From NCBI GenBank assembly GCA_016218365.1, contig JACREF010000008.1, forward strand, positions 1-64,000: DNA of 64,000 bases, given 5' to 3'. The translations under genes and the position numbers were made by a program. The notes below the pieces were generated by a model, which was not told the origin of the DNA, did no database searches, and saw nothing but the letters and a program-made list of their open reading frames with translations. Each line of letters opens with the position of its first letter. The first letter of the stretch is position 1. Below, one piece after another: positions 1-64,000 of this stretch. Origin of the DNA: Gammaproteobacteria bacterium (GTDB lineage Bacteria; Pseudomonadota; Gammaproteobacteria; SZUA-140).

Positions 1-2690
1 GCCCAGGCATCTTCGTTGATCTCGGCTTTGAGGGTGATTTTCAAAGCCTTGTAGGGATCATTTGCACCGAGGAAGTAGGCGTGGCGGACGAAGAAGCTTT
101 CTTCGTTGTAGTCGGTGTCGATGAACCAGCAGGCGATGCCTTCGGCCCCGTCGCTGCGGACTTCGCCGGTGTTGGGGTGGAACACGTCGACGCCGTTGAC
201 CTTGACGCGGACCTGGCCACCTTCCGCTTCCAGAATGTCGATGTCCGGTTCGCCGAAGATGACGAACAGGTTGCCCTTGCCGGTGTTTTTCAAGTCATCA
301 GCCATATGCAGGTCGGCGTTCATGCGGGCCTTGAGCACGGGGACGCGGCCTAGCTTGTCAAATTCCGTGGAACGGGCATCGTAGTTGAAGGCGCAGGCGA
401 TGAGTACATCGAAACCGGCGTCACCAGCCTCGCGGGCGGCGGCGACCAGATCGGGGCGGGAGACGGTACCAAATTCGGGGCCAATGAAGATGGCGGCACG
501 TTTTTCGCCGCCATCATCCTCGTATCGCCCTTCGGCGCAGACCAGATCGCCGGGCCACGGGGTAAGAGAGGTGAAACTGATCTTGTCTTCCTTGTGGGCC
601 TGCTGCACGCCGGCGGTTTTGAGGTTTTCCAGTATCATCTGGACGAAGTTGCGCTCCCCGCCATAGCTGTCTTTTGGCTCACCGATGCCGTCGATCAGTT
701 CGTCGTTTTCATCCACGCCCAGCACGCGGTGGGGTGACAGGCTTTCGACGGTAAACGGACCGGCGACGCGGGCTCTCTTCTTGTCCTCATAGGGCTTGTC
801 GTAGAGGTATTCGTGCTCGGCCTTGGAGGCGATGGAGGCGTCGATTTCTTTCTGGCGGGCGATACGGTCTTGCCACCATGCCGCATGAGCCAGATTAGCC
901 TTGATAGACCATCCTTGTCCGGCTTCGCGGGGGATTTCCCATTCCTGCCATTGCTTACCAAGTTCCTGGTTGAGCCTGGCGCGCAGCCCCTCCATCTCTT
1001 GTTGATACTTCTCCCAGATCACGTCGATCTCGGCGTTGTTGGCGATGGATTTCAGCGTAATGTGCGACACACGCTCATAGACGAAACCTTGGCGGATATT
1101 GCCGCGTGTGGGCTGGCTTGATGGTACGGTACGGGTGATTTCGCCTTCCTTGATCTGTCCATCGCGACTGTCGGCGAGCAAGTAGTAGGGATAGCGCGCG
1201 CCCATGATGCGGGCGCGGGCCAGGGCTAGGGCAACGCGGGAGGTGTCGAGGGTGATCCAGCGGCGGCCCCATTGTTCGGCGACATAGGCGGTGGTGCCGG
1301 AACCGCAGGTGGGGTCGAGCACGAGATCGCCGGGGTCGGTGGCCATGAGGATGCAACGTTGAACAACCTTCTCGTTAGTTTGCACAACGTAAACTTTGTC
1401 CGACGCGCCTCCTACATCTGTCCATGACCCTCCCAAGCTAACTGTTGGGTCGTCGCCAAAAAACCGCCGAAGACTGATCTGCCGACCATCAATCACGAGA
1501 CGACCTGCTCGACTGACCCTGCCAAGTCCGTCCACAGTGACCTTCCAGTGAGCCGTCTTTCCAGGGTGGAAGGTGCCGCCTTGAAATTGAAAATCCACAG
1601 TCGTTGTGGGACGGAAACCATCTGATGTGAGTGGATAAGAGCGCCACACCAAGCTCATCTCTTTTATCAGCGATGTGTCGTTCCTTTCCTCTCGTGTTAG
1701 AGGGCGACTATCTACAGGTGAGGTCGCTATTTTCGTGTAACCACTTCCGCCTTCGCCCTTGATATCGCGAGGACGCAGCAAGGAACGGAACTTCCCTTCC
1801 GCAACAGATTTTGACCGAGTAAACCAAAGAACCCGGTCAAAATTGGATTGAATGAATGCCCCGACAAGGCTCCCAGTTTTTTGGACTGCGATATCTACAA
1901 CGAAATTATTCTCCCCAAACACCTCATCCATCAGAGTCCGCACCCGATGCACATTCTCATCCCCAATCTGCACAAAGATCGAGCCGGAATCGGTCAACAA
2001 ATCCCGCGCCACGGTCAGCCGGTCGCGCAGATAGGTCAGGTAGGAGTGAATGCCATCGCGCCAGGTGTCGCGGAACGCCTTCACCTGCTCCGGTTCGCGG
2101 GTGATGTGGTCGGTGTTGCCGTCCTTCACGTCGCGGCTGGTGGTGGACCACTGGAAGTTGGAGTTGAATTTGATACCGTAGGGCGGATCGAAATAGATGC
2201 ACTGCACCTTGCCGCGCAGCCCTTCGCGCTCGGCGAGGCTGGCCATCACTTGCAGGCTGTCGCCGAGGATCATGCGGTTGGCCCAGTGGGCGTCGTGCTG
2301 GTAGAACTCGGTCTTGGCGTTGTTATCGGGCAGGCCGTTGAAGTCGGCGAACAGGTCGGTCATAAAGCCGGACTGGCTGGTGGCCTTGCCGGCCTCGGCC
2401 TGCTCCGTCTGCCGCTTCAGGTCGTCGATCAGAACCTTGGGGTGGACCTTTTCCTGAATGTAGAGCGGCGGGGCGTGGACCACCAGATCGGACCAGTCCT
2501 GCTCGTCCTTGCCGCGCCACACCAATTGCGGGTCTAGGTCGCGGTTGCGCCGCTGATAGGCTACGCGGACCGGCGACTGCTCGTCCTTCTGCATCACCGA
2601 CTGGTATTCGGCGGTGGGGATGTTCTTGCGGGTGGCGTCGTCGTGCTTGAGGGTTTCGACGGTGAGCGTTTTGGTTGGTGCTTTTGCCAT
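1..2690 (-). CDS. Type III-like site-specific DNA methyltransferase (Mod), C-terminus cut by window edge
   Basis: An open minus-strand frame runs from an ATG at 2690 to the window edge, about 896 codons. It is a beta-class amino-methyltransferase: the catalytic DPPYGIKF motif (residues about 168–175) precedes the SAM-binding motif DPTCGSGTTAY (about 459–469), the order expected for Mod/N6-N4 methylases. It should methylate adenine or cytosine at the recognition site and protect host DNA. It lies downstream of a Res-like helicase/nuclease on the same strand, so the pair is probably a type III-like restriction-modification system, although 361 bp of odd repeats separate it from the preceding gene. 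The start was chosen because the protein begins MAKAPTKTL; another ATG at 2700 is in a different frame. Family is clear; specificity cannot be read. Confidence 0.9.
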   Translation of the reverse strand, partial: MAKAPTKTLTVETLKHDDATRKNIPTAEYQSVMQKDEQSPVRVAYQRRNRDLDPQLVWRGKDEQDWSDLVVHAPPLYIQEKVHPKVLIDDLKRQTEQAEAGKATSQSGFMTDLFADFNGLPDNNAKTEFYQHDAHWANRMILGDSLQVMASLAEREGLRGKVQCIYFDPPYGIKFNSNFQWSTTSRDVKDGNTDHITREPEQVKAFRDTWRDGIHSYLTYLRDRLTVARDLLTDSGSIFVQIGDENVHRVRTLMDEVFGENNFVVDIAVQKTGSLVGAFIQSNFDRVLWFTRSKSVAEGKFRSLLRPRDIKGEGGSGYTKIATSPVDSRPLTREERNDTSLIKEMSLVWRSYPLTSDGFRPTTTVDFQFQGGTFHPGKTAHWKVTVDGLGRVSRAGRLVIDGRQISLRRFFGDDPTVSLGGSWTDVGGASDKVYVVQTNEKVVQRCILMATDPGDLVLDPTCGSGTTAYVAEQWGRRWITLDTSRVALALARARIMGARYPYYLLADSRDGQIKEGEITRTVPSSQPTRGNIRQGFVYERVSHITLKSIANNAEIDVIWEKYQQEMEGLRARLNQELGKQWQEWEIPREAGQGWSIKANLAHAAWWQDRIARQKEIDASIASKAEHEYLYDKPYEDKKRARVAGPFTVESLSPHRVLGVDENDELIDGIGEPKDSYGGERNFVQMILENLKTAGVQQAHKEDKISFTSLTPWPGDLVCAEGRYEDDGGEKRAAIFIGPEFGTVSRPDLVAAAREAGDAGFDVLIACAFNYDARSTEFDKLGRVPVLKARMNADLHMADDLKNTGKGNLFVIFGEPDIDILEAEGGQVRVKVNGVDVFHPNTGEVRSDGAEGIACWFIDTDYNEESFFVRHAYFLGANDPYKALKITLKAEINEDAW

Positions 2691-3051
2691 TTTGTTTCAT
2701 CCTTCGTGGACAACTTGATGTCCTATTTGTCCGGTTTATGTCCAGTTTTCCGATGAGCCGATTGAGCCATTTATGAGCCGTTTTAATGTTCCCAATGTCC
2801 CCTTTATGGCCCCTTTAGCCAAACAACATAAACACCGTTGCCTGTCAGGTTTATGTCCTATTTGTCCTATAAATGTCCCAAACCTTGGCATGGTCGATGT
2901 GATCGAATCATGGCCCATTTGGCGTGTTTTTGGCGCGTTCCGCACACATAACTCGGATGAGCCCTTTGTGAGCCCTTTCTTTCGTGGTTGGCGGGTTTGG
3001 CGGGTTCGTGACGGGTTCCTACTTTGCCCCTTGATGACGGGTTCGACGGGT
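2691..3051 (-). repeat. Gene-free spacer built of short degenerate tandem repeats
   Basis: No convincing gene lies between the DUF4062 protein and Mod. On the minus strand the spacer contains clusters of 9–11 nt units: GAACCCGTC-type units near 3010–3051, GGGCTCA/GGCTCA units near 2950–2975 and again near 2750–2775, and GGACAWWWA units near 2850–2880 and 2710–2745. A 15-base string, GGACAAATAGGACAT, occurs twice about 130 bp apart. Short ORFs in all frames are translations of these repeats. The role is unknown; they could be regulator-binding iterons or remnants of slippage. Confidence 0.6.
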
Positions 3052-4533
3052 TCATGACGGGTTGTCTCCGTGTTCGTCCCTGCCAGGGGGTGTCTTGGCC
3101 GTCGCGTAATGTGCCGATTGGCCGGTACCCCCCACCTTCTCGAAAATGCCGAGGGTGGTGAGTTGGCGAAGTTCTCTGAGCGCTGTGCTTTCGGATACTC
3201 CGGTCATTTCACGATATTGAGCATTGCTGATGCGGCCTGTGACCTTCGCATGCCTGATCCCCCGTAACTGCCGGTCATTCAGATGGAAGCCGGCGAGGAC
3301 ATCATCCGTCAGCCAATCACGCCACAGGGTAATTACAAAGCTACCGGCGCGCAGTTCGAAACTGGGTTCGGGCAGCGCAGCTTCCCGGCAAAGCTCAATC
3401 ATGCGCTGTGTGCCAGAACCGGCTTTTTCGATGTAGCGGGTCAGGTACAGTGACTCGGCAATTAGCGGGTTGTTGGGTATCGAAGGATGGGCATTATGCA
3501 GGTCGTCCAGCGTCAAAGTGCCGGGCATTGAACCGGGATTCCAGACTTCCAGGCGATCGGCAAAAAGGCGGACTTCGACCGAGGCGTTGCTGTGGTAATC
3601 GCGATGGGCGATGGCGTTGACGATGGCTTCGCCCACGGCATCAGGCGGCAGTTCGTAGGTGGCCGGCGCGGTGATGCTGGTGGCACGGGTACCGACGGCA
3701 CGGTTGATTTTCGCCAGCACGAAATCGCGCGCCAGGTTTGACTGATCGAACAGATCGCCCGCATAGATTTGCTGCGACGCAAAGGGACGACGGTACTCGG
3801 TACCGTGGCAGTGCACGCACTTGGTCTCGGCCGTGCGGTGGAAGCGCTGCGGGTTGGCGCCGAAGAGTACTACCGCAGCATTGGTTGGTTTTCCGTTGTC
3901 GAGCAGGTTGAGGTGAGTGAGCAGTGCCTTGGTCTCGGTATTAGCTTTTAGCGGAAAGCCGCGTTCGCGGCGGGCACTCGTCAGGAACCATTCGATGCGT
4001 TTGCGGGATATGTCTTTGAGGGTGGCGCCATCGCAAGCGGAGGTATCAAAGGGCGGGACACGCAGCGCGCCAATGTTATCGAGATAATCGACAAGGCTGG
4101 CGTAGACTTCAGCGGTCAGCGCGCTGACGTTCTCGATACGGCGGCGGATGAGTTCGGTGCTGGCCTTGCTGACCAGTTTCCGCATTTTCGGGGCGCGTTT
4201 TTTATCATCGGCGCCCCAGACATAGACGAGGCGAGTTTTGCCGTGACGGGTGGCGTGGTCGTATTCGCGTTCGGTTGGGGAGATGCTCCCCTTACCGTCG
4301 AATCCGTAGTCGTAGCCAAACAGCCCCAAGTAGATATCGCAGCGCTCGACTTCTTCCAGGTAAACCTGATCGGCGCGACGGTCCTTGGCGGGGAGTTCCT
4401 CGAACAGGAAAACCTCGGCAACAAAACGGCGCAACACGGCATCCCCGAGCAGAAATGCTTTCAGATCGAGCCGCTGTTGCGCGAATTCCTTCTGCACGCC
4501 GCTGATGAATATTCTGAGCCGGGTCGCCGCCAT
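3052..4533 (-). CDS. DUF4062 / GHKL-like ATP-binding / winged-helix protein of an R-M locus
   Basis: The protein has 493 aa. The N-terminal ~90 residues match DUF4062 (start IFISGVQKEFAQQR, later CDIYLGLFGYDYGF), a Rossmann-like domain often found in defence and signalling proteins. The middle (about residues 285–375) resembles the RecG-C/AlbA-associated HATPase fold, with EAIVNAIAHRDYHSN followed by LEVWNPGSMPG. The C-terminus (about 420–480) looks like a winged helix (ISNAQYREMTGVSESTALRELRQL). It starts 5 bp after the stop of the Res-like gene on the same strand, so the two are almost surely co-transcribed. Such proteins usually carry an AlbA_2 domain before the ATPase; here DUF4062 occupies the N-terminus. 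A role in regulating or assisting the restriction system is inferred. Confidence 0.75.
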   Translation of the reverse strand: MAATRLRIFISGVQKEFAQQRLDLKAFLLGDAVLRRFVAEVFLFEELPAKDRRADQVYLEEVERCDIYLGLFGYDYGFDGKGSISPTEREYDHATRHGKTRLVYVWGADDKKRAPKMRKLVSKASTELIRRRIENVSALTAEVYASLVDYLDNIGALRVPPFDTSACDGATLKDISRKRIEWFLTSARRERGFPLKANTETKALLTHLNLLDNGKPTNAAVVLFGANPQRFHRTAETKCVHCHGTEYRRPFASQQIYAGDLFDQSNLARDFVLAKINRAVGTRATSITAPATYELPPDAVGEAIVNAIAHRDYHSNASVEVRLFADRLEVWNPGSMPGTLTLDDLHNAHPSIPNNPLIAESLYLTRYIEKAGSGTQRMIELCREAALPEPSFELRAGSFVITLWRDWLTDDVLAGFHLNDRQLRGIRHAKVTGRISNAQYREMTGVSESTALRELRQLTTLGIFEKVGGTGQSAHYATAKTPPGRDEHGDNPS

Positions 4534-4538
4534 ATCCG

Positions 4539-7500
4539 CTATGCCTCTGCCGCGGCAAACTGATCGATCATTTTATTGAACTCAGCCTCGACCTTCTTGG
4601 CAAAGTCGTCCTGCATCTGGAATACGTCGGTGAACTCGGCAAAGGCCCAGCGGCCGTATTGCTTGAGGTTGTTCACGCCAGGCACCCAGTAGATGTCCAT
4701 GGTGTTCTTCTTTTCCTTGGCGTCTTCGCGGCGATAGCCCTTGATCTCGACGATCAGATTCAACAGATCGGCCTCGCCCTGTCCTAGGCCACTCTCGCCA
4801 TCCGTGGCTCCCGCAGCATTAGGGCTTCCCTGTCCGTCATCCACCAGCACAATGAAATCGGGGATGTACTTACGCGTCTCTGAGCCGTAGCGATAAGGTA
4901 CCTCCAGACCGAGGTTGTGGTTCTTTACGTAGGCTTTGACACGCGGGTGGGCTTCGGCGACGCGGCAGAACTCGGCCTCCCAATCACTATCGAGAATCAC
5001 CCAGTTGATGTGGCAACGGCGGGCATCGGTTTCCCAGCGGCTGGTCTTTGAGGTGTTGAAATTGACGTGGGCGGTCGAGCCGAGCGGATTGTAAGGATCA
5101 AGCACTGCCTTGATCGGACGGCTATCGGCAAATTCACGGACGATACCGGCCGTGATCCGCTCACACGCCATGTCCGCCAGTTCCTGATACATCAGCTGCG
5201 CCGGATAGGTTCCGCCCTTGCATACCAGGCAGGTGTCGAGCCACTCTTTGGTGATGCGCTTGAGCTGGCCAAACAGATACAGCTTGGGCTCTTCACCCGG
5301 ATCGCGCCACTTGCTATACAGCAGCCGCTGCGTCAGATGGAACAGCAGCGTGGAGCGGCGCATGTCGCCCAGATGCGCCAGGCTCAGGTCCACGTCTTCG
5401 CCAATGATCCCCTGATTCTTGGTGATCGACGGACCGACGAGGTCCGGCGTCAGTTCCAGCACCGAATCATCATTAAATGATGCCCTCAGCCGTTCTTCCG
5501 GCAACTCCACCCGGTAGCCCTGCACCCGTGGAAACTGGATTTCCAGCGCATCACGGTCGGGACGCACCGCCTTGACCTGGACGGTGTCGCGTGGTGGCTG
5601 TGGTGGCGCCACCACGGGCTTGGCGGTGAAATCAAATGGAATACCCAGTACGTCGGCGTATTCGACATTGAACAGGCCTTCCTCGTTCAGGTCATACGAC
5701 TGGCGGCGCAGGGCGCGGCCAATCACCTGCTCACACAGCAATTGAGTGCCAAAGGCGCGTACCCCCAGCACGTGGGTGACGGTGTTCGCATCCCAGCCCT
5801 CGGTGAGCATGGAAACAGAGACCACACAGCGAATGGATTCACCCAGCTGGCCTGGCTTGCCGACGGTGTTCATCACTTCACGCAGCAGGTCCTGATCGGT
5901 GAGGTTATCAGCCTGGCGGATGTCGCCGGTGCGCTCGACGATCTCGCGCCGGAAACGCTCGATTTCATCGGAGGCCATGTTACGGAAATTGTCGTCCAGC
6001 GCCTCGCCGGATTCGAGCTGTTCGCTGTCGATCAGCAGTGTGCGCGGGCGGCCCAAGGGGTTACCGTGTTCGTCAAAGTTGCGGAACAGTTCCAGCCGCC
6101 CGTTTTCCAAGGTGGTGGAGCCGTCATCGTTCTCGCGGTGAAAGCCGGAGATGAAGTCATACACCAGCTTGGAGGTCGAGGTGTTGTTGCAGACAATGAT
6201 GAAACAGGGCGGGACGCGGATGCCGGCCTTTTCCCACAGGTCGTAGGTCTTTTTGTAGTGGCCGTACAGGGCTTCGAGGGCGGTCTGCAACTCGACCGGG
6301 ATACTCAGCGGATCAAGCGCCTTGGACTTACCCCTGCCCTTTTTGGGCATGCGCGTGCGGATGTGCTCCCACAGGTTACGGAATTTTGGCATCTCACCGC
6401 CGGGGATATTGTCGGCCACCGGCACGCGCGGCAACTTGACGATGCCGCATTCGATGGCATCCATCAGCGAGAAGTCACTCATGGTCCATGGAAACAAGGT
6501 TCCCTCGACATAGCCCGAGCCGCTGAGGAAAAATGGCGTTGCGGAGAGATCAATGACCCGATTGATGCCGAGCTTGCGCTTTACGGTTTCGAGGCCGGAA
6601 ATCCACAGGCGGGCCGCCTCATTATTTTTCTCAGCCTCCTTCTTTTCCTCCCCCTTCAAGTCCTCGTCGTCATGCTTGGGCTTTTCACGGTAACAATGAT
6701 GCGCCTCATCATTGAGCACCATGATATTCTTCAAACCCATCAAATCGGGCATGACACGCTGCAGCATCTGCCCTTCAGTTTCCAGGGTATTGAGCTCTTC
6801 ACCCCTGCCTTGCAACAGGGAACGGCCGCCCTTCGACAGCTCCATGCGCTCACGCAGCTTGAAGGCGTGATAATTGGTGATCACGATCTTGGCACGTTCA
6901 ATATCACCGAGCATATCGCCAGGCACTATTTCCCGACTCTGGTAATAACTGTCCGGATCGTTGGGCTGCAGCACACGCAGCCGGTCCTTGATGGTTAACC
7001 CAGGCGCCACCACCAGAAACCCGCGCGTGAATTTATTGCTACCCGGCTTGCGCACGGCATTGATGGTCTGCCAGGCTATCAGCATCGCCATCACCGTGGT
7101 CTTGCCGGCACCGGTGGCCAACTTCAGCGCCAGGCGCAGCAGTTCCGGATTGGCATCATTGTTGGCGCTGTTGAGGTGTTCCAGGAACTTGCTGCCGGTC
7201 TTGCCAGACTTGGGCGCAACCTCCGTCAGCCAGATGGCCGTTTCCACGGCCTCCACCTGGCAAAAGAAAGGACGAAGACTGCTGAACTCATGGTGCCGCC
7301 AGTGCTGAAGCAGCCGGGCGGTCTCGGGTGTCACCTGCCAATCATTTGGGTTCTTCAGGCTGCGCCACTGGTCTACATGGCGTCGCAGTTCATTGATAAT
7401 CGGGGTGGGGTCATATTGCTGGTATTTGTCTGATAGCCCCCCATCTTCGAACACCATTGAGCTTTGTTCGATCGGCCCCTTCCGTTTTCTGGGTTTGGGG

Positions 7501-7643
7501 ATCGGCGTGATGAATTCGGCCTTGCGGCGCTGATTGATAATCTGCTGCGTCGGCTGACCTGACTCATCCAGCTCCCAATGGCGTGCCGGGTAGTCGTAAG
7601 GCGAATTAAGGATAGGTTTTTCGAAAAACTGATTTTCCATCAT
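4539..7643 (-). CDS. Type III-like restriction enzyme, Res helicase/nuclease subunit
   Basis: The protein has 1034 aa. It has an SF2 helicase core: Walker A ATGAGKT (about 177–183), DEAH box NDEAHHC (about 311–317) and motif VI QVIGRALRRQ (about two thirds along). Near the C-terminus RKYIPDFIVLVDDG is followed by LLNLIVEIKGYR, a PD-(D/E)XK nuclease signature. The N-terminus (FFEKPILNSPYDYP, HWELDESGQPT) resembles the BPTD_3080-type restriction endonucleases. It would translocate on or unwind DNA using ATP and cut unmethylated DNA with its Mod partner. It is first in a minus-strand run with the DUF4062 protein and Mod. No frameshift or missing motif is visible, so the subunit appears intact. 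Confidence 0.88.
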   Translation of the reverse strand: MMENQFFEKPILNSPYDYPARHWELDESGQPTQQIINQRRKAEFITPIPKPRKRKGPIEQSSMVFEDGGLSDKYQQYDPTPIINELRRHVDQWRSLKNPNDWQVTPETARLLQHWRHHEFSSLRPFFCQVEAVETAIWLTEVAPKSGKTGSKFLEHLNSANNDANPELLRLALKLATGAGKTTVMAMLIAWQTINAVRKPGSNKFTRGFLVVAPGLTIKDRLRVLQPNDPDSYYQSREIVPGDMLGDIERAKIVITNYHAFKLRERMELSKGGRSLLQGRGEELNTLETEGQMLQRVMPDLMGLKNIMVLNDEAHHCYREKPKHDDEDLKGEEKKEAEKNNEAARLWISGLETVKRKLGINRVIDLSATPFFLSGSGYVEGTLFPWTMSDFSLMDAIECGIVKLPRVPVADNIPGGEMPKFRNLWEHIRTRMPKKGRGKSKALDPLSIPVELQTALEALYGHYKKTYDLWEKAGIRVPPCFIIVCNNTSTSKLVYDFISGFHRENDDGSTTLENGRLELFRNFDEHGNPLGRPRTLLIDSEQLESGEALDDNFRNMASDEIERFRREIVERTGDIRQADNLTDQDLLREVMNTVGKPGQLGESIRCVVSVSMLTEGWDANTVTHVLGVRAFGTQLLCEQVIGRALRRQSYDLNEEGLFNVEYADVLGIPFDFTAKPVVAPPQPPRDTVQVKAVRPDRDALEIQFPRVQGYRVELPEERLRASFNDDSVLELTPDLVGPSITKNQGIIGEDVDLSLAHLGDMRRSTLLFHLTQRLLYSKWRDPGEEPKLYLFGQLKRITKEWLDTCLVCKGGTYPAQLMYQELADMACERITAGIVREFADSRPIKAVLDPYNPLGSTAHVNFNTSKTSRWETDARRCHINWVILDSDWEAEFCRVAEAHPRVKAYVKNHNLGLEVPYRYGSETRKYIPDFIVLVDDGQGSPNAAGATDGESGLGQGEADLLNLIVEIKGYRREDAKEKKNTMDIYWVPGVNNLKQYGRWAFAEFTDVFQMQDDFAKKVEAEFNKMIDQFAAAEA

Positions 7644-7877
7644 TAGGTTCTCTTGGGTATCAGCCTGCTCTGAGCTGCCCGGATTAAATCTGCATCCTCA
7701 GTGGTGTATTTGCTCAACACCTAAACCATTTCTTCTACCAGAGTGGTCGAGACCAAAATACATCTTTGCGATACCCGGATGGGCATCGAGACAGCACATA
7801 GAATCCGGTATCAAAGCTAGTCGATCAACTCCCAACACGGATATATTTTTTATTATAAGCAATATGTTATTGCCTAG
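7644..7877. other. Divergent intergenic region
   Basis: This 234 bp stretch separates the Res-like gene (minus) from the NAD(P)-binding protein (plus). It holds no gene. The right half is AT-rich (around 7845–7875), suitable for promoters, but no convincing -35/-10 pair was identified. Confidence 0.5.
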
Positions 7878-8645
7878 GTGTACACCTTAGACACTGATAA
7901 CATTACCTTATATATTTGTCCAGAATTAATCCTTATTCTAACCGGACGGGCCCCCGGTAATCTCAAAAACAGGAAGGCTGATCTTCTGAACACCGCCACA
8001 TCCATCGCTGGCAACACCCTTGCCCTATTCGGTGCCAGTGGTGCCACCGGCCGCGCCATCATCGACCAAGCGCTGCATAATGGCCTGAAGGTTCGGGCAC
8101 TGGTCAGGGCCGCTTCCTCGCTGGCCATCCGCTCGCCGCAACTTGATATCATCACCGGCGCTTTGCTGAACCGGGAGGATGTGACAGCCACTCTGACCGG
8201 CTGCACGACGGCCATCTGTGTCTTTGGCCCGCGGCCGCCATATCGGGACATCTTCTGCGCCGAGGCGACGGCGCTGATCGTCGAGGTCATGCGTGGCCTC
8301 AGCATCCGGCGCTTGCTGTGCCAGACTGGCGGCATGATCGGTGACTATCGCGCCAACCGGACCTGGCCATTCCAGCTGATGACCACCGCCTTCAATAAAC
8401 GGCTGCCGGCGATTGCCGCCGACCGCGCCAAACAGGAGCAGATGGTCCGCGACAGCGGCCTGGACTGGACGCTGATCAAACCGCCGCGGTTGACCGATGG
8501 CGCGGCGCGCGGGACATGGCGAGCGGGCACTGGTGTGCGGCTCGGCATGCTGTCGTCGCTGACGCGCACCGACCTCTCGGCCTTTGTGATCGATGAGACG
8601 CTGCACAACCATCATCTGCATCAGGCGGTGTTCATCAAAAATTAG
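7878..8645 (+). CDS. NAD(P)-binding NmrA-like / atypical SDR protein
   Basis: The dinucleotide-binding loop ALFGASGATGRAI starts near residue 48 of the longest frame and is followed by a typical NAD(P)H-binding domain (RAKQEQMVRDSGLDWTLIKPPRL near the C-terminus). Proteins of this family reduce or sense NAD(P)H; the substrate is unknown. The first ATG (7878) would give a 47-residue leader unlike the family. An AGGAAGG ribosome site at about 7971–7977 is followed 8 bases later by an in-frame CTG (7986), so the real start may be a non-ATG codon there. Family call is good; start is doubtful. Confidence 0.75.
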   Translation: MYTLDTDNITLYICPELILILTGRAPGNLKNRKADLLNTATSIAGNTLALFGASGATGRAIIDQALHNGLKVRALVRAASSLAIRSPQLDIITGALLNREDVTATLTGCTTAICVFGPRPPYRDIFCAEATALIVEVMRGLSIRRLLCQTGGMIGDYRANRTWPFQLMTTAFNKRLPAIAADRAKQEQMVRDSGLDWTLIKPPRLTDGAARGTWRAGTGVRLGMLSSLTRTDLSAFVIDETLHNHHLHQAVFIKN

Positions 8646-8701
8646 CGGCTGCGGGGCGTGCGGTCATCCGGATGCGCATGCAACATCTGAGGGAGCGGGA
8701 C

Positions 8702-9031
8702 ATGGCCTACGATGAAGGACTGGCGGAACGGCTGCGCGACGTCTTCGCCGGGCGTCATGATGTCACCGAGCGCCGGATGTTCGGCGGCCTGGCCTTCATG
8801 GTGCACGGGCATATGTGCTGCGGCATCGTCGGCGACACGCTGATGGCGCGGGTCGGACCCGATGCCTATGCCGCCGCGCTGGCCCGGCCGCATGTCCGGG
8901 CGATGGACTTCACCGGCCGGCCGATGAAGGGCTTCATCTATGTCGCTCCGGCCGGCTTCGACAGCGATGAACAGCTACTGGCCTGGGTCAGACGGTGCGA
9001 GGGCTTCATCGCCACACTGCCGCCGAAATAA
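8702..9031 (+). CDS. TfoX N-terminal-domain family protein
   Basis: This is a 109-aa protein beginning MAYDEGLAERLRDVF, with RRMFGGLAFMVHGHMCCGI and GRPMKGFIYVAP typical of the TfoX_N fold. In enteric bacteria TfoX/Sxy regulates competence, but short stand-alone TfoX_N proteins like this lack the C-terminal domain and have no defined role. The ATG at 8702 is preferred over the one at 8672 because GGGAGCGGG sits just before it. Confidence 0.8.
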   Translation: MAYDEGLAERLRDVFAGRHDVTERRMFGGLAFMVHGHMCCGIVGDTLMARVGPDAYAAALARPHVRAMDFTGRPMKGFIYVAPAGFDSDEQLLAWVRRCEGFIATLPPK

Positions 9032-9063
9032 CCGCCACTGACTGATACAGTGCGAGCCGGCCA

Positions 9064-9528
9064 TCAACAGCCGTGATCGTCCGCCTCGTCCGGCCCATCA
9101 ATCAGGTCACAGCTATACACCGTCAGGTCGTCGCGCCGCCGCCAGCCCAGCGCAGCCCAGAACTGCTGCGCACCTTGATTGTCATTCAGCACGAACAGGT
9201 GCGCCTTGCTGACCCGCTGGGAGCGCAACGCATCGGTCAGCGCCTGCGCCAGCGTCCTGCCGATGCCAGAGCCGCGCCACTGCGTTGCAACGACGAAGTG
9301 GTACAGATAGGCGCGGCGACCGTCGCAACCGGCCAGCACGGCACCAACCAGCTGCGCGCCGTCCCATGCCCCGAGACAAAGCCCGGGATTGCGTACCAGC
9401 AATGATGCAATCGCAGTGGCATTATCATCGGCCTCGCGCAGCTGCACACCGGGCGCGCCCTGTTGCCACAGGCTGAGCAAGGCCGGATAATCCTCTGGGG
9501 TCAGCTGCACAATGCGCAAAGTCTTCAC
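9064..9528 (-). CDS. GNAT family N-acetyltransferase
   Basis: A single GNAT domain fills the protein. The acetyl-CoA-binding segment is VVATQWRGSGIGRTLAQAL, followed by VLNDNQGAQQFWAALGW, the usual end of the fold. It should transfer an acetyl group from acetyl-CoA to an unknown amine. The GTG at 9528 is chosen: AGGA lies 8 bases upstream, while the ATG at 9549 has no good ribosome site; with the ATG the protein would gain seven residues. It stands alone, with about 120 bp to the sulfotransferase gene on the same strand. Confidence 0.8.
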   Translation of the reverse strand: MKTLRIVQLTPEDYPALLSLWQQGAPGVQLREADDNATAIASLLVRNPGLCLGAWDGAQLVGAVLAGCDGRRAYLYHFVVATQWRGSGIGRTLAQALTDALRSQRVSKAHLFVLNDNQGAQQFWAALGWRRRDDLTVYSCDLIDGPDEADDHGC

Positions 9529-9646
9529 AGTAATAATCCTATCATTCACCGACGGGTGTGGTCTGAACTAATAAGCAGCAGCGAACATCTTCAAATCGGC
9601 AGGCTGGATATCACAGATAAAATATATCCATCGTGCCCTGACAGCA

Positions 9647-11350
9647 TTATACCTGATCAGCAACACACTCCAGATCGCGAAGCTCACCTAAGGCAGTCAG
9701 CAATGGTTCAAGATGGGAAGTATAACGCTGCCAAACCTTCATGGAATCTCGGTAGATAGGTCGCCTGACCTGATTCATGCTTGCCGTCCTGACGAGATGC
9801 GAAGACCGATGGGGCGTCAGACACGCCTCATGCCACGACAATTGACAGTGACTCAATAGGCGCCTGACCTCACGCTCTGGAGCGGCCACCAGTTGTTCGT
9901 AGCATACGTCCAATATTCGCCCCGGCGGCAATACCCTGTGCCAATGCTGCATTAGTCGATGATACAGCTGATAGTAGCCACCCAGTTCTTTCAAGTCGTG
10001 CGCGTACAGGATCGGGGTCGGTCCCGCAAAGTTCTGCCTATATATCGAAAGACAGGTATCCACAGGGCCGCGCCTGCAATGTATTATCCTGGCACGCGGA
10101 AACATCAGATGAATCACGCCGAGAAAATAATAATTCTCCGGCATCTTGTCGGTTGTGAAAGAACCGGCCACACCGAAGCGCGTCACTCTGAGCAAATAAT
10201 CATCCGCCATTTCCCGTATTGTTGACTCCGTGCAGGCGGCGATCAACTTGGTAAACTGTCCCTCAGACATGCCGTAGGCTGGAGAAAATATTACGTCTCT
10301 AAGATCATACAATTCACCTGCGGCAACCACCTCTGGATGACATGAAATTATTTGCTCAATTAAGGAAGTTCCCGAGCGCGGCATGCCAATGATGAAAATT
10401 GGCCTGTCATCTTCGACGCCGTAGCCGGCCCGTCGCTGAAAGAATTCACCATCAAAACAATCCATCAGCCGCTCTATGATCCAGCGCGATTCTTCGATTG
10501 AGTAGTTGAACGTACTGCGACGCAAATCATTTGCCGCCTTGTAGCGAACAAAGGCCTGATCATAGTCCTTGATGTCGTCATAGGCCTTAGCCAATGCAAA
10601 ATGGAGAGAAATTTCCTGCGGCACCGGCAGCCCGCCTCGCTTGGCAAAGTTCTCCATCGCACTGAGCCGCGGGTCTTCACGTGATTCAACAGGCTTGGCA
10701 ATAGCCAGCCAGCGATACAGGTCGGCATCATCTCCTGCTCTTTCGAGTAAACGGGTGAATTCAGCAGCCGCCTCTTCAGGCCTGCCTTTATACAGCAAAA
10801 TTGCTGCCTGCGTTCTTCTGGCCAACAGACTTTCCGGATCAATAGACACCGCAATAGTCAATTGCTCCTGGGCATCATCAACATCCCCCAGGTACATCAG
10901 TGAAGCTGCCAGCTTGGTATGCAGGTGTGCATCATCCTGATACCGCGCTATCAGATCACGGTAGCTACGGGCAGCTTCTGCATATTTACCCGAATTGTAA
11001 TATGCCTCGGCCAGGGCCTTTTCCGCCACGCCATATCCCGGATGAATCTGCAGTGCCTGCATATAATTATCTATTGAAAGCCCATGATTACCCTGCAGAC
11101 CATTCGTTATTCCCAAGTTAACATGGGCCTCTGCATTATTTGGCGAGATCGCAAGCACATTCGAGAATCCCTTGTGAGCCTCAGCCAGCTTGCCCTGCTG
11201 GATGCATGTCAGGCCAAGCAAAAACCATCCGTCACTATCCATCGGATTCTGAGCACAGTATTGCCGACACTCCTGATAAGCGATCTGCGCCTGTTTGCGG
11301 GATAACAACTCCCGGATCAGGGATAACTTATTTCCTGTCTGATGTTTCAT
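9647..11350 (-). CDS. Tetratricopeptide-repeat sulfotransferase
   Basis: The protein has 567 aa. About 250 N-terminal residues form TPR units (for example AEAHKGFSNVLAISPNNAEA and KALAEAYYNSGKYAEAARSY). The C-terminal half is a PAPS-dependent sulfotransferase: 5'-phosphosulfate loop IFIIGMPRSGTSLIEQI and the 3'-phosphate region IHCRRGPVDTCLSIYRQNF. It probably sulfates a protein or glycan bound by the TPRs; the substrate is unknown. No glycan genes are adjacent; a SulP anion transporter follows on the other strand, which may be coincidence. Confidence 0.88.
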   Translation of the reverse strand: MKHQTGNKLSLIRELLSRKQAQIAYQECRQYCAQNPMDSDGWFLLGLTCIQQGKLAEAHKGFSNVLAISPNNAEAHVNLGITNGLQGNHGLSIDNYMQALQIHPGYGVAEKALAEAYYNSGKYAEAARSYRDLIARYQDDAHLHTKLAASLMYLGDVDDAQEQLTIAVSIDPESLLARRTQAAILLYKGRPEEAAAEFTRLLERAGDDADLYRWLAIAKPVESREDPRLSAMENFAKRGGLPVPQEISLHFALAKAYDDIKDYDQAFVRYKAANDLRRSTFNYSIEESRWIIERLMDCFDGEFFQRRAGYGVEDDRPIFIIGMPRSGTSLIEQIISCHPEVVAAGELYDLRDVIFSPAYGMSEGQFTKLIAACTESTIREMADDYLLRVTRFGVAGSFTTDKMPENYYFLGVIHLMFPRARIIHCRRGPVDTCLSIYRQNFAGPTPILYAHDLKELGGYYQLYHRLMQHWHRVLPPGRILDVCYEQLVAAPEREVRRLLSHCQLSWHEACLTPHRSSHLVRTASMNQVRRPIYRDSMKVWQRYTSHLEPLLTALGELRDLECVADQV

Positions 11351-11433
11351 ATCACTTCTGGACAGTACGCTGACATATTAAACAGATCAGAAAAACGTAG
11401 CGGGCCTGGACGATAGGCTGCATTTGAAACAAT

Positions 11434-11575
11434 TCTCTAATGAGACTCTGATTAATTCGTATTGTCGTCATACCTGCAGAAGCGGTCATCCATAAATACC
11501 TGTAATACCTGGATTCCCGCTTTCGCGGGAATGACGGCCGTGGTAATTTTTGAATTAATCAGAGCTTCCCTAAAT
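11434..11575. mobile_element. MITE-like element with terminal inverted repeats
   Basis: The ends match as inverted repeats: ACTCTGATTAATTC at the left (11445–11458) and GAATTAATCAGAGCTTCCC at the right (11552–11570). Inside is the hairpin ATTCCCGC-TTTC-GCGGGAAT (11513–11532). There is no coding capacity. The right end, read inward (GGGAAGCTCTGATTAATTC), is nearly the same as the left end of the element at 53854 (AAGGAAGCTCTGAATAATTC), so the two belong to one family. Confidence 0.7.
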
Positions 11576-11876
11576 ATTGAAGCAACAGCTTATCATCCCC
11601 CTTTCGGTATTTTCCAGGGATTTATCAGGTAGCAGCAAGTTGGTCGGACGCTTTACATGATCTCTTTATCCAGCCACTCTCGACAAGGGCAGCAGCCCTT
11701 CTTGACAAACACCTGCATACATCACAATCAGCTCTGCAAGACCGGCCATATAGCCAGCCCTTGCCATAGGTTAGTAATGCGCCCGGGTATGCGGCGCCGC
11801 TCACTGATTGTGATGGTGATATGCATGATAGTATCATGGCAATGGAAAAACTTTTTGAAATGACAAGGATGAGCCG
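11576..11876 (+). promoter_or_regulatory. Leader region of the SulP gene with a short palindrome
   Basis: This stretch of about 300 bp has no convincing gene; a 68-codon ORF in it has no recognisable features. A perfect palindrome ATGATA-G-TATCAT lies at 11825–11837, 40 bp before the SulP start, and could be an operator. AAGGATGAG is the probable ribosome site. Confidence 0.35.
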
Positions 11877-13628
11877 ATGATCGCAGTCATCGACGCCTAC
11901 CGCGCCGGCCTGCTGCAACGCAAATACTGGCTCAGCAATATCCTGTCCGGCATCATCGTCGGCGTCGTCGCGCTGCCACTGGCGATGGCCTTCGCGATTG
12001 CCTCGGGCGCCAAGCCGGAACAGGGGATCTACACCGCGATCATCGCCGGACTGCTGGTGTCGGCGTTCGGCGGCAGCCGGTTGCAGATCGCCGGTCCGAC
12101 CGGTGCCTTCATCGTCATCCTGGCCGGCATCACGGCCAAATACGGCATCGATGGCCTGCAGATCGCAACGTTGATGGCCGGCCTGATGTTGCTGCTGCTC
12201 GGTGTCGCGCGCATGGGTGCGATCATCAAATACATCCCGGCGCCGGTCATCGTCGGCTTCACCGCCGGCATCGGCGTCATCATCTGGGTCAGCCAGTGGA
12301 AGGACTTTTTCGGCCTGCCGGCGGTCAGCGCCCAGCACTTCCATGACAAGTTCTGGCAGCTGCTGCAGGCCCTGCCCGGGCTGCATCCGCTCACCACGGC
12401 GCTCGCCGTGCTGTCGCTGGTGGTGGTGATCGTCAACCCCCGGCTGCCCGGGTTCAGGCGGGTGCCGGGTCCGCTGGTGGCCTTGGTAGTCGCAACCACA
12501 TTGCAGGCGCTGTTCCACTTTGATGGCGTTGCGACGATCGGCAGCACCTTTGGCGGCATCCCGCAGGGCCTGCCGCCGTTCCACTGGCCCGAGATCACCG
12601 CGGCCCGGGTCATCGAACTGATCGGCCCGGCGTTCACGATCGCGATGCTCGGCGCGATCGAGTCGCTGCTGTCGGCCGTGGTCGCCGACGGCATGGCCGG
12701 CACCCGCCACAACTCGAACCAGGAGCTGATCGGCCAGGGCATCGCCAACATCGCCACGCCGCTGTTCGGCGGCTTTGCCGCCACCGGGGCGATCGCCCGC
12801 ACCGCGACCAACATCCGCAACGGCGGCAACAGCCCGCTGGCCGGCATCGTGCACGCGCTGACGCTGGTGCTGATCATCGTGCTGCTGGCACCGCTGGCCG
12901 TGCATGTGCCGCTGGCGGTGCTGGCGGCGATCCTGTTCGTCGTCGCCTGGAACATGAGCGAGGTCGGGCACTTCATCAAGATGGTCAGGCGCGCGCCGCG
13001 CGCCGATGTCATCATCCTGCTGGTGACGTTTCTCCTGACGGTGTTCGCTGATCTGGTGGTCGCGGTCAACATCGGTGTCATCCTCGCGACGCTGCATTTC
13101 CTGCGTCGCATGGCCTCCAGCGTCGAGGTCAAGCAGGCCAGCGAACAGGAGCTGCGCCAGGAATTTGCGCACCAGGGCTTCACGACACTGCCGGCCGGCA
13201 TCCAGGTCTATTCGGTCGAGGGGCCGTTCTTCTTCGGCGCGGTCGAAAATTTCGAACGGGCGCTCGCCAGCACCCACACCGATCCGTGGCTGCTGATCAT
13301 CCGGCTGCGCTGGGTACCGTTCATCGACATCACCGGCGTACAGACGCTGGAGGAGGTCATCCGCGACCTGCAGCGCCGCGGTGTGCGCGTGATATTATCC
13401 GGCGCCAATGACACGGTCGCGGCCAAGCTGGAGCGCGCCGGCATCACCGCGCTGGTGGGCCAGGACTATGTCTTCCAGGATTTCGCCGCGGCGCTGGCCG
13501 CCTGCCAGCAACTGGCCGCCAGCGATCCGCGGCGGGCGCATGGCCGGTCACTGCTGCTCAGTGACAGCGCCGAGGCGATGCTCAGGGTCAGCCGCGATTA
13601 TTTCGAGCGGGGTGGGCAGGGTGACTGA
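11877..13628 (+). CDS. SulP family anion transporter with STAS domain
   Basis: The protein has 583 aa. The N-terminal ~400 residues are a multi-span membrane domain that opens with LSGIIVGVVALPLAMAFAIASG and GGSRLQIAGPTGAFIVIL, typical of SulP carriers. The C-terminal part (about 440–545) is a STAS domain (VYSVEGPFFFGAVENFERAL, then FIDITGVQTLEEVIRDL). It should move sulfate, bicarbonate or another anion across the inner membrane; sequence alone does not tell which. It stands alone. A long open frame on its opposite strand is a GC-rich shadow. Confidence 0.92.
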   Translation: MIAVIDAYRAGLLQRKYWLSNILSGIIVGVVALPLAMAFAIASGAKPEQGIYTAIIAGLLVSAFGGSRLQIAGPTGAFIVILAGITAKYGIDGLQIATLMAGLMLLLLGVARMGAIIKYIPAPVIVGFTAGIGVIIWVSQWKDFFGLPAVSAQHFHDKFWQLLQALPGLHPLTTALAVLSLVVVIVNPRLPGFRRVPGPLVALVVATTLQALFHFDGVATIGSTFGGIPQGLPPFHWPEITAARVIELIGPAFTIAMLGAIESLLSAVVADGMAGTRHNSNQELIGQGIANIATPLFGGFAATGAIARTATNIRNGGNSPLAGIVHALTLVLIIVLLAPLAVHVPLAVLAAILFVVAWNMSEVGHFIKMVRRAPRADVIILLVTFLLTVFADLVVAVNIGVILATLHFLRRMASSVEVKQASEQELRQEFAHQGFTTLPAGIQVYSVEGPFFFGAVENFERALASTHTDPWLLIIRLRWVPFIDITGVQTLEEVIRDLQRRGVRVILSGANDTVAAKLERAGITALVGQDYVFQDFAAALAACQQLAASDPRRAHGRSLLLSDSAEAMLRVSRDYFERGGQGD

Positions 13629-13703
13629 CGCCCACGCTGGTCATCCTGCCATGAACGGCGCACTGAGCGACAACGAACATCCCTGCCTACGGAGCCCAAC
13701 TGC

Positions 13704-14039
13704 ATGATCAAACACATCGTCATCTGGCGACTGCAGGACAGCGCCGGCGGCCACGACAAGGCTCATAATGCCCGGCTGCTGAAACAGCGGCTGGAGGCGC
13801 TGAACGGGAAGATCCCCGGCCTGATCCGGCTCGAGGTCGGCATCGATTTCTCGCACGACGCGCACAGCGGCGACGTAGTGCTATATTCGGAGTTTGAGTC
13901 GCGCGCGGCCTTGCAGGGCTACCATGACCATCCGGAACATCAGGCGCTGATCCCGCTGCTGCTCGAACTGCGCAGCGAACGGCGCGTCGTCGATTACCAG
14001 GTCGAACATCCACAGACCATCGTCAGGGATAGGCCATGA
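13704..14039 (+). CDS. Dabb (stress-responsive alpha/beta barrel) family protein
   Basis: This is a 111-aa protein starting MIKHIVIWRLQDSAGG, with VLYSEFESRAALQGYHDHPEH, the usual Dabb dimeric ferredoxin-like fold. Members act as small stress proteins or polyketide cyclases; no catalytic function can be assigned here. Its stop overlaps the start of the GFA-domain gene (ATGA at 14036), showing translational coupling. Confidence 0.85.
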   Translation: MIKHIVIWRLQDSAGGHDKAHNARLLKQRLEALNGKIPGLIRLEVGIDFSHDAHSGDVVLYSEFESRAALQGYHDHPEHQALIPLLLELRSERRVVDYQVEHPQTIVRDRP

Positions 14040-14386
14040 AGACCTATCACGGCAGTTGCCACTGTGGCCGGGTCTGTTTCGAGGTGACGACCGACCTGCA
14101 GCAGCTCATCGCCTGTAACTGCTCGATCTGTACCAAGAAGGGCGCCGTGCACCATCGCGTCAACCCGCAGCAGTTCCGGCTGTTGAGTGGTACCGATGAC
14201 CTGGTGCTGTATCAGTTCGGCACCCATCGGGCGCGGCACCAGTTCTGTCGCCATTGCGGCATCCACGCCTTCAGCCGGCCACGCGCCGCGCCGGACATGA
14301 TCAGCATCAATGTACGCTGCCTCGATGATTACGACCCGGCCAGCGGCGCTGCACAAACCGTGGACTTCGATGGCCGCAGCCTGTAG
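14036..14386 (+). CDS. GFA (CENP-V-type) zinc-binding protein
   Basis: This is a 116-aa protein with the family's zinc cysteines: GSCHCGRVCFEV, CNCSICTKKG and FCRHCGIHAF. The GFA family includes glutathione-dependent formaldehyde-activating enzyme, but most short members have no proven reaction. It is translationally coupled to the upstream Dabb gene. Confidence 0.85.
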   Translation: MKTYHGSCHCGRVCFEVTTDLQQLIACNCSICTKKGAVHHRVNPQQFRLLSGTDDLVLYQFGTHRARHQFCRHCGIHAFSRPRAAPDMISINVRCLDDYDPASGAAQTVDFDGRSL

Positions 14387-14488
14387 CGGGGTCTTTGCGG
14401 CCGTCCGCCGCCATCCTGCACCGCACACAGACTGTTTTTCAACAGCCTGCTAAAATACCCATTCTGGCACCTCGCCCCTGGACTCACC

Positions 14489-15331
14489 ATGCTCAGCTAT
14501 CGTCACGCCTTTCATGCCGGCAATCATGCAGATGTATTGAAACACCTGGTGCTGATGCGGCTGCTGGAGCATCTGACGCAGAAGGACAGCCCGCTGCTGT
14601 ATGTCGATACCCATGCCGGCGCCGGCGGCTATGCGCTGCAATCGAATGCCTCGCAGAAGACCGGCGAATACCTGGCTGGCATCGGCCGGCTGTGGCAGCA
14701 GGACGGGCTGCCGCCAGAACTCACCCGCTATGTCGAACTGGTGCGCGGCTTTAATCGCGGCGACACGCTGGATTTTTATCCAGGCTCGCCGTGGCTGGCC
14801 CGCCAGCTGCTGCGCCCGGCCGACCGGCTGTTTCTGTTTGAGCTGCACCCCACCGATTTTGAACAACTGCATGATCACTGCCACGCTGACCGTCGCATCA
14901 AACTCCGCCATGAAGACGGCCTCAGCGGCTGCATCGGCCTGCTGCCACCGAAGGAAAAACGCGGCCTGGTGCTGATCGACCCGTCGTATGAAATCAAGCA
15001 GGACTATCATCGGGTCGTCGAGACGCTGGCCAAGGCCTGGCGCTGTTTTGCGACCGGCAGCTATGCCTTGTGGTATCCGGTCATCGAACGGCCGCGCATC
15101 GATGCGCTGGAGCGTGCGTTGCGCAACAGCGGCATCCGCCGCATCCAGCTGTTCGAGCTGGCGATCCAGCCTGATCAGCGCGGCTTTGGCATGACGGCCA
15201 GCGGCATGATCGTCATCAACCCGCCGTGGACCTTGCGTGCTGACATGCAGCGGCTGCTGCCGGTACTCGCGGACCGCCTCGGCCTCGACGGCCAGGGCAG
15301 CTATCGCATCGTCGAGCTGGCCGGCGAATGA
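14489..15331 (+). CDS. rlmJ: 23S rRNA (adenine-2030-N6)-methyltransferase RlmJ
   Basis: This is a 280-aa protein with the hallmark opening MLSYRHAFHAGNHADVLKH and the SAM site LYVDTHAGAGGYAL. The catalytic motif reads DPSYE where many family members have DPPYE; serine is a mild substitution in this position. It methylates A2030 in 23S rRNA. It is a single-gene unit; a TAAAAT box at 14451 may be its -10. A hairpin-repeat array follows its stop, between it and the convergent PA2778 gene. Confidence 0.93.
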   Translation: MLSYRHAFHAGNHADVLKHLVLMRLLEHLTQKDSPLLYVDTHAGAGGYALQSNASQKTGEYLAGIGRLWQQDGLPPELTRYVELVRGFNRGDTLDFYPGSPWLARQLLRPADRLFLFELHPTDFEQLHDHCHADRRIKLRHEDGLSGCIGLLPPKEKRGLVLIDPSYEIKQDYHRVVETLAKAWRCFATGSYALWYPVIERPRIDALERALRNSGIRRIQLFELAIQPDQRGFGMTASGMIVINPPWTLRADMQRLLPVLADRLGLDGQGSYRIVELAGE

Positions 15332-15369
15332 TGCCCAGCCTCTCTGTCGCCTGCAGCAGCGAGGAGGTT

Positions 15370-15534
15370 GATGGTTCGATACGGTGCTCGAGCCTGTCCT
15401 GAGTAGTGGCAGCATGCCACATATCGAAGGAGCCTGCCCTGAGTAGCAGCGATAGCTGCGCACCGAAAGGCACCTACTCACCACATTCGCCCCCCTCCGT
15501 TCGTCCTGAGTAGCAGCAACTTCGTAGCGAAGGA
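15370..15534. repeat. REP-type hairpin array A (three units) between convergent genes
   Basis: The shared frame is CCTGAGTAG–stem–TATCGAAGG. Units lie at about 15392–15433 (stem TGGCA/TGCCA), 15432–15471 (CAGC/GCTG) and 15499–15534 (degenerate stem). A leader, TGGTTCGATACGG, and a linker, CCTACTCACCACATTCG, are shared with array B at 39.8–40.15 kb. The last unit ends right at the stop codon of the PA2778-type gene. It probably serves as a bidirectional terminator or mRNA-stabilising REP. Confidence 0.8.
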
Positions 15535-16476
15535 CTATTGGGCCTCAAATTGCTGCAGGGTCTGGCGATAGCTGTCGATCAACGGCCCGCCGATCTCGAT
15601 CGCGCGCCTGATCATCTCCAGCGCCTCGGCGCGGCGGCCGCGCTCAAACAACACCTGTGCCAGATTGTTGTACAGACTGGCCTGCTGCGGATACCGCGCC
15701 ACCAGTGCGCGGTACTGGTACTCGGCCGCGGCCAGATCGCCCTGCAGATAACTGATATTGGCCAGGCCGATCTGCGCCGCCAGGCTGTCCGGCCAGTGCA
15801 TTGCGGCGGTCTGGTAGCCGGTGCGCGCGGCAGCGAGGCTGGCGGCACGCTCCAGCCCGGCCACCGCCTTCACGTACCGCGACTCATCGGCCGTGGCCGG
15901 CAACTGGTCCGGCGCCAGCACCAGCAGCGCCCAGTTGCCGCTGCGCTGCCAGGTATGGCGGAAGGTATCGAACGGGATCGTGATTCGATCGTGAGTACCG
16001 GAACGCAGGATCAGCTCGCGCGCCTGCAGGTCGAAACCGATGACGACGGCATAGTGCCACAGCGGATACCAGTTGAAGGCCAGGTTCTGCAGCACGACGA
16101 CCGGGTGGCCGGCCGCGACCTCGGCCAGCACCGCCGGCAGCTCGGGTGTCAGCACATAGGCGATGCGGCCGTGACGGCGCGTCGCCGCCAGCAATTCCAG
16201 CTGCAGGCTGCCCTGCCTGCCCGGCAGATAGACCTCGGGCGTCAGGATATCGGGCGTGATGTCGACACCGCTGGCGACCAGCGCCGTCGCCAGCGCCGCC
16301 GGCCCGCACTGATAGCGGCGCTGCGGAAAGAACGGCGTCTGCGTCAGCTCGGTCTGCGGACGTACGGTGACGGCATCCGGCAGCTGCAGCGGTGGCAGCA
16401 TGCTGCAGCCGGCCAGCCATGCCGACAAAAATAAAAGGCCGCCCGGTAGCCACCGGGCAGCCCTGGTCAGGCGCAT
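15535..16476 (-). CDS. PA2778-family lipoprotein: C39-like cysteine peptidase with TPRs
   Basis: This is a 313-aa protein. A lipoprotein signal with lipobox LAGC ends near residue 24. A papain-like C39 peptidase domain follows, with the catalytic Cys in RRYQCGPAALATAL and His in PLWHYAVVIGFD. The last ~100 residues are TPRs (AAQIGLANISYLQGDLAAAE, YNNLAQVLFERGRRAEAL). It is probably an outer-membrane or periplasmic processing enzyme. It follows the PA2779-type gene by 8 bp on the same strand, the conserved pairing of these families. The pair's substrate is not established. Confidence 0.88.
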   Translation of the reverse strand: MRLTRAARWLPGGLLFLSAWLAGCSMLPPLQLPDAVTVRPQTELTQTPFFPQRRYQCGPAALATALVASGVDITPDILTPEVYLPGRQGSLQLELLAATRRHGRIAYVLTPELPAVLAEVAAGHPVVVLQNLAFNWYPLWHYAVVIGFDLQARELILRSGTHDRITIPFDTFRHTWQRSGNWALLVLAPDQLPATADESRYVKAVAGLERAASLAAARTGYQTAAMHWPDSLAAQIGLANISYLQGDLAAAEYQYRALVARYPQQASLYNNLAQVLFERGRRAEALEMIRRAIEIGGPLIDSYRQTLQQFEAQ

Positions 16477-16484
16477 CGCTGTGA

Positions 16485-16895
16485 TCAGCGGCGCGCGGCG
16501 CCGTGCTTGACGAACGGGAACACGTTGGTGAAACCCATGATGTCGGTAAACAGCAATACCAGGAAGATCAGCACAATAACGCCAAGGGCGTCCCCACCGG
16601 CCGGCAGAGTGTCGATCTGGGCCGCCAGCGTTTGCAGCTCATCGTCACTGAGACCGGCAATGCGCTGCTGGACATCGGCAGGATTGACCCCGAGCGCAAC
16701 CAGCTTCTGCGTCACATCGGCACGGGCCAGCAGTTGTGACAACTGGGCCTGATCGGCAGTGCGTTGTTCGGCACTGAGCACGGTATCGGTGCCGATCATC
16801 CCGGCCTGGGCCGCCGGCATCGACAGGCTGAACATCGCAAAGCAGCAGATGACGAAGTGGGCAACCGGGCGAGAAATGCTACGCATCAGGTTCAT
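16485..16895 (-). CDS. PA2779-family small membrane protein
   Basis: This is a 136-aa protein with a signal peptide ending at AQAG, a helical middle (QLSQLLARADVTQKLVALGV and a repeat of it) and a C-terminal membrane segment GVIVLIFLVLLFTDIMGF. The start at 16895 has AAGGAG at ideal distance; the longer frame to 17303 is a run-through into upstream DNA. It is first gene of the PA2779–PA2778 unit and may be the substrate or partner of the peptidase. Confidence 0.85.
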   Translation of the reverse strand: MNLMRSISRPVAHFVICCFAMFSLSMPAAQAGMIGTDTVLSAEQRTADQAQLSQLLARADVTQKLVALGVNPADVQQRIAGLSDDELQTLAAQIDTLPAGGDALGVIVLIFLVLLFTDIMGFTNVFPFVKHGAARR

Positions 16896-16938
16896 GGCTA
16901 ACTCCTTGCTGGTGAATAAATGGTTGGTGAAAAAGTTC

Positions 16939-16966
16939 ATTCTATTGACCGGGGCAGGCAAGTCAA
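16939..16966 (-). promoter_or_regulatory. Sigma-70 promoter of the PA2779–PA2778 unit
   Basis: On the minus strand TTGACT is followed after 16 bp by TAGAAT, 44 bp before the PA2779-type start. This is a good match to the vegetative consensus in both boxes. Confidence 0.6.
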
Positions 16967-17051
16967 TGGCTGGCAGCGCATGACAGCTGCCGGTCAGTCG
17001 AGTAAAGTGTCGGCACTGGCAGCGATTACTGTAGCGAAGGTGACTTAGAAA

Positions 17052-18452
17052 ATGGCCACATTGCGCTTCCTCGGCGCGGTCAATGACGTGACCGGCTCCT
17101 GTTGCCTGCTCGAGACCGACCGGGCGCGGGTGCTGCTCGACTGCGGCCTGTACCAAGGCAGCAATACAGAAGAGGCTCAGAACGCCCGGCCGTTTCCGTT
17201 TGATGCGACGGCTCTCGATGCCGTCGTGCTGTCCCATGCCCACCTCGATCATTCCGGCAGGCTGCCGCAGCTGATGCGCAACGGTTGCCGCGCCACCATC
17301 CACCTGACTCCGGCCAGCTACGACCTGCTGGAGATCATGCTGAAGGACTCGGCCTTTCTGAATGAGCGCGACGCCGAATGGCGCAACCGCCGGGCGCTGC
17401 GCGCCGGCAAGCCGCCGATCGAACCGCTATATACCAGCGCCGATGTTACACATTGCCTGAGTTTCTGCCAGGGCGTCCGGTATGGCGCCCGCCAGCGGAT
17501 CGCCGACGGTGTCGAGGTCTGTTTCCGCGACGCCGGCCATATCCTCGGCTCGGCGATCGTCGAGCTGTATATCCACGAACAGGGCCGGGAAACGAAGCTG
17601 CTGTTCTCCGGCGACCTCGGCAACAGCTTTTCGGCCTTGCTGCGCGACCCCGAGATCGTCAACCACGCCGATGTGGTGTTGCTGGAATCGACCTATGGCG
17701 ACCATGACCACCGCTCGCTGGCTGCCACCCTCGATGAGTTGCACACCATCCTGCAACAGGCCGCCGACAGCGGCGGCAATGTGCTGATACCGTCGTTTGC
17801 CGTCGGCCGCACCCAGGAACTGCTGTTCCGTCTCGGTGAGTTCTACCAGGCCGGGCAGCTGCCGCAGCAGATCGTGTTCCTCGACAGCCCGATGGCGATT
17901 GCCGCCACCGAGGTCTATCACCGTTACCAAGCCATGTTCAACCGCGCGGATGCGGCGCAGCTGGCACGCTCTCATGCCGGGACGCTGCACACCTTCCTGC
18001 CGCCGTTGTATTACTCGCGCAGCGCCGAGGAGTCGATGCGCATCAACTCGGTCACCGGCGGCACTATCATCATCGCCGGCAGCGGCATGTGTGACGGCGG
18101 GCGGATCCGCCATCATCTGAAGCACAACCTGTGGCGCCGCGGCGCCCATGTCATCATCGTCGGCTACCAGGCGCTCGGCACACCGGGACGGGCGCTGATC
18201 GATGGCGCCGAGACACTGCACCTGCTCGGCGAAGACATCGCGGTCAAGGCCAGCATCCATACGCTGGGCGGTTTCTCGGCCCACGCCGGGCAGACCCAGT
18301 TGCGCGACTGGCTCCGCCATCTGAAACCCGCCAAGCCGCGACTGTATCTGGTGCATGGCGAAGCGACAAAAAAGGCCGCGTTGCAGCAAGTGTTGCGTCA
18401 GGATGGCTGGCAACCGGAGATCCCGGCCTATGATCAGGTCATCAACCTGTAA
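17052..18452 (+). CDS. Metallo-beta-lactamase / beta-CASP RNA nuclease
   Basis: This is a 466-aa protein with the zinc motif SHAHLDHSGRLPQL, DAGHILGSAIVEL and SGDLGN of the MBL core. The beta-CASP insert has PSFAVGRTQELLF, and the C-terminus has SGMCDGGRIRHHL and HTLGGFSAHAGQ plus a final VHGE. This is the CPSF/RNase J-like type acting on RNA. It is transcribed alone, divergent from the PA2779 unit, and meets the nitroreductase gene tail to tail. Confidence 0.9.
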   Translation: MATLRFLGAVNDVTGSCCLLETDRARVLLDCGLYQGSNTEEAQNARPFPFDATALDAVVLSHAHLDHSGRLPQLMRNGCRATIHLTPASYDLLEIMLKDSAFLNERDAEWRNRRALRAGKPPIEPLYTSADVTHCLSFCQGVRYGARQRIADGVEVCFRDAGHILGSAIVELYIHEQGRETKLLFSGDLGNSFSALLRDPEIVNHADVVLLESTYGDHDHRSLAATLDELHTILQQAADSGGNVLIPSFAVGRTQELLFRLGEFYQAGQLPQQIVFLDSPMAIAATEVYHRYQAMFNRADAAQLARSHAGTLHTFLPPLYYSRSAEESMRINSVTGGTIIIAGSGMCDGGRIRHHLKHNLWRRGAHVIIVGYQALGTPGRALIDGAETLHLLGEDIAVKASIHTLGGFSAHAGQTQLRDWLRHLKPAKPRLYLVHGEATKKAALQQVLRQDGWQPEIPAYDQVINL

Positions 18453-18461
18453 CAGACCCGT

Positions 18462-19064
18462 TTATTTGAACGGCATACCCCAGCCACCGGCGAAGAACCG
18501 CGACTCAAGCGGTTGACGGCTGCGCGGCGCCAGCTCGCGTTCGCGCAAGCCCTCCGGCAAGGCGGCGGCCTCGCCCGGATACCCGACCGCGATCATCGCC
18601 AGGCAATGCACGTCGTCCGGAATGGCGAAGCTTGTGTGTGCGGCCCCGGCATCGAAGCCGCCCATCTGATGCGCCGCCAGCCCCATGGTGCTGGCCTGCA
18701 GGCACAGGCTGAAGGCGGCCGCACCGGCATCGTAATCACACCAGCGGTTCAGGGCGTTGTTCGCCGCCGACAACGGCAGCGCACAGACCAGCACCAGCAT
18801 GGCCGCCTGCGTCGCCCAGACCTGGTTCGCCGGCTTCAGCACCGCGCAGGCCTGAAGCCAGGCGGACGGGTCGGCATAACGGTCACAGAGGATGAAGCGC
18901 CACGGCTGCTCGTTCGATGACGAGGGTGCCCAGCGCGCCGCCTCGCACAAGGCGAGGATCTGCTGCGATGTCAGCGCCCGCGTGCCATCAAAGGCGCGCG
19001 GACTCCAGCGTTGCGCCAGCATCTCATTGATCGGGGTCCGGGTCATCGCGGGTTTGTGCTGCAT
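18462..19064 (-). CDS. Nitroreductase family protein (FMN)
   Basis: This is a 200-aa protein with the family's N-terminal RWSPRAFDGTRALT and the FMN-binding region RWAPSSSNEQPWRFIL. It reduces nitro compounds, quinones or similar with NAD(P)H; substrate unknown. The ATG at 19064 is preferred because AAAGGTGG precedes it; a longer frame starts at 19097. It faces away from a following stretch of about 115 bp with no gene. Confidence 0.87.
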   Translation of the reverse strand: MQHKPAMTRTPINEMLAQRWSPRAFDGTRALTSQQILALCEAARWAPSSSNEQPWRFILCDRYADPSAWLQACAVLKPANQVWATQAAMLVLVCALPLSAANNALNRWCDYDAGAAAFSLCLQASTMGLAAHQMGGFDAGAAHTSFAIPDDVHCLAMIAVGYPGEAAALPEGLRERELAPRSRQPLESRFFAGGWGMPFK

Positions 19065-19181
19065 GGCGCCACCTTTCAAATAGATAATGTCCATCAATTT
19101 GTTAACAACGAGACCGCCACCGGTGGCCTGCCCTCATGCGCTGTCATGGCCCCGGCGCACTGCATGACGGGGCGCCGCCGC

Positions 19182-20402
19182 TCACTGCCACGGCCCGCGC
19201 GCCAGCCGGGGCAGATCCCCGGTCAAGCCCATCGCCCGCCGCATCAGCAGCTGCTTGACCGGCGCACAGCGATCGACCGCCTGCAGGCCGGCAGTGCGCA
19301 CGCGGCGCACCGGCCACTGACGGCTGCCAAATAGCCGTTTGAATCCGTCCATGACACCCATCGTCAGCACGGTGTCGCCCTTGCGCCAGCGTTCATAACG
19401 CCGCAGCACGGCCAGCGCACCGATATCACGTTGGCGCTGCCACGCCTCGCACAACACCTCGGCCAGCGTCGCGGCATCCAGCAACCCGAGATTGACACCC
19501 TGACCGGCCAGCGGATGTATCGTATGCGCCGCATCACCGACCAGCGCGAGACGCGCGCCGACATAGTAACGGGCATGTTGCAACTGCAAGGCAAAGGCGG
19601 CGCGCTCACTGGTCGCGGTGACGGTGCCGAGGCGCTGCTCGAAGGCCGCGGTCAGCGCAGCACAGAATTGCGGCGGCGGCAGTGCCAGCAACTCCGCGGC
19701 CTGCTCCGGGGTCGTCGACCAAACGATCGAGCTGCGGCCATCGGCCAGCGGCAGAAAGGCCAGCGGGCCGTTATCTAGGAAACGCTGCCATGCCGTCTGC
19801 TGATGTGGGTGTGTCGTACTGACGGTGGCGACAACAGCCCGCTGATCGTAGCGCCAGCCATCGGTCATGATGCCCGCCAGCTCGCGCACCCGCGACTGGC
19901 TGCCATCGGCACCAACCAGCAGTGCGGCGCGCAGGCGGCGCCCGTCCTCCAATACCACTGTAACAGCCGCGGCATCAACGGTGAATGTCTCGATCCGCGC
20001 CGGGCAATACCATGCGATCGCCGGGCAAGCGTGCACACGCTGCAGCACGGCCGCCTGGATGACCCGGTTCTCGACGATGTGGCCAAGACAATCAGCGCCG
20101 ATGTCGGCGCCGTCGAAATGGATGTCACCGCCGCCACCGGCGTCCCAGACCCGCATCTCGTGATAGGGGCTGATGCGATAGCCGTGCTGTGCCGGCCAGG
20201 CCTGCAGCGCCGTCAGCAACCGCTGTGAGGCGATCGTCAACGCCGATACCCGCAGGTCGTGGCTGTCAGCGGGCCAATGCAGCGCCGGCTCACTAGCCTC
20301 GATCAATGCAATGCGCAGGCCGCTGTCGGCAAGTGCGGCCGCCAGCGTCGCGCCGACCATACCGGCACCGACGATGATGACATCGTGATCGTACTGAGTC
20401 AT
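19182..20402 (-). CDS. ubiI: FAD-dependent ubiquinone-pathway hydroxylase (UbiI/VisC-like)
   Basis: This is a 406-aa flavoprotein with N-terminal GxGxxG site IIVGAGMVGATLAAAL and the FAD-binding GDAAHTIHPLAGQGVNLG. Position after pepP and ubiH matches the gammaproteobacterial visC/ubiI gene, which hydroxylates C5 of the ubiquinone ring. Its ATG overlaps the ubiH stop (ATGA). Assignment to UbiI rather than another UbiH-family member rests on context. Confidence 0.85.
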   Translation of the reverse strand: MTQYDHDVIIVGAGMVGATLAAALADSGLRIALIEASEPALHWPADSHDLRVSALTIASQRLLTALQAWPAQHGYRISPYHEMRVWDAGGGGDIHFDGADIGADCLGHIVENRVIQAAVLQRVHACPAIAWYCPARIETFTVDAAAVTVVLEDGRRLRAALLVGADGSQSRVRELAGIMTDGWRYDQRAVVATVSTTHPHQQTAWQRFLDNGPLAFLPLADGRSSIVWSTTPEQAAELLALPPPQFCAALTAAFEQRLGTVTATSERAAFALQLQHARYYVGARLALVGDAAHTIHPLAGQGVNLGLLDAATLAEVLCEAWQRQRDIGALAVLRRYERWRKGDTVLTMGVMDGFKRLFGSRQWPVRRVRTAGLQAVDRCAPVKQLLMRRAMGLTGDLPRLARGPWQ

Positions 20403-21646
20403 GACCCGGCCGCCAGCGGCAGACCACGTGCCAGCCGCGGCAGCCGGCCCGCCAGGCCCATCGTCTGCCGGGCAAAGTGTCGCTTCAGACCCGGGATCAG
20501 ATCAAGCGCCAGCAAGGCGCTGCTGCGTGCCAGCACCAGCGGCGCCAGGTCATTGGAGAACAAGCGCACCAGGCCGTCGGTCAGCCGGATGATGCTGCGC
20601 TGATCCCGCTGCCGCCATTGTTCATAGCCGGCCAGCACGGCACTGCCACCCGGGTCATTGCCGGCCTGCAGTGCATCACAGATCGTCTGTGCCAGCACCG
20701 CGACATCACGGATGCCGAGGTTGAAGCCCTGACCGGCGATCGGATGCAGCGTATGGGCGGCATTGCCGATCAACGCCAGCCGCGGCACCTGATGCGGCGC
20801 GGCACTGACCAGCTGCAAGGGATAGGCATGGCGGCGACCTATGCGGATGAAGCGTCCAAGGCGACGGCCAAAGCGCTGCTCAAGCCGCTGCAGAAAGGCG
20901 CCATCATCCAGTGCCATGACCTCAGCGACGGCATCACGCGCCACGGTCCACACCAGCGAGCAGCGCTGTCCATCCAGCGGCAACAGCGCCAGCGGTCCAC
21001 TGTCGGTGAAACGTTCGAAGGCCTGCCCCCGATGCGGCTGGCTGATGCTGAGATTGGCGATGATCGCGCTCTGCTGGTAATCGGCCACCGTCGCGGCGAT
21101 GCCGGCCTGCTCCCGCACCTGCGAGCGACCACCGTCGGCACCGATGACCAGCCGTGCCGTCATCGTGCGCTGCTGACCCTGCTGCTCGATGAGCGCAGTC
21201 GCCCGCCCGCTCTCGCAGCGCAGCGACTGCAACCGGGCCGGGCAGCACAGTGTCAGATTGGTCTGTTGTGCCAGCCGCGGCCCGAACATCTGACCCAACA
21301 CGCTGTTCTCGACCACATAACCGAAGGCCGGATAGTGGTAGTGCTGTGCTGCCAGCCTGGCAAAACCAAAGTGGCCGCGATCGGAGACGTGGATGCTGCT
21401 GATCGGCGTCACCTGCCCGGCCAGTAGCGGCCACAGACCAAGCCCCTCGAAGATCCGGCGACTGCCATAGGCCAGCGCAATGCAGCGCTCGTCATAACTC
21501 GGCTGCTGCGGGGACTGGAACGGCACCGCCTCGATCAGCGCCACACGCAGCGGCAGGCCCGCCAGCGCACAGGCCATGCTGGCGCCCACCAGACCGCCGC
21601 CGATGATCAGCACATCATAATCATCCGCCGCGCCGGCCTCCTTCAC
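20399..21646 (-). CDS. ubiH: 2-octaprenyl-6-methoxyphenol hydroxylase UbiH
   Basis: This is a 415-aa flavoprotein with NAD/FAD site LIIGGGLVGASMACALAG and GNAAHTLHPIAGQGFNLGIRD. It hydroxylates C4 of the ubiquinone precursor. The chosen start is a GTG at 21646 that overlaps the pepP stop as GTGA; the longer frame to 21718 would run deep into pepP. The run pepP–ubiH–ubiI is translationally coupled throughout. Confidence 0.88.
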   Translation of the reverse strand: MKEAGAADDYDVLIIGGGLVGASMACALAGLPLRVALIEAVPFQSPQQPSYDERCIALAYGSRRIFEGLGLWPLLAGQVTPISSIHVSDRGHFGFARLAAQHYHYPAFGYVVENSVLGQMFGPRLAQQTNLTLCCPARLQSLRCESGRATALIEQQGQQRTMTARLVIGADGGRSQVREQAGIAATVADYQQSAIIANLSISQPHRGQAFERFTDSGPLALLPLDGQRCSLVWTVARDAVAEVMALDDGAFLQRLEQRFGRRLGRFIRIGRRHAYPLQLVSAAPHQVPRLALIGNAAHTLHPIAGQGFNLGIRDVAVLAQTICDALQAGNDPGGSAVLAGYEQWRQRDQRSIIRLTDGLVRLFSNDLAPLVLARSSALLALDLIPGLKRHFARQTMGLAGRLPRLARGLPLAAGS

Positions 21647-22983
21647 CCGGCGGCCCCCGCCATCAGCGCCTCGATGTCGGCCACGCTCTTCGGCACATCG
21701 CGACTCAGGATCTCGCAACCATCGCGGGTCACCAGCACGTCATCCTCGATGCGGATACCGATGTTCCACCACTTCTTCGCCACGCCACGCTGCGGCGTGA
21801 CATACAGGCCCGGCTCGACGGTCAGCACCATGCCCGGCTCGAGCAGCCGCCAGGCATTGCCGACCTTGTATTCACCGACGTCATGCACATCCATGCCCAG
21901 CCAGTGACCGGTGCGATGCATGTAAAAACGACGATAGGCCTCCTTCTTGATCAGCGTCGCGACCGTGCCCTTGAGCAGGCCAAGCTCGACCAGCCCCTTG
22001 GTCAGCGTGCGCACCGCCGCATGGTGCGGGTCATTCCAGTGCTTGCCGGGGCGTACCTGGCGGATCGCTGTCAGCTGCGCCGCCAGCACCAGCTCGTAGA
22101 GCGCGCGCTGCTCGGGGCTGAAACGGCCGTTGACCGGGTAGGTGCGGGTGATGTCGCCGGCATAACCACGGTATTCAGCCCCGGCGTCGACCAGCAACAG
22201 CTCGCCATCGCGCAAGGAACGATTATTGTCGGTGTAGTGCAGCACACAGGCATTGGCACCGCCGCCGGCAATGGTCGGGTAGGCCGGCGACCGGCAGCCA
22301 TGCTGCATGAACTCATGGAGGATCTCGCCCTCGATCTGATATTCCATGACCCCCGGCCGACACTGTTGCATCGCGCGGCGATGCCCCAGTGCCGAGATCT
22401 GCGCCGCCCGCCGCATCAGGACGATCTCATGACGGCTCTTGTACAGCCTCATATCGTGCAGGTGATGGTCCAGCGATACGAATTCGACTGGGGCATGGAC
22501 ACCGGAGCGCGCCTGGTCACGCACCTGTTTGACCCAGCCGGTCAGACGCTGGTCAAACTCGATGTCGCTGCCCATCGTATAGAATACCTTGTCGCGCCCC
22601 TCCAGCAGCCGCGGCAATACATCATCGACCGCATCAATCGGATAGGCCGCGTCGGCGCCGTACAGCCGGCAGGCGCCCTCGGGGCCGATGCGCGGCCCGG
22701 TCCATTGCTCCTTGGCGGGATCACGCGGCCGGCAGAACAACAGAAATTCGGCGCGCCGGCGCCCCGGCACCAGCACAATGACGGCCTCCGGTTCGGGAAA
22801 GCCGCTCAGATAAGAAAAATCGCTATGCTGGCGGTACGGATACTCAACATCGCGGTTGCGGTGCAAGAGTGGCGCCGCCGGCAAGATCGCAACACTGCCT
22901 GGCCCCATCACCTGCATCAAGCGCCGGCGCCGCCCGGCATATTCCCGCATCGCTGTGACCCGCTCGCTGCTGCCCGCCATCAC
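21643..22983 (-). CDS. pepP: Xaa-Pro aminopeptidase PepP
   Basis: This is a 446-aa protein. The N-terminal creatinase-like domain has HRNRDVEYPYRQHSDFSYL. The C-terminal pita-bread domain carries the dimetal ligands: VDAGAEYRGYAGDITRTY (two Asp), MHRTGHWLGMDVHD (His), TVEPGLYV (Glu) and GIRIEDDVLV (Glu). It removes N-terminal residues preceding proline. It leads into ubiH with a 4-base overlap and follows ygfB by 15 bp. Confidence 0.93.
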   Translation of the reverse strand: MMAGSSERVTAMREYAGRRRRLMQVMGPGSVAILPAAPLLHRNRDVEYPYRQHSDFSYLSGFPEPEAVIVLVPGRRRAEFLLFCRPRDPAKEQWTGPRIGPEGACRLYGADAAYPIDAVDDVLPRLLEGRDKVFYTMGSDIEFDQRLTGWVKQVRDQARSGVHAPVEFVSLDHHLHDMRLYKSRHEIVLMRRAAQISALGHRRAMQQCRPGVMEYQIEGEILHEFMQHGCRSPAYPTIAGGGANACVLHYTDNNRSLRDGELLLVDAGAEYRGYAGDITRTYPVNGRFSPEQRALYELVLAAQLTAIRQVRPGKHWNDPHHAAVRTLTKGLVELGLLKGTVATLIKKEAYRRFYMHRTGHWLGMDVHDVGEYKVGNAWRLLEPGMVLTVEPGLYVTPQRGVAKKWWNIGIRIEDDVLVTRDGCEILSRDVPKSVADIEALMAGAAG

Positions 22984-22998
22984 TGTTTCCTTATACTG

Positions 22999-23568
22999 CT
23001 AGTGCACCGTGTCGCCCTGCTGCACGCCGTGACCGGGCTGCAGGCTCTGATAGATAAACAACACGCCGATACGAACATATTCCACGAACTCGGCGTATGC
23101 AACCTCATCCTCTTCATCCGATTCCTGATCCTGGGGTGGTTCCAGACGGGCAATGTCGGCGAAATCCTGGATCAGCTCTGTCACCTCGGCCGGCCAGTGC
23201 TGGCGTGGACTGCCTTCACTCATGCCCATGCCATACAGAAAACCGCTACACCATTCGGCCAGCGCCAGCACCCGCTGATTCAGCGCCGCGGCATCATCAG
23301 CGGGCAAGACCAGGCTGAATCGATAGCTGTCGTCATTGAGCTGCTGGATCGTCAACTGGTACAGCGCCTCCAGGGCCTGATGCAGGCGCTCGGACAACGG
23401 CGGTTCGCCCGCCCGATCCACCTCCACCAGCTGCAGCCATTGCTCAAGACGAGTTTGCGCAGACCGGCACAACATGCCGCACAACATACCATGCTGTTCC
23501 GGCAAAGAACTCTCGACATTTTCCTGACTTAGCAGCGAACTGAACTCGCTGAACAGACTGTCATCCAC
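22999..23568 (-). CDS. ygfB: UPF0149 family protein YgfB
   Basis: This is a 189-aa acidic helical protein with PEQHGMLCGMLC and LALAEWCSGFLYGMGM, diagnostic of UPF0149. In Pseudomonas YgfB modulates alpA and ampDh3 expression; a role here is not known. The GTG at 23568 with AGGACGA upstream is preferred; the longer frame starts at 23634. It is first in the ygfB–pepP–ubiH–ubiI unit, divergent from the TIGR02449/zapA genes. Confidence 0.85.
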   Translation of the reverse strand: MDDSLFSEFSSLLSQENVESSLPEQHGMLCGMLCRSAQTRLEQWLQLVEVDRAGEPPLSERLHQALEALYQLTIQQLNDDSYRFSLVLPADDAAALNQRVLALAEWCSGFLYGMGMSEGSPRQHWPAEVTELIQDFADIARLEPPQDQESDEEDEVAYAEFVEYVRIGVLFIYQSLQPGHGVQQGDTVH

Positions 23569-23693
23569 GTTTGTCGTCCTGGATAGTGGCCACGCCGGGC
23601 CGTGATAATCGCCATGATAACAGAACATCGCCATTGACCCGATGGCGGGTGAAAAACTATAGTTGCTGCTGGCAGACGAGGGCGCACAGCGGC

Positions 23694-23903
23694 ATGGAAA
23701 AGACAGATATCAAACGTGTAGAACACGGCATCGACGAGCTGATCCGGCTCTGCCAGCGCATGAATGACGAAAACCGGCAGCTGCGCGAGGAAGTGCGCTT
23801 CCTGCAGCAGGAAAACAACCGGCTATTGCAGGTCCAACGGATCTCCCGCTCCAAGATGGAAGGCATTATCACCCGCCTGAAGACCATGGAACATGAAATA
23901 TGA
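23694..23903 (+). CDS. TIGR02449 small coiled-coil protein (ZapB-like)
   Basis: This is a 69-aa, almost wholly coiled-coil protein (ELIRLCQRMNDENRQLREEV, FLQQENNRLLQVQR). It is always next to zapA in gammaproteobacteria and is thought to take part in cell division; that is context only. The ATG at 23694 is chosen because the longer frame from 23571 would overlap ygfB divergently. Its stop overlaps the zapA start (ATGA). Confidence 0.85.
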   Translation: MEKTDIKRVEHGIDELIRLCQRMNDENRQLREEVRFLQQENNRLLQVQRISRSKMEGIITRLKTMEHEI

Positions 23904-24205
23904 CCACCTCGACGTCGGTACCGGTCACGGTACGCATCCTTGAACGCGAATACATCATCGCCTGCCCGGAAGACGAACAGATGGTACTGCACCAGGCGGT
24001 ACAGTACCTGAACAGCAAGACCCGCGAGATGCAGTCCAAGGGCAAGGCCATCGGCGCCGACCGCTCGCTGGCGCTGACGGCACTGAACCTGGCCAACGAG
24101 CTGCTGCAACAGCGCTCACGCCAGGAAAAGGCCTCGGAGCAGCTGCATCAGCTGAAAAATAAAATCGACACCGCGCTTATAAAGTGCGCGCAAATGGACT
24201 TATAA
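23900..24205 (+). CDS. zapA: Cell division protein ZapA
   Basis: This is a 101-aa protein with VPVTVRILEREYIIACPEDE and the C-terminal coiled coil. ZapA cross-links FtsZ filaments at the division site. It is coupled to the preceding TIGR02449 gene. Its TAA stop lies within the -10 box of the 6S RNA promoter. Confidence 0.93.
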   Translation: MTTSTSVPVTVRILEREYIIACPEDEQMVLHQAVQYLNSKTREMQSKGKAIGADRSLALTALNLANELLQQRSRQEKASEQLHQLKNKIDTALIKCAQMDL

Positions 24206-24206
24206 T
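24201..24206 (+). promoter_or_regulatory. ssrS: -10 box of the 6S RNA promoter
   Basis: A perfect TATAAT lies about 7 bp before the expected 5' end of 6S RNA and overlaps the zapA stop codon. The -35 region is poor. Confidence 0.7.
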
Positions 24207-24212
24207 CCCAGA

Positions 24213-24400
24213 CGGGGCCCCTCTGCGGTGTTCGAGACTGGACAGTGTACTCTTGAGCCGTAATTTACTGCCTTGGGGGTTGAGTGCTGATATTTCTGTG
24301 CATGTCCGCTTGAACGGAAAGCCTTCGATATCACCGTTACTCCCACATGAACCATTGGTTCAGGGGCGTATGTCCACCCCGGCATTGCGGAGGCGGCCCC
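24213..24400 (+). ncRNA. ssrS: 6S RNA
   Basis: The 5' and 3' ends form a long closing stem: GGGGCC…CTCTGCGGTG pairs with CATTGCGGAG…GGCCCC. A central single-stranded bubble and the conserved 3' segment GAACCATTGGTTCAGGGGC match the gammaproteobacterial 6S consensus. Position between zapA and the 5-formyl-THF cyclo-ligase gene (ygfA) is the classic one. 6S RNA mimics an open promoter and holds sigma-70 RNA polymerase in stationary phase. Ends are estimated from the stem. Confidence 0.9.
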
Positions 24401-24421
24401 TCCTCCTTCCTGCCCGCTGTC

Positions 24422-25030
24422 ATGGCTGACCGAACCCAACTGCGCGCCGAGATGCGTAGCCGGCGCCGCAGTCTTGCCCCTGCGCTGCGCCAGGCCGCTG
24501 AGCAACGCATCGCGCAACGACTGGCCGGCCTCAATACCCTGCGTCAGTCACGTCGCATCGCCTGCTACCTGGCCAATGACGGCGAGATCGATCTCTCGCA
24601 GACGATAGCCCGGCTGTGGGCCCGCCACCGCCGTTGTTACCTGCCGGTACTCGATCATCTGAACGGCAACAGCCTGTGGTTTGCACCCTATACACCGGAC
24701 ACGCCGCTGGTCGTCAACTGCTATGGCATCCCCGAACCGGATGTGGCAACGCGCCATTACCTGCGCGCACGGTCTCTGGAGCTGATCCTGGCCCCGCTGG
24801 TGGCCTTCGATACCCAGGGCAACCGCCTCGGCATGGGTGGCGGTTATTACGACCGGACACTGCAGTTCCTGCAGCGGCGCCACTGCTGGCTGCGCCCGCG
24901 ACTGCTGGGCATCGCCTATGATTTCCAGCGTCTGCCCGCGCTGCCCAGACAGCCATGGGATGTGCCGCTGCACGGCATTATCACCGATCAATGTTACTAT
25001 CCGGTGCCACGTGACGGGGGCCAGCGGTGA
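24422..25030 (+). CDS. ygfA: 5-formyltetrahydrofolate cyclo-ligase
   Basis: This is a 202-aa protein with the family's RRRSLAPALRQAAEQRIAQR and the folate/ATP site GNRLGMGGGYYDRTL. It converts 5-formyl-THF to 5,10-methenyl-THF with ATP. The ATG at 24422 is chosen; the longer frame from 24347 begins inside 6S RNA. Co-processing with 6S RNA is usual in this family of loci. Confidence 0.92.
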   Translation: MADRTQLRAEMRSRRRSLAPALRQAAEQRIAQRLAGLNTLRQSRRIACYLANDGEIDLSQTIARLWARHRRCYLPVLDHLNGNSLWFAPYTPDTPLVVNCYGIPEPDVATRHYLRARSLELILAPLVAFDTQGNRLGMGGGYYDRTLQFLQRRHCWLRPRLLGIAYDFQRLPALPRQPWDVPLHGIITDQCYYPVPRDGGQR

Positions 25031-25488
25031 ACTACTGGCTGATGAAGTCAGAACCGGATGTGTTCAGCCTTGCCGACCTGCGCAAGGCGCCCGCGATGAC
25101 CGCTCACTGGGACGGCGTCCGCAATTACCAGGCCCGCAATTACATCCGCGACCGGATGCGCCACGGTGATCTGGCCTACTTTTACCACTCCAGCTGCAGG
25201 CCGCCAGGCATCGCCGGCATCATAGAAATCGTCAGCGCACCCTATGCCGATCACACCGCCTTCGACAGCAAAAATCCCCATTTTGACCCTGCCGGCACCG
25301 CCGACAATCCGCGCTGGTACATGGTCGACGTCCGTTTCCGCCAGGCCTTCGATACCCTGATCACGCTCGACACACTGCGTCAGCACCCGCCGCTGCTGCC
25401 ACTGCCGCTGCTCCAGCGCGGCAACCGGCTGTCGGTCATGCCGGTACTGCCGGAACAATGGAAATTGATCGAAACGCTGGCCCGCTAG
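25027..25488 (+). CDS. EVE domain-containing protein
   Basis: This is a 153-aa protein opening NYWLMKSEPDVFSLADL, with WDGVRNYQARNYIRDRMRHG and LAYFYHSSC, the EVE/PUA-like fold that binds modified bases in DNA or RNA. Its GTG start overlaps the preceding stop (GTGA). Homologues are usually tied to RNA modification or restriction; here context suggests only a housekeeping role. Confidence 0.9.
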   Translation: MNYWLMKSEPDVFSLADLRKAPAMTAHWDGVRNYQARNYIRDRMRHGDLAYFYHSSCRPPGIAGIIEIVSAPYADHTAFDSKNPHFDPAGTADNPRWYMVDVRFRQAFDTLITLDTLRQHPPLLPLPLLQRGNRLSVMPVLPEQWKLIETLAR

Positions 25489-25762
25489 TCTCCGGAGCAG
25501 CTAATTTTCCCACCTGCGCAGCTGGTACCACGGTCATGGTGCACGGCTGGCGATACTCCTGAAGCGTCGGCACTGCTCATTCCGCTACTGCTTGAGGCGC
25601 TGCCGCATGCTGTATACATGATGTTTGCGTGGTGGAGAATTTTCTCAAGAATATCTTCTCAGCGTCGATACACGAGTGCGAAAGTAAAAATCTTTGCGTG
25701 ACACTAGCATTCTTCGCAAAGATGGTTATACTAAATCGCGGTTAACACTTGGAGGAGAACTA
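25489..25762 (+). promoter_or_regulatory. Promoter and operator region of the histone H1-like gene
   Basis: This 274 bp stretch has no gene. The inverted repeat TCTTTGCG…CGCAAAGA (25691–25722) ends 5 bp before a TATACT box (25728–25733). The -35 element is not clear. GGAGGAGAAC precedes the ATG. The inverted repeat could be an operator. Confidence 0.45.
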
Positions 25763-26128
25763 ATGGCAACCAAGAAGAAAGTAACCACTAAGAAGAAAGC
25801 AGCCAAGAAAAAGGTTGTGAAGAGGAAAGTGGCCACCCGTAAGGTAGCAACGAAGAAGAAGGCAGCTACCCGCAAGGCGGCGACCAAGAAGAAAGCAGGA
25901 AAGAAGAAGGCAGCCAAGAAGAAGGCTGTAACCAAGAAGAAAGCAGCCAAGAAAAAGGCTGTAACCAAGAAGAAGGCGGCCAAGAAGAAGGCTGCTACGA
26001 GAAAGAAGGCGGGCAAGAAGAAGGCCGCCCCCAAGAAGAAGGCAGCCACGAAAAAGAAGGCTGCCCGGAGACGGAGCGCGAAGAAAGCCGCATCAGCGCC
26101 TGCTCCAATGCCGATCGTTTCTCTGTAA
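25763..26128 (+). CDS. Histone H1-like lysine/alanine-rich DNA-binding protein
   Basis: This is a 121-aa protein made almost wholly of repeated KKA/KKK units (for example KKAVTKKKAAKKKA, present twice), ending in a short tail APMPIVSL. It is like the AlgP or Hc1-type C-terminal tails of bacterial histone H1-like proteins and should bind DNA without sequence preference. The ATG at 25763 has a strong GGAGGAG site. Repeat copy number can vary between strains by slippage. Confidence 0.88.
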   Translation: MATKKKVTTKKKAAKKKVVKRKVATRKVATKKKAATRKAATKKKAGKKKAAKKKAVTKKKAAKKKAVTKKKAAKKKAATRKKAGKKKAAPKKKAATKKKAARRRSAKKAASAPAPMPIVSL

Positions 26129-26166
26129 ACGACGCTATTTCCGGGTCTCGATACTGGGACCCGGGA

Positions 26167-26200
26167 CTAAAAAAGGCCCGTTACAGCGGGCCTTTTTTTA
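26167..26200. terminator. Bidirectional rho-independent terminator
   Basis: GGCCCG-TTACAG-CGGGCC is flanked by A6 on the left and T7 on the right, so it can end both the H1-like gene (plus) and ilvA (minus). Confidence 0.9.
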
Positions 26201-26227
26201 TTCCAGAAAACAATTAGCTAGAATACA

Positions 26228-27748
26228 CTAGCCGGCGCCGAGAAACAGCGTATAGGCAGGATTGTCGCTCTCTTCCCAGTACTTGTACCCCAGCGCATCG
26301 AAGAAGTCGTGCAGCGCCTTGCGCTCCGCTGACTGTACCTGGATCCCGACCAGCACCCGGCCATAGGCGGCGCCGTGATTGCGGTAATGAAACAGGCTGA
26401 TGTTCCAGCGCTGTCCAACCCCGCTCAAGAAATCCAGCAAGGCCCCGGGGCGTTCCGGAAACTCGAAACGGAACAATACCTCGTTCACCACGCCGTCCAC
26501 CCGGCCGCCGACCATGTAGCGCACATGCAACTTGGCCATCTCGTTGTCGGCCAGGTCGACAACCGGATAGTCGCGCGCCCGCAGCTGGCTGATGATGGCA
26601 TCCTTCTCGGCATCACCACCGGCCAGATTGATGCCGACGAAGATATGCGCCCGCCTGGGATCGGCATAGCGGTAGTTGAATTCGGTAATCCCGCGCCGGC
26701 CGATGATGCGGCAGAATTTGAGAAAACTGCCGGGGCGTTCCGGTATCGTCACCGCCATCAGCGCCTCACGCCGCTCACCGACCTCGGCGCGCTCGGCGAC
26801 ATGGCGCAACCGGTCGAAATTGATGTTGGCGCCGCTGTCGATGACCACCATACGCTGGCCGGTAACCTGTTCGCGTTCAATGTATTTCTTGGCGCCCGCC
26901 ACCGCCAGCGCCCCGGCCGGTTCGGCGATCGAGCGGGTGTCATCAAAGATATCCTTGATCGCGGCGCAGATCTCGTCGGTGGACACCAGGATCACCTCAT
27001 CGACACACTGCCGGGCGATGCGAAACGGCTCCTTGCCCACCTGCTTCACCGCCACCCCGTCGGCAAAGATGCCGACCCGGTCCAGCACCACGCGGCGCTG
27101 CTGCTGCAGCGCGCGCTGCAGGCACGGCGCATCGTCGGGTTCGACGCCGACGATGCGGATCTGCGGATACAGCGTTTTGACATAGGCGGCGATGCCGGCG
27201 ATCAGGCCACCACCGCCCACCGGTACAAAGATCACCTGCGGCGGCTCGACCAGCTGCTTGAGGATCTCGGCCGCAATCGTGCCCTGTCCGGCGATGACAT
27301 CGGGGTCGTCATAGGGGTGGATGAAGGTCAGGTGCTGGCTGTCGCCCAGCTGCCGCGCATGCTGGTAGGCCTCATCATAGGCATCGCCATGCAGCACCAC
27401 CTTGCCGCCCAGTCTTTTGACGGCATCAACCTTGATCTGCGGCGTGGTCTTGGGCATGACGATCAGCGATTTGATGCCCAGCCGCGTCGCCGACAGCGCC
27501 ACGCCCTGGGCATGATTGCCGGCCGAGGCGGCGATGACGCCCCGCTCCCGCTCCTGCCCCGACAGTGAAATGATCTTGTTATAGGCGCCGCGCAGCTTGA
27601 ACGAAAAGACCGGCTGCAGGTCCTCGCGCTTGATCAGTATGCTATTGTCGAGGCGCCGTGACAGCAGCGGCATCGGATCAAGTGGCGTCGTGATGGCCAC
27701 ATCATAGACCCGAGCCTTGAGGATTCTCTCCAGATAACGTTTTGGCAT
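26228..27748 (-). CDS. ilvA: Threonine ammonia-lyase, biosynthetic (IlvA)
   Basis: This is a 506-aa PLP enzyme. The PLP lysine is in VFSFKLRGAYN (about residue 51), and the phosphate loop is VPVGGGGLIAG. Two ACT-like regulatory repeats make up the C-terminal third (VTIPERPGSFLKFCRIIG, FRFEFPERPGALLDFLSG), as in the isoleucine-inhibited biosynthetic form. It deaminates threonine to 2-oxobutanoate. The ATG at 27748 (MPKRYLERIL) is chosen; the frame extends to 27814. It is divergent from rpiA. Confidence 0.93.
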   Translation of the reverse strand: MPKRYLERILKARVYDVAITTPLDPMPLLSRRLDNSILIKREDLQPVFSFKLRGAYNKIISLSGQERERGVIAASAGNHAQGVALSATRLGIKSLIVMPKTTPQIKVDAVKRLGGKVVLHGDAYDEAYQHARQLGDSQHLTFIHPYDDPDVIAGQGTIAAEILKQLVEPPQVIFVPVGGGGLIAGIAAYVKTLYPQIRIVGVEPDDAPCLQRALQQQRRVVLDRVGIFADGVAVKQVGKEPFRIARQCVDEVILVSTDEICAAIKDIFDDTRSIAEPAGALAVAGAKKYIEREQVTGQRMVVIDSGANINFDRLRHVAERAEVGERREALMAVTIPERPGSFLKFCRIIGRRGITEFNYRYADPRRAHIFVGINLAGGDAEKDAIISQLRARDYPVVDLADNEMAKLHVRYMVGGRVDGVVNEVLFRFEFPERPGALLDFLSGVGQRWNISLFHYRNHGAAYGRVLVGIQVQSAERKALHDFFDALGYKYWEESDNPAYTLFLGAG

Positions 27749-27870
27749 GACGCCTGCAAACCTCCCTTCGCACCACAAACCATCACCGCGCCGAACCACC
27801 CGGCGGGCTGGCATGACAATACAGCATCAGATGGGTATCATCATAGGCAAACATGGCGTGGAGATGAAGC

Positions 27871-28530
27871 ATGACCCAGGATGAAATCAAGAAAAGGGTG
27901 GCCGAGGCCGCACTCGACCATGTCGTTGCCGGCACCATCATCGGCATCGGCACCGGCTCGACCGCCAACCATTTCATCGACGCCCTGGCGCGCATCAAGC
28001 ACAAGATCGACGGTGCGGTCGCCAGCTCCGAGGCCTCGGCCAAGCGTCTGCAAGGCCACGGCATCCCGGTACTGGATCTGAATGCGGTCGATGACATCCC
28101 GGTCTATGTCGACGGGGCCGATGAAAGCAACCGTTACCTGCACCTGATCAAGGGCGGCGGCGGGGCGCTGACGCGGGAAAAGATCGTGGTCGCCGTCAGC
28201 CGCAAGTTCGTCTGCATCGCCGATGACAGCAAGCTGGTCGACACGCTGGGCAGGTTTCCACTGCCGGTCGAGGTGATCCCGATGGCACGCAGTTATGTGG
28301 CCCGCGAGCTGGTCAAGATGGGTGGCCGTCCGGTGTGGCGGCAGGGCTTTATCACCGACAACGGCAACCTGATCCTCGACGTCCACGGCCTGTCGATCTC
28401 CGAACCGGTGGCGCTGGAGGCCCGGCTCAACAACATCGTTGGTGTGGTCACCAACGGCCTGTTCGCGGCCCGGCCGGCCGACGTGCTGCTGCTTGGCGGC
28501 AGTGACGGCAGCGTCAGGACGCTGACCTGA
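27871..28530 (+). CDS. rpiA: Ribose-5-phosphate isomerase A
   Basis: This is a 219-aa protein with substrate loop [15 protein letters not shown], catalytic YVDGADESN and [12 protein letters not shown]. It interconverts ribose-5-P and ribulose-5-P. GGAGATGAAGC precedes the ATG. The rpiA/ilvA divergent arrangement is typical of gammaproteobacteria. Confidence 0.95.
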
Positions 28531-28532
28531 CG

Positions 28533-31500
28533 TTACAGTAACACCCGCTCGATGCCGCCCTGATTGACGCGGCTGATGAAGTCCTGCTGCCAGCCGTCAC
28601 CGAGCAGGTGACGTGCCATCTCGACGACGATGTAATCGGTCTCCAGTCCGGTGTCGGGCTGATAACGCGCCAGGCCCTGCTGACAGGCCGGACAGGAGGT
28701 CAGCAGTTTCACATTGCCATCAATCGCCCGGTCGTTGCCGGTCAGCTGCTGAATGTCATGCTGCAGCTGCTGCTGCTTGCGGAAACGCACCTGGGTCGCG
28801 ATGTCGGGACGTGACACCGCAAAGGTGCCGGCCTCGCCGCAGCAGCGATCGGTCAGCTGCACCTCGCTACCCAGCAAGCTGCTGGCCACCGCCAGCGGGT
28901 TATGCACCTTCATCGGCGTGTGGCACGGGTCGTGATACAGATACCGCACCCCGGTCGCCGCCTCCAGCTTCAGCCCCTTCTCAAGCAGAAACTCGTGGAT
29001 GTCGAGCAGCCGGCAACCGGGGAAGATGCGCTCGAACTCGTATTTGAGCAACTGGTCCATGCAGGTACCGCAGGACACGATGACGGTCTTGATATCGAGA
29101 TAGTTCAGCGTATTGGCGACACGGTGGAACAGCACCCGGTTCTCGGTGGTGATGTGGCGGCCGCGTTGGGCATCACCGCCGGACAGCTGCGGGTAGCCGC
29201 AGCACAGATAGCCCGGCGGCAACACCGTCTGCACCCCGGTGCGGTACAGCATCGCCAGCGTCGCCAGACCGATCTGGCTGAACAGCCGCTCCGAGCCGCA
29301 ACCGGGAAAATAGAACACCGCCTCGCTGTCCTCCTGGGAGATCCGTTGCGGGTCGCGCACGATCGGCACCAGCTTGCTGTCCTCGATGCCCAGCAGCGCA
29401 CGCGTCGTCCGGGTCGGCAGCTGCGCCGGCAAGGGCTTGCGGATGAAATGGACGATCTGCGACACCACCGGCGGCTTGCCATGGGTCGCCGCCGGCCGCT
29501 GCTGCCGCAGCAACGGGCCGGCCAGGCGTTTTGCGGTCTGGTGTGCCAGACGCTGACCTTTATAGCCCCACTGGATCATCAGCTGACGCAGCGCCTTGAT
29601 CGTCGCCGGATCCTTGATGTTCAGAAAACCCATCGCCAGCCGGGTCGCCAGGCTGGCCTTGCGGCCCAGCCGGTTCTTCAGCAAGGTGCGCATCAGGATC
29701 GTCACATCGCCAAAATCGATATCGACCGGGCATACCGGTTCGCAACGGTGACAGACGGTGCAGTGATCCGCGACGTCGCCCAGTTCGTCAAAATGCTGTA
29801 CCGAGATGCCGCGCCGGGTCTGCTCTTCGTACAGAAAGGCCTCGAGCAACAGGCCGACCGCCAGGATCTTGTTGCGCGGCGAATACAGCAAGTTGGCCCG
29901 CGGCACATGGGTCGTGCATTCGGGTTTGCACTTGCCGCAGCGCAGGCAGTGACGGATCGAGTCATTCAAGGCGCCGAATTCGCTCTCCTCCAGGATCAGC
30001 GCCTCCTGCTGCAGCAGCCGTAGCGACGGGGTGTAGGCATTGCTGAGCCCGGAGCCCTGCAACAGCTTGCCGCGATTGAAATGGCCGTTGGGATCGACCT
30101 GCTGCTTGTAGCGGGCAAAGGCCTGCAGCGAATCAGCGCCAAGATACTGGATCTTGGTCAGGCCGATGCCGTGCTCACCGGAGATCACGCCATCAAGTGC
30201 GGTGGCCAGCGCCATGATCCGGTCCACGACCCGTTCGGCCTGCTGCATCATTGCGTAATCGTTGGAGTTGACCGGGATATTGGTGTGGACGTTGCCATCG
30301 CCGGCGTGCATATGCAGCGCGACAAACAGCCGGCTGGTGCGGCCCTCGCCATGGATCTGCTCGATACGGCGATGGATACGCTCCATCGCCCCGCCGGAGA
30401 AGATGTCGCGCAGCGCGCGCTCGACCTCGCTGCGGTACGAGATCCGCACATCGCGGCGCAACAGCAGCTGGATCAGCTTTTCTCCGGGCTGTACCAGGGC
30501 GCGCTCACGCTCGCTCAGCAACTCCGGATGATCGCCGGCCGGCTGGTCCATATGGTCGATCAGGCCCTGCCAGCGCCGGCTGACCTGATGCAGCAGCCGT
30601 TCGGCGGCGCGGCATTTGCCGTCAAGGATATCACCGCCCTCGGCGCCACCCAGCTCCTCGGCACTGAACAGGCCCCGGACCTCGCTACCGATGAAGTTAC
30701 CGACCACCTCGACGATACGCAGCTTGTTGAGCGTCGACAGCTCGATGTTGATGCGTTCGACGCCCTCGCTATAGTCGGCCAGCCGTGGCAGCGGGATCAC
30801 CACGTCCTCATTGATCTTGAAGGCATTGGTGTGGGCGGCAATCGCGGCGGTACGGCTGCGGTCACGCCAGAAACTGCGCCGCGCCTCGGCGCTGACGGCA
30901 ATAAAACCCTCGGCCTCGCAGGCATTGGCGATGCGCACGATCGCCGAACAGGTCTCGGCGGCCCGCGCCTCATCATCAGACCCGATGTCGGCGACCAGCA
31001 CCATCTTCGGCAGTTCGGCACGGGGCGCCTTGGTCGCATACGACACCGCCTTCAAGTAACGCTCATCGAGGTGCTCAAGGCCGGACAACACGACTCCCGG
31101 TGTCTGTTCGACATGGCGGGTCAGTTCAAGGATCGTGCTGACGGCGCGGCGCATGTCGTGGCCAAAGAACTCCAGGCATACGGTGCGGGTAAACTGCGGC
31201 GAACGGTGCAGGATGAACACCGCCGAGGTGATCAGTCCGTCACACCCTTCTTTCTGGATGCCGGGCAGTCCGCCCAAGAACTTGTCGGTGACGTCCTTGC
31301 CGAGCCCGGCCTTGCGGAACAGCGCCCCGGGTAGCCGCAGCTCCTCGCTGTGTGCTGCACCATCGGCAGCATGACGGGTGACCCGGAAACGCACCTCGGA
31401 CTGCAGATGGATCTTGCCGAGGTTGTGATCCAGCCGTTCGACATCCATCCAGCCGCCATCCGGCGTCACCATGCGCCACGCGGCCAGATTATCCAGCGTG

Positions 31501-32381
31501 GTACCCCACAGCACCGCCTTCTTGCCGCCGGCGTTCATCGCAATATTGCCACCGATCGTCGAGGCATCCTGTGAGGTCGGATCGACGGCAAAGACCAGGC
31601 CATGACGTTCGGCACGTTCGGCGACCCGGCGCGTGACCACGCCGGCCTCGGCACGGATCGTCGCCACCGGCTGCGCAACACCGGGCAGCGTGCGGTATTC
31701 GACGTCACTGAGCTGCTCGAGTTTTTCGGTGTTGATGATGGCGGTGTCGGCATACAGCGGCACTGCGCCGCCGGTGTAGCCGGTGCCACCGCCACGGGCG
31801 ATGATGGTCAGTCCGAGACCGATGCAGGCCTTGACCAGCGGCTGCACCTCCTGCTCGGAATCCGGGGTGATGACCAGCAGCGGATACTCAACACGCCAGT
31901 CGGTGGCATCGGTGACATGGGAGACCCGCGCCAGACCGCTGAAATCGATATTGTCGCGCCGGGTGTGACGCGTCAGGTGACGGAACACCTTCTTGCGCAA
32001 CTGCCGCTGCGCCGGCAGCCAGGCCTCGAACTCGCTGGCGGCACGCCGGGTGCGTTGTACCAGCTCCAGCGCCAGATCATTGTTGTCCGCCCTGAGCAGG
32101 ATCTGGTCCAGCCGGTGATGCAGCGCCCGGGTCAGCGACTGCCAGCGCCGCGGGCTGTTGATCAGGTCCTCCTGGATATACGGGTTGCGGGTGATGACCC
32201 ACATGTCACCCAGCACCTCGAACAACATCCGGGCTGAGTAGCCGGTGCGGCGCGATCCACGCAGGCGATTGATCAGCTCCCAGCTCTGCTCGCCAAGAAA
32301 ACGGATGACGATCTCGCGGTCGGAGAACGAGGTGTAGTTGTACGGAATCTCGCGAATCCGGGCTGTGTCTGCGGCGCTCAT
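28533..32381 (-). CDS. DUF3683 FAD-linked oxidase / 4Fe-4S / CCG-domain dehydrogenase
   Basis: This is a 1282-aa fusion of GlcD-like and GlcF-like parts. After an N-terminal DUF3683 region comes an FAD_binding_4 domain ([17 protein letters not shown]). Two ferredoxin clusters follow: [16 protein letters not shown] and [15 protein letters not shown]. The C-terminal part has two CCG motifs ([11 protein letters not shown]…LCCGYP and YHDPCHTPM…RCCGEAG). It probably oxidises a hydroxy acid such as lactate or glycolate and passes electrons to quinone. The ATG at 32381 ([10 protein letters not shown]) gives the family's usual length; the frame extends to 32552. Confidence 0.88.
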
Positions 32382-32535
32382 GCGGGAAGGGTGAAAGATT
32401 CGCTGTTGTCGGCCGATATCGGGGCAGATGGCCCTGTGGACGGATTCTAGCATGGGCGGGCCGGGGACACACCCGGCCGCCAATACAGACCGTCCTGTAA
32501 ATACGGATAAAGCCAAAGGGATATAAGCAGCCACC

Positions 32536-33615
32536 ATGCCTGGAACCGCCAAAGAAACCTATCTGGACCGATTCAAGAGGCTGGACCCGATCAGTACGCT
32601 AGGCCAGGACATGCTGGCCGAGATTGCCGGCCAGACCAGGATCGAACGCATTGACCCCGGTGTGGTGCTGTTTCGCGAAGGCGAGGACTCCCATCAGCTG
32701 CTTTATATACTTAGCGGCAGTGTTGAACTGTCGTCATCCGCCCAACAGCACACGCGCCTGATCAAGGGCGGCACCGCTGAGGCCACACAACCCGCCGACC
32801 AGCGCAACCCGCATCAGTATTGCGCGACCACCGTGACCCCGGCGGTCATCGCCCGGGTCGAACGTCATCTGGTGGAGGCCATGCTGACCTGGGGTCAGAT
32901 CAGCGTGCCGGAGACCGAGGTGATGATGAGTGAGGACGGCATCATCACCATCAACAAGGCCGACTGGCTGAAGATCATGATGAAATCCCCGACCTTCCGG
33001 CAACTGCCGGCCTCCAATATTGCAGAACTATTGCAGCGGCTTGAACCGGTCCGGGTCCGTGCCGGCGATGTCATCATCCGCCAGGGTGATATCGGCGATT
33101 ATTTCTACATGCTGAATGAAGGCACGGCACTGGTCACCCGCAACCCCGATGATGACGAGGATTCAGTCGAGATGGCTGAGTTACAGGAGGGTACGACCTT
33201 TGGTGAAGCGGCGCTGCTATCGGACAAACCCCGCGGCGCGACCGTGTCGATGACCTCCGATGGCATCCTGCTGCGGCTGGCCAAGGAGGATTTCAACCTG
33301 CTGCTGAAACAGCCGACACTGCATGAGCTGTCCTTCGACGAGGCATTGCACCAGATCAACGATCGCAGCCTGTGGATCGATGTCCGGCTGCCGGATGAAT
33401 ATCAGCGTGGCCACCTGCCACAGGCACGCAACATCCCGATGCGCGACCTGTATCGCCAGGCCCATGCGCTCGACCCGACCAGGACCTATCTGTGTTATTG
33501 CGACAACGGTCAGCGCAGCGCAGCCGCAACCTTTACGCTGACCCAATACGGCATCCAGGCCTATACGCTGAAGGGCGGGCTGAATCGGCTGCCCCCCGGC
33601 CAGCTCAGTCAGTGA
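32536..33615 (+). CDS. Two cNMP-binding domains plus rhodanese domain
   Basis: This is a 359-aa protein. The N-terminal cNMP-binding-like domain (about 25–85: [21 protein letters not shown]) appears incomplete. A second, fuller one follows (about 160–265: [38 protein letters not shown]). A rhodanese domain ends the protein ([20 protein letters not shown]), with active-site loop CDNGQRS. It is likely a cytoplasmic sulfur or redox sensor. It is divergent from the giant dehydrogenase, whose expression it may accompany; that link is only positional. Confidence 0.87.
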
Positions 33616-34046
33616 ACCAGCGCGGCAGACGCCGCCAGCAGCGCCGCATAACGCAGCCCCTTGCCGGCAAGGATAAACAGCAACGCCGGCAGCCACCGCA
33701 CCTGCAACCATCCTGCCGCCAGGCACAGCGGGTCACCGATCACCGGCAGCCATGACAGCAGCAACGTCACGCCGCCCCAGCGCGACACCCGCTGCAGCGC
33801 CTGTTGGTAACGCGGTGCCTGCAACCACTGCGGCTGGCCCCAACGCCGCGCCACCCAATGCCCAACCCACCAGGTACTGATCCCGCCCAGGGTATTGCCG
33901 GCAGTGGCCACCAGCCACAGCAACCAGACGGGATGCGTGGCATGAACCGCCATCCACACCAGCACTGCCTCAGACCCGCCGGGAAACAGCGTCGATGACA
34001 ACAGTGCACTGCCAAACAATCCCAGCAAACCGGCATTATCCGTCAT
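33609..34046 (-). CDS. YqaA-family (SNARE-associated/DedA-like) membrane protein
   Basis: This is a 145-aa protein with several membrane spans, typical of YqaA: LFGSALLSSTLFPGGSEAVLV and LVATAGNTLGGISTWWVGHW. The family is distant kin of DedA flippases. The ATG at 34046 is chosen; a strong hairpin with nine U lies just 13 nt upstream, so upstream reading to 34250 is unlikely to be translated. It overlaps the 3' end of the cNMP–rhodanese gene by 7 bp, tail to tail. Confidence 0.82.
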   Translation of the reverse strand: MTDNAGLLGLFGSALLSSTLFPGGSEAVLVWMAVHATHPVWLLWLVATAGNTLGGISTWWVGHWVARRWGQPQWLQAPRYQQALQRVSRWGGVTLLLSWLPVIGDPLCLAAGWLQVRWLPALLFILAGKGLRYAALLAASAALVH

Positions 34047-34058
34047 CGGATCACCATG

Positions 34059-34152
34059 AAAAAAAAAGCGGCCAGAGGCCGCCACGTACTGCAGATGCTC
34101 GTCATTATTATTGTTCAGTCCACCGCTGGCATGATCACTGACCCGCACCCAT
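34059..34152 (-). ncRNA. Candidate sRNA or attenuator leader upstream of yqaA
   Basis: A sigma-70 promoter (see next entry) would start a transcript near 34152. It ends about 94 nt later at a perfect rho-independent terminator: GCGGCC-AGA-GGCCGC as DNA (34068–34082), followed by U9. The body contains an AACAATAATAATG stretch. The yqaA ATG lies 13 nt past the U tract, so the unit may be a free sRNA, an attenuator of yqaA, or both. Confidence 0.5.
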
Positions 34153-34158
34153 GCTGGC

Positions 34159-34187
34159 AATCTAATGGACGGCAGGCAGGGCGTCAA
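34159..34187 (-). promoter_or_regulatory. Sigma-70 promoter upstream of yqaA
   Basis: TTGACG, 17 bp, TAGATT on the minus strand: five of six in the -35 box, optimal spacing. Confidence 0.65.
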
Positions 34188-34274
34188 GCCTGGAACAACG
34201 CTGGATTGTCTCACCGGAACCTTCCCTGATCGCTGCGCTGGGATTATCATGCCACGTCAAGCTAAGGAACTGTC

Positions 34275-34694
34275 ATGGCGTGGATAAAGGCGCTGCATAT
34301 CATCTTCATGGTGACCTGGTTCGCCGGTCTGTTCTATCTGCCACGGTTGTTCGTCTATCACGCGCTGTGCGCGGATGAACCGGGCCGCGAGCGCTTCAAG
34401 ATCATGGAGCGCAAGCTGTTCTTCGGCATCATGACGCCGGGTGCGGTACTGACTGCACTGTTCGGCCTGTGGCTGTTGCAGGACATGGCAGGGGTGGCCA
34501 CCGGCCACTGGTTGCAGCTGAAACTGCTGCTGGTTGCGGTGTTGGCCGCCTATCACATCTATTGCGGCAAACTGCTGCATGACTTCAAACACGACCGTAA
34601 TCGCCATGGCCATGTGTTCTACCGCTGGCTGAACGAGCTGCCGGTGCTGTTGCTGATGGCTATTGTCGTGCTGGTGGTCGTCAAACCCCTGTAA
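34275..34694 (+). CDS. hemJ: Protoporphyrinogen oxidase HemJ
   Basis: This is a 139-aa protein with four predicted membrane helices. It opens MAWIKALHIIFMVTWFAGLFYLPRLFVYH, with the conserved His residues, and has the HRNRHGHVFYRWLNELPVL C-terminal pattern. It oxidises protoporphyrinogen IX to protoporphyrin IX in heme synthesis, in place of HemG or HemY. Confidence 0.93.
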   Translation: MAWIKALHIIFMVTWFAGLFYLPRLFVYHALCADEPGRERFKIMERKLFFGIMTPGAVLTALFGLWLLQDMAGVATGHWLQLKLLLVAVLAAYHIYCGKLLHDFKHDRNRHGHVFYRWLNELPVLLLMAIVVLVVVKPL

Positions 34695-35191
34695 ATACAG
34701 GCTCCGCGACCCAGCCGGACTCATCCTTATGCACAACGCTTAGCATAAGCTTAACGGGGTCGCAACCAAGACCATCAACAATTATCTGCGCCAGCAAATA
34801 ACCCCTAACCGGTTGATTTTTCAAATGACATCTGCCGGTCATTTCCTGCCCAAACCAAATCAAGTCCAATCACAACGAGGACTTTGCGTGGTTTATGGCG
34901 TTTCATCCACAGAGTTATCCACAGCTTTTGTGGAAAAACCCGAACTTCCCTGTTGCACCAGATAGTTACTACGCGCAGGTGACAAAGTGCGTAAACCCGG
35001 ACCGATAACAACGAGCTAATCCAGACGCTGTTACATCCCGCGGACTTGACATGGATGGTGAATACATGAGACCGGCGTCCGCGCCGCGGCATCATGGCTT
35101 TCGCATTCACCACTATACGGTGTCATACTGCCGTGCAGAAAAAACTGTGCCGCACGCAGCCCCGCATCCGGGCTACGAAGAGTACCGCGCA
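34695..35191 (+). promoter_or_regulatory. priA leader with three DnaA-box-like sites
   Basis: This stretch of about 500 bp has no convincing gene; a long minus-strand ORF (34805–35113) has no recognisable features. Within 40 bp lie TTATCCACA (34915–34923, perfect DnaA box), CATCCACAG just before it, and on the opposite strand TTTTCCACA (about 34927–34935). These could bind DnaA. No clear sigma-70 promoter was found for priA. Confidence 0.5.
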
Positions 35192-37402
<2,211 letters not shown>

Positions 37403-37469
37403 GCTTGGCAAGCGCTGGCCCGGCAAGGGATAATGGCGGCCATCTTCAGTCCCCGGCCATAGCGCATCG

Positions 37470-39233
37470 ATGAAAACCCATATCCAGCAATTGCTCGCCG
37501 GTGCACTGCAGACCCTGCAGCAACAGGGCACGCTACCCGCCGACCTGTCGTTTGACCTGCATGTCGAGCGCACCCGCGACAAAAATCACGGCGATTTTGC
37601 CTGCGCGATCGCCCTCGACCTGGCCAAGAAGGCGCGCCGCAAGCCGCGCGAGGTCGCCGAGCAGATCGTCGCGGCCCTGTCGATCTCGGCACTGATCACC
37701 AAGGTCGAGATTGCCGGACCCGGCTTCATCAATTTCTTCATGGCGCCACAGGCGCTGCTGCGGGTGGTGAACGACATCCTCGAGGCCGGCGAGGCCTACG
37801 GCCGCAGCACCGTCGGTCACGGCCAGCGGGTGCAGGTCGAGTTCGTCTCCGCCAACCCGACCGGTCCGCTGCACGTCGGCCATGGCCGCGGCGCCGCCTA
37901 CGGCGCCGCCGTCGCCGACCTGCTGGTCGCCGCTGGTTTCCACGTGCACCGTGAATACTATGTCAACGACGCCGGCCGGCAGATGGACATCCTCGCCACC
38001 AGCGTCTGGCTGCGTTACCTGGAACAGTGCGGCGAGGAGTTCACCTTCCCGGCCAATGGCTACCGCGGCGACTATGTGCAGCAGATCTCGATGCGGCTGC
38101 GCCAGATGCATAACGACCTGTTCCGCCGCCAGGCCCAGCAGATATTCGCCGGCATCCCCGCTGATGAACCGGCCGGCGGCGACAAGGAACAGCACATCGA
38201 CGCCTTGATCGAGCGCTGCAAGCAGCTGCTCGGCGCCGGGCATTACCGCACGGTGTTCGATGCCGGCCTCAACGAGATCCTCGCCGACATCCGCGACGAT
38301 CTCGAGCAATTCGGCGTCGCCTACGAGGAATGGTTCTCGGAACGCTCACTGACCAGCTCCGGCGCCGTCGAGCGCGCGCTGCAGCGCCTGAAGGCCTCCG
38401 GCCATCTGTATGAACAACAGGGCGCGTGGTGGTTCCGTTCCAGCGCCTTTGGCGACGAGAAGGACCGGGTCGTCATCCGTGACAACGGCCAGCACACCTA
38501 TTTCGCCTCCGACATCGCCTACCATATGGACAAGATGGAGCGCGGCTATACCCGGGTCATCGACATCTGGGGCGCCGACCATCACGGTTACATCCCGCGC
38601 ATCAAGGCCGCGCTGGCCGCGCTCGGTTACGACCCGAACCGCCTCGATGTGCTGCTGGTGCAATTTGCGATCCTGTACCGTGGCGGCGAGAAGGTGCAGA
38701 TGTCAACGCGCAGCGGCCAGTTCGTCACGCTGCGCGAGTTGCGCGGCGAGGTCGGCAAGGACGCCGCCCGCTTCTTCTATGTGACGCGCAAGTGCGAGCA
38801 GCATATGGATTTCGACCTCGATCTGGCCAAATCCGAGTCCAACGACAACCCGGTCTATTACATCCAGTACGCCCACGCCCGGATCTGTAGCGTGCTGCAG
38901 CAGCTGGCCGAGCGCGGTATCAGCTTCGGTCCGGACGACATCCGCAACGCGCGGCTCGACCGGCTGGTCGAGAGCCACGAGATCGACCTGCTGCACATGC
39001 TGTCCCGTTATCCGGAGACCATCGAGACCGCCGCGCTGAGCTGTCAGCCGCATCAGCTGGCCCATTATCTGCGTGAGCTGGCCGCCGCCCTGCACGCCTA
39101 TTACAACGCCCATGCCTTCCTGCGCGAAGAGCCCGAGGTGCGCAGCGCACGGCTGGTGCTGATCACTGCGACCCGCCAGGTGCTGTATAACGGTCTGAGC
39201 CTGCTCGGCATGCATGCGCCGCAGCGGATGTAG
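37470..39233 (+). CDS. argS: Arginyl-tRNA synthetase
   Basis: This is a 587-aa class I synthetase with the HIGH-type motif [20 protein letters not shown] as the KMSKS equivalent, and the Arg-specific N-terminal add-1 domain. It charges tRNA-Arg. It follows priA by 67 bp and precedes the SPOR gene by 9 bp, a conserved order in gammaproteobacteria. Confidence 0.95.
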
Positions 39234-39242
39234 GGGCCAGCA

Positions 39243-39842
39243 ATGAGCCGCGATTACAGCAAGCGCGCCTCCGGCAAGCGCGCGTCGAAAAAGAAGCGCG
39301 GCCGGGTCTGGCTGTGGTGGCTGCTCGGCGGCGCCGTGCTTGGCATCGGCACCCTGATCGGTTATGGCAGCTATCTGCTGAAACAGGAACAACCGCCACC
39401 GGCGACCGCAGCAGCCCCTGTCCACAAGCCGGCAATCGCCAAACAGGCCGCTCCAGGCAAGGATGGCGGCAAACCCGGCGGGCAAACGCCACCACAGGCT
39501 GCCCAGGCCTTGCCGCAGACCCAGTACGACTTCTACACCATCCTGCCGAAGATGGAGGTGCGACCGCCGGAGACCAGCGGCGGCCGCGCGGCCACGCCTG
39601 CCGAACGTTACCGCTATTTCATGCAGGCCGGCTCATTCCGTCGCACCAGTGATGCCGAGGCGATGAAGGCGCAGCTGGCGCTGCTCGGCATCCAGTCCAC
39701 AGTCCAGCACAGCGAGACCCAGAACGGCGTGTGGTACCGGGTGCGGCTCGGCCCCTATAACGAATGGGCGCCGGTCCGCCACAACAGCTATCTGCTGCGC
39801 CGCAACAAGATCGATTTCACGATTCAAAAAGTGAAGGAATGA
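39243..39842 (+). CDS. SPOR-domain division protein (FtsN-like)
   Basis: This is a 199-aa protein with a short basic cytoplasmic tail, one membrane helix (about 20–43: WLWWLLGGAVLGIGTLIGYG), a flexible Pro/Ala-rich linker and a C-terminal SPOR domain (RYFMQAGSFRRTSDAEAMKA, WYRVRLGPYNEW). It binds denuded peptidoglycan at the septum. It sits downstream of argS, as ftsN-like genes often do. Confidence 0.88.
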   Translation: MSRDYSKRASGKRASKKKRGRVWLWWLLGGAVLGIGTLIGYGSYLLKQEQPPPATAAAPVHKPAIAKQAAPGKDGGKPGGQTPPQAAQALPQTQYDFYTILPKMEVRPPETSGGRAATPAERYRYFMQAGSFRRTSDAEAMKAQLALLGIQSTVQHSETQNGVWYRVRLGPYNEWAPVRHNSYLLRRNKIDFTIQKVKE

Positions 39843-40150
39843 TGGTTCGATACGCGGCTCGAGCCTGCCCTGAGTAGCGATGCATCGCATATCGAAGGGC
39901 ACCTACTCACCACATTCGGCTCCATCCCCCGTTCGCCCTGAGTAGCGGCGCAGCCGCGTATCGAAGGGTTCGTCCTGAGTAGTGATGCGAAGCATCACAT
40001 ATCAAAGGGCCCACCCGCCCATGGTTCGATACGGCGCTCGAGCCTGTCCTGAGTAGCGGCGGGACGCCGCGTATCGAAGGGCCTACTCACCACATTCGGT
40101 CTCCCTCCCCCGTTCGTCCTGAGTAGCAGCGCCAGCTGCGTATCGAAGGA
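39843..40150. repeat. REP-type hairpin array B (five units) between convergent genes
   Basis: Hairpin units lie at about 39862–39900, 39931–39968, 39968–40009, 40052–40081 and 40112–40150. All have the frame CCTGAGTAG–stem–TATC(G/A)AAGG. Stem sequences differ but remain self-complementary: GCGATG/CATCGC, GCGGC/GCCGC, GTGATGC/GCATCAC, GCGGCG/CGCCGC and CAGC/GCTG. Two copies of the leader TGGTTCGATACG and of CCTACTCACCACATTCGG show that the array is a tandem composite. It fills the whole gap between the SPOR gene and speA. Confidence 0.85.
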
Positions 40151-40152
40151 CG

Positions 40153-42042
40153 TCACACGTCAAGATAGGTATACCCGGCCAACCCGGCGGCGAGGATCGC
40201 GCTGTAACGTTCGCGCTGCGCCGCAGCGAGACCGCGCTGTTCCAGCTGCGCCACCAGCCGGGTATACAGCATGCCGGCATCAAAATCGACATGACGCAGC
40301 ACCTTGTCGACGGTGTCACCACGCTGCAGGCCGGCCAGCCGGTGGCCACCGTCGGCCGTCAGCTCGACATTGATCGCATGGGTATCGCCAAACAGGTTGT
40401 GCATGTCACCGAGGATCTCCTGATAGGCGCCGGTCAGGAAGATGCCGAGCAGATAACGCTGCCCCGGCGGCACCTCATGCAGCGGCAAGGTGCTCTCCAG
40501 CCCCTCATTATCGACATACAGATCGATGCGGCCATCGGAATCACAGGTGATGTCGGCCATCACCGCACGGCGCGTCGGCCGCTCATCAAGCCGGTGCAGC
40601 GGCATGATCGGAAACACCTGATCGATCGCCCAGACATCCGGGATCGACTGGAACACCGAGATGTTGCAGAAAAACTTGTCGGCCAGTTTCTCGTTCAGCT
40701 CATCGAGCACCTCGCGATGCATGCGGCTCGCCGCCTGCAACAAGGGCTGTACGCGGCGGCAGATGGCAAAATACAGCCGTTCGGCCTCGGCGCGCTGCTG
40801 CAGCGTCAACAGTCCATGGGTGTACAGCTCCTGCGCGGTCTGCAGGCCATGCACCGCATCGTGATAGATCTCCAGTGACGAACGGTCGCCGGGGCCGGCC
40901 AGTGTATCGCGCAGATCACTGATCACCGGCGCCGCGGCCGCCACTTCATCACACAGCGGCTGCTGATCATCGCTGATCCGTTCGCTGTCGATGACATTGG
41001 TGATCAGCACCGCATGGTGCGCGGTCATCGCCCGCCCCGATTCGGTGATGATATCGGGGTGCGGCAGCCCGTCAGACTGACACAACTCCCACAGCGTATG
41101 AACCACGTTCTTGGCGTATTCATTCAGTGAATAGTTCATCGAACACTCGCTGCGCGAACGCGTGCCTTCATAGTCGATGCCGAGCCCGCCACCGACATCG
41201 ACGCAACGGATCGCCGCGCCCAGACGGTGCAGTTCGGCGTAATACCGCACCACCTCGCGCATGCCGCGCTGGATGTCCTGGATATTGGCGATCTGCGAGC
41301 CGAGATGCACATGCAACAGCTGCAGGGTGGCGAGCCGGCCGGCCGCACGCAACCGGTCGATCATCGCCAGCAACTGCAAGGATGACAAGCCGAACTTGGC
41401 CTTTTCACCACCGGTGTTCTGCCATTTGCCCTTGCCGATCGACGCCAGCCGCACCCGCACCCCGAGCAAGGGCTCGACGCCGAGCGCGGCCGCCTCGGCC
41501 ATCACCAGCTCGAGCTCGCTGAGCTTTTCGATGACGATATAGATCTCGTGACCGAGCTGGCGGCCGATCAGCGCCAGCCGGATGTACTCACGGTCCTTGT
41601 AGCCATTGCAGATGATCCGGCTGCCGGGCGCCGACAGCGCCAGCACGATCATCAGCTCCGGTTTGCTGCCGGCCTCCAGACCGACCTGGCCATTGCCCTG
41701 TTGCAGGATCGCCTCGATGACACAGCGTTGCTGGTTGACCTTGATCGGATAGACGGCGGTGTAGCGCCCCTGGTAGTCATCGGCCTGCATCGCCAGCGCA
41801 AAGGCCTGTTGCAATGAGCGCACCCGGTCATGCAGGATGTCGGTGAAGCGCACCATCACCGGCACCTTCAGCCCGGCGTCCTGGATCTCGCGCACCAGCT
41901 GGAACAGGTCGATCTCGGGACCGCCGTCGCCGCGTCCGGGACGGGCGACGACATGGCCGGCGGCGTTAACATCGAAATAGCCGCTGCCCCAGTGGGCGAT
42001 GCTGTAGGTGTCGCGTGCGCGCTGTATCGTCCAGTCCGACAT
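40153..42042 (-). CDS. speA: Biosynthetic arginine decarboxylase SpeA
   Basis: This is a 629-aa PLP enzyme. The PLP lysine is in YPIKVNQQRCVIE; HVHLGSQIANIQDIQRG and CVDVGGGLGIDYEG are typical of the fold III family. It makes agmatine from arginine. The ATG at 42042 (MSDWTIQRARDTYSI) is chosen; the frame extends to 42168. It is divergent from speE, which makes spermidine, so polyamine genes are paired. Confidence 0.95.
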   Translation of the reverse strand: MSDWTIQRARDTYSIAHWGSGYFDVNAAGHVVARPGRGDGGPEIDLFQLVREIQDAGLKVPVMVRFTDILHDRVRSLQQAFALAMQADDYQGRYTAVYPIKVNQQRCVIEAILQQGNGQVGLEAGSKPELMIVLALSAPGSRIICNGYKDREYIRLALIGRQLGHEIYIVIEKLSELELVMAEAAALGVEPLLGVRVRLASIGKGKWQNTGGEKAKFGLSSLQLLAMIDRLRAAGRLATLQLLHVHLGSQIANIQDIQRGMREVVRYYAELHRLGAAIRCVDVGGGLGIDYEGTRSRSECSMNYSLNEYAKNVVHTLWELCQSDGLPHPDIITESGRAMTAHHAVLITNVIDSERISDDQQPLCDEVAAAAPVISDLRDTLAGPGDRSSLEIYHDAVHGLQTAQELYTHGLLTLQQRAEAERLYFAICRRVQPLLQAASRMHREVLDELNEKLADKFFCNISVFQSIPDVWAIDQVFPIMPLHRLDERPTRRAVMADITCDSDGRIDLYVDNEGLESTLPLHEVPPGQRYLLGIFLTGAYQEILGDMHNLFGDTHAINVELTADGGHRLAGLQRGDTVDKVLRHVDFDAGMLYTRLVAQLEQRGLAAAQRERYSAILAAGLAGYTYLDV

Positions 42043-42128
42043 GACGGCCCCCGGGTTGAAAGCCGCTATGATACACCGATTTGCCCCGGATCTTTCCAAT
42101 CCCTTTCCCAATCCGGCGCCGCTGCGCT

Positions 42129-42134
42129 TATAAT
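42129..42134 (+). promoter_or_regulatory. -10 box upstream of speE
   Basis: A perfect TATAAT lies 37 bp before the speE ATG; the -35 is poor. Confidence 0.5.
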
Positions 42135-42171
42135 CGTGACCCGTCCCGTTAGCGTAATCCCGGAGCATGCC

Positions 42172-43035
42172 ATGACACTCGACGACCGCTGGTTCACCGA
42201 ATCCTCAGAACAACTGGGGCTGGCCTTTTCGCTGAAACTCAAGGGTCGCAACAAGCTATTCGACGTGCAGTCACCGTTCCAGCGTGTCGAGGTCTACCAG
42301 ACCGAGGGCTTCGGCAACCTGATGGTCATCGACGGCTGCACGATGGTGTCGACCCGCGACAACTTCCTGTACCACGAGATGATGGCGCATCCGGCGCTGT
42401 TCACCCATCCCGACCCGAAGCGCGTGGTCATCATTGGCGGCGGTGACTGCGGCACGCTACGCGAGGTGTTGCGCCACGACAGCGTCGAACAGGCGTGGCA
42501 GATCGATATCGACGAGCAGGTGACCCGGGCGGCCGAGCAGTTCTTTCCCGAGTTGTGCGCCTCCAACCATGACCCGCGTGCCCGGCTGCTGTTTGCCGAC
42601 GGCATCCAGTGGATCGCCGACGCCGAGGCCAGCAGCATCGACCTCATCATCGTCGACAGCACCGACCCGGTCGGCCCGGCCGAAGGACTGTTCTCGGTGC
42701 CGTTCTACCGCAACTGTCACCGCATCCTGCGCCCGGGTGGCATCGTCATCCAGCAAAGCGAATCGCCGCTGGTGCATCTGCATCTGCTGCAGGACATCCA
42801 TCGCATCATGCGTGAGGCCGGTTTCGACAGCACGCAGACGCTGCTGTTCCCGCAGTGCATCTATCCCAGCGGCTGGTGGAGCGCAACCATGGCCGGCAAA
42901 CAGGCGACCCTGAACACATTCCGGGAACAGGATGCGCTGCACAAACGCTTTGACACTGAATACTACAACCGTGACATCCATCAGGCCGCGCTGGCCTATC
43001 CGGAGTTCCTGCGCCGGGCGCTGGCCGCCCGCTAA
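42172..43035 (+). CDS. speE: Spermidine synthase SpeE
   Basis: This is a 287-aa protein with the polyamine-synthase core: VVIIGGGDCGTLREVLRH, the catalytic region DLIIVDSTDPVGPAEGLF and YNRDIHQAAL at the C-terminus. It transfers aminopropyl from decarboxylated SAM to putrescine. The ATG at 42172 (MTLDDRWFTE) is chosen over the long frame from 41830, which runs inside speA. Confidence 0.94.
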   Translation: MTLDDRWFTESSEQLGLAFSLKLKGRNKLFDVQSPFQRVEVYQTEGFGNLMVIDGCTMVSTRDNFLYHEMMAHPALFTHPDPKRVVIIGGGDCGTLREVLRHDSVEQAWQIDIDEQVTRAAEQFFPELCASNHDPRARLLFADGIQWIADAEASSIDLIIVDSTDPVGPAEGLFSVPFYRNCHRILRPGGIVIQQSESPLVHLHLLQDIHRIMREAGFDSTQTLLFPQCIYPSGWWSATMAGKQATLNTFREQDALHKRFDTEYYNRDIHQAALAYPEFLRRALAAR

Positions 43036-43045
43036 TGGATGGTGA

Positions 43046-43501
43046 TTACTGCTTGCCGCACCAGTACTCGACGACCTGCTGCGACTGTTCGATGACCTGG
43101 GCGCGCTCTTCCTCGCTCAGGTAACTGCGTTCGCCGTTGGCATCTTCACGATACATGCGGCCCATGCTCAGATAGCCCTCATGCTGCTCGCGGGCCTGTT
43201 GGCACTTCTGGGTCCGCTGTTCGGCATCGGCCTTGGCATCCTGTGGCTTCTTGTCAGCAGCAGACGGGTTGGCAGACCTTGCTTTACCGCGGCTGTCAGG
43301 CTTGGCCGTCTGCTCGCCAGCGGGCTGCTCCGGATCCTCCGACGGCACCCGCAACACCTCGGCGCGCGGTGAATCGATCCGGTCGCTGTAATGGACGATA
43401 CCCTTGGCATCGACCCATTTATAGGCGCCACGCGCCGACACCGTGGCCGTCACGGCCAGCAGACCGGCGATCACTATAGTTTTGAGCAGCAACAGCTTCA
43501 T
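43046..43501 (-). CDS. DUF4124 domain-containing secreted protein
   Basis: This is a 151-aa protein with a signal peptide (MKLLLLKTIVIAGLLAVTA, ending near SARG). The DUF4124 motif follows: AYKWVDAKGIVHYSDRI. The rest is charged and ends in YWCGKQ. DUF4124 proteins are periplasmic or outer-membrane-associated; function unknown. GGGAG lies 8 bp before the ATG at 43501. The gene converges with speE, 10 bp away. Confidence 0.85.
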   Translation of the reverse strand: MKLLLLKTIVIAGLLAVTATVSARGAYKWVDAKGIVHYSDRIDSPRAEVLRVPSEDPEQPAGEQTAKPDSRGKARSANPSAADKKPQDAKADAEQRTQKCQQAREQHEGYLSMGRMYREDANGERSYLSEEERAQVIEQSQQVVEYWCGKQ

Positions 43502-43687
43502 GGATTTGGACTCCCTGATCCATGTTTTCGGCCGCAACCATCCGTTCTTCAGCTCTGGCCATCAGCTGGTCAAAACATAAGCGCTCGCGGCCATCACGCC
43601 ACCGCGCACCGCAACCGGCGCCCCCTGATCATCATCAGAATCTGATAGTTGACGGCCTCCAGCCTCATCACGCGGCAAGCATCAGGG

Positions 43688-43716
43688 TTGGCCATCATAC
43701 CGTCTTCCGGTAAACT
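43688..43716 (+). promoter_or_regulatory. Sigma-70 promoter of the CDGSH gene
   Basis: TTGGCC, 17 bp, TAAACT, with the start ATG 38 bp further on. Confidence 0.5.
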
Positions 43717-43754
43717 GGCCACATCATTCACCCCGCCCCGCCCAAGGATGCACC

Positions 43755-43994
43755 ATGACCGAGCCCGTCATCGCACAAAAGTCACCCTGCGTCATGGGCA
43801 TTGCCCCCGGCACCTACTACTGGTGTGCCTGCGGCCGCTCGAAAAAGCAGCCATTCTGCGATGGCTCGCACAGCGGCACTGAATTCACGCCGCTGGAGGT
43901 CAAGATCGAACAGGGCACCGTCGCCGCCTTCTGCGCCTGCAAGCACACCTCGACCCCGCCCTACTGCGACGGCACCCACAGCCATTTAAAATAA
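43755..43994 (+). CDS. CDGSH iron-sulfur domain protein
   Basis: This is a 79-aa protein with two CDGSH-type zinc-finger/2Fe-2S motifs: CACGRSKKQPFCDGSH and CACKHTSTPPYCDGTH. Each should bind a 2Fe-2S cluster through three Cys and one His. It is a monocistronic, convergent neighbour of the K+ channel gene. Confidence 0.92.
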   Translation: MTEPVIAQKSPCVMGIAPGTYYWCACGRSKKQPFCDGSHSGTEFTPLEVKIEQGTVAAFCACKHTSTPPYCDGTHSHLK

Positions 43995-44010
43995 ATAAAC
44001 CGGCCAGTCG

Positions 44011-44853
44011 TCACGATCCGCTGTCGTCGCCATGACGGTGCGTCTTGTGCGATTGCTGGCGCAGGCCATCGAGCTCATTGCGGTGCAGACGCAGATCATC
44101 ACGCAGTTGCGCCACCTCCTCGCGCAAGGCCTTCATGTCGTGATGCATCGCGCGGCGCAAGGCCTTTTCATCCTCGCCGATAAACAACGCCGCGACACTG
44201 GCGGTGACGATCGAGAACATCGCAAACCCCATCATCACCATCACTGCGGCAAACAGCCGCGACGCCGCCGTGGTCGGCACCAGGTCGCCGTAACCGACGG
44301 TGGCGCCGGTGGCAAAGGCCAGCCACACCCCGTCGGCATAGCTGTGCACCGTCGGCTCCAGCCAGTAGAAACCGGCACCGGCCAGCGCCAGCGACGCGAA
44401 CGACAATATCAGCACATACGGTAGGCCGCTGGGCAGAAACAGATTGCGCAAGGAACCCAGCGTCCGCATCAGCAGCAAGCCGATCAGCACCACCCGCAGC
44501 AGCCGGGCCAGCGGCACCAGCTCTTCAGAAAGGCCGAACAGATTGGATACCGCCGCCACGACGATCAGCACACTGAGCCAGTTGCGCGCCAGGTAACGCA
44601 AACGCAGTGAACTGACATGCAACATCCACAGCAATTCGCCGCCAAACACCGCGAAGATGCCCAGGTCGATGACCCAGCCGATGTCGTGCAGCAGCGGATC
44701 GGTCGAGATATCGACCAGATAGAAGGTCGGCAGCGCCAGCAACGCCGCAACCACCATCACCCAGTGCAGCCGGTGCTGCCACTGATGGGCGCGCGCGTTG
44801 TCGCGCGGCGACACACCGCCGACGCCGAGCCAGTGTTTGATGTCGAAGACCAT
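44011..44853 (-). CDS. Voltage-gated-type potassium channel protein
   Basis: This is a 280-aa protein with about six membrane segments and the pore loop LAFATGATVGYGDLVPTT, a canonical K+ selectivity filter. The C-terminal ~55 residues form a coiled coil (MKALREEVAQLRDDLRLHRN). It is a cytoplasmic-membrane ion channel of the KvAP/Kch type. Confidence 0.93.
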   Translation of the reverse strand: MVFDIKHWLGVGGVSPRDNARAHQWQHRLHWVMVVAALLALPTFYLVDISTDPLLHDIGWVIDLGIFAVFGGELLWMLHVSSLRLRYLARNWLSVLIVVAAVSNLFGLSEELVPLARLLRVVLIGLLLMRTLGSLRNLFLPSGLPYVLILSFASLALAGAGFYWLEPTVHSYADGVWLAFATGATVGYGDLVPTTAASRLFAAVMVMMGFAMFSIVTASVAALFIGEDEKALRRAMHHDMKALREEVAQLRDDLRLHRNELDGLRQQSHKTHRHGDDSGS

Positions 44854-45262
44854 TGGCTATGGCACTCCTGTCCGGGGATCACCTTATATATATCGGACAG
44901 CATATCATGCGCTGCAGCCCGATCCGCAGCGCAGAAAACGGGCCCACATTATCTCCCTCTCCCACTTGTGGGAGAGGGCCGGGGAGAGGGAAATAGGCAC
45001 GGCAACACCCGGCCGACATCCCGACCTTATCCAGCAGCATGTTGCGGTGTACACCCAGCCGAAACGGCCGGGCTAATCCTGGGAAACATTACGAACTTTC
45101 ATCCAGAGGCATTTACGCACTAAAATGAAAATCCAGGTATAAAAGTGGCTAACGCAATGAAAAAAGGCTCTTACATAATTCTGGCTTGACTGCCATATGT
45201 CTATAGGTGACATATGATAGCATATGAATCTGTTTTCTAAATCTAGCTTGGCATCATAGGCA
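44854..45262 (+). promoter_or_regulatory. Intergenic region with REP hairpin and candidate operator
   Basis: No gene is visible. CCCTCTCCCAC-TT-GTGGGAGAGGG (44955–44978) is a perfect 11-bp hairpin. Further right is TTGACT (45186–45191) followed by the inverted repeat CATATGTC-N7-GACATATG (45194–45216) and a third CATATG at 45221. The latter looks like an operator over a promoter for the unknown gene at 45263. Confidence 0.55.
44955..44978. repeat. REP element (CCCTCTCCCAC hairpin)
   Basis: A perfect inverted repeat with a TT loop, followed by CCGGGGAGAGGG. The same family occurs inside recQ at 47241–47263 in the other orientation. Confidence 0.8.
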
Positions 45263-46171
45263 ATGGCACTATCTCCCGAAGAATTCGTAAAGCGGCTTGA
45301 CGCCATTTCAGAATGTGATGGCGTCCCCTATGGTCGTGTGCACCTCCTTTTCAATGAGGAGCAGAAACATCAGCAAGCAATCCTTCAATACAAGGGCTAC
45401 CTCGCGTTGTCCGATGCTTTCAAATGCTTCTTCCTCGAAACGGTTGAGCTAATCAACACGGTTTATCGCCCGAAAGTAACGACGCCTCTTTCCGAGTTCT
45501 ACGCAATATTCGTCCCGCGTCTTGCCCATAGTTTCCAGTCGTTATGCGGTGCGGAACGGGTCGCAATCTGTGGCTACCCCTATCACGCCTATACATTACT
45601 TCGGAATACATTTGACAACCTTGTCTTGACTTCATCTGCTCTCCAAAATGTAACAGACTTCTACAGCATCGAAGGTGTAACTCCCAACAAACCCCTTGAT
45701 ATCTCTGCCGTGAAAAAGCTGCGCAAGTACACCGAGTTTGAAGTCCGCCGAAAAATGACCGGGAGCGATAGTGGCCTCACACAAGAGACCCGTGACGAAC
45801 TTACAAAGTGGGATGCCCTTTTCGACTTTGAGGTTCACGGCGCGCGCCTGTCGCTCGCTGGTGCACAGGGATGGATGAAGGGGCAAGAACCACTCCCGGT
45901 TTTGCCCCGGTTCGAGGAAATGCAGTTCGCAATGTTTCTTAATCGTTATTGCGAAGTGGGCTGGATGGTGCATAGGCTGACGCCTGCCATTCAACCGCCA
46001 GGCGCGCCACTCCCAGCGTCTTGGATGGAGAAGTGGCGCGTACTTGATGACTCCTTTGAAATTACTGTTCACTCTCTCACGCAGCAGCTAGGGAAAAATA
46101 TTGGCGCTGCGATCGTGGAGTTGGTAAAGACAAAGTTCCCGTTCAATGAACAGTCTGCCTTTCCGCTCTGA
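45263..46171 (+). CDS. Unknown protein of an accessory insert
   Basis: This is a 302-aa protein with no family that I recognise. It is soluble, with no signal peptide or membrane helix (starts MALSPEEFVKRLDAISEC). Base composition is less GC-rich than flanking genes. It is preceded by a palindromic operator-like site and followed 77 bp later by an HNH endonuclease gene, so the pair may be a small mobile or defence-related cassette. Function is unknown. Confidence 0.7.
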   Translation: MALSPEEFVKRLDAISECDGVPYGRVHLLFNEEQKHQQAILQYKGYLALSDAFKCFFLETVELINTVYRPKVTTPLSEFYAIFVPRLAHSFQSLCGAERVAICGYPYHAYTLLRNTFDNLVLTSSALQNVTDFYSIEGVTPNKPLDISAVKKLRKYTEFEVRRKMTGSDSGLTQETRDELTKWDALFDFEVHGARLSLAGAQGWMKGQEPLPVLPRFEEMQFAMFLNRYCEVGWMVHRLTPAIQPPGAPLPASWMEKWRVLDDSFEITVHSLTQQLGKNIGAAIVELVKTKFPFNEQSAFPL

Positions 46172-46248
46172 GCGCCCAACCCATCAACCCACCGGACGCC
46201 AGCCCTCAAAATAAACATATTTGATTTCTTCCTGGAAAAACTCGACAA

Positions 46249-46740
46249 ATGATTACTTTGAAAGAATTAATGGATTTGTTGGATGTCAATGAGACTGATG
46301 CAATTAGAGCTATTTTGAATCTTGTGTCACCTCCTCCACCACCAGCTACAAGGCAAAATTGGACGAGGTTGTCAACGTTTGGACATAGCGCACCGACGAC
46401 TCAAGATCTGTGGCAGAAACTTGAAGATGCAAATTTCCGTTGCGATCACTGTAGAAGCCAAATGAGACTATCCTTTAATCATATAAATGGAAATGCAAAA
46501 GACCATCGACTGAATAACTTAGAAGTAATATGTTTCTCTTGCAACAGAGCTATATCAAAGAAGGGAACTCGTGATAGTAATCAGCATTTCAAAATTGCGG
46601 TTACAGCGATTGAGATGTGGAAGGAAAGAAAAATATTTCCCACATTTGAAGATATCAGAAAAAGGGCAGGAGTAGAACAAATTGGAGGAGCAACATATCT
46701 TCTTAAGTATATACAAAGACGATTAAATGAAAAAAGCTAG
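46249..46740 (+). CDS. HNH endonuclease
   Basis: This is a 163-aa protein with a central HNH/zinc fold: [18 protein letters not shown], then [18 protein letters not shown]. The C-terminus ([19 protein letters not shown]) looks like a small DNA-binding helix bundle. The N-terminal ~70 residues include a PPPPPA run. The gene is strikingly AT-rich for this window, a sign of recent transfer. It could be a homing or defence nuclease. Confidence 0.8.
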
Positions 46741-46826
46741 CATGGCGCTCCACCGGACACCGGGAAACTGCGCCCGGCGCCTGCGGTGAAAACGGGACAC
46801 CCATTAGACGCGGCCACCTTCTAGAC

Positions 46827-48704
46827 ATGACACTCTCCCCACAGCAAATCCTCCGTGATGTTTTCGGTTATCCGGCCTTTCGCGGCGAGCAGCAGGCTGT
46901 TGTAGAACACATTGCGGCGGGTGGCGATGCGCTGGTGCTGATGCCGACCGGTGGCGGCAAATCGCTGTGCTACCAGATCCCGGCGCTGCTGCGCCCGGGG
47001 GTCGGCATCGTGGTGTCACCACTGATCGCGCTGATGCAGGACCAGGTGGATGCATTGTGCCAGCTCGGGGTGCGTGCCGCCTTTCTCAATTCCAGCATCT
47101 CTGCCGCAGCGGCGCATGCGGTGCAGCAGCAACTGCTGCGCGGTGAACTCGACCTGCTCTATGTCGCGCCGGAGCGTTTGCTGATGCCGGGTTTTTTGGC
47201 GTTGCTCGATCAATTGCATGCCAACACCCCCGCTCCCCAACCCTCTCCCAGTATGGGAGAGGGGGCACACCCCGGTATCGCGCTGTTTGCCATCGACGAG
47301 GCGCATTGCGTCTCGCAATGGGGTCATGACTTCCGCCCCGAATACCGCGCGCTGACAGTATTGCACCAGCGCTTCCCCGCCGTGCCACGCATCGCGCTCA
47401 CCGCGACCGCGGATGCCCCGACCCGCGGCGAGATCGTCGAACGGCTGGCGCTGCAGCAGGCGCGCCAGTTCGTCTCCAGCTTCGACCGTGCCAACATCCG
47501 CTACCGCGTCACGCAGAAAAACAATGCGCGCCGGCAATTGCAGGAATTTCTGGAAAGCGAACACCGCAACGATGCCGGCATCGTCTATTGCCTGTCGCGC
47601 AAAAAGGTCGAAGAAACCGCCGCCTGGTTACAGCAGCGCGGCTGGGATGCCCTGCCCTATCACGCCGGACTGGATGCCGCGACGCGCAGCAACAATCAAC
47701 GCCGCTTCCTGCGCGAAGAGGGCGTGGTGATGGTGGCGACCGTCGCGTTCGGCATGGGCATCGACAAACCCAACGTGCGCTTCGTTGCGCACCTCGACCT
47801 GCCGAAAAGCATGGAGGGCTATTATCAGGAAACCGGACGCGCCGGTCGCGACGGCCTGCCCGCCAACGCCTGGCTGGCCTACGGTCTGGGCGATGTAGTG
47901 GCGATGCGCCAGCTGCTTGATACCGGCGACGCTCCCGAAGAACGCAAACGCCTGGAAAAGCGCAAACTCGATGCGCTGCTCGGCTATTGCGAATCCACCG
48001 CCTGTCGCCATCAAACCATCCTGCGCTATTTCGGCGAGGACCACCCCGGCGGGTGCGGCGCCTGTGACAACTGTCTGGAGCCGGTAAACAACTGGGATGC
48101 AACAGAGGCGGCGCAAATGGCGCTGTCGTGCGTCTATCGCACCGGACAACGCTTCGGCACCGGTCACCTGATCGACATCCTGCTGGGCAAGACCACGGCG
48201 AGGATCGGGCAATTCAATCATCAACGACTCTCCACCTTCGGCATCGGCAAGGAGCTGAGCGCCGCGCAATGGAGCAGCGTCTATCGCCAGCTGGTGGCGA
48301 GCGGCCTGCTGGAAGCAGACATCGAGGCCTATGGCGGACTCAAGCTCACCGCCGCTGCGCGTCCGATACTGCGCGGCGAACAATCGGTATGGCTGCGCCG
48401 CGATGCCGATCCGGTCAAACGCAAGGCCGATCGCGCTGAGCGTACCGCCAAGGCACGCGAACCTGTTGCCGCTGCGCATGACGATCCGCTGTGGCTGGCC
48501 CTGAAGGCCAGACGCATGGAGCTCGCCCGCGAACAGGGCGTGCCGCCCTACGTCATCTTCCACGACAGCACGCTACTGGGCATCCTCAAGCAGCGCCCGG
48601 CCACGCTGGATGAACTGGCACAGCTCAGCGGTGTCGGTCAGGCCAAGCTGGTGCGTTATGGTGAGGCATTTTTGCAAGTAGTACGGGATGCGGCACCCGG
48701 TTAG
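46827..48704 (+). CDS. recQ: ATP-dependent DNA helicase RecQ
   Basis: This is a 625-aa protein with Walker [18 protein letters not shown] box [20 protein letters not shown], motif [12 protein letters not shown], the RQC zinc cysteines (CRHQ, CGACDNC) and a C-terminal HRDC domain. It works in recombination and repair. Residues about 133–150 ([18 protein letters not shown]) are a translated REP element absent from normal RecQ; the frame is kept. Confidence 0.94.
47226..47271. repeat. REP element translated in frame inside recQ
   Basis: CCCTCTCCCA-GTA-TGGGAGAGGG forms the hairpin. With flanking bases it encodes about 17 extra residues just before the DEAH box. Confidence 0.8.
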
Positions 48705-48848
48705 CTGCACCAGGCAGCCCGGTTCACCACCTTGATGTATCGCCGCACTTCAGATGCAGTTTTTTTGCCGGACTGAGCCCTGCATCGATTATCAACCCGT
48801 TCAAGCAGGCGCCTTCCTGAGCTGACCTCTTTTAGTTCTGCGGACACG

Positions 48849-48864
48849 ACAATGTAAACATTGT
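48849..48864. promoter_or_regulatory. Palindrome, candidate activator-binding site
   Basis: ACAATGT-AA-ACATTGT, followed at once by another ACAATGT half-site (48867–48873). It lies about 92 bp upstream of the sigma-54 -24 box, the usual place for an enhancer-binding protein. Confidence 0.55.
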
Positions 48865-48955
48865 TCACAATGTCATGCTGCTCTGCGTCCGGAAATTTTA
48901 TCTGCGCTGATAACTTTTCACAGATGAAACATCCAGTTGAGTGCAGTTATACAAC

Positions 48956-48971
48956 TTGGCACGGCGATTGC
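48956..48971 (+). promoter_or_regulatory. Sigma-54 promoter of the DUF2892 gene
   Basis: TTGGCACGGCGATTGC matches the consensus YTGGCACGRNNNTTGC in all fixed positions; GG and GC are 10 bp apart. Start expected near 48983, 33 bp before the ATG. Confidence 0.85.
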
Positions 48972-49015
48972 GATATGACAGTCATCATAGTCACCAACCA
49001 AGAGGAGTTTCGACC

Positions 49016-49252
49016 ATGACCAACAACCTGTCTGCCTTCGATCAAACCGTTCGCCTGATCAGCGGCGCCGTCATCATCGGTGCAGTACTGGCCCAGCCGC
49101 AGCTGCCGGCATGGCTTGCACTGCTGGCCACCTATCCGGTATTCACCGCTCTGATCAACTGGGACCCGTTCTACGCCCTGATCAAGGCGCTGAAGGGCGA
49201 CTTCGATGACACGACCATGCTGCCAAACGGCGCCAGCAAGGCGTCCGTCTAA
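49016..49252 (+). CDS. DUF2892 (YgaP-like) small membrane protein
   Basis: This is a 78-aa protein with two membrane helices (LISGAVIIGAVLAQPQLPAW, LALLATYPVFTALINWDPFY), typical of DUF2892. In E. coli the domain is fused to rhodanese in YgaP; alone it has no known activity. AGAGGAG precedes the ATG at 49016. It is driven by a sigma-54 promoter and followed by a terminator, with an enhancer-binding activator gene just beyond. Confidence 0.88.
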   Translation: MTNNLSAFDQTVRLISGAVIIGAVLAQPQLPAWLALLATYPVFTALINWDPFYALIKALKGDFDDTTMLPNGASKASV

Positions 49253-49267
49253 ATCCTCCCCCCTCGG

Positions 49268-49302
49268 CGTGGGGATGTCATACGCATCCTCACGTCCTTT
49301 TT
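49268..49302 (+). terminator. Rho-independent terminator of the DUF2892 gene
   Basis: CGTGGGGATG pairs with CATCCTCACG (one G–T), loop of seven, then CCTTTTT. Confidence 0.75.
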
Positions 49303-49622
49303 AAGCCTGCATTAAGTAAACCACCCACTCCGGGCACAGCATGCCGCACCAAGATGATACCAGTCGGGATCAACTGCGGCCGAACACGGGCATTGCCGGC
49401 CTCTGCCCGCTGGCAGATAATTATCCAGCACCACCAATGGAACGTCAGATGGCAGTCTGCCGTTACAGCAATGCAACCCATGCTGACCCCGCAGCGTCTG
49501 ACAGCGTACAACCGGCCCTTGATTTCTCAGACAATGACGCAATATTGATCCATGGATTCCATTCATCATTCAGTCATGAACATATGTTCTGATTGTCGCG
49601 GCCACCCAACTCAGGTAATTGA
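49303..49622. other. Gene-poor stretch before the activator gene
   Basis: This 320 bp holds ORFs of about 60–85 codons in several frames, none with recognisable features or ribosome sites. No promoter could be picked with confidence. Confidence 0.5.
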
Positions 49623-51218
49623 ATGCCACCGCCGTCTGTCGTATCGAAAACACCTGCTCCCCCGCTACGGCCAGCTGAATTGACGATGGAACAGTCCGCC
49701 ACGCTGCTCGCGGCTGCACAACTGATCGGCAACTCATCGGATCCGCACGCCACGATCGCCGGCATGTTGCAGCTGCTGTCCGATCACCTCGGCCTGGAGA
49801 AGGCGCGGGTACTGCTGCCGGACCCCGCGAGCGGCGCACTGCATATCAGCCATTCCTGCGGCCTGACCAGCCAGGAGATCGCCCAGGCCGTTTATCAGCC
49901 CGGTGAAGGTGTCACCGGCCGCGTCATGTCCAGCGGCGAATACGCGGTGATCCCCGACATCCATAACGAACCGCGCTATCTCGGCCGGCTCTCCGCGCTG
50001 GCCGCTGCCGACCTGCCGGCGGCCTATATTGCGGTGCCGATCCTGCTCAAGGATGCCCCGATCGGCGTGCTGGCGGCACAACGTGCCCGGCTGCAGTCCG
50101 CCACCGATCTGTCCATGCTGCAGATCTTCGCGGCAATGATCGGCCAACTGCTGCACATCGACAGGCTGAGCCATGACAACACCGCGCCGCCTCAGGACAT
50201 GGAGGATCACCCGGTATCCCGGTCGCCGGTTGAGGATGGCGAGGTCCACGGCATCGTCGGCCGCAGCCCGGCGTTGCGCAATGCGCTGGCCGCTGCCGCC
50301 AAGGCGGCGGCAACGCGGGCGACGGTGATGTTGATCGGCGAATCAGGCTGCGGCAAGGAACGTTTCGCGCGCATGATCCATCTCGCCAGCGAACGCCGCG
50401 ACCAGCCCTTCGTCTGCATCAACTGTGCCGCGATCCCGCCACAACTGCTCGAGGCCGAGCTGTTCGGCCACGAGAAAGGCAGCTTCACCGGTGCCACGGC
50501 CACCCGCAAGGGAAAATTCGAGATTGCCGCCGGCGGCACGCTGTTCCTGGATGAGATCGGCGACATGGCGCCGGATCTGCAGGCCAAACTGCTGCGGGTG
50601 TTGCAGGAAAAAACTATCCAGCGTGTCGGTTCGAACCATGACATTGCGGTCGACGTGCGCATCATCAGCGCCACCAACAAACAGCTCGAGGGCGCGGTCA
50701 AAGCCGGCGACTTCCGTCTCGACCTGTATTACCGGCTCAACGTGCTGCGCATCCAGCTGCCACCGCTGCGCGAACGCCATGGTGACATCAAGCTGCTGGC
50801 GCTGTATTTCCTCGCACGCTACAACCAGCAGCAGTACCGCAATGTGGTCTTCACCCAGCAGGCGCTGCAACGGCTGGATCACTATGACTGGCCCGGCAAT
50901 GTCCGTCAGCTCGAAAACGTCATTGAAAGACTGGTCATCATGACCGACAGCGAACTGATCACCGACAGCGACATCGATCAGCTGCTGAAAACGGAGATCG
51001 ACGTCACCATTGATGAGCTCGGCGATGATGCCGGCTTCGGCGCCGAGCCGAGCGGCGAATCATTCCGCCCCTACCGCAAGGTCAACAGCGATGAACGCAG
51101 CCGCATCATTGCCGCATTGCGCCAGGCCGGCGGCAACAAGACCCAGGCGGCGCGTCTGCTGGACATGAGCAGCCGCCAGCTGCATTACCGTCTGGCCAAG
51201 CTGAAGATCGAGGTATAA
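49623..51218 (+). CDS. Sigma-54-dependent activator (GAF–AAA+–Fis)
   Basis: This is a 531-aa protein, NifA/NorR-like. An N-terminal GAF domain (about 35–180) is followed by a central AAA+ domain: Walker A GESGCGKE, the sigma-54-contact loop GSFTGA (usual GAFTGA), Walker B LFLDEIGD. A Fis-type helix-turn-helix ends it (NKTQAARLLDMSSRQLHYRL). It binds upstream sites and opens sigma-54 promoters. Its placement just downstream of a sigma-54-dependent gene suggests they form one circuit. The first-ATG start is used; an ATG at 49686 is also possible. Confidence 0.9.
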   Translation: MPPPSVVSKTPAPPLRPAELTMEQSATLLAAAQLIGNSSDPHATIAGMLQLLSDHLGLEKARVLLPDPASGALHISHSCGLTSQEIAQAVYQPGEGVTGRVMSSGEYAVIPDIHNEPRYLGRLSALAAADLPAAYIAVPILLKDAPIGVLAAQRARLQSATDLSMLQIFAAMIGQLLHIDRLSHDNTAPPQDMEDHPVSRSPVEDGEVHGIVGRSPALRNALAAAAKAAATRATVMLIGESGCGKERFARMIHLASERRDQPFVCINCAAIPPQLLEAELFGHEKGSFTGATATRKGKFEIAAGGTLFLDEIGDMAPDLQAKLLRVLQEKTIQRVGSNHDIAVDVRIISATNKQLEGAVKAGDFRLDLYYRLNVLRIQLPPLRERHGDIKLLALYFLARYNQQQYRNVVFTQQALQRLDHYDWPGNVRQLENVIERLVIMTDSELITDSDIDQLLKTEIDVTIDELGDDAGFGAEPSGESFRPYRKVNSDERSRIIAALRQAGGNKTQAARLLDMSSRQLHYRLAKLKIEV

Positions 51219-51229
51219 CAGCGCGTCGG

Positions 51230-52351
51230 TCAGCCGGTGACGCCGCCAGCGCGGTGTGTCTTGGCATAATCCGCCAGCCGAACCGGCTGACGGCGCGGGC
51301 CCCAGCTGCCAGGCTGCGCGTCAAAGACACCGGCGCAGTGTGCGCCACAGTGACGGCAGGCGCCGTCCGCGGTCAGCAACCATTCGCTGAGCACATACCA
51401 GTCGCGGCCAATCAGCAGGCCCTTACACTGGTGACAGTAGGTGCTGCCGCCATCCTTGTCATGGACATTGCCGGTGTACGCATACCGCACACCATTGGCC
51501 TGCGCGATCTGCCGTGCGCGCTTCAAGGTCTCCGGCGGGGTCGGCGGCACCTCCCGCATCTTCCAGTCGGGATGAAAGGCGGTGAAATGCATCGGTACGT
51601 CGGGACCAAGTTCATTGACCACCCAGCGCGTCATCGCATCGAGCTCCTGATCGCTGTCGTTGTGCCCCGGGATCAGCAGCGTCGTCAGTTCGAACCAGAC
51701 GCTGCTGTGATGCTTCAGATACACCAGTGTATCGAGCACATCCTGCAGATGCGAACCGGTGACATGTTTATAGAAATGTTCGCTGAAGGCCTTCAGGTCG
51801 ACATTCGCAGCATCAATAAAGCGAAAAAATTCAGCACGTGGCTCGGCACAGATATAACCGGCGGTCACCGCCACGGTCCGGATGCCCTGCTGATGGCAGG
51901 CCGTCGCGACATCGACTGCATATTCCAGAAAGATCACCGGATCGTTGTAGGTGAACGCGACGCTGCGGCAGCCCAGTTCGACCGCGGCACGGGCGATGGT
52001 CTGCGGCGACGCGCTATCTGCCAGCGTGTCGAATTCGCGTGACTTGCTGATGTCCCAGTTCTGGCAGAACTTGCAGGCGAGGTTGCAGCCGGCGGTGCCG
52101 AACGACAACACCGGCGTACCGGGCAGAAAGTGGTTCAGCGGTTTCTTTTCGATCGGGTCGATGCAGTAGCCGCTGGAGCGGCCATAAGTCGTCAGCACGA
52201 TCTGCTCATGCTCGCAGGCACGGACGAAACACAGGCCACGCTGACCTTCATGCAGCTTGCAATAACGCGGACACAGGTCGCATTGCACCCGGCCATCCTC
52301 CAGCCGGTGCCAGTATTTGGTTGCCACCGTGCTGCCATGCTGTGCATCCAT
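51230..52351 (-). CDS. AmmeMemoRadiSam system radical SAM enzyme
   Basis: This is a 373-aa protein. The SAM-binding cluster is GCNLACKFCQNW. An N-terminal four-Cys group (CDLCPRYC) and C-terminal CHQC and CRHCGAHC groups point to extra metal sites. It is the radical SAM member of the conserved trio with MEMO1-type and AMMECR1-type proteins. The ATG at 52351 has AAGGAGGGG before it; a frame from 52369 exists. It is divergent from the other two members. Confidence 0.92.
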   Translation of the reverse strand: MDAQHGSTVATKYWHRLEDGRVQCDLCPRYCKLHEGQRGLCFVRACEHEQIVLTTYGRSSGYCIDPIEKKPLNHFLPGTPVLSFGTAGCNLACKFCQNWDISKSREFDTLADSASPQTIARAAVELGCRSVAFTYNDPVIFLEYAVDVATACHQQGIRTVAVTAGYICAEPRAEFFRFIDAANVDLKAFSEHFYKHVTGSHLQDVLDTLVYLKHHSSVWFELTTLLIPGHNDSDQELDAMTRWVVNELGPDVPMHFTAFHPDWKMREVPPTPPETLKRARQIAQANGVRYAYTGNVHDKDGGSTYCHQCKGLLIGRDWYVLSEWLLTADGACRHCGAHCAGVFDAQPGSWGPRRQPVRLADYAKTHRAGGVTG

Positions 52352-52483
52352 ACACCCCTCCTTGAACACGGTTGCAGACCATGGCCCATGTTGCCATCAT
52401 GACATGATCTGTAGGCGGACGCCCTTGAATTCAAGCCGCTGCCGCTCCACATTAACGAATATTGATCATTACAGGACGCGCTG

Positions 52484-53269
52484 ATGGAACGGATACGCCC
52501 GCCGGCCGTGGCCGGGATGTTTTATCCGCGGGACACCGGCGCACTGCGCATGCTGGTCGATACATTGCTGGCTGGCGCGGCGACCCCGGCGCTGATGCCG
52601 AAGGCGATCATCGCGCCGCACGCCGGCTATGTCTATTCCGGGCCGGTCGCCGCCAGCGCCTACGCCTTGTTGACGCCGTTACGCGACCTCATTCGCAAGG
52701 TGGTTTTGCTCGGCCCCTGCCACCGGGCGCCGCTGCACGGACTGGCGGCACCCGGTGTTGATTTTTTCTCGACCCCGCTGGGCACGATCCCGATCGACCA
52801 GGCAGCCATCACCATGCTGCTGCGGCTGCCCTGCGTGCAACACCTCGATGCGCCCCATGCCAGTGAGCACAGCCTCGAGGTCCAGCTGCCGTTCCTGCAA
52901 CGGGTGCTCGGTGACTTCACGCTGATCCCGCTGGTCGTCGGCAACACCACCGCCACCGACGTAGCGCAGGTGCTGGAGCTGCTGTGGGGCGGCCCCGAGA
53001 CGCTGATCATCATCAGCTCTGACCTGAGCCATTATCTCGATTACCAGGCTGCGCAGCATCTGGACCGCACGACGTCACAGGCAATCGAGGCGCTGGATGA
53101 TACTGCGATCGGTCATGATCAGGCCTGCGGCCGCGTGCCAGTCTGTGGCCTGCTGCAGGTTGCCCAGCGACACGGCCTGCACGGCCAGCTGCTGGACCTG
53201 CGCAACTCCGGCGACACCGCCGGGCCACGCGACCGCGTTGTCGGTTATGGTGCCTATGCCTTCAGTTGA
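52484..53269 (+). CDS. AmmeMemoRadiSam system protein B (MEMO1 family)
   Basis: This is a 261-aa protein with the MEMO1 metal-binding residues in KAIIAPHAGYVYSGPVAA and SEHSLEVQLPFLQ, plus SSDLSHYLDY. It is an iron- or metal-binding dioxygenase-like fold. The reaction within the system is not established. The downstream AMMECR1-type gene starts 23 bp inside its 3' end. Confidence 0.92.
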   Translation: MERIRPPAVAGMFYPRDTGALRMLVDTLLAGAATPALMPKAIIAPHAGYVYSGPVAASAYALLTPLRDLIRKVVLLGPCHRAPLHGLAAPGVDFFSTPLGTIPIDQAAITMLLRLPCVQHLDAPHASEHSLEVQLPFLQRVLGDFTLIPLVVGNTTATDVAQVLELLWGGPETLIIISSDLSHYLDYQAAQHLDRTTSQAIEALDDTAIGHDQACGRVPVCGLLQVAQRHGLHGQLLDLRNSGDTAGPRDRVVGYGAYAFS

Positions 53270-53858
53270 TCGGACAACTTATAGTACCGACGAGCAGCAG
53301 GCGCTGCTGCGGATCGCCTTTGACGCAATCCGTCACGGTCTGCACACCCGTCATGCGCCACCGGCCATCGAGGCCACGCACTATCCACTGACCTTGCAAC
53401 AGAGCGCGGCCTGTTTCGTCACACTGACGCTGGGCGGGGAGCTGCGCGGCTGCATCGGCAGCCTGCAGGCGCACCGGCCGCTGGTCGCCGATGTCGCAGC
53501 CAATGCCCATGCCGCGGCATTCCGTGATCCGCGCTTTGCGCCGTTGTCCGCCCTCGAACTGACACACATCGACTGCCATATCTCGATCCTCGGCCCGCCG
53601 CAACCGATGTGTTTCGACTCCGAGGCCGGGTTGCTGCACCAACTGCGCCCCGGCATCGACGGCCTGATCCTCGAAGAGGCCGGCGGCCAGCGCGCGACCT
53701 TTTTACCTGCGGTCTGGGCATCACTGCCGACGCCGGCGCTGTTTGTGCAGCAGCTGAAACTGAAGGCCGGCCTCAGTGTCAGTCACTGGTCCGCGACGCT
53801 GCGCGCCTGGCGCTATCAGACCCACGGCTTTGAAGGCCAATTTCCAGCTGATTATTAA
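53247..53858 (+). CDS. AmmeMemoRadiSam system protein A (AMMECR1 family)
   Basis: This is a 203-aa protein with the AMMECR1 signature LRGCIGSLQAHRPL and AFRDPRFAPLSALEL. The start is an ATG at 53247 or 53256, both inside the MEMO1-type gene. Its last codon and TAA stop lie inside the left terminal repeat of a MITE-like element, so the original C-terminus may have been changed by the insertion. Confidence 0.9.
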   Translation: MVPMPSVDRTTYSTDEQQALLRIAFDAIRHGLHTRHAPPAIEATHYPLTLQQSAACFVTLTLGGELRGCIGSLQAHRPLVADVAANAHAAAFRDPRFAPLSALELTHIDCHISILGPPQPMCFDSEAGLLHQLRPGIDGLILEEAGGQRATFLPAVWASLPTPALFVQQLKLKAGLSVSHWSATLRAWRYQTHGFEGQFPADY

Positions 53859-54014
53859 GGAAGCTCTGAATAATTCCGTCCTGGAATTCTCAGAGCACGG
53901 AAAGCGGAAAACGTGGTTTTCACTTTCCTTCATTTTCAATGACCTACTGTCATTGAAAATGGCGGCACATCCGTGTGCCGCAGGAACCTCTGAATTGATC
54001 AGGGGTTCCTTAAT
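53854..54014. mobile_element. MITE-like element composed of serial hairpins
   Basis: The terminal repeats are ATTAAGGAAGCTCTGAATAATT at the left and, inverted, AATTGATCAGGGGTTCCTTAAT at the right. Between them lie several successive hairpins, the clearest being ATTTTCAATGAC-N5-GTCATTGAAAAT (12 bp, perfect) and CGGCACA-N4-TGTGCCG. It has no coding capacity. The element overlaps the stop of the AMMECR1 gene. Confidence 0.75.
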
Positions 54015-54234
54015 ATAATCAATTAACTGCCCGCCAAACAGGACACCCCAATAGGTCAATAAACTAAGCATCCACCCTATTTTCTAAGGAGCCTGTACAA
54101 ACGGTCGAAATAGGAGTAAGGATTAATACTTCATAGGTCATTATTTCATATGCGGATTCCACGGAAGGATCGCCCCCCTGCCGGCCTTCTGCCGCAGGGC
54201 GGGTTCGCCGCCATTTTGCTGATGAAAAACACCC
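54015..54234. other. Intergenic region before the GGDEF/EAL gene
   Basis: This 220 bp contains no gene. No clear promoter or ribosome site was found for the downstream gene. Confidence 0.5.
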
Positions 54235-57200
54235 ATGCTGCATGAGTCGCACGATATAGACATCGCCGCCCGACCCGATCCAAAACGGCTGTGGCTATCG
54301 CTTGAGTCGCTGGTATTCCTGCTGGCTCTGTTGACCTTTTATGCCTTCACACGGTGGTCACACCCGGCATCGACCGCGTTGCTCACCGATCTGGCCTGGA
54401 CCCTGGCCAGCCTGGCCGTCGGAATCCGCTGCCTGGTGACCTCACAAAAACTCAATATCGTACAGGCCCGGCCGTGGCTGTATTTCGCCGCTGCCAGCCT
54501 GATGTGGTTTGCCGGCATGGTGCTGTGGGACTATAACGAACTCGGCCGCGAAATCGCTGTACCCTTCCCCAGCCTGTCCGACCTCGGTTTCCAGGGTTTT
54601 GCCGTGCTGTTTCTCGCCGGCATCATCTCGCTGCTACCGCGCAGGTCATCGCTGTTCATGAACATGAAGCAGCTGGGAATGATGGGGGCACTGTGTTGCT
54701 GCCTGATCCTGGCCCATATCATCGCCTTCACGCCGCTGGTCAGATCCGACACCCTGTCGCTGGCATACACGCTAGCCGCACTGGCCTATCCGGTCGTCTA
54801 TATCAGCGTGCTGCTGTATGCCATCTCGATACACTGGCAGGTGATTGCCCGCCAGCGGATATTTACCCTGCTGATATGCGGTTTTGCAGTGCACGCCTTC
54901 ACCAATTCCGTCTATGCCTATGGACTGCTTGGTCACACTTACAACGTGGGCAACCAGATCGATATCCTGTGGCTGGTCGGTTTCTTCCTGATCTATGAGG
55001 CGGCGCGCCAGACTGCAGTATTTTCCGACGCAAGACTGGTCGCTGACCAGCCCGCCGGCACCAAGATGGATCTTATCGGCCTTAGTTATCTGGAGTCCGC
55101 GATTACCCCGCTGGCCCTTTCCGGCGTTGCGCTGATTACCTTCCAGTTCAGGAACAGCCTCACCGAACAGACGCTGCTGTGGAGTCTGCCATTCGGGCTG
55201 ATGTTATCCGCCTTCATCGCCTTGCGTGAGTACTCCAATCTGCACGAGGCCGCTGCCTACAACATCAAGCTGCTGGATAATCAGCGCCGGCTGCAGACAC
55301 TGGTCAACACCATCCCCTACGGCATCCAGGAGACGGATCTGTCCGGCTATATCACCTATGCCAACCAATCACTGCATCACATCCTCGGCGCCGTACCCGG
55401 CCAGCTTGAAGGGATGCACATCCGCAGTCTGTTCATCGATGGCGATGACGCCAAACGGGCCGCCCTCGACATTCGACTGTTGATCAAGGCACGGCCCGAG
55501 CCGCGCCCCTATTATTTCAAGATCAAACGCCTGGACAACAATAAACCGATCACCATCAAGCTGGACTGGAACTACAAATATTCCTCCGACAACAGCCTGT
55601 GCGGATTCATATTCGTCATCAGCGACGTGACAGAACAGCAAAATGCCCAGGATCAGCTGAAACAGGCCGCCGCGGTGTTCGAAAACACCGACGAGGGCGT
55701 CATCATCACCAGCGCCGACAACCGTATCATCTCGGTCAATCGCGCCTTCTGCACCATCACCGGCTACAGCAGCGGCGATGCCGTCGGCAAGGCCACCCAT
55801 TTTCTGCTATCGGACCGCCACGAACCACATGCCATCAACGACCTGCTGCAGCAGGTCCAGGCCCATGATCACTGGCAGGGTGAACTGTGGTACCGGCGCC
55901 GCGGTGGCGCGACGTTCCCGGTATGGCAGACCGTCAGCGTCATCCGTTCCGGCGGCGCCATTACCCATCACGTCCATGTGTTCACTGATATCTCGCCGAT
56001 CAAGGAGTCACAGGAAAAACTCGATTTCCTCGCCCATCACGACCCGCTGACCCAGCTGCCAAACCGGCTGCTGATGATGGACCGTCTCAGCCAGGGCCTG
56101 CAGCGCGCCCGTCGTGACGGCACCATGGTTGCGCTGCTGATGATCGACATGGATCGTTTCAAGGACATCAATGACAGCCTGGGTCATGGCGTCGGCGACA
56201 CCATGCTGCAACAATCCAGTCTGCGCCTCAAGAACTGCCTCAGAAACCAGGATACGGTGGCCCGCCTCGGTGGCGATGAATTTGTCGCCATCCTGGATGA
56301 TATCGTCGATATCGATGATATCTCCCGCATCGCAGCCAAGGTGGTGGAGGCGTTCAAGGAACCCTTCACCATCGATCACCATGTCCTGCACTCCTCTGTC
56401 AGTGTCGGCATCTCGCTGTTCCCCAAGGACGGCCAGGATGAACATATATTAATAAAAAATGCAGATGCTGCGATGTATCGCAGCAAGTCCCATGGCCGCA
56501 ATAACTTCAGCTTCTATTCTGAAGACATGACCGTCGCGGCACAGAAACGGCTGACCACCGAAAATGATCTGCGGCACGCCTTGAATTCAGACCAGCTCAT
56601 TTCGTGGTATCAGCCGCTTATCGATGTCAGCACTGGACACACCATCGGCTTCGAATCATTGCTGCGCTGGAATCATCCGACACGCGGCCTGCTGGCGCCG
56701 GGTGACTTTCTGGAGATCGCTGAAGACACGCGGCTGATCATCCCCATCGGCAAGATCATGCTGAATACGGCCTGCCATCAGTTCCAGCACTGGCGTGAAC
56801 GCGGCTACCTGGTACAACGCATCGCCGTCAACCTGTCCGGGGCCCAGCTACAACAGGATGACATCACCGCCACCGTGGCCGAGGCGCTGTCACGCAGCGG
56901 ACTGCCCGCCGAGTGCCTGGAACTGGAGATCAGTGAGAATTTCGTTGTCCGCGGCGGTGACCAGGCCATAAACCGGTTGCAATCCCTGAGCAAGCTTGGC
57001 ATCTCGCTGTCAATCGACGATTTCGGCACCGGCTATTCATCGCTGAACTACCTGAAACGGCTACCGGTAAACCGGCTGAAGATCGACCGCTCCTTCGTCC
57101 GCGATCTGCCCAATGACCCGCAGGACCGGATCATCAGCCGCGCCATCATCGGTCTGGCACACAATCTCGAGCTGGATATCACCGCCGAGGGTATCGAGAC

Positions 57201-57342
57201 CCCTGAGCAGCTGGCCTATCTCAAGTCTCTGGGCTGCCATGAGGCGCAGGGCTATCTGTTCTCGCCTGCGCTGCATCCCGAGCTGGTAACAAACTATCTG
57301 GACCATCACCAAAATGGTGCCAAGTTTTTCCTGAACATGTAG
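54235..57342 (+). CDS. Membrane-bound PAS–GGDEF–EAL signalling protein
   Basis: This is a 1035-aa protein. It begins with several predicted membrane helices (about 25–330), followed by two PAS domains (about 345–590). A GGDEF domain has intact RLGGDEFVAIL. The EAL domain has FESLLRW in place of EALLRW; DDFGTGYSSLNYLKRL and TAEGIETPEQ are intact. It likely makes and/or breaks c-di-GMP in response to a membrane or redox signal. The changed EAL triad may weaken phosphodiesterase activity. Confidence 0.9.
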   Translation: MLHESHDIDIAARPDPKRLWLSLESLVFLLALLTFYAFTRWSHPASTALLTDLAWTLASLAVGIRCLVTSQKLNIVQARPWLYFAAASLMWFAGMVLWDYNELGREIAVPFPSLSDLGFQGFAVLFLAGIISLLPRRSSLFMNMKQLGMMGALCCCLILAHIIAFTPLVRSDTLSLAYTLAALAYPVVYISVLLYAISIHWQVIARQRIFTLLICGFAVHAFTNSVYAYGLLGHTYNVGNQIDILWLVGFFLIYEAARQTAVFSDARLVADQPAGTKMDLIGLSYLESAITPLALSGVALITFQFRNSLTEQTLLWSLPFGLMLSAFIALREYSNLHEAAAYNIKLLDNQRRLQTLVNTIPYGIQETDLSGYITYANQSLHHILGAVPGQLEGMHIRSLFIDGDDAKRAALDIRLLIKARPEPRPYYFKIKRLDNNKPITIKLDWNYKYSSDNSLCGFIFVISDVTEQQNAQDQLKQAAAVFENTDEGVIITSADNRIISVNRAFCTITGYSSGDAVGKATHFLLSDRHEPHAINDLLQQVQAHDHWQGELWYRRRGGATFPVWQTVSVIRSGGAITHHVHVFTDISPIKESQEKLDFLAHHDPLTQLPNRLLMMDRLSQGLQRARRDGTMVALLMIDMDRFKDINDSLGHGVGDTMLQQSSLRLKNCLRNQDTVARLGGDEFVAILDDIVDIDDISRIAAKVVEAFKEPFTIDHHVLHSSVSVGISLFPKDGQDEHILIKNADAAMYRSKSHGRNNFSFYSEDMTVAAQKRLTTENDLRHALNSDQLISWYQPLIDVSTGHTIGFESLLRWNHPTRGLLAPGDFLEIAEDTRLIIPIGKIMLNTACHQFQHWRERGYLVQRIAVNLSGAQLQQDDITATVAEALSRSGLPAECLELEISENFVVRGGDQAINRLQSLSKLGISLSIDDFGTGYSSLNYLKRLPVNRLKIDRSFVRDLPNDPQDRIISRAIIGLAHNLELDITAEGIETPEQLAYLKSLGCHEAQGYLFSPALHPELVTNYLDHHQNGAKFFLNM

Positions 57343-57419
57343 CCGCACCCCGCTGTCATGCAGGCATACCCTGGCCGCGGCGAACGGGTTATCATGATGC
57401 TTTATTATTCAGGTATGCC

Positions 57420-57914
57420 ATGTCCAACGATGATGACCAACTCCCGCCCAGCAAGTCCCAGCGCAAACGTGATGTCGAGGCGCTGCAGGACCTCGGCGCT
57501 GAACTGGTCCGCCTCAATGCCGACCTGCTGCGCGGCATCGCGTTACCGGAGGCCCTGGCGGATGCCATCCATCAGGCACGCCGCATCACCAGCCATGAAG
57601 GCCGACGTCGTCAGCTGCAATATATCGGCAAGCTGATGCGTACCGTCGACAGCGTGTCGATCCGCGCCCAGCTTGACCAGGCCCTGGGCTCGTCACGGCA
57701 GCACACGGCCCGGCTCCATGCCATCGAGCGGTGGCGGGATCGTCTGCTGGCTGACGATGCGACGCTGACCGAGCTGGTGGCACAGTACCCGCAGATCGAT
57801 CTGCCCGCGCTGCGCACGCTGATCCGTGGCGCGCGCAGCGAACAGGCCGCAGGCCGGCCACCGCGGCAGTTTCGCGCGCTGTTTCAGACCCTGAGCCAGC
57901 TGATCCCGGAATAA
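57420..57914 (+). CDS. darP: Ribosome-associated protein DarP (YjgA)
   Basis: This is a 164-aa helical basic protein with KSQRKRDVEALQDLGAELVRL and the RRRQLQYIGKLMR motif, typical of DarP/YjgA, an assembly factor of the 50S subunit. It follows the GGDEF gene by 77 bp. Confidence 0.92.
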   Translation: MSNDDDQLPPSKSQRKRDVEALQDLGAELVRLNADLLRGIALPEALADAIHQARRITSHEGRRRQLQYIGKLMRTVDSVSIRAQLDQALGSSRQHTARLHAIERWRDRLLADDATLTELVAQYPQIDLPALRTLIRGARSEQAAGRPPRQFRALFQTLSQLIPE

Positions 57915-57947
57915 AAAAAGCCCCCTTTGCTTTGACCCAAAGGGGGC
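57913..57947 (-). terminator. Rho-independent terminator of the amtB transcript
   Basis: On the minus strand GCCCCCTTTG-N8-CAAAGGGGGC is followed by seven T. It lies 60 bp past the amtB stop and overlaps the end of darP. Confidence 0.85.
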
Positions 57948-58008
57948 TTGGTGATCTGTCACCTACCCGTCTGTTCGCAGGCCCTCCCTGGCCATATGCA
58001 GCGAGCTG

Positions 58009-59421
58009 TTACAGGTTGTAGCCGCGTTCGTTGTGCTGCGACAGATCCAGGCCCTCGGTCTCCTGATCATCGCTGACCCGCAGCCCGATGACCTTGTCCA
58101 CCAGCTTCAGGATCACATAGCTGGCCAATGCACAGTAGAGGACTGTCGCCCCGACGCCGATGGCCTGGATGCCGAACTGGCCGCCGATGTCCAGGTCGGC
58201 CTTTGAGCCACCAAGACTGGCGGCGGCAAACACCCCGGTCAGCAACGCCCCGACGATACCACCGATCGCATGGACGCCGAACACATCCAGCGAATCGTCA
58301 TAGCCCATGGCGCGCTTGATCTTCGTCGATGCCAGGAAGCAGATCACGCCAGCTGCCAGGCCAATGGCCAGCGCCCCGCCCGGTCCGACAAAGCCGGAGG
58401 CCGGCGTGATCGCGACCAGACCGGCCACCGCACCGGAGGCGATGCCCAGCACACTCGGCTTGCCATGGGTCAGCCATTCGCTGAACATCCACGCCAATGC
58501 CGCCATGGCGGTGGCAATCTGTGTCACCGCCATCGCCATGCCGGCGGTACCGTTGGCAGCCACGGCGCTGCCGGCGTTAAAGCCAAACCAGCCGACCCAC
58601 AGCAGTGATGCGCCGACCAGCGTCATGGTCAGGTTATGCGGCGGCATCGCGACCTGCGGATAGCCCTTGCGCTTGCCGAGCACCAGCGCCGCCACCAACC
58701 CGGCGATCCCGGCATTGATATGCACCACGGTACCACCGGCAAAATCCAGCACCCCGAGGTCCCACATCAGACCGCCATCACCGCTCCACACCATATGGGC
58801 AATCGGCACATAAACGATCGTGAACCAGATCGCCATGAACCACAGCATGGCCGAGAACTTCATGCGCTCGGCAAAGGCGCCAACGATCAGTGCCGGCGTG
58901 ATGATCGCAAACGTCAGCTGAAAGACCATGAACACCGTCTCGGGGATCGTCATGGTCAGGCTGTCGACGCCAACACCGGCCAGCATCGCCTTGTTCAGCG
59001 ATCCAAAGAACGAATGCAGGTTGGTGACGCCCTTCTCCATGCCCGCGGTATCAAAGGCCAGGCTGTAGCCGTAGATCACCCACAATACCGTAATCAATGA
59101 TGTGATCGCGAAACACTGCATCATTACCGACAGCACGTTCTTGCTGCGCACCATGCCGGCATAGAACAGCGCCAGCCCCGGGATCGTCATCAACAGCACC
59201 AGCGCTGTCGAGGTCAGCATCCACGCGGTGTCACCGGAATTGGCCGTTGGCGCTGGTGCCGCCGGTTCTGCGGCCGCTGGCTCAGTCGTCGCCGCTTCGG
59301 CCGCCAGCGGCATCTCCGTCGGCACTGCACCCGTTGCCGGGGCCGTCAGCTCATCGGCCATTACCCATGGCATCACCAGCAGCGATGCCAGTACCACACC
59401 CAACCATCTTGAAACTTTCAT
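58009..59421 (-). CDS. amtB: Ammonium transporter AmtB
   Basis: This is a 470-aa protein with a signal peptide and a Pro/Ala-rich linker, then about eleven membrane helices. The conserved conducting histidines lie in VVHINAGIAGLV and FGVHAIGGIVGA. It transports ammonium and is blocked by GlnK. It follows glnK by 17 bp on the same strand. Confidence 0.95.
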   Translation of the reverse strand: MKVSRWLGVVLASLLVMPWVMADELTAPATGAVPTEMPLAAEAATTEPAAAEPAAPAPTANSGDTAWMLTSTALVLLMTIPGLALFYAGMVRSKNVLSVMMQCFAITSLITVLWVIYGYSLAFDTAGMEKGVTNLHSFFGSLNKAMLAGVGVDSLTMTIPETVFMVFQLTFAIITPALIVGAFAERMKFSAMLWFMAIWFTIVYVPIAHMVWSGDGGLMWDLGVLDFAGGTVVHINAGIAGLVAALVLGKRKGYPQVAMPPHNLTMTLVGASLLWVGWFGFNAGSAVAANGTAGMAMAVTQIATAMAALAWMFSEWLTHGKPSVLGIASGAVAGLVAITPASGFVGPGGALAIGLAAGVICFLASTKIKRAMGYDDSLDVFGVHAIGGIVGALLTGVFAAASLGGSKADLDIGGQFGIQAIGVGATVLYCALASYVILKLVDKVIGLRVSDDQETEGLDLSQHNERGYNL

Positions 59422-59438
59422 AACTTATCCCCCGACTG

Positions 59439-59858
<420 letters not shown>

Positions 59859-60893
59859 TCAGAACTTGTAGCCGACCTGCACTCCGTAAGAGGTCATGGT
59901 GTCTGACGTGCTGCCGTCAAATACCTTGGTGTCGGCCATCGCATAGGCCAGCTCGCCGCGGACAAAGGTGTTGTCGCCCAAGCCATAGGTCGGGGTTACC
60001 GTCAACGTATAGCCAGCGCCATCAGCGGTCGCGTAGACGCCACTGGTGCCGCTGTCGAGGTACTCGAGGCGCACCGGCACGCTGATGCCGGCCACTGCCG
60101 GCATGGCATACAACGCGATACCGAGCGCGCTGTCATCCAGGCCAGTTGTCGGCTTGTTGATCATATGGTAGTCGATATTGGCCGCAACCTTGATACCGGC
60201 CAGCTCGCCGCTGACGATGACATCGAAGCAGTCACGGCCCGCGTCGGCATTGTAGTAGGTCACGGCATAGCTGACGCTGCCGGCCACGCCGCTGGCCCCC
60301 ACAACATAGCCGTAATTGGGAATGCCGCCATTGGCGCCACCCATCGCGTGGTCTTCATTGGTCTCGACGAAGCCGCTGATGCCGTCACCGCTGTAGCTGG
60401 CGCGCACACCGGGGTAATAGATCGGCTGTGAATTCCACAGCGCACCCAGCAATATATTGGGATTGGCGTAGGTGTTGGCAACCTCATAACCAATCTTCGT
60501 TGCCAGCGTACCGGCCTCGATCGACACTGCCTCGGTCGGCTTGACGGTCAATGACGCATACTGCAGCTTCATAGTGTTATCAAATGCAGTATTGTTCAGT
60601 GATCCGCCGAACACCGTCGGCTCCAACAAGCTGCCATAACCGGCGACAAAACCGGCGCCGCCGGCCTTGGCTGATGCCGACAGCTCGAGCAGGAAATCGG
60701 TTGGCGTCGTGTCACTGCCCTGACCGATGCCAGCACCATCCGAATAGATGCCAGCAGCGGCCACGCCCCCGGCCAGCGTCATATCGGAATTGGCCACCGT
60801 CAGGTTGCCGGCCATCACCGCGGGCGCAGCGCTCATCCCCAGCGTCGTCAGGCCCAGCATCGTCAGACTCAGTCTCTTGATCTTCATCATCAC
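59859..60893 (-). CDS. Outer-membrane beta-barrel porin (BBP2-like)
   Basis: This is a 344-aa protein with a signal peptide ending near AVMAG. It is rich in alternating aromatic/hydrophobic strands and ends in Phe (VQVGYKF), the mark of an outer-membrane barrel. The region TKIGYEVANTYANPNI…IYYPGVRASY resembles putative beta-barrel porin-2. Located just upstream of glnK–amtB with a sigma-54 promoter, it may pass ammonium or another nitrogen source across the outer membrane; that role is inferred. Confidence 0.82.
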   Translation of the reverse strand: MMMKIKRLSLTMLGLTTLGMSAAPAVMAGNLTVANSDMTLAGGVAAAGIYSDGAGIGQGSDTTPTDFLLELSASAKAGGAGFVAGYGSLLEPTVFGGSLNNTAFDNTMKLQYASLTVKPTEAVSIEAGTLATKIGYEVANTYANPNILLGALWNSQPIYYPGVRASYSGDGISGFVETNEDHAMGGANGGIPNYGYVVGASGVAGSVSYAVTYYNADAGRDCFDVIVSGELAGIKVAANIDYHMINKPTTGLDDSALGIALYAMPAVAGISVPVRLEYLDSGTSGVYATADGAGYTLTVTPTYGLGDNTFVRGELAYAMADTKVFDGSTSDTMTSYGVQVGYKF

Positions 60894-60942
60894 TCTCCCG
60901 GTATATTTGTTTGGTTACGACACGGTGCCGCATGCTGTACAG

Positions 60943-60959
60943 AGCATCCATCGTGCCAA
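60943..60959 (-). promoter_or_regulatory. Sigma-54 promoter of the porin–glnK–amtB operon
   Basis: TTGGCACGATGGATGCT on the minus strand fits YTGGCACGRNNNTTGCW with one mismatch (A for T at -13-type position). It lies about 50 bp before the porin ATG. Upstream, GGTGCA half-sites at about 61022 and 61052 could be NtrC sites. Confidence 0.75.
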
Positions 60960-61156
60960 CTCGTAACAAACTGAAATACAAAATATATTTCATCAAGCCG
61001 GATTTGCCGCTGACCCTATCATGGTGCATCCGCACTGGTTACGCGCCCGATTGGTGCACCAACCCCTGTGTCTGGGCCGGCCGACCTCCACGACTGCCAG
61101 TGATTGCATCGCCACCATAATGGCTGCACAATCCCCTTCAAATAGAGGGATGGGAC

Positions 61157-61414
61157 ATGATCGATCACCAGCAACTCGAAGACCTGATACGCTCGTTGTC
61201 GCAGTCACTGCCCGACGGTGCCCAGCAATTCCGCCGTGATATCGAGAACAACCTGCAGGCGGTGCTAAGCCAGTTCTTTGCCCGGCTTGATCTGGTCACG
61301 CGCGAGGAACTGGAGGTACAGAAAGAGGTGCTGGCGCGTACCCGGCAGCGCCTGGAACAGCTCGAACAGCAACTGGCAAGGCTGGAACAATCGCTGACGG
61401 ATCACCAACCCTGA
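61157..61414 (+). CDS. ubiK: Ubiquinone biosynthesis accessory factor UbiK
   Basis: This is an 85-aa coiled-coil protein ([34 protein letters not shown]), the BMFP/YqiC family; UbiK assists UbiJ in ubiquinone synthesis. GAGGGATGGGAC precedes the ATG. It sits between the nitrogen operon and comM. Confidence 0.9.
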
Positions 61415-61445
61415 TCGGCACCCGGGACACGATGGAGGTGGAGTG

Positions 61446-62495
61446 ATGTCACTGGCGATCGTCCATTGTCGTGCCCAGCTCGGGGTCCAGTCGCCACCGG
61501 TGACCGTCGAGGTTCACCTTGCCGGCGGCCTGCCGGCATTGGCCATCGTCGGCCTGCCCGAGGCCGCGGTCAAAGAGAGCAAGGACCGGGTTCGTGCCGC
61601 GATCCAGAATGCGCGTTTTGAATTTCCGGCGCGCCGCATCACCGTCAATCTTGCCCCGGCCGATCTGCCGAAGGACGGTGGGCGCTATGACCTGGCAATC
61701 GCGCTGGGTATCCTCGCCGCCTCCGGCCAGATCCCGGCTGCGCCTCTTGCTGCCTACGAATTCATAGGTGAGCTGGCGCTCGGTGGAGAACTGCGGCCGG
61801 TCAAGGGGATATTGCCGGTCGCGGTACATACACGACGAGCCGGTCGCAGTCTGGTCCTGCCAGCGCCCAATGCCGTTGAGGCATCGTTGATCGGTGATCT
61901 GGTGGTATTACCGGCCGACACCCTGCTTGGTGTCTGCGCCCATCTGACGGGCGCTGCCCCATTGACCCCATATCAGGCCGCTGCTGTCATAGCAGACGCT
62001 GCCGACCCTGCGGATGTGGACCTTGCCGATGTCCAGGGTCAGGCGCATGCCCGGCGGGCGCTGGAGATCGCTGCCGCCGGTGCCCACAACCTGCTGCTGA
62101 TCGGCCCACCCGGCACCGGCAAGACGATGCTGGCGATGCGCCTGCCGACACTGTTGCCGCCGATGAATGATACCGAGGCGCTGGAGACCGCCAGCGTGGC
62201 CTCGATCAGTCGCAGCGGCTTTGATGTCAATACCTGGCGGCGGCGACCGTTCCGTGCCCCGCACCACACGGCCTCGAGCATCGCGCTGGTGGGTGGCGGC
62301 AGTCAGCCTGCCCCGGGCGAGATCTCGCTGGCGCACAATGGCGTGCTGTTTCTTGACGAACTGCCGGAGTTTGACCGCCGCGTGCTTGAGGTGCTGCGTG
62401 AGCCGCTGGAATCCGGCACCATCCATATCTCGCGCGCCACCCGCCAGGCGCAGTTTCCGGCCCGTTTCCAACTGGTCGCGACGATGAATCCGTGT
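61446..62495 (+). pseudogene. comM: comM (YifB, Mg-chelatase-like) truncated by an insertion
   Basis: The N-terminal ~350 codons are normal YifB/Com[21 protein letters not shown], Walker [13 protein letters not shown], Walker B FLDELPEF. The next conserved motif, ATMNPCPCG, is broken after ATMNPC, where foreign sequence begins. The frame runs on for 35 more codons to a stop at 62598 in the insert. ComM drives branch migration during natural transformation; this copy should be inactive. The remaining C-terminus would lie beyond the window. Confidence 0.88.
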
Positions 62496-64000
62496 GAATC
62501 CGTTGCCCTTTTACCGCCGTTTAAGGGGGTAGAGGGGGATTGTGGGGCAGGGGGTGTAAATGGAGGGTTTGTTGAGGGTGTTGGTATAGGGGGAGCATAG
62601 AAGAGGTTAATTTCCACTTCCCCGTCATGAATGATGATTCGGTCGGTAATGGCTTCTACAATCCGGCGTTTCTCTTCGTGGGGGAGCTCTGGCCACCGGG
62701 TGTAGAGATCACGGGCCCCGGCAATGATCTCCTCCTGAGAGAGGTGGGAGATTTTCAGGATATCGAGTTCCGCCTGGGTCTGGGGTATCTCCTCTTCGAG
62801 CTGGCGCTGCCGCTCGGCTAAGGGATGGTACTTCACCCCAAAACCCACCTTGTCGATTGCCCCTGACTGGTAGAGGTCATAGAGCTTGTCTACTTCGGCA
62901 GCAAGCTTCTTTTGCTCCCTATGGAGAACCTCCAGAAGCCCTTCCTTCTCGTGAATGACGACACTGGCTTTACTCAGGTGCTCCGCAATCTCTTCGGTAG
63001 AGAAGAAGAAATTTTTGATCTGCTCGTGGAATACCCCCTCAAGGTCAACGAGGGGGATCTTGTTCCGGCAGGCATGGCAGACATATTTGGGGGTGTTTGA
63101 GGGGACGTACATCTTTTCCCCACAGTGGCAGTAGGCAAGCCCCGAAAATAGGTGGACGGTCTGGCGGGTTGTGCGCTTTCCTTTTGCTCGCTGTTCATCG
63201 AGGAACGCGTTACATTCCGCCCACAGCTCTTCGGAGACAATGGCTTCCACCTCGTGGAGCACCCATTCACTCTCCGGCTTGAGCTCCCATGCCTTCTTGC
63301 TATTGGTCGTCTTGGTATAGTTCGCGCGGCGGACACCCTTGGCGAGGGGGTCACGCAGGAGACGGTCTATTGTGGTATCGGAAAAGAGCGAGCCGTTACG
63401 GGTTCGGTAGCCTCTATCATTCAACATCCTCGCTACGGTCTTCTTGCGGCGGTATTCCTGGAAGAGCTCGTACATGAGCTTGCGGACGGGGGCTTCTGTT
63501 TTGTTCGGAAGCAGCTTGCCCTCCTCCCACTGGTAGCCGAACGGGGCCTGGCCCCCCAGCGGCTTCCCCATCTTGGCGCGGATAGGGACGGAAGCGGCAA
63601 CGCGAGATGCGATCTCTTCTCGCTCCCATTGGGCCATAGCTGCGATCATGGTGTAGAAAAGGCGGCCTGCGGGTGTGGAAGTGTCGATGGATTCTGCAAG
63701 AGAGATGAGGTCAGCATTGTACTCACGGAAGAGGTCGGCGAATTCGAGGAGTTCCTTGGTATTCCGGGCGAGGCGGGCGAGTTTGGAGAAAATGAGGCCG
63801 GTGATGTGGCCACTCTGGATGTCAGCGAGCATCCGCTTGGCTTCGGCGGTTTCCTTTACTGTTTTGCCAGATACTGCATCAAGACGATAGACCTCGATGA
63901 CGTTCCAGCCTTTTGCTTCAGCATAGAGGCGCGCACGGCGTTCGTGGTGTTCAGGACTCTCCCCTTTTACCTGGTCTTCGGTGGAAACCCGAATCCAGAT
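62303..64000 (-). CDS. Large serine recombinase, N-terminus beyond the window
   Basis: The minus-strand frame is open from the window edge to a stop at 62303, 565 codons. The first visible residues, [10 protein letters not shown], carry the catalytic serine. The resolvase domain continues ([35 protein letters not shown]), followed by a Recombinase domain and a zinc ribbon ([19 protein letters not shown]), then a long coiled coil. The last ~65 codons, after about residue TPLNGG, are antisense comM, so the natural C-terminus was replaced on integration. It should catalyse integration of the element into comM. Confidence 0.9.
62486..62503. other. Left junction of the element in comM (putative att site)
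   Basis: The direct repeat GAATCCGT–GT–GAATCCGT spans the point where comM identity ends (near 62494). It is the expected crossover region for a serine recombinase; the other end is outside the window. Confidence 0.6.
62495..64000. mobile_element. Integrative element inserted in comM, continuing past the window
   Basis: The element begins inside comM and carries a large serine recombinase at this end. Its base composition is lower in GC than the chromosome to the left. Cargo is not visible here. Confidence 0.85.

Follow-up and report, generated by a model that had tools for sequence, protein, structure and literature searches.

A conserved promoter–terminator unit between hemJ and yqaA is probably a gene for an Hfq-dependent small RNA of the class II type

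Introduction

The locus described here raises the question of whether a terminator lying immediately upstream of a gene controls that gene or ends an independent RNA. In the attenuators of the his and trp operons, a promoter, a short leader, and a terminator precede the gene, and the same order is seen ahead of a yqaA-like gene in the window, the 64,000-nt stretch that was analyzed (positions 1 to 64,000 of contig JACREF010000008.1, from a gammaproteobacterium of the SZUA-140 lineage). A sequence-only reading of the window had proposed that this unit makes either a small RNA or a leader attenuator, with readthrough perhaps controlled by an alternative hairpin or by a short Asn-rich reading frame.

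Among Hfq-binding small RNAs, ChiX has the same layout as MgrR, composed of a central ARN stretch, a pairing region, and a U-tailed terminator within ~80–100 nt. ChiX and MgrR live longer when the rim of Hfq is mutated, and both are encoded at genomic places other than that of the window unit. PMC6239178 gives MgrR as a 98-nt RNA with a central, accessible ARN stretch, describes the class II layout as a U tail plus a central ARN stretch, and includes ChiX, CyaR, and McaS in this class.

Results

Anatomy and gene setting

The TTGACG–17–TAGATT promoter, the GC-rich hairpin, and the T9 tract ending 13 nt before the yqaA ATG, as described in the sequence-only reading, are confirmed on the minus strand and located at the coordinates given in Table 1. 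The transcript is predicted to start at ~34152. The yqaA frame is open further upstream (33609–34250 on the minus strand, 213 codons), crossing the terminator and the A-rich stretch; this long frame is probably due to chance, because no ATG or GTG start backed by a Shine–Dalgarno site was found to read the A-rich stretch there.

Table 1. Positions in the window of the predicted RNA, its promoter and terminator, and the flanking genes
Feature	Coordinates	Strand	Basis
−35 element, TTGACG	34187–34182	−	Consensus scan
−10 element, TAGATT, 17-nt spacer from −35	34164–34159	−	Consensus scan
Predicted small RNA, ~94 nt	34059–34152	−	Promoter and terminator positions; match of hold-out model R3 (34160–34059)
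5′ part of the RNA	34116–34152	−	Hairpin covaries in another lineage; weakly predicted in the window
AACAATAATAAT, A-rich ARN-type stretch, putative Hfq distal-face site	34104–34115	−	AAYAAYAA in relatives
Variable spacer, candidate base-pairing region	34084–34103	−	Not conserved between families
Terminator hairpin, GGCGGCC-TCT-GGCCGCT, 7 pairs	Stem 34083–34077, loop TCT, 34073–34067	−	Scan
T9 tract, U tail	34059–34067	−	Sequence
yqaA-like VTT-domain gene, next downstream	33609–34046	−	PF09335; relatives; ATG at 34046
hemJ, divergent neighbor, conserved landmark	34275–34694	+	TIGR00701, 140.9 bits (cut-off 138.05); UPF0093
cNMP-binding/rhodanese (CRP-rhodanese) gene, convergent with yqaA	32536–33615	+	Domain search

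Promoter-like sites number 5 in 6.5 kb by consensus scan, against 1.3 (sd 1.1) in shuffled sequence, and terminator-like sites number 6, against 3.5 (sd 2.2). Such sites are common in the scan, so that alone they are weak evidence. The predicted RNA is no more stable than its shuffles (z = −0.66), which counts against the small RNA reading. Judged from sequence, conservation is what raises the unit above chance.

At gathering scores, Rfam 15 recognizes in the window only 6S RNA, at 24217–24397 on the plus strand (80.5 bits), and leaves the site unmatched. A scan of 16 related loci returned only three sub-threshold matches up to E 1. STnc50 (RF02059) at L092 scores 30.3 bits against a gathering score of 55, and CsrC (RF00084) at L085 scores 21.8 bits against 61; both are taken as chance matches because they lie far under gathering, occur at one locus each, and run antisense to the unit.

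Copies in the family of the window

No full-length match to the unit was found as plain DNA in 54 relatives, which contain short pieces only. Several of these pieces are the terminator of the unit, lying before yqaA or beside hemJ, and they led to the family of copies. Pieces in G002, G007, G013, G014, G016, G017, G032, G033, G040, and G052 are, by eye, ordinary terminators or unrelated; in G040 and G052, covariance model R2 (see below) finds the unit at another place in the genome.

The copies share a layout comprising a TTGAC promoter, a G-rich or structured 5′ part, an A-rich AAYAAY stretch, a GCGGC/GCCGC terminator, and T8–9. The TTGAC of the −35 element is kept in relatives, in part because the search pattern contained it, and −10-like sequences (TTAGATT, TTAATCT, and the like) are seen by eye at about the same distance. 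Eight of the 20 family genomes carry the unit next to hemJ or yqaA. It is upstream of yqaA in G000, G005, G009, G010, and G012, and beside hemJ, without yqaA and with the CRP-rhodanese gene convergent, in G004 and G008. The copy in G003 (L216), which was added by hold-out model R3, lies beside hemJ with a convergent CRP-rhodanese gene and has no clear AAYAAYAA; it belongs to the family count and stands outside the 90 members described below. The other 12 of the 20 family genomes yielded no accepted copy. G007 has a weak R2 match (E 0.059). A GGAGGG-type run is present in the 5′ part of the copies in G005, G009, G010, and G012 (L004, L052, L003, and L055) and absent from that of the window.

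Conservation of the gene neighborhood across the class

A pattern of the form TTGAC-N-AAYAAYAA-N-GCTTTTTT matches 28 of 369 genomes of the class, and its reversed control matches 12 of 369. The GCGGC/GCCGC terminator is present in 13 of the 28 pattern genomes (14 matches); nine of these matches are upstream of argC, three are beside hemJ/yqaA, one precedes DUF6776-bactofilin, and one lies elsewhere. Because TTGAC and AAYAAYAA are both in the pattern, their conservation is partly by construction, a limit from which synteny and covariation are exempt. Covariance model R2 was built from 19 sequences (alignment A3) with the promoter included, and the GCGGC/GCCGC terminator core is present in 19 of 19. 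R2 matches at least 41 of the 369 class genomes at ≥37.8 bits, a lower bound because the filters were strict and few candidates were scored per genome.

All 28 non-training loci at ≥37.8 bits sit in one gene neighborhood. One flank holds hemJ, a thioredoxin-like gene (TlpA), DUF4126, and a ClC channel gene, and the opposite flank holds argC, DUF6776, bactofilin, erpA, or yqaA; the yqaA/CRP-rhodanese arrangement is a further form of it. Neighbors were named by Pfam on example proteins, with argC and hemJ identified separately, and the neighbor queries were drawn from a few of the loci, which match themselves. L112, L118, and L119 were first linked by the ClC gene alone, and wider stretches show hemJ adjoining it. 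Of the weaker R2 matches (30.8–36.6 bits), 8 of 13 lie in the neighborhood; those outside it are L142, G261, G361, G278, and G048.

A tighter version of the pattern, run on genome contigs from 84,980 species, yielded 63 stretches. R2 scores of ≥37 bits are reached by 45 of the 63, whose titles are all gammaproteobacterial or "Proteobacteria"; the strong named matches include Legionellales, Thiotrichaceae, Chromatiales, Lysobacterales/Xanthomonadales, the culturable Methylohalomonas lacus (L148, unit at 1843–1970), and others. Eight stretches from other phyla score ≤26.5 bits, and 10, two of them gammaproteobacterial, have no R2 match at E ≤ 0.01. The aligned matches (A4 and A5) amount to 109 sequences, 99 of them distinct, from which nine were dropped to leave 90 members: L142, which matched only in part, and L160, L168, L176, L186, L187, L192, L196, and L198, which carry other-phylum titles and score ≤26.5 bits. 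After additional queries with erpA, DUF6776, bactofilin, CysQ-like, and NudC for the open loci, 89 of the 90 distinct members are found in the neighborhood. The sole exception, L103 (G112:C150:3823-3934), is a second, diverged copy in a genome that also has an argC-linked copy. In 398 genomes of the phylum at E ≤ 1e-6, the window alone matched, so that the RNA is patchy, which points to an absence of the unit from well-sampled families; of the 397 other genomes, the 20 listed are all of the same class, so that this search is silent on other classes.

Two loci have hemL-like neighbors. At L116, the RNA is flanked by a hemL-like aminotransferase class-III gene and by DUF6776-bactofilin-erpA, and L219 has a HemL-like match on the hemJ side; these neighbors connect the unit once more with tetrapyrrole synthesis. 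Members next to ClC or argC (L098, L105, L110, L113, L115, L122, L123, L130, L132, L136, L138, L139, L144, and L166) share, by eye, an AT-rich element (approximately TATTCTAATATACTGAAA or ATATTCTTATAAAGTAATAT) up to ~45 nt upstream of the −35 element, which may be an operator.

RNA structure and covariation

Twenty members of the Legionellales/Thiotrichaceae type fold into a 5′ hairpin, an open A-rich stretch, and the terminator. In these relatives, 6 of the 10 pairs of the 5′ helix show two-sided changes, and the terminator helix shows hardly any variation. The two helices together contain 18 two-sided cells, compared with 6.0 expected from shuffling (reached by 0 of 500), 93.8% paired cells, compared with 88.5% expected (0 of 500), and 16 further pair types, compared with 11.9 (2 of 500), under a shuffle control that related sequences can exceed without structure and in a subgroup (alignment A6) picked after its members were seen, with L152 folded and left out. 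Slid controls are far lower than the true alignment. RNAalifold on seven sequences of the window's family returned the terminator and did not find the 5′ helix, and the 5′ hairpin of the window itself is weakly predicted.

Match of a hold-out model

R3 is an RNA-only model of 41 members that contains neither the promoter nor any sequence of the window's family. It matches the minus strand of the window at 39.3 bits (E 6.7e-5 against the window alone), and no other site of the 2.26-Mb genome is matched at E ≤ 5, with 150 of the 424 first-look candidates scored. This match and the neighborhood kept by relatives are the conservation that raises the unit above chance. The genome-wide E is only 0.0024, which is counted against the small RNA reading. 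R3 tests the sequence and not the discovery, because the window had contributed to the patterns and to the model by which the members of R3 were collected. The family copies in G004 and G008 escaped R3 at E ≤ 0.05; R2, trained on both, scores them at 84–87 bits.

The A-rich stretch, the spacer, and hfq

AAYAAYAA is present in 72 of the 90 members, partly by construction; 35 have a single copy, 37 have two or more (overlapping copies counted), and 18 have none. The A columns of the stretch are invariant in alignments A1–A3. In the window, 9 of the 12 bases of AACAATAATAAT have a predicted unpaired probability of >0.5. The genome encodes hfq (PF17209, 105.4 bits, over the cut-off). Class II features found here are a U-tailed intrinsic terminator, a largely unpaired ARN-type stretch, and hfq in the host.

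The idea of a short Asn-rich reading frame over AACAATAATAAT finds no support. An ATG or GTG with a Shine–Dalgarno-like site in the Asn frame occurs in 0 of the 72 members with AAYAAYAA; a start codon of any kind, TTG included, is found in this frame in 15 of 72, and an ATG or GTG reading over the stretch in any frame in 17 of 72. An ARN-type Hfq motif is the better reading of the stretch.

The spacer that follows the ARN stretch varies between families and is kept within some, as might be expected of a lineage-specific pairing region. CACCACC, a candidate seed, occurs in the spacer of nine ClC/argC-linked loci (L098, L105, L110, L113, L115, L122, L138, L139, and L144), and GAATTC occurs in that of the Legionellales type.

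Discussion

The unit at 34187–34059 on the minus strand is probably a stand-alone gene for an Hfq-dependent, trans-acting small RNA of the ChiX/MgrR (class II) type. This assignment follows from the U tail and the central ARN stretch, which constitute the class II layout, and from the presence of hfq. We infer that the RNA is transcribed, binds Hfq, and acts in trans on targets. A sigma-70-type promoter would drive synthesis of a 94-nt RNA comprising a structured 5′ part, the ARN-type stretch, a short variable spacer, and the GC-rich terminator with U9. The U tail would sit on the proximal face of Hfq and the AAYAAYAAY stretch on the distal face, leaving the 5′ loop or the spacer to base-pair in trans with mRNAs. 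As described in PMC6239178, MgrR of Escherichia coli is similar in its ~80–100-nt length, central ARN-rich stretch, pairing region, and terminator with a U tail. In contrast to this similarity to ChiX and MgrR in layout, the window site has no sequence match to any Rfam 15 family up to E 5.

The view that the unit is a leader whose attenuating terminator governs the gene that follows (yqaA in the window and argC in many of the relatives) through signal-controlled readthrough is disfavored and unlikely to be correct, as is its milder form, in which a free small RNA is accompanied by slight readthrough that gives yqaA mRNA. The start of yqaA 13 nt after the T tract would suit an attenuator, as would the placement of argC as the next gene downstream in 50 of the 90 members. 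However, the next gene differs by lineage (argC, yqaA, DUF6776, or the convergent CRP-rhodanese gene) while the RNA stays; yqaA is in this position in 10 of 90 members (L173 included), and the 16 of 90 without an assignment are neutral on the matter. In G003, G004, and G008, the downstream CRP-rhodanese gene is convergent, so that there is nothing to attenuate there. The distance to argC ranges nearly twentyfold, from ~44 to 834 nt, and the argC of the window's own genome lies on another contig, 37 nt behind another open reading frame, without the unit. An alternative hairpin is seen in G005 and G010, where the minimum-energy fold of the whole RNA pairs the 5′ part with an arm of the terminator, in favor of attenuation, but it is not seen in the window, for which it had been proposed. 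No Rfam riboswitch or leader was found at the site or at the related loci, and, unlike the his and trp attenuators, the unit has no conserved leader reading frame and no conserved downstream gene. Of the two original proposals, the small RNA is supported by conservation and neighborhood, and the attenuator is disfavored because the downstream gene varies or is convergent. Readthrough across the 13 nt into yqaA in the window is possible and may be one way in which yqaA is expressed.

It is also quite unlikely that the RNA acts as a decoy whose AAYAAYAA motifs capture Hfq, alone or together with Crc, in the manner of CrcZ and without base-paired targets. The likeness of AAYAAYAA to the CA motif of Hfq/Crc targets speaks for such a role, as do the 37 members with repeated copies and the several A-rich blocks in L123, L130, and L132. 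CrcZ, CrcY, and CrcX of Pseudomonas are several hundred nucleotides long, however, and contain many motifs, and the many AAnAAnAA motifs on a long RNA that mark this type were not found: AAYAAYAA occurs at most once in 53 of the 90 members, and the RNA is ~94 nt. The likeness to these RNAs lies in the motifs, and neither the window unit nor the related loci match them in Rfam. The short length and the 5′ hairpin conserved in one group fit a pairing small RNA better. A chance juxtaposition of promoter-like and terminator-like sequences is highly improbable. The frequency of consensus sites, the ordinary fold z-score, and the matches of the reversed pattern are what chance would predict; the R3 match at the window site, the synteny of 89 of 90 members, and the covariation of the 5′ helix argue against it.

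The predicted small RNA of the window would represent a new family of a known kind, absent from Rfam 15 and undescribed as far as searched; no description of it was found in the literature, a search that lay mostly outside subscription papers. To our knowledge, few Hfq-dependent small RNA families are traceable through a large number of families within one class, and the known ones are mostly from Enterobacteria, Vibrio, and Pseudomonas. A bolder proposal, which we consider doubtful, is that this is an old gammaproteobacterial Hfq small RNA tied, over much of the history of the class, to a cluster of genes for heme (hemJ, once hemL-like), arginine (argC), and Fe-S (erpA), which might balance the use of glutamate and iron between these pathways by pairing with mRNAs. 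The locus illustrates that a gene is not necessarily attenuated by a terminator lying immediately before its start. The unit keeps the same chromosomal neighborhood across many little-studied gammaproteobacteria and looks like a real small RNA gene. Because it combines a promoter, a terminator, and a stable neighborhood, the family is open to detection and testing in numerous lineages in parallel, and it would add an entry to Rfam.
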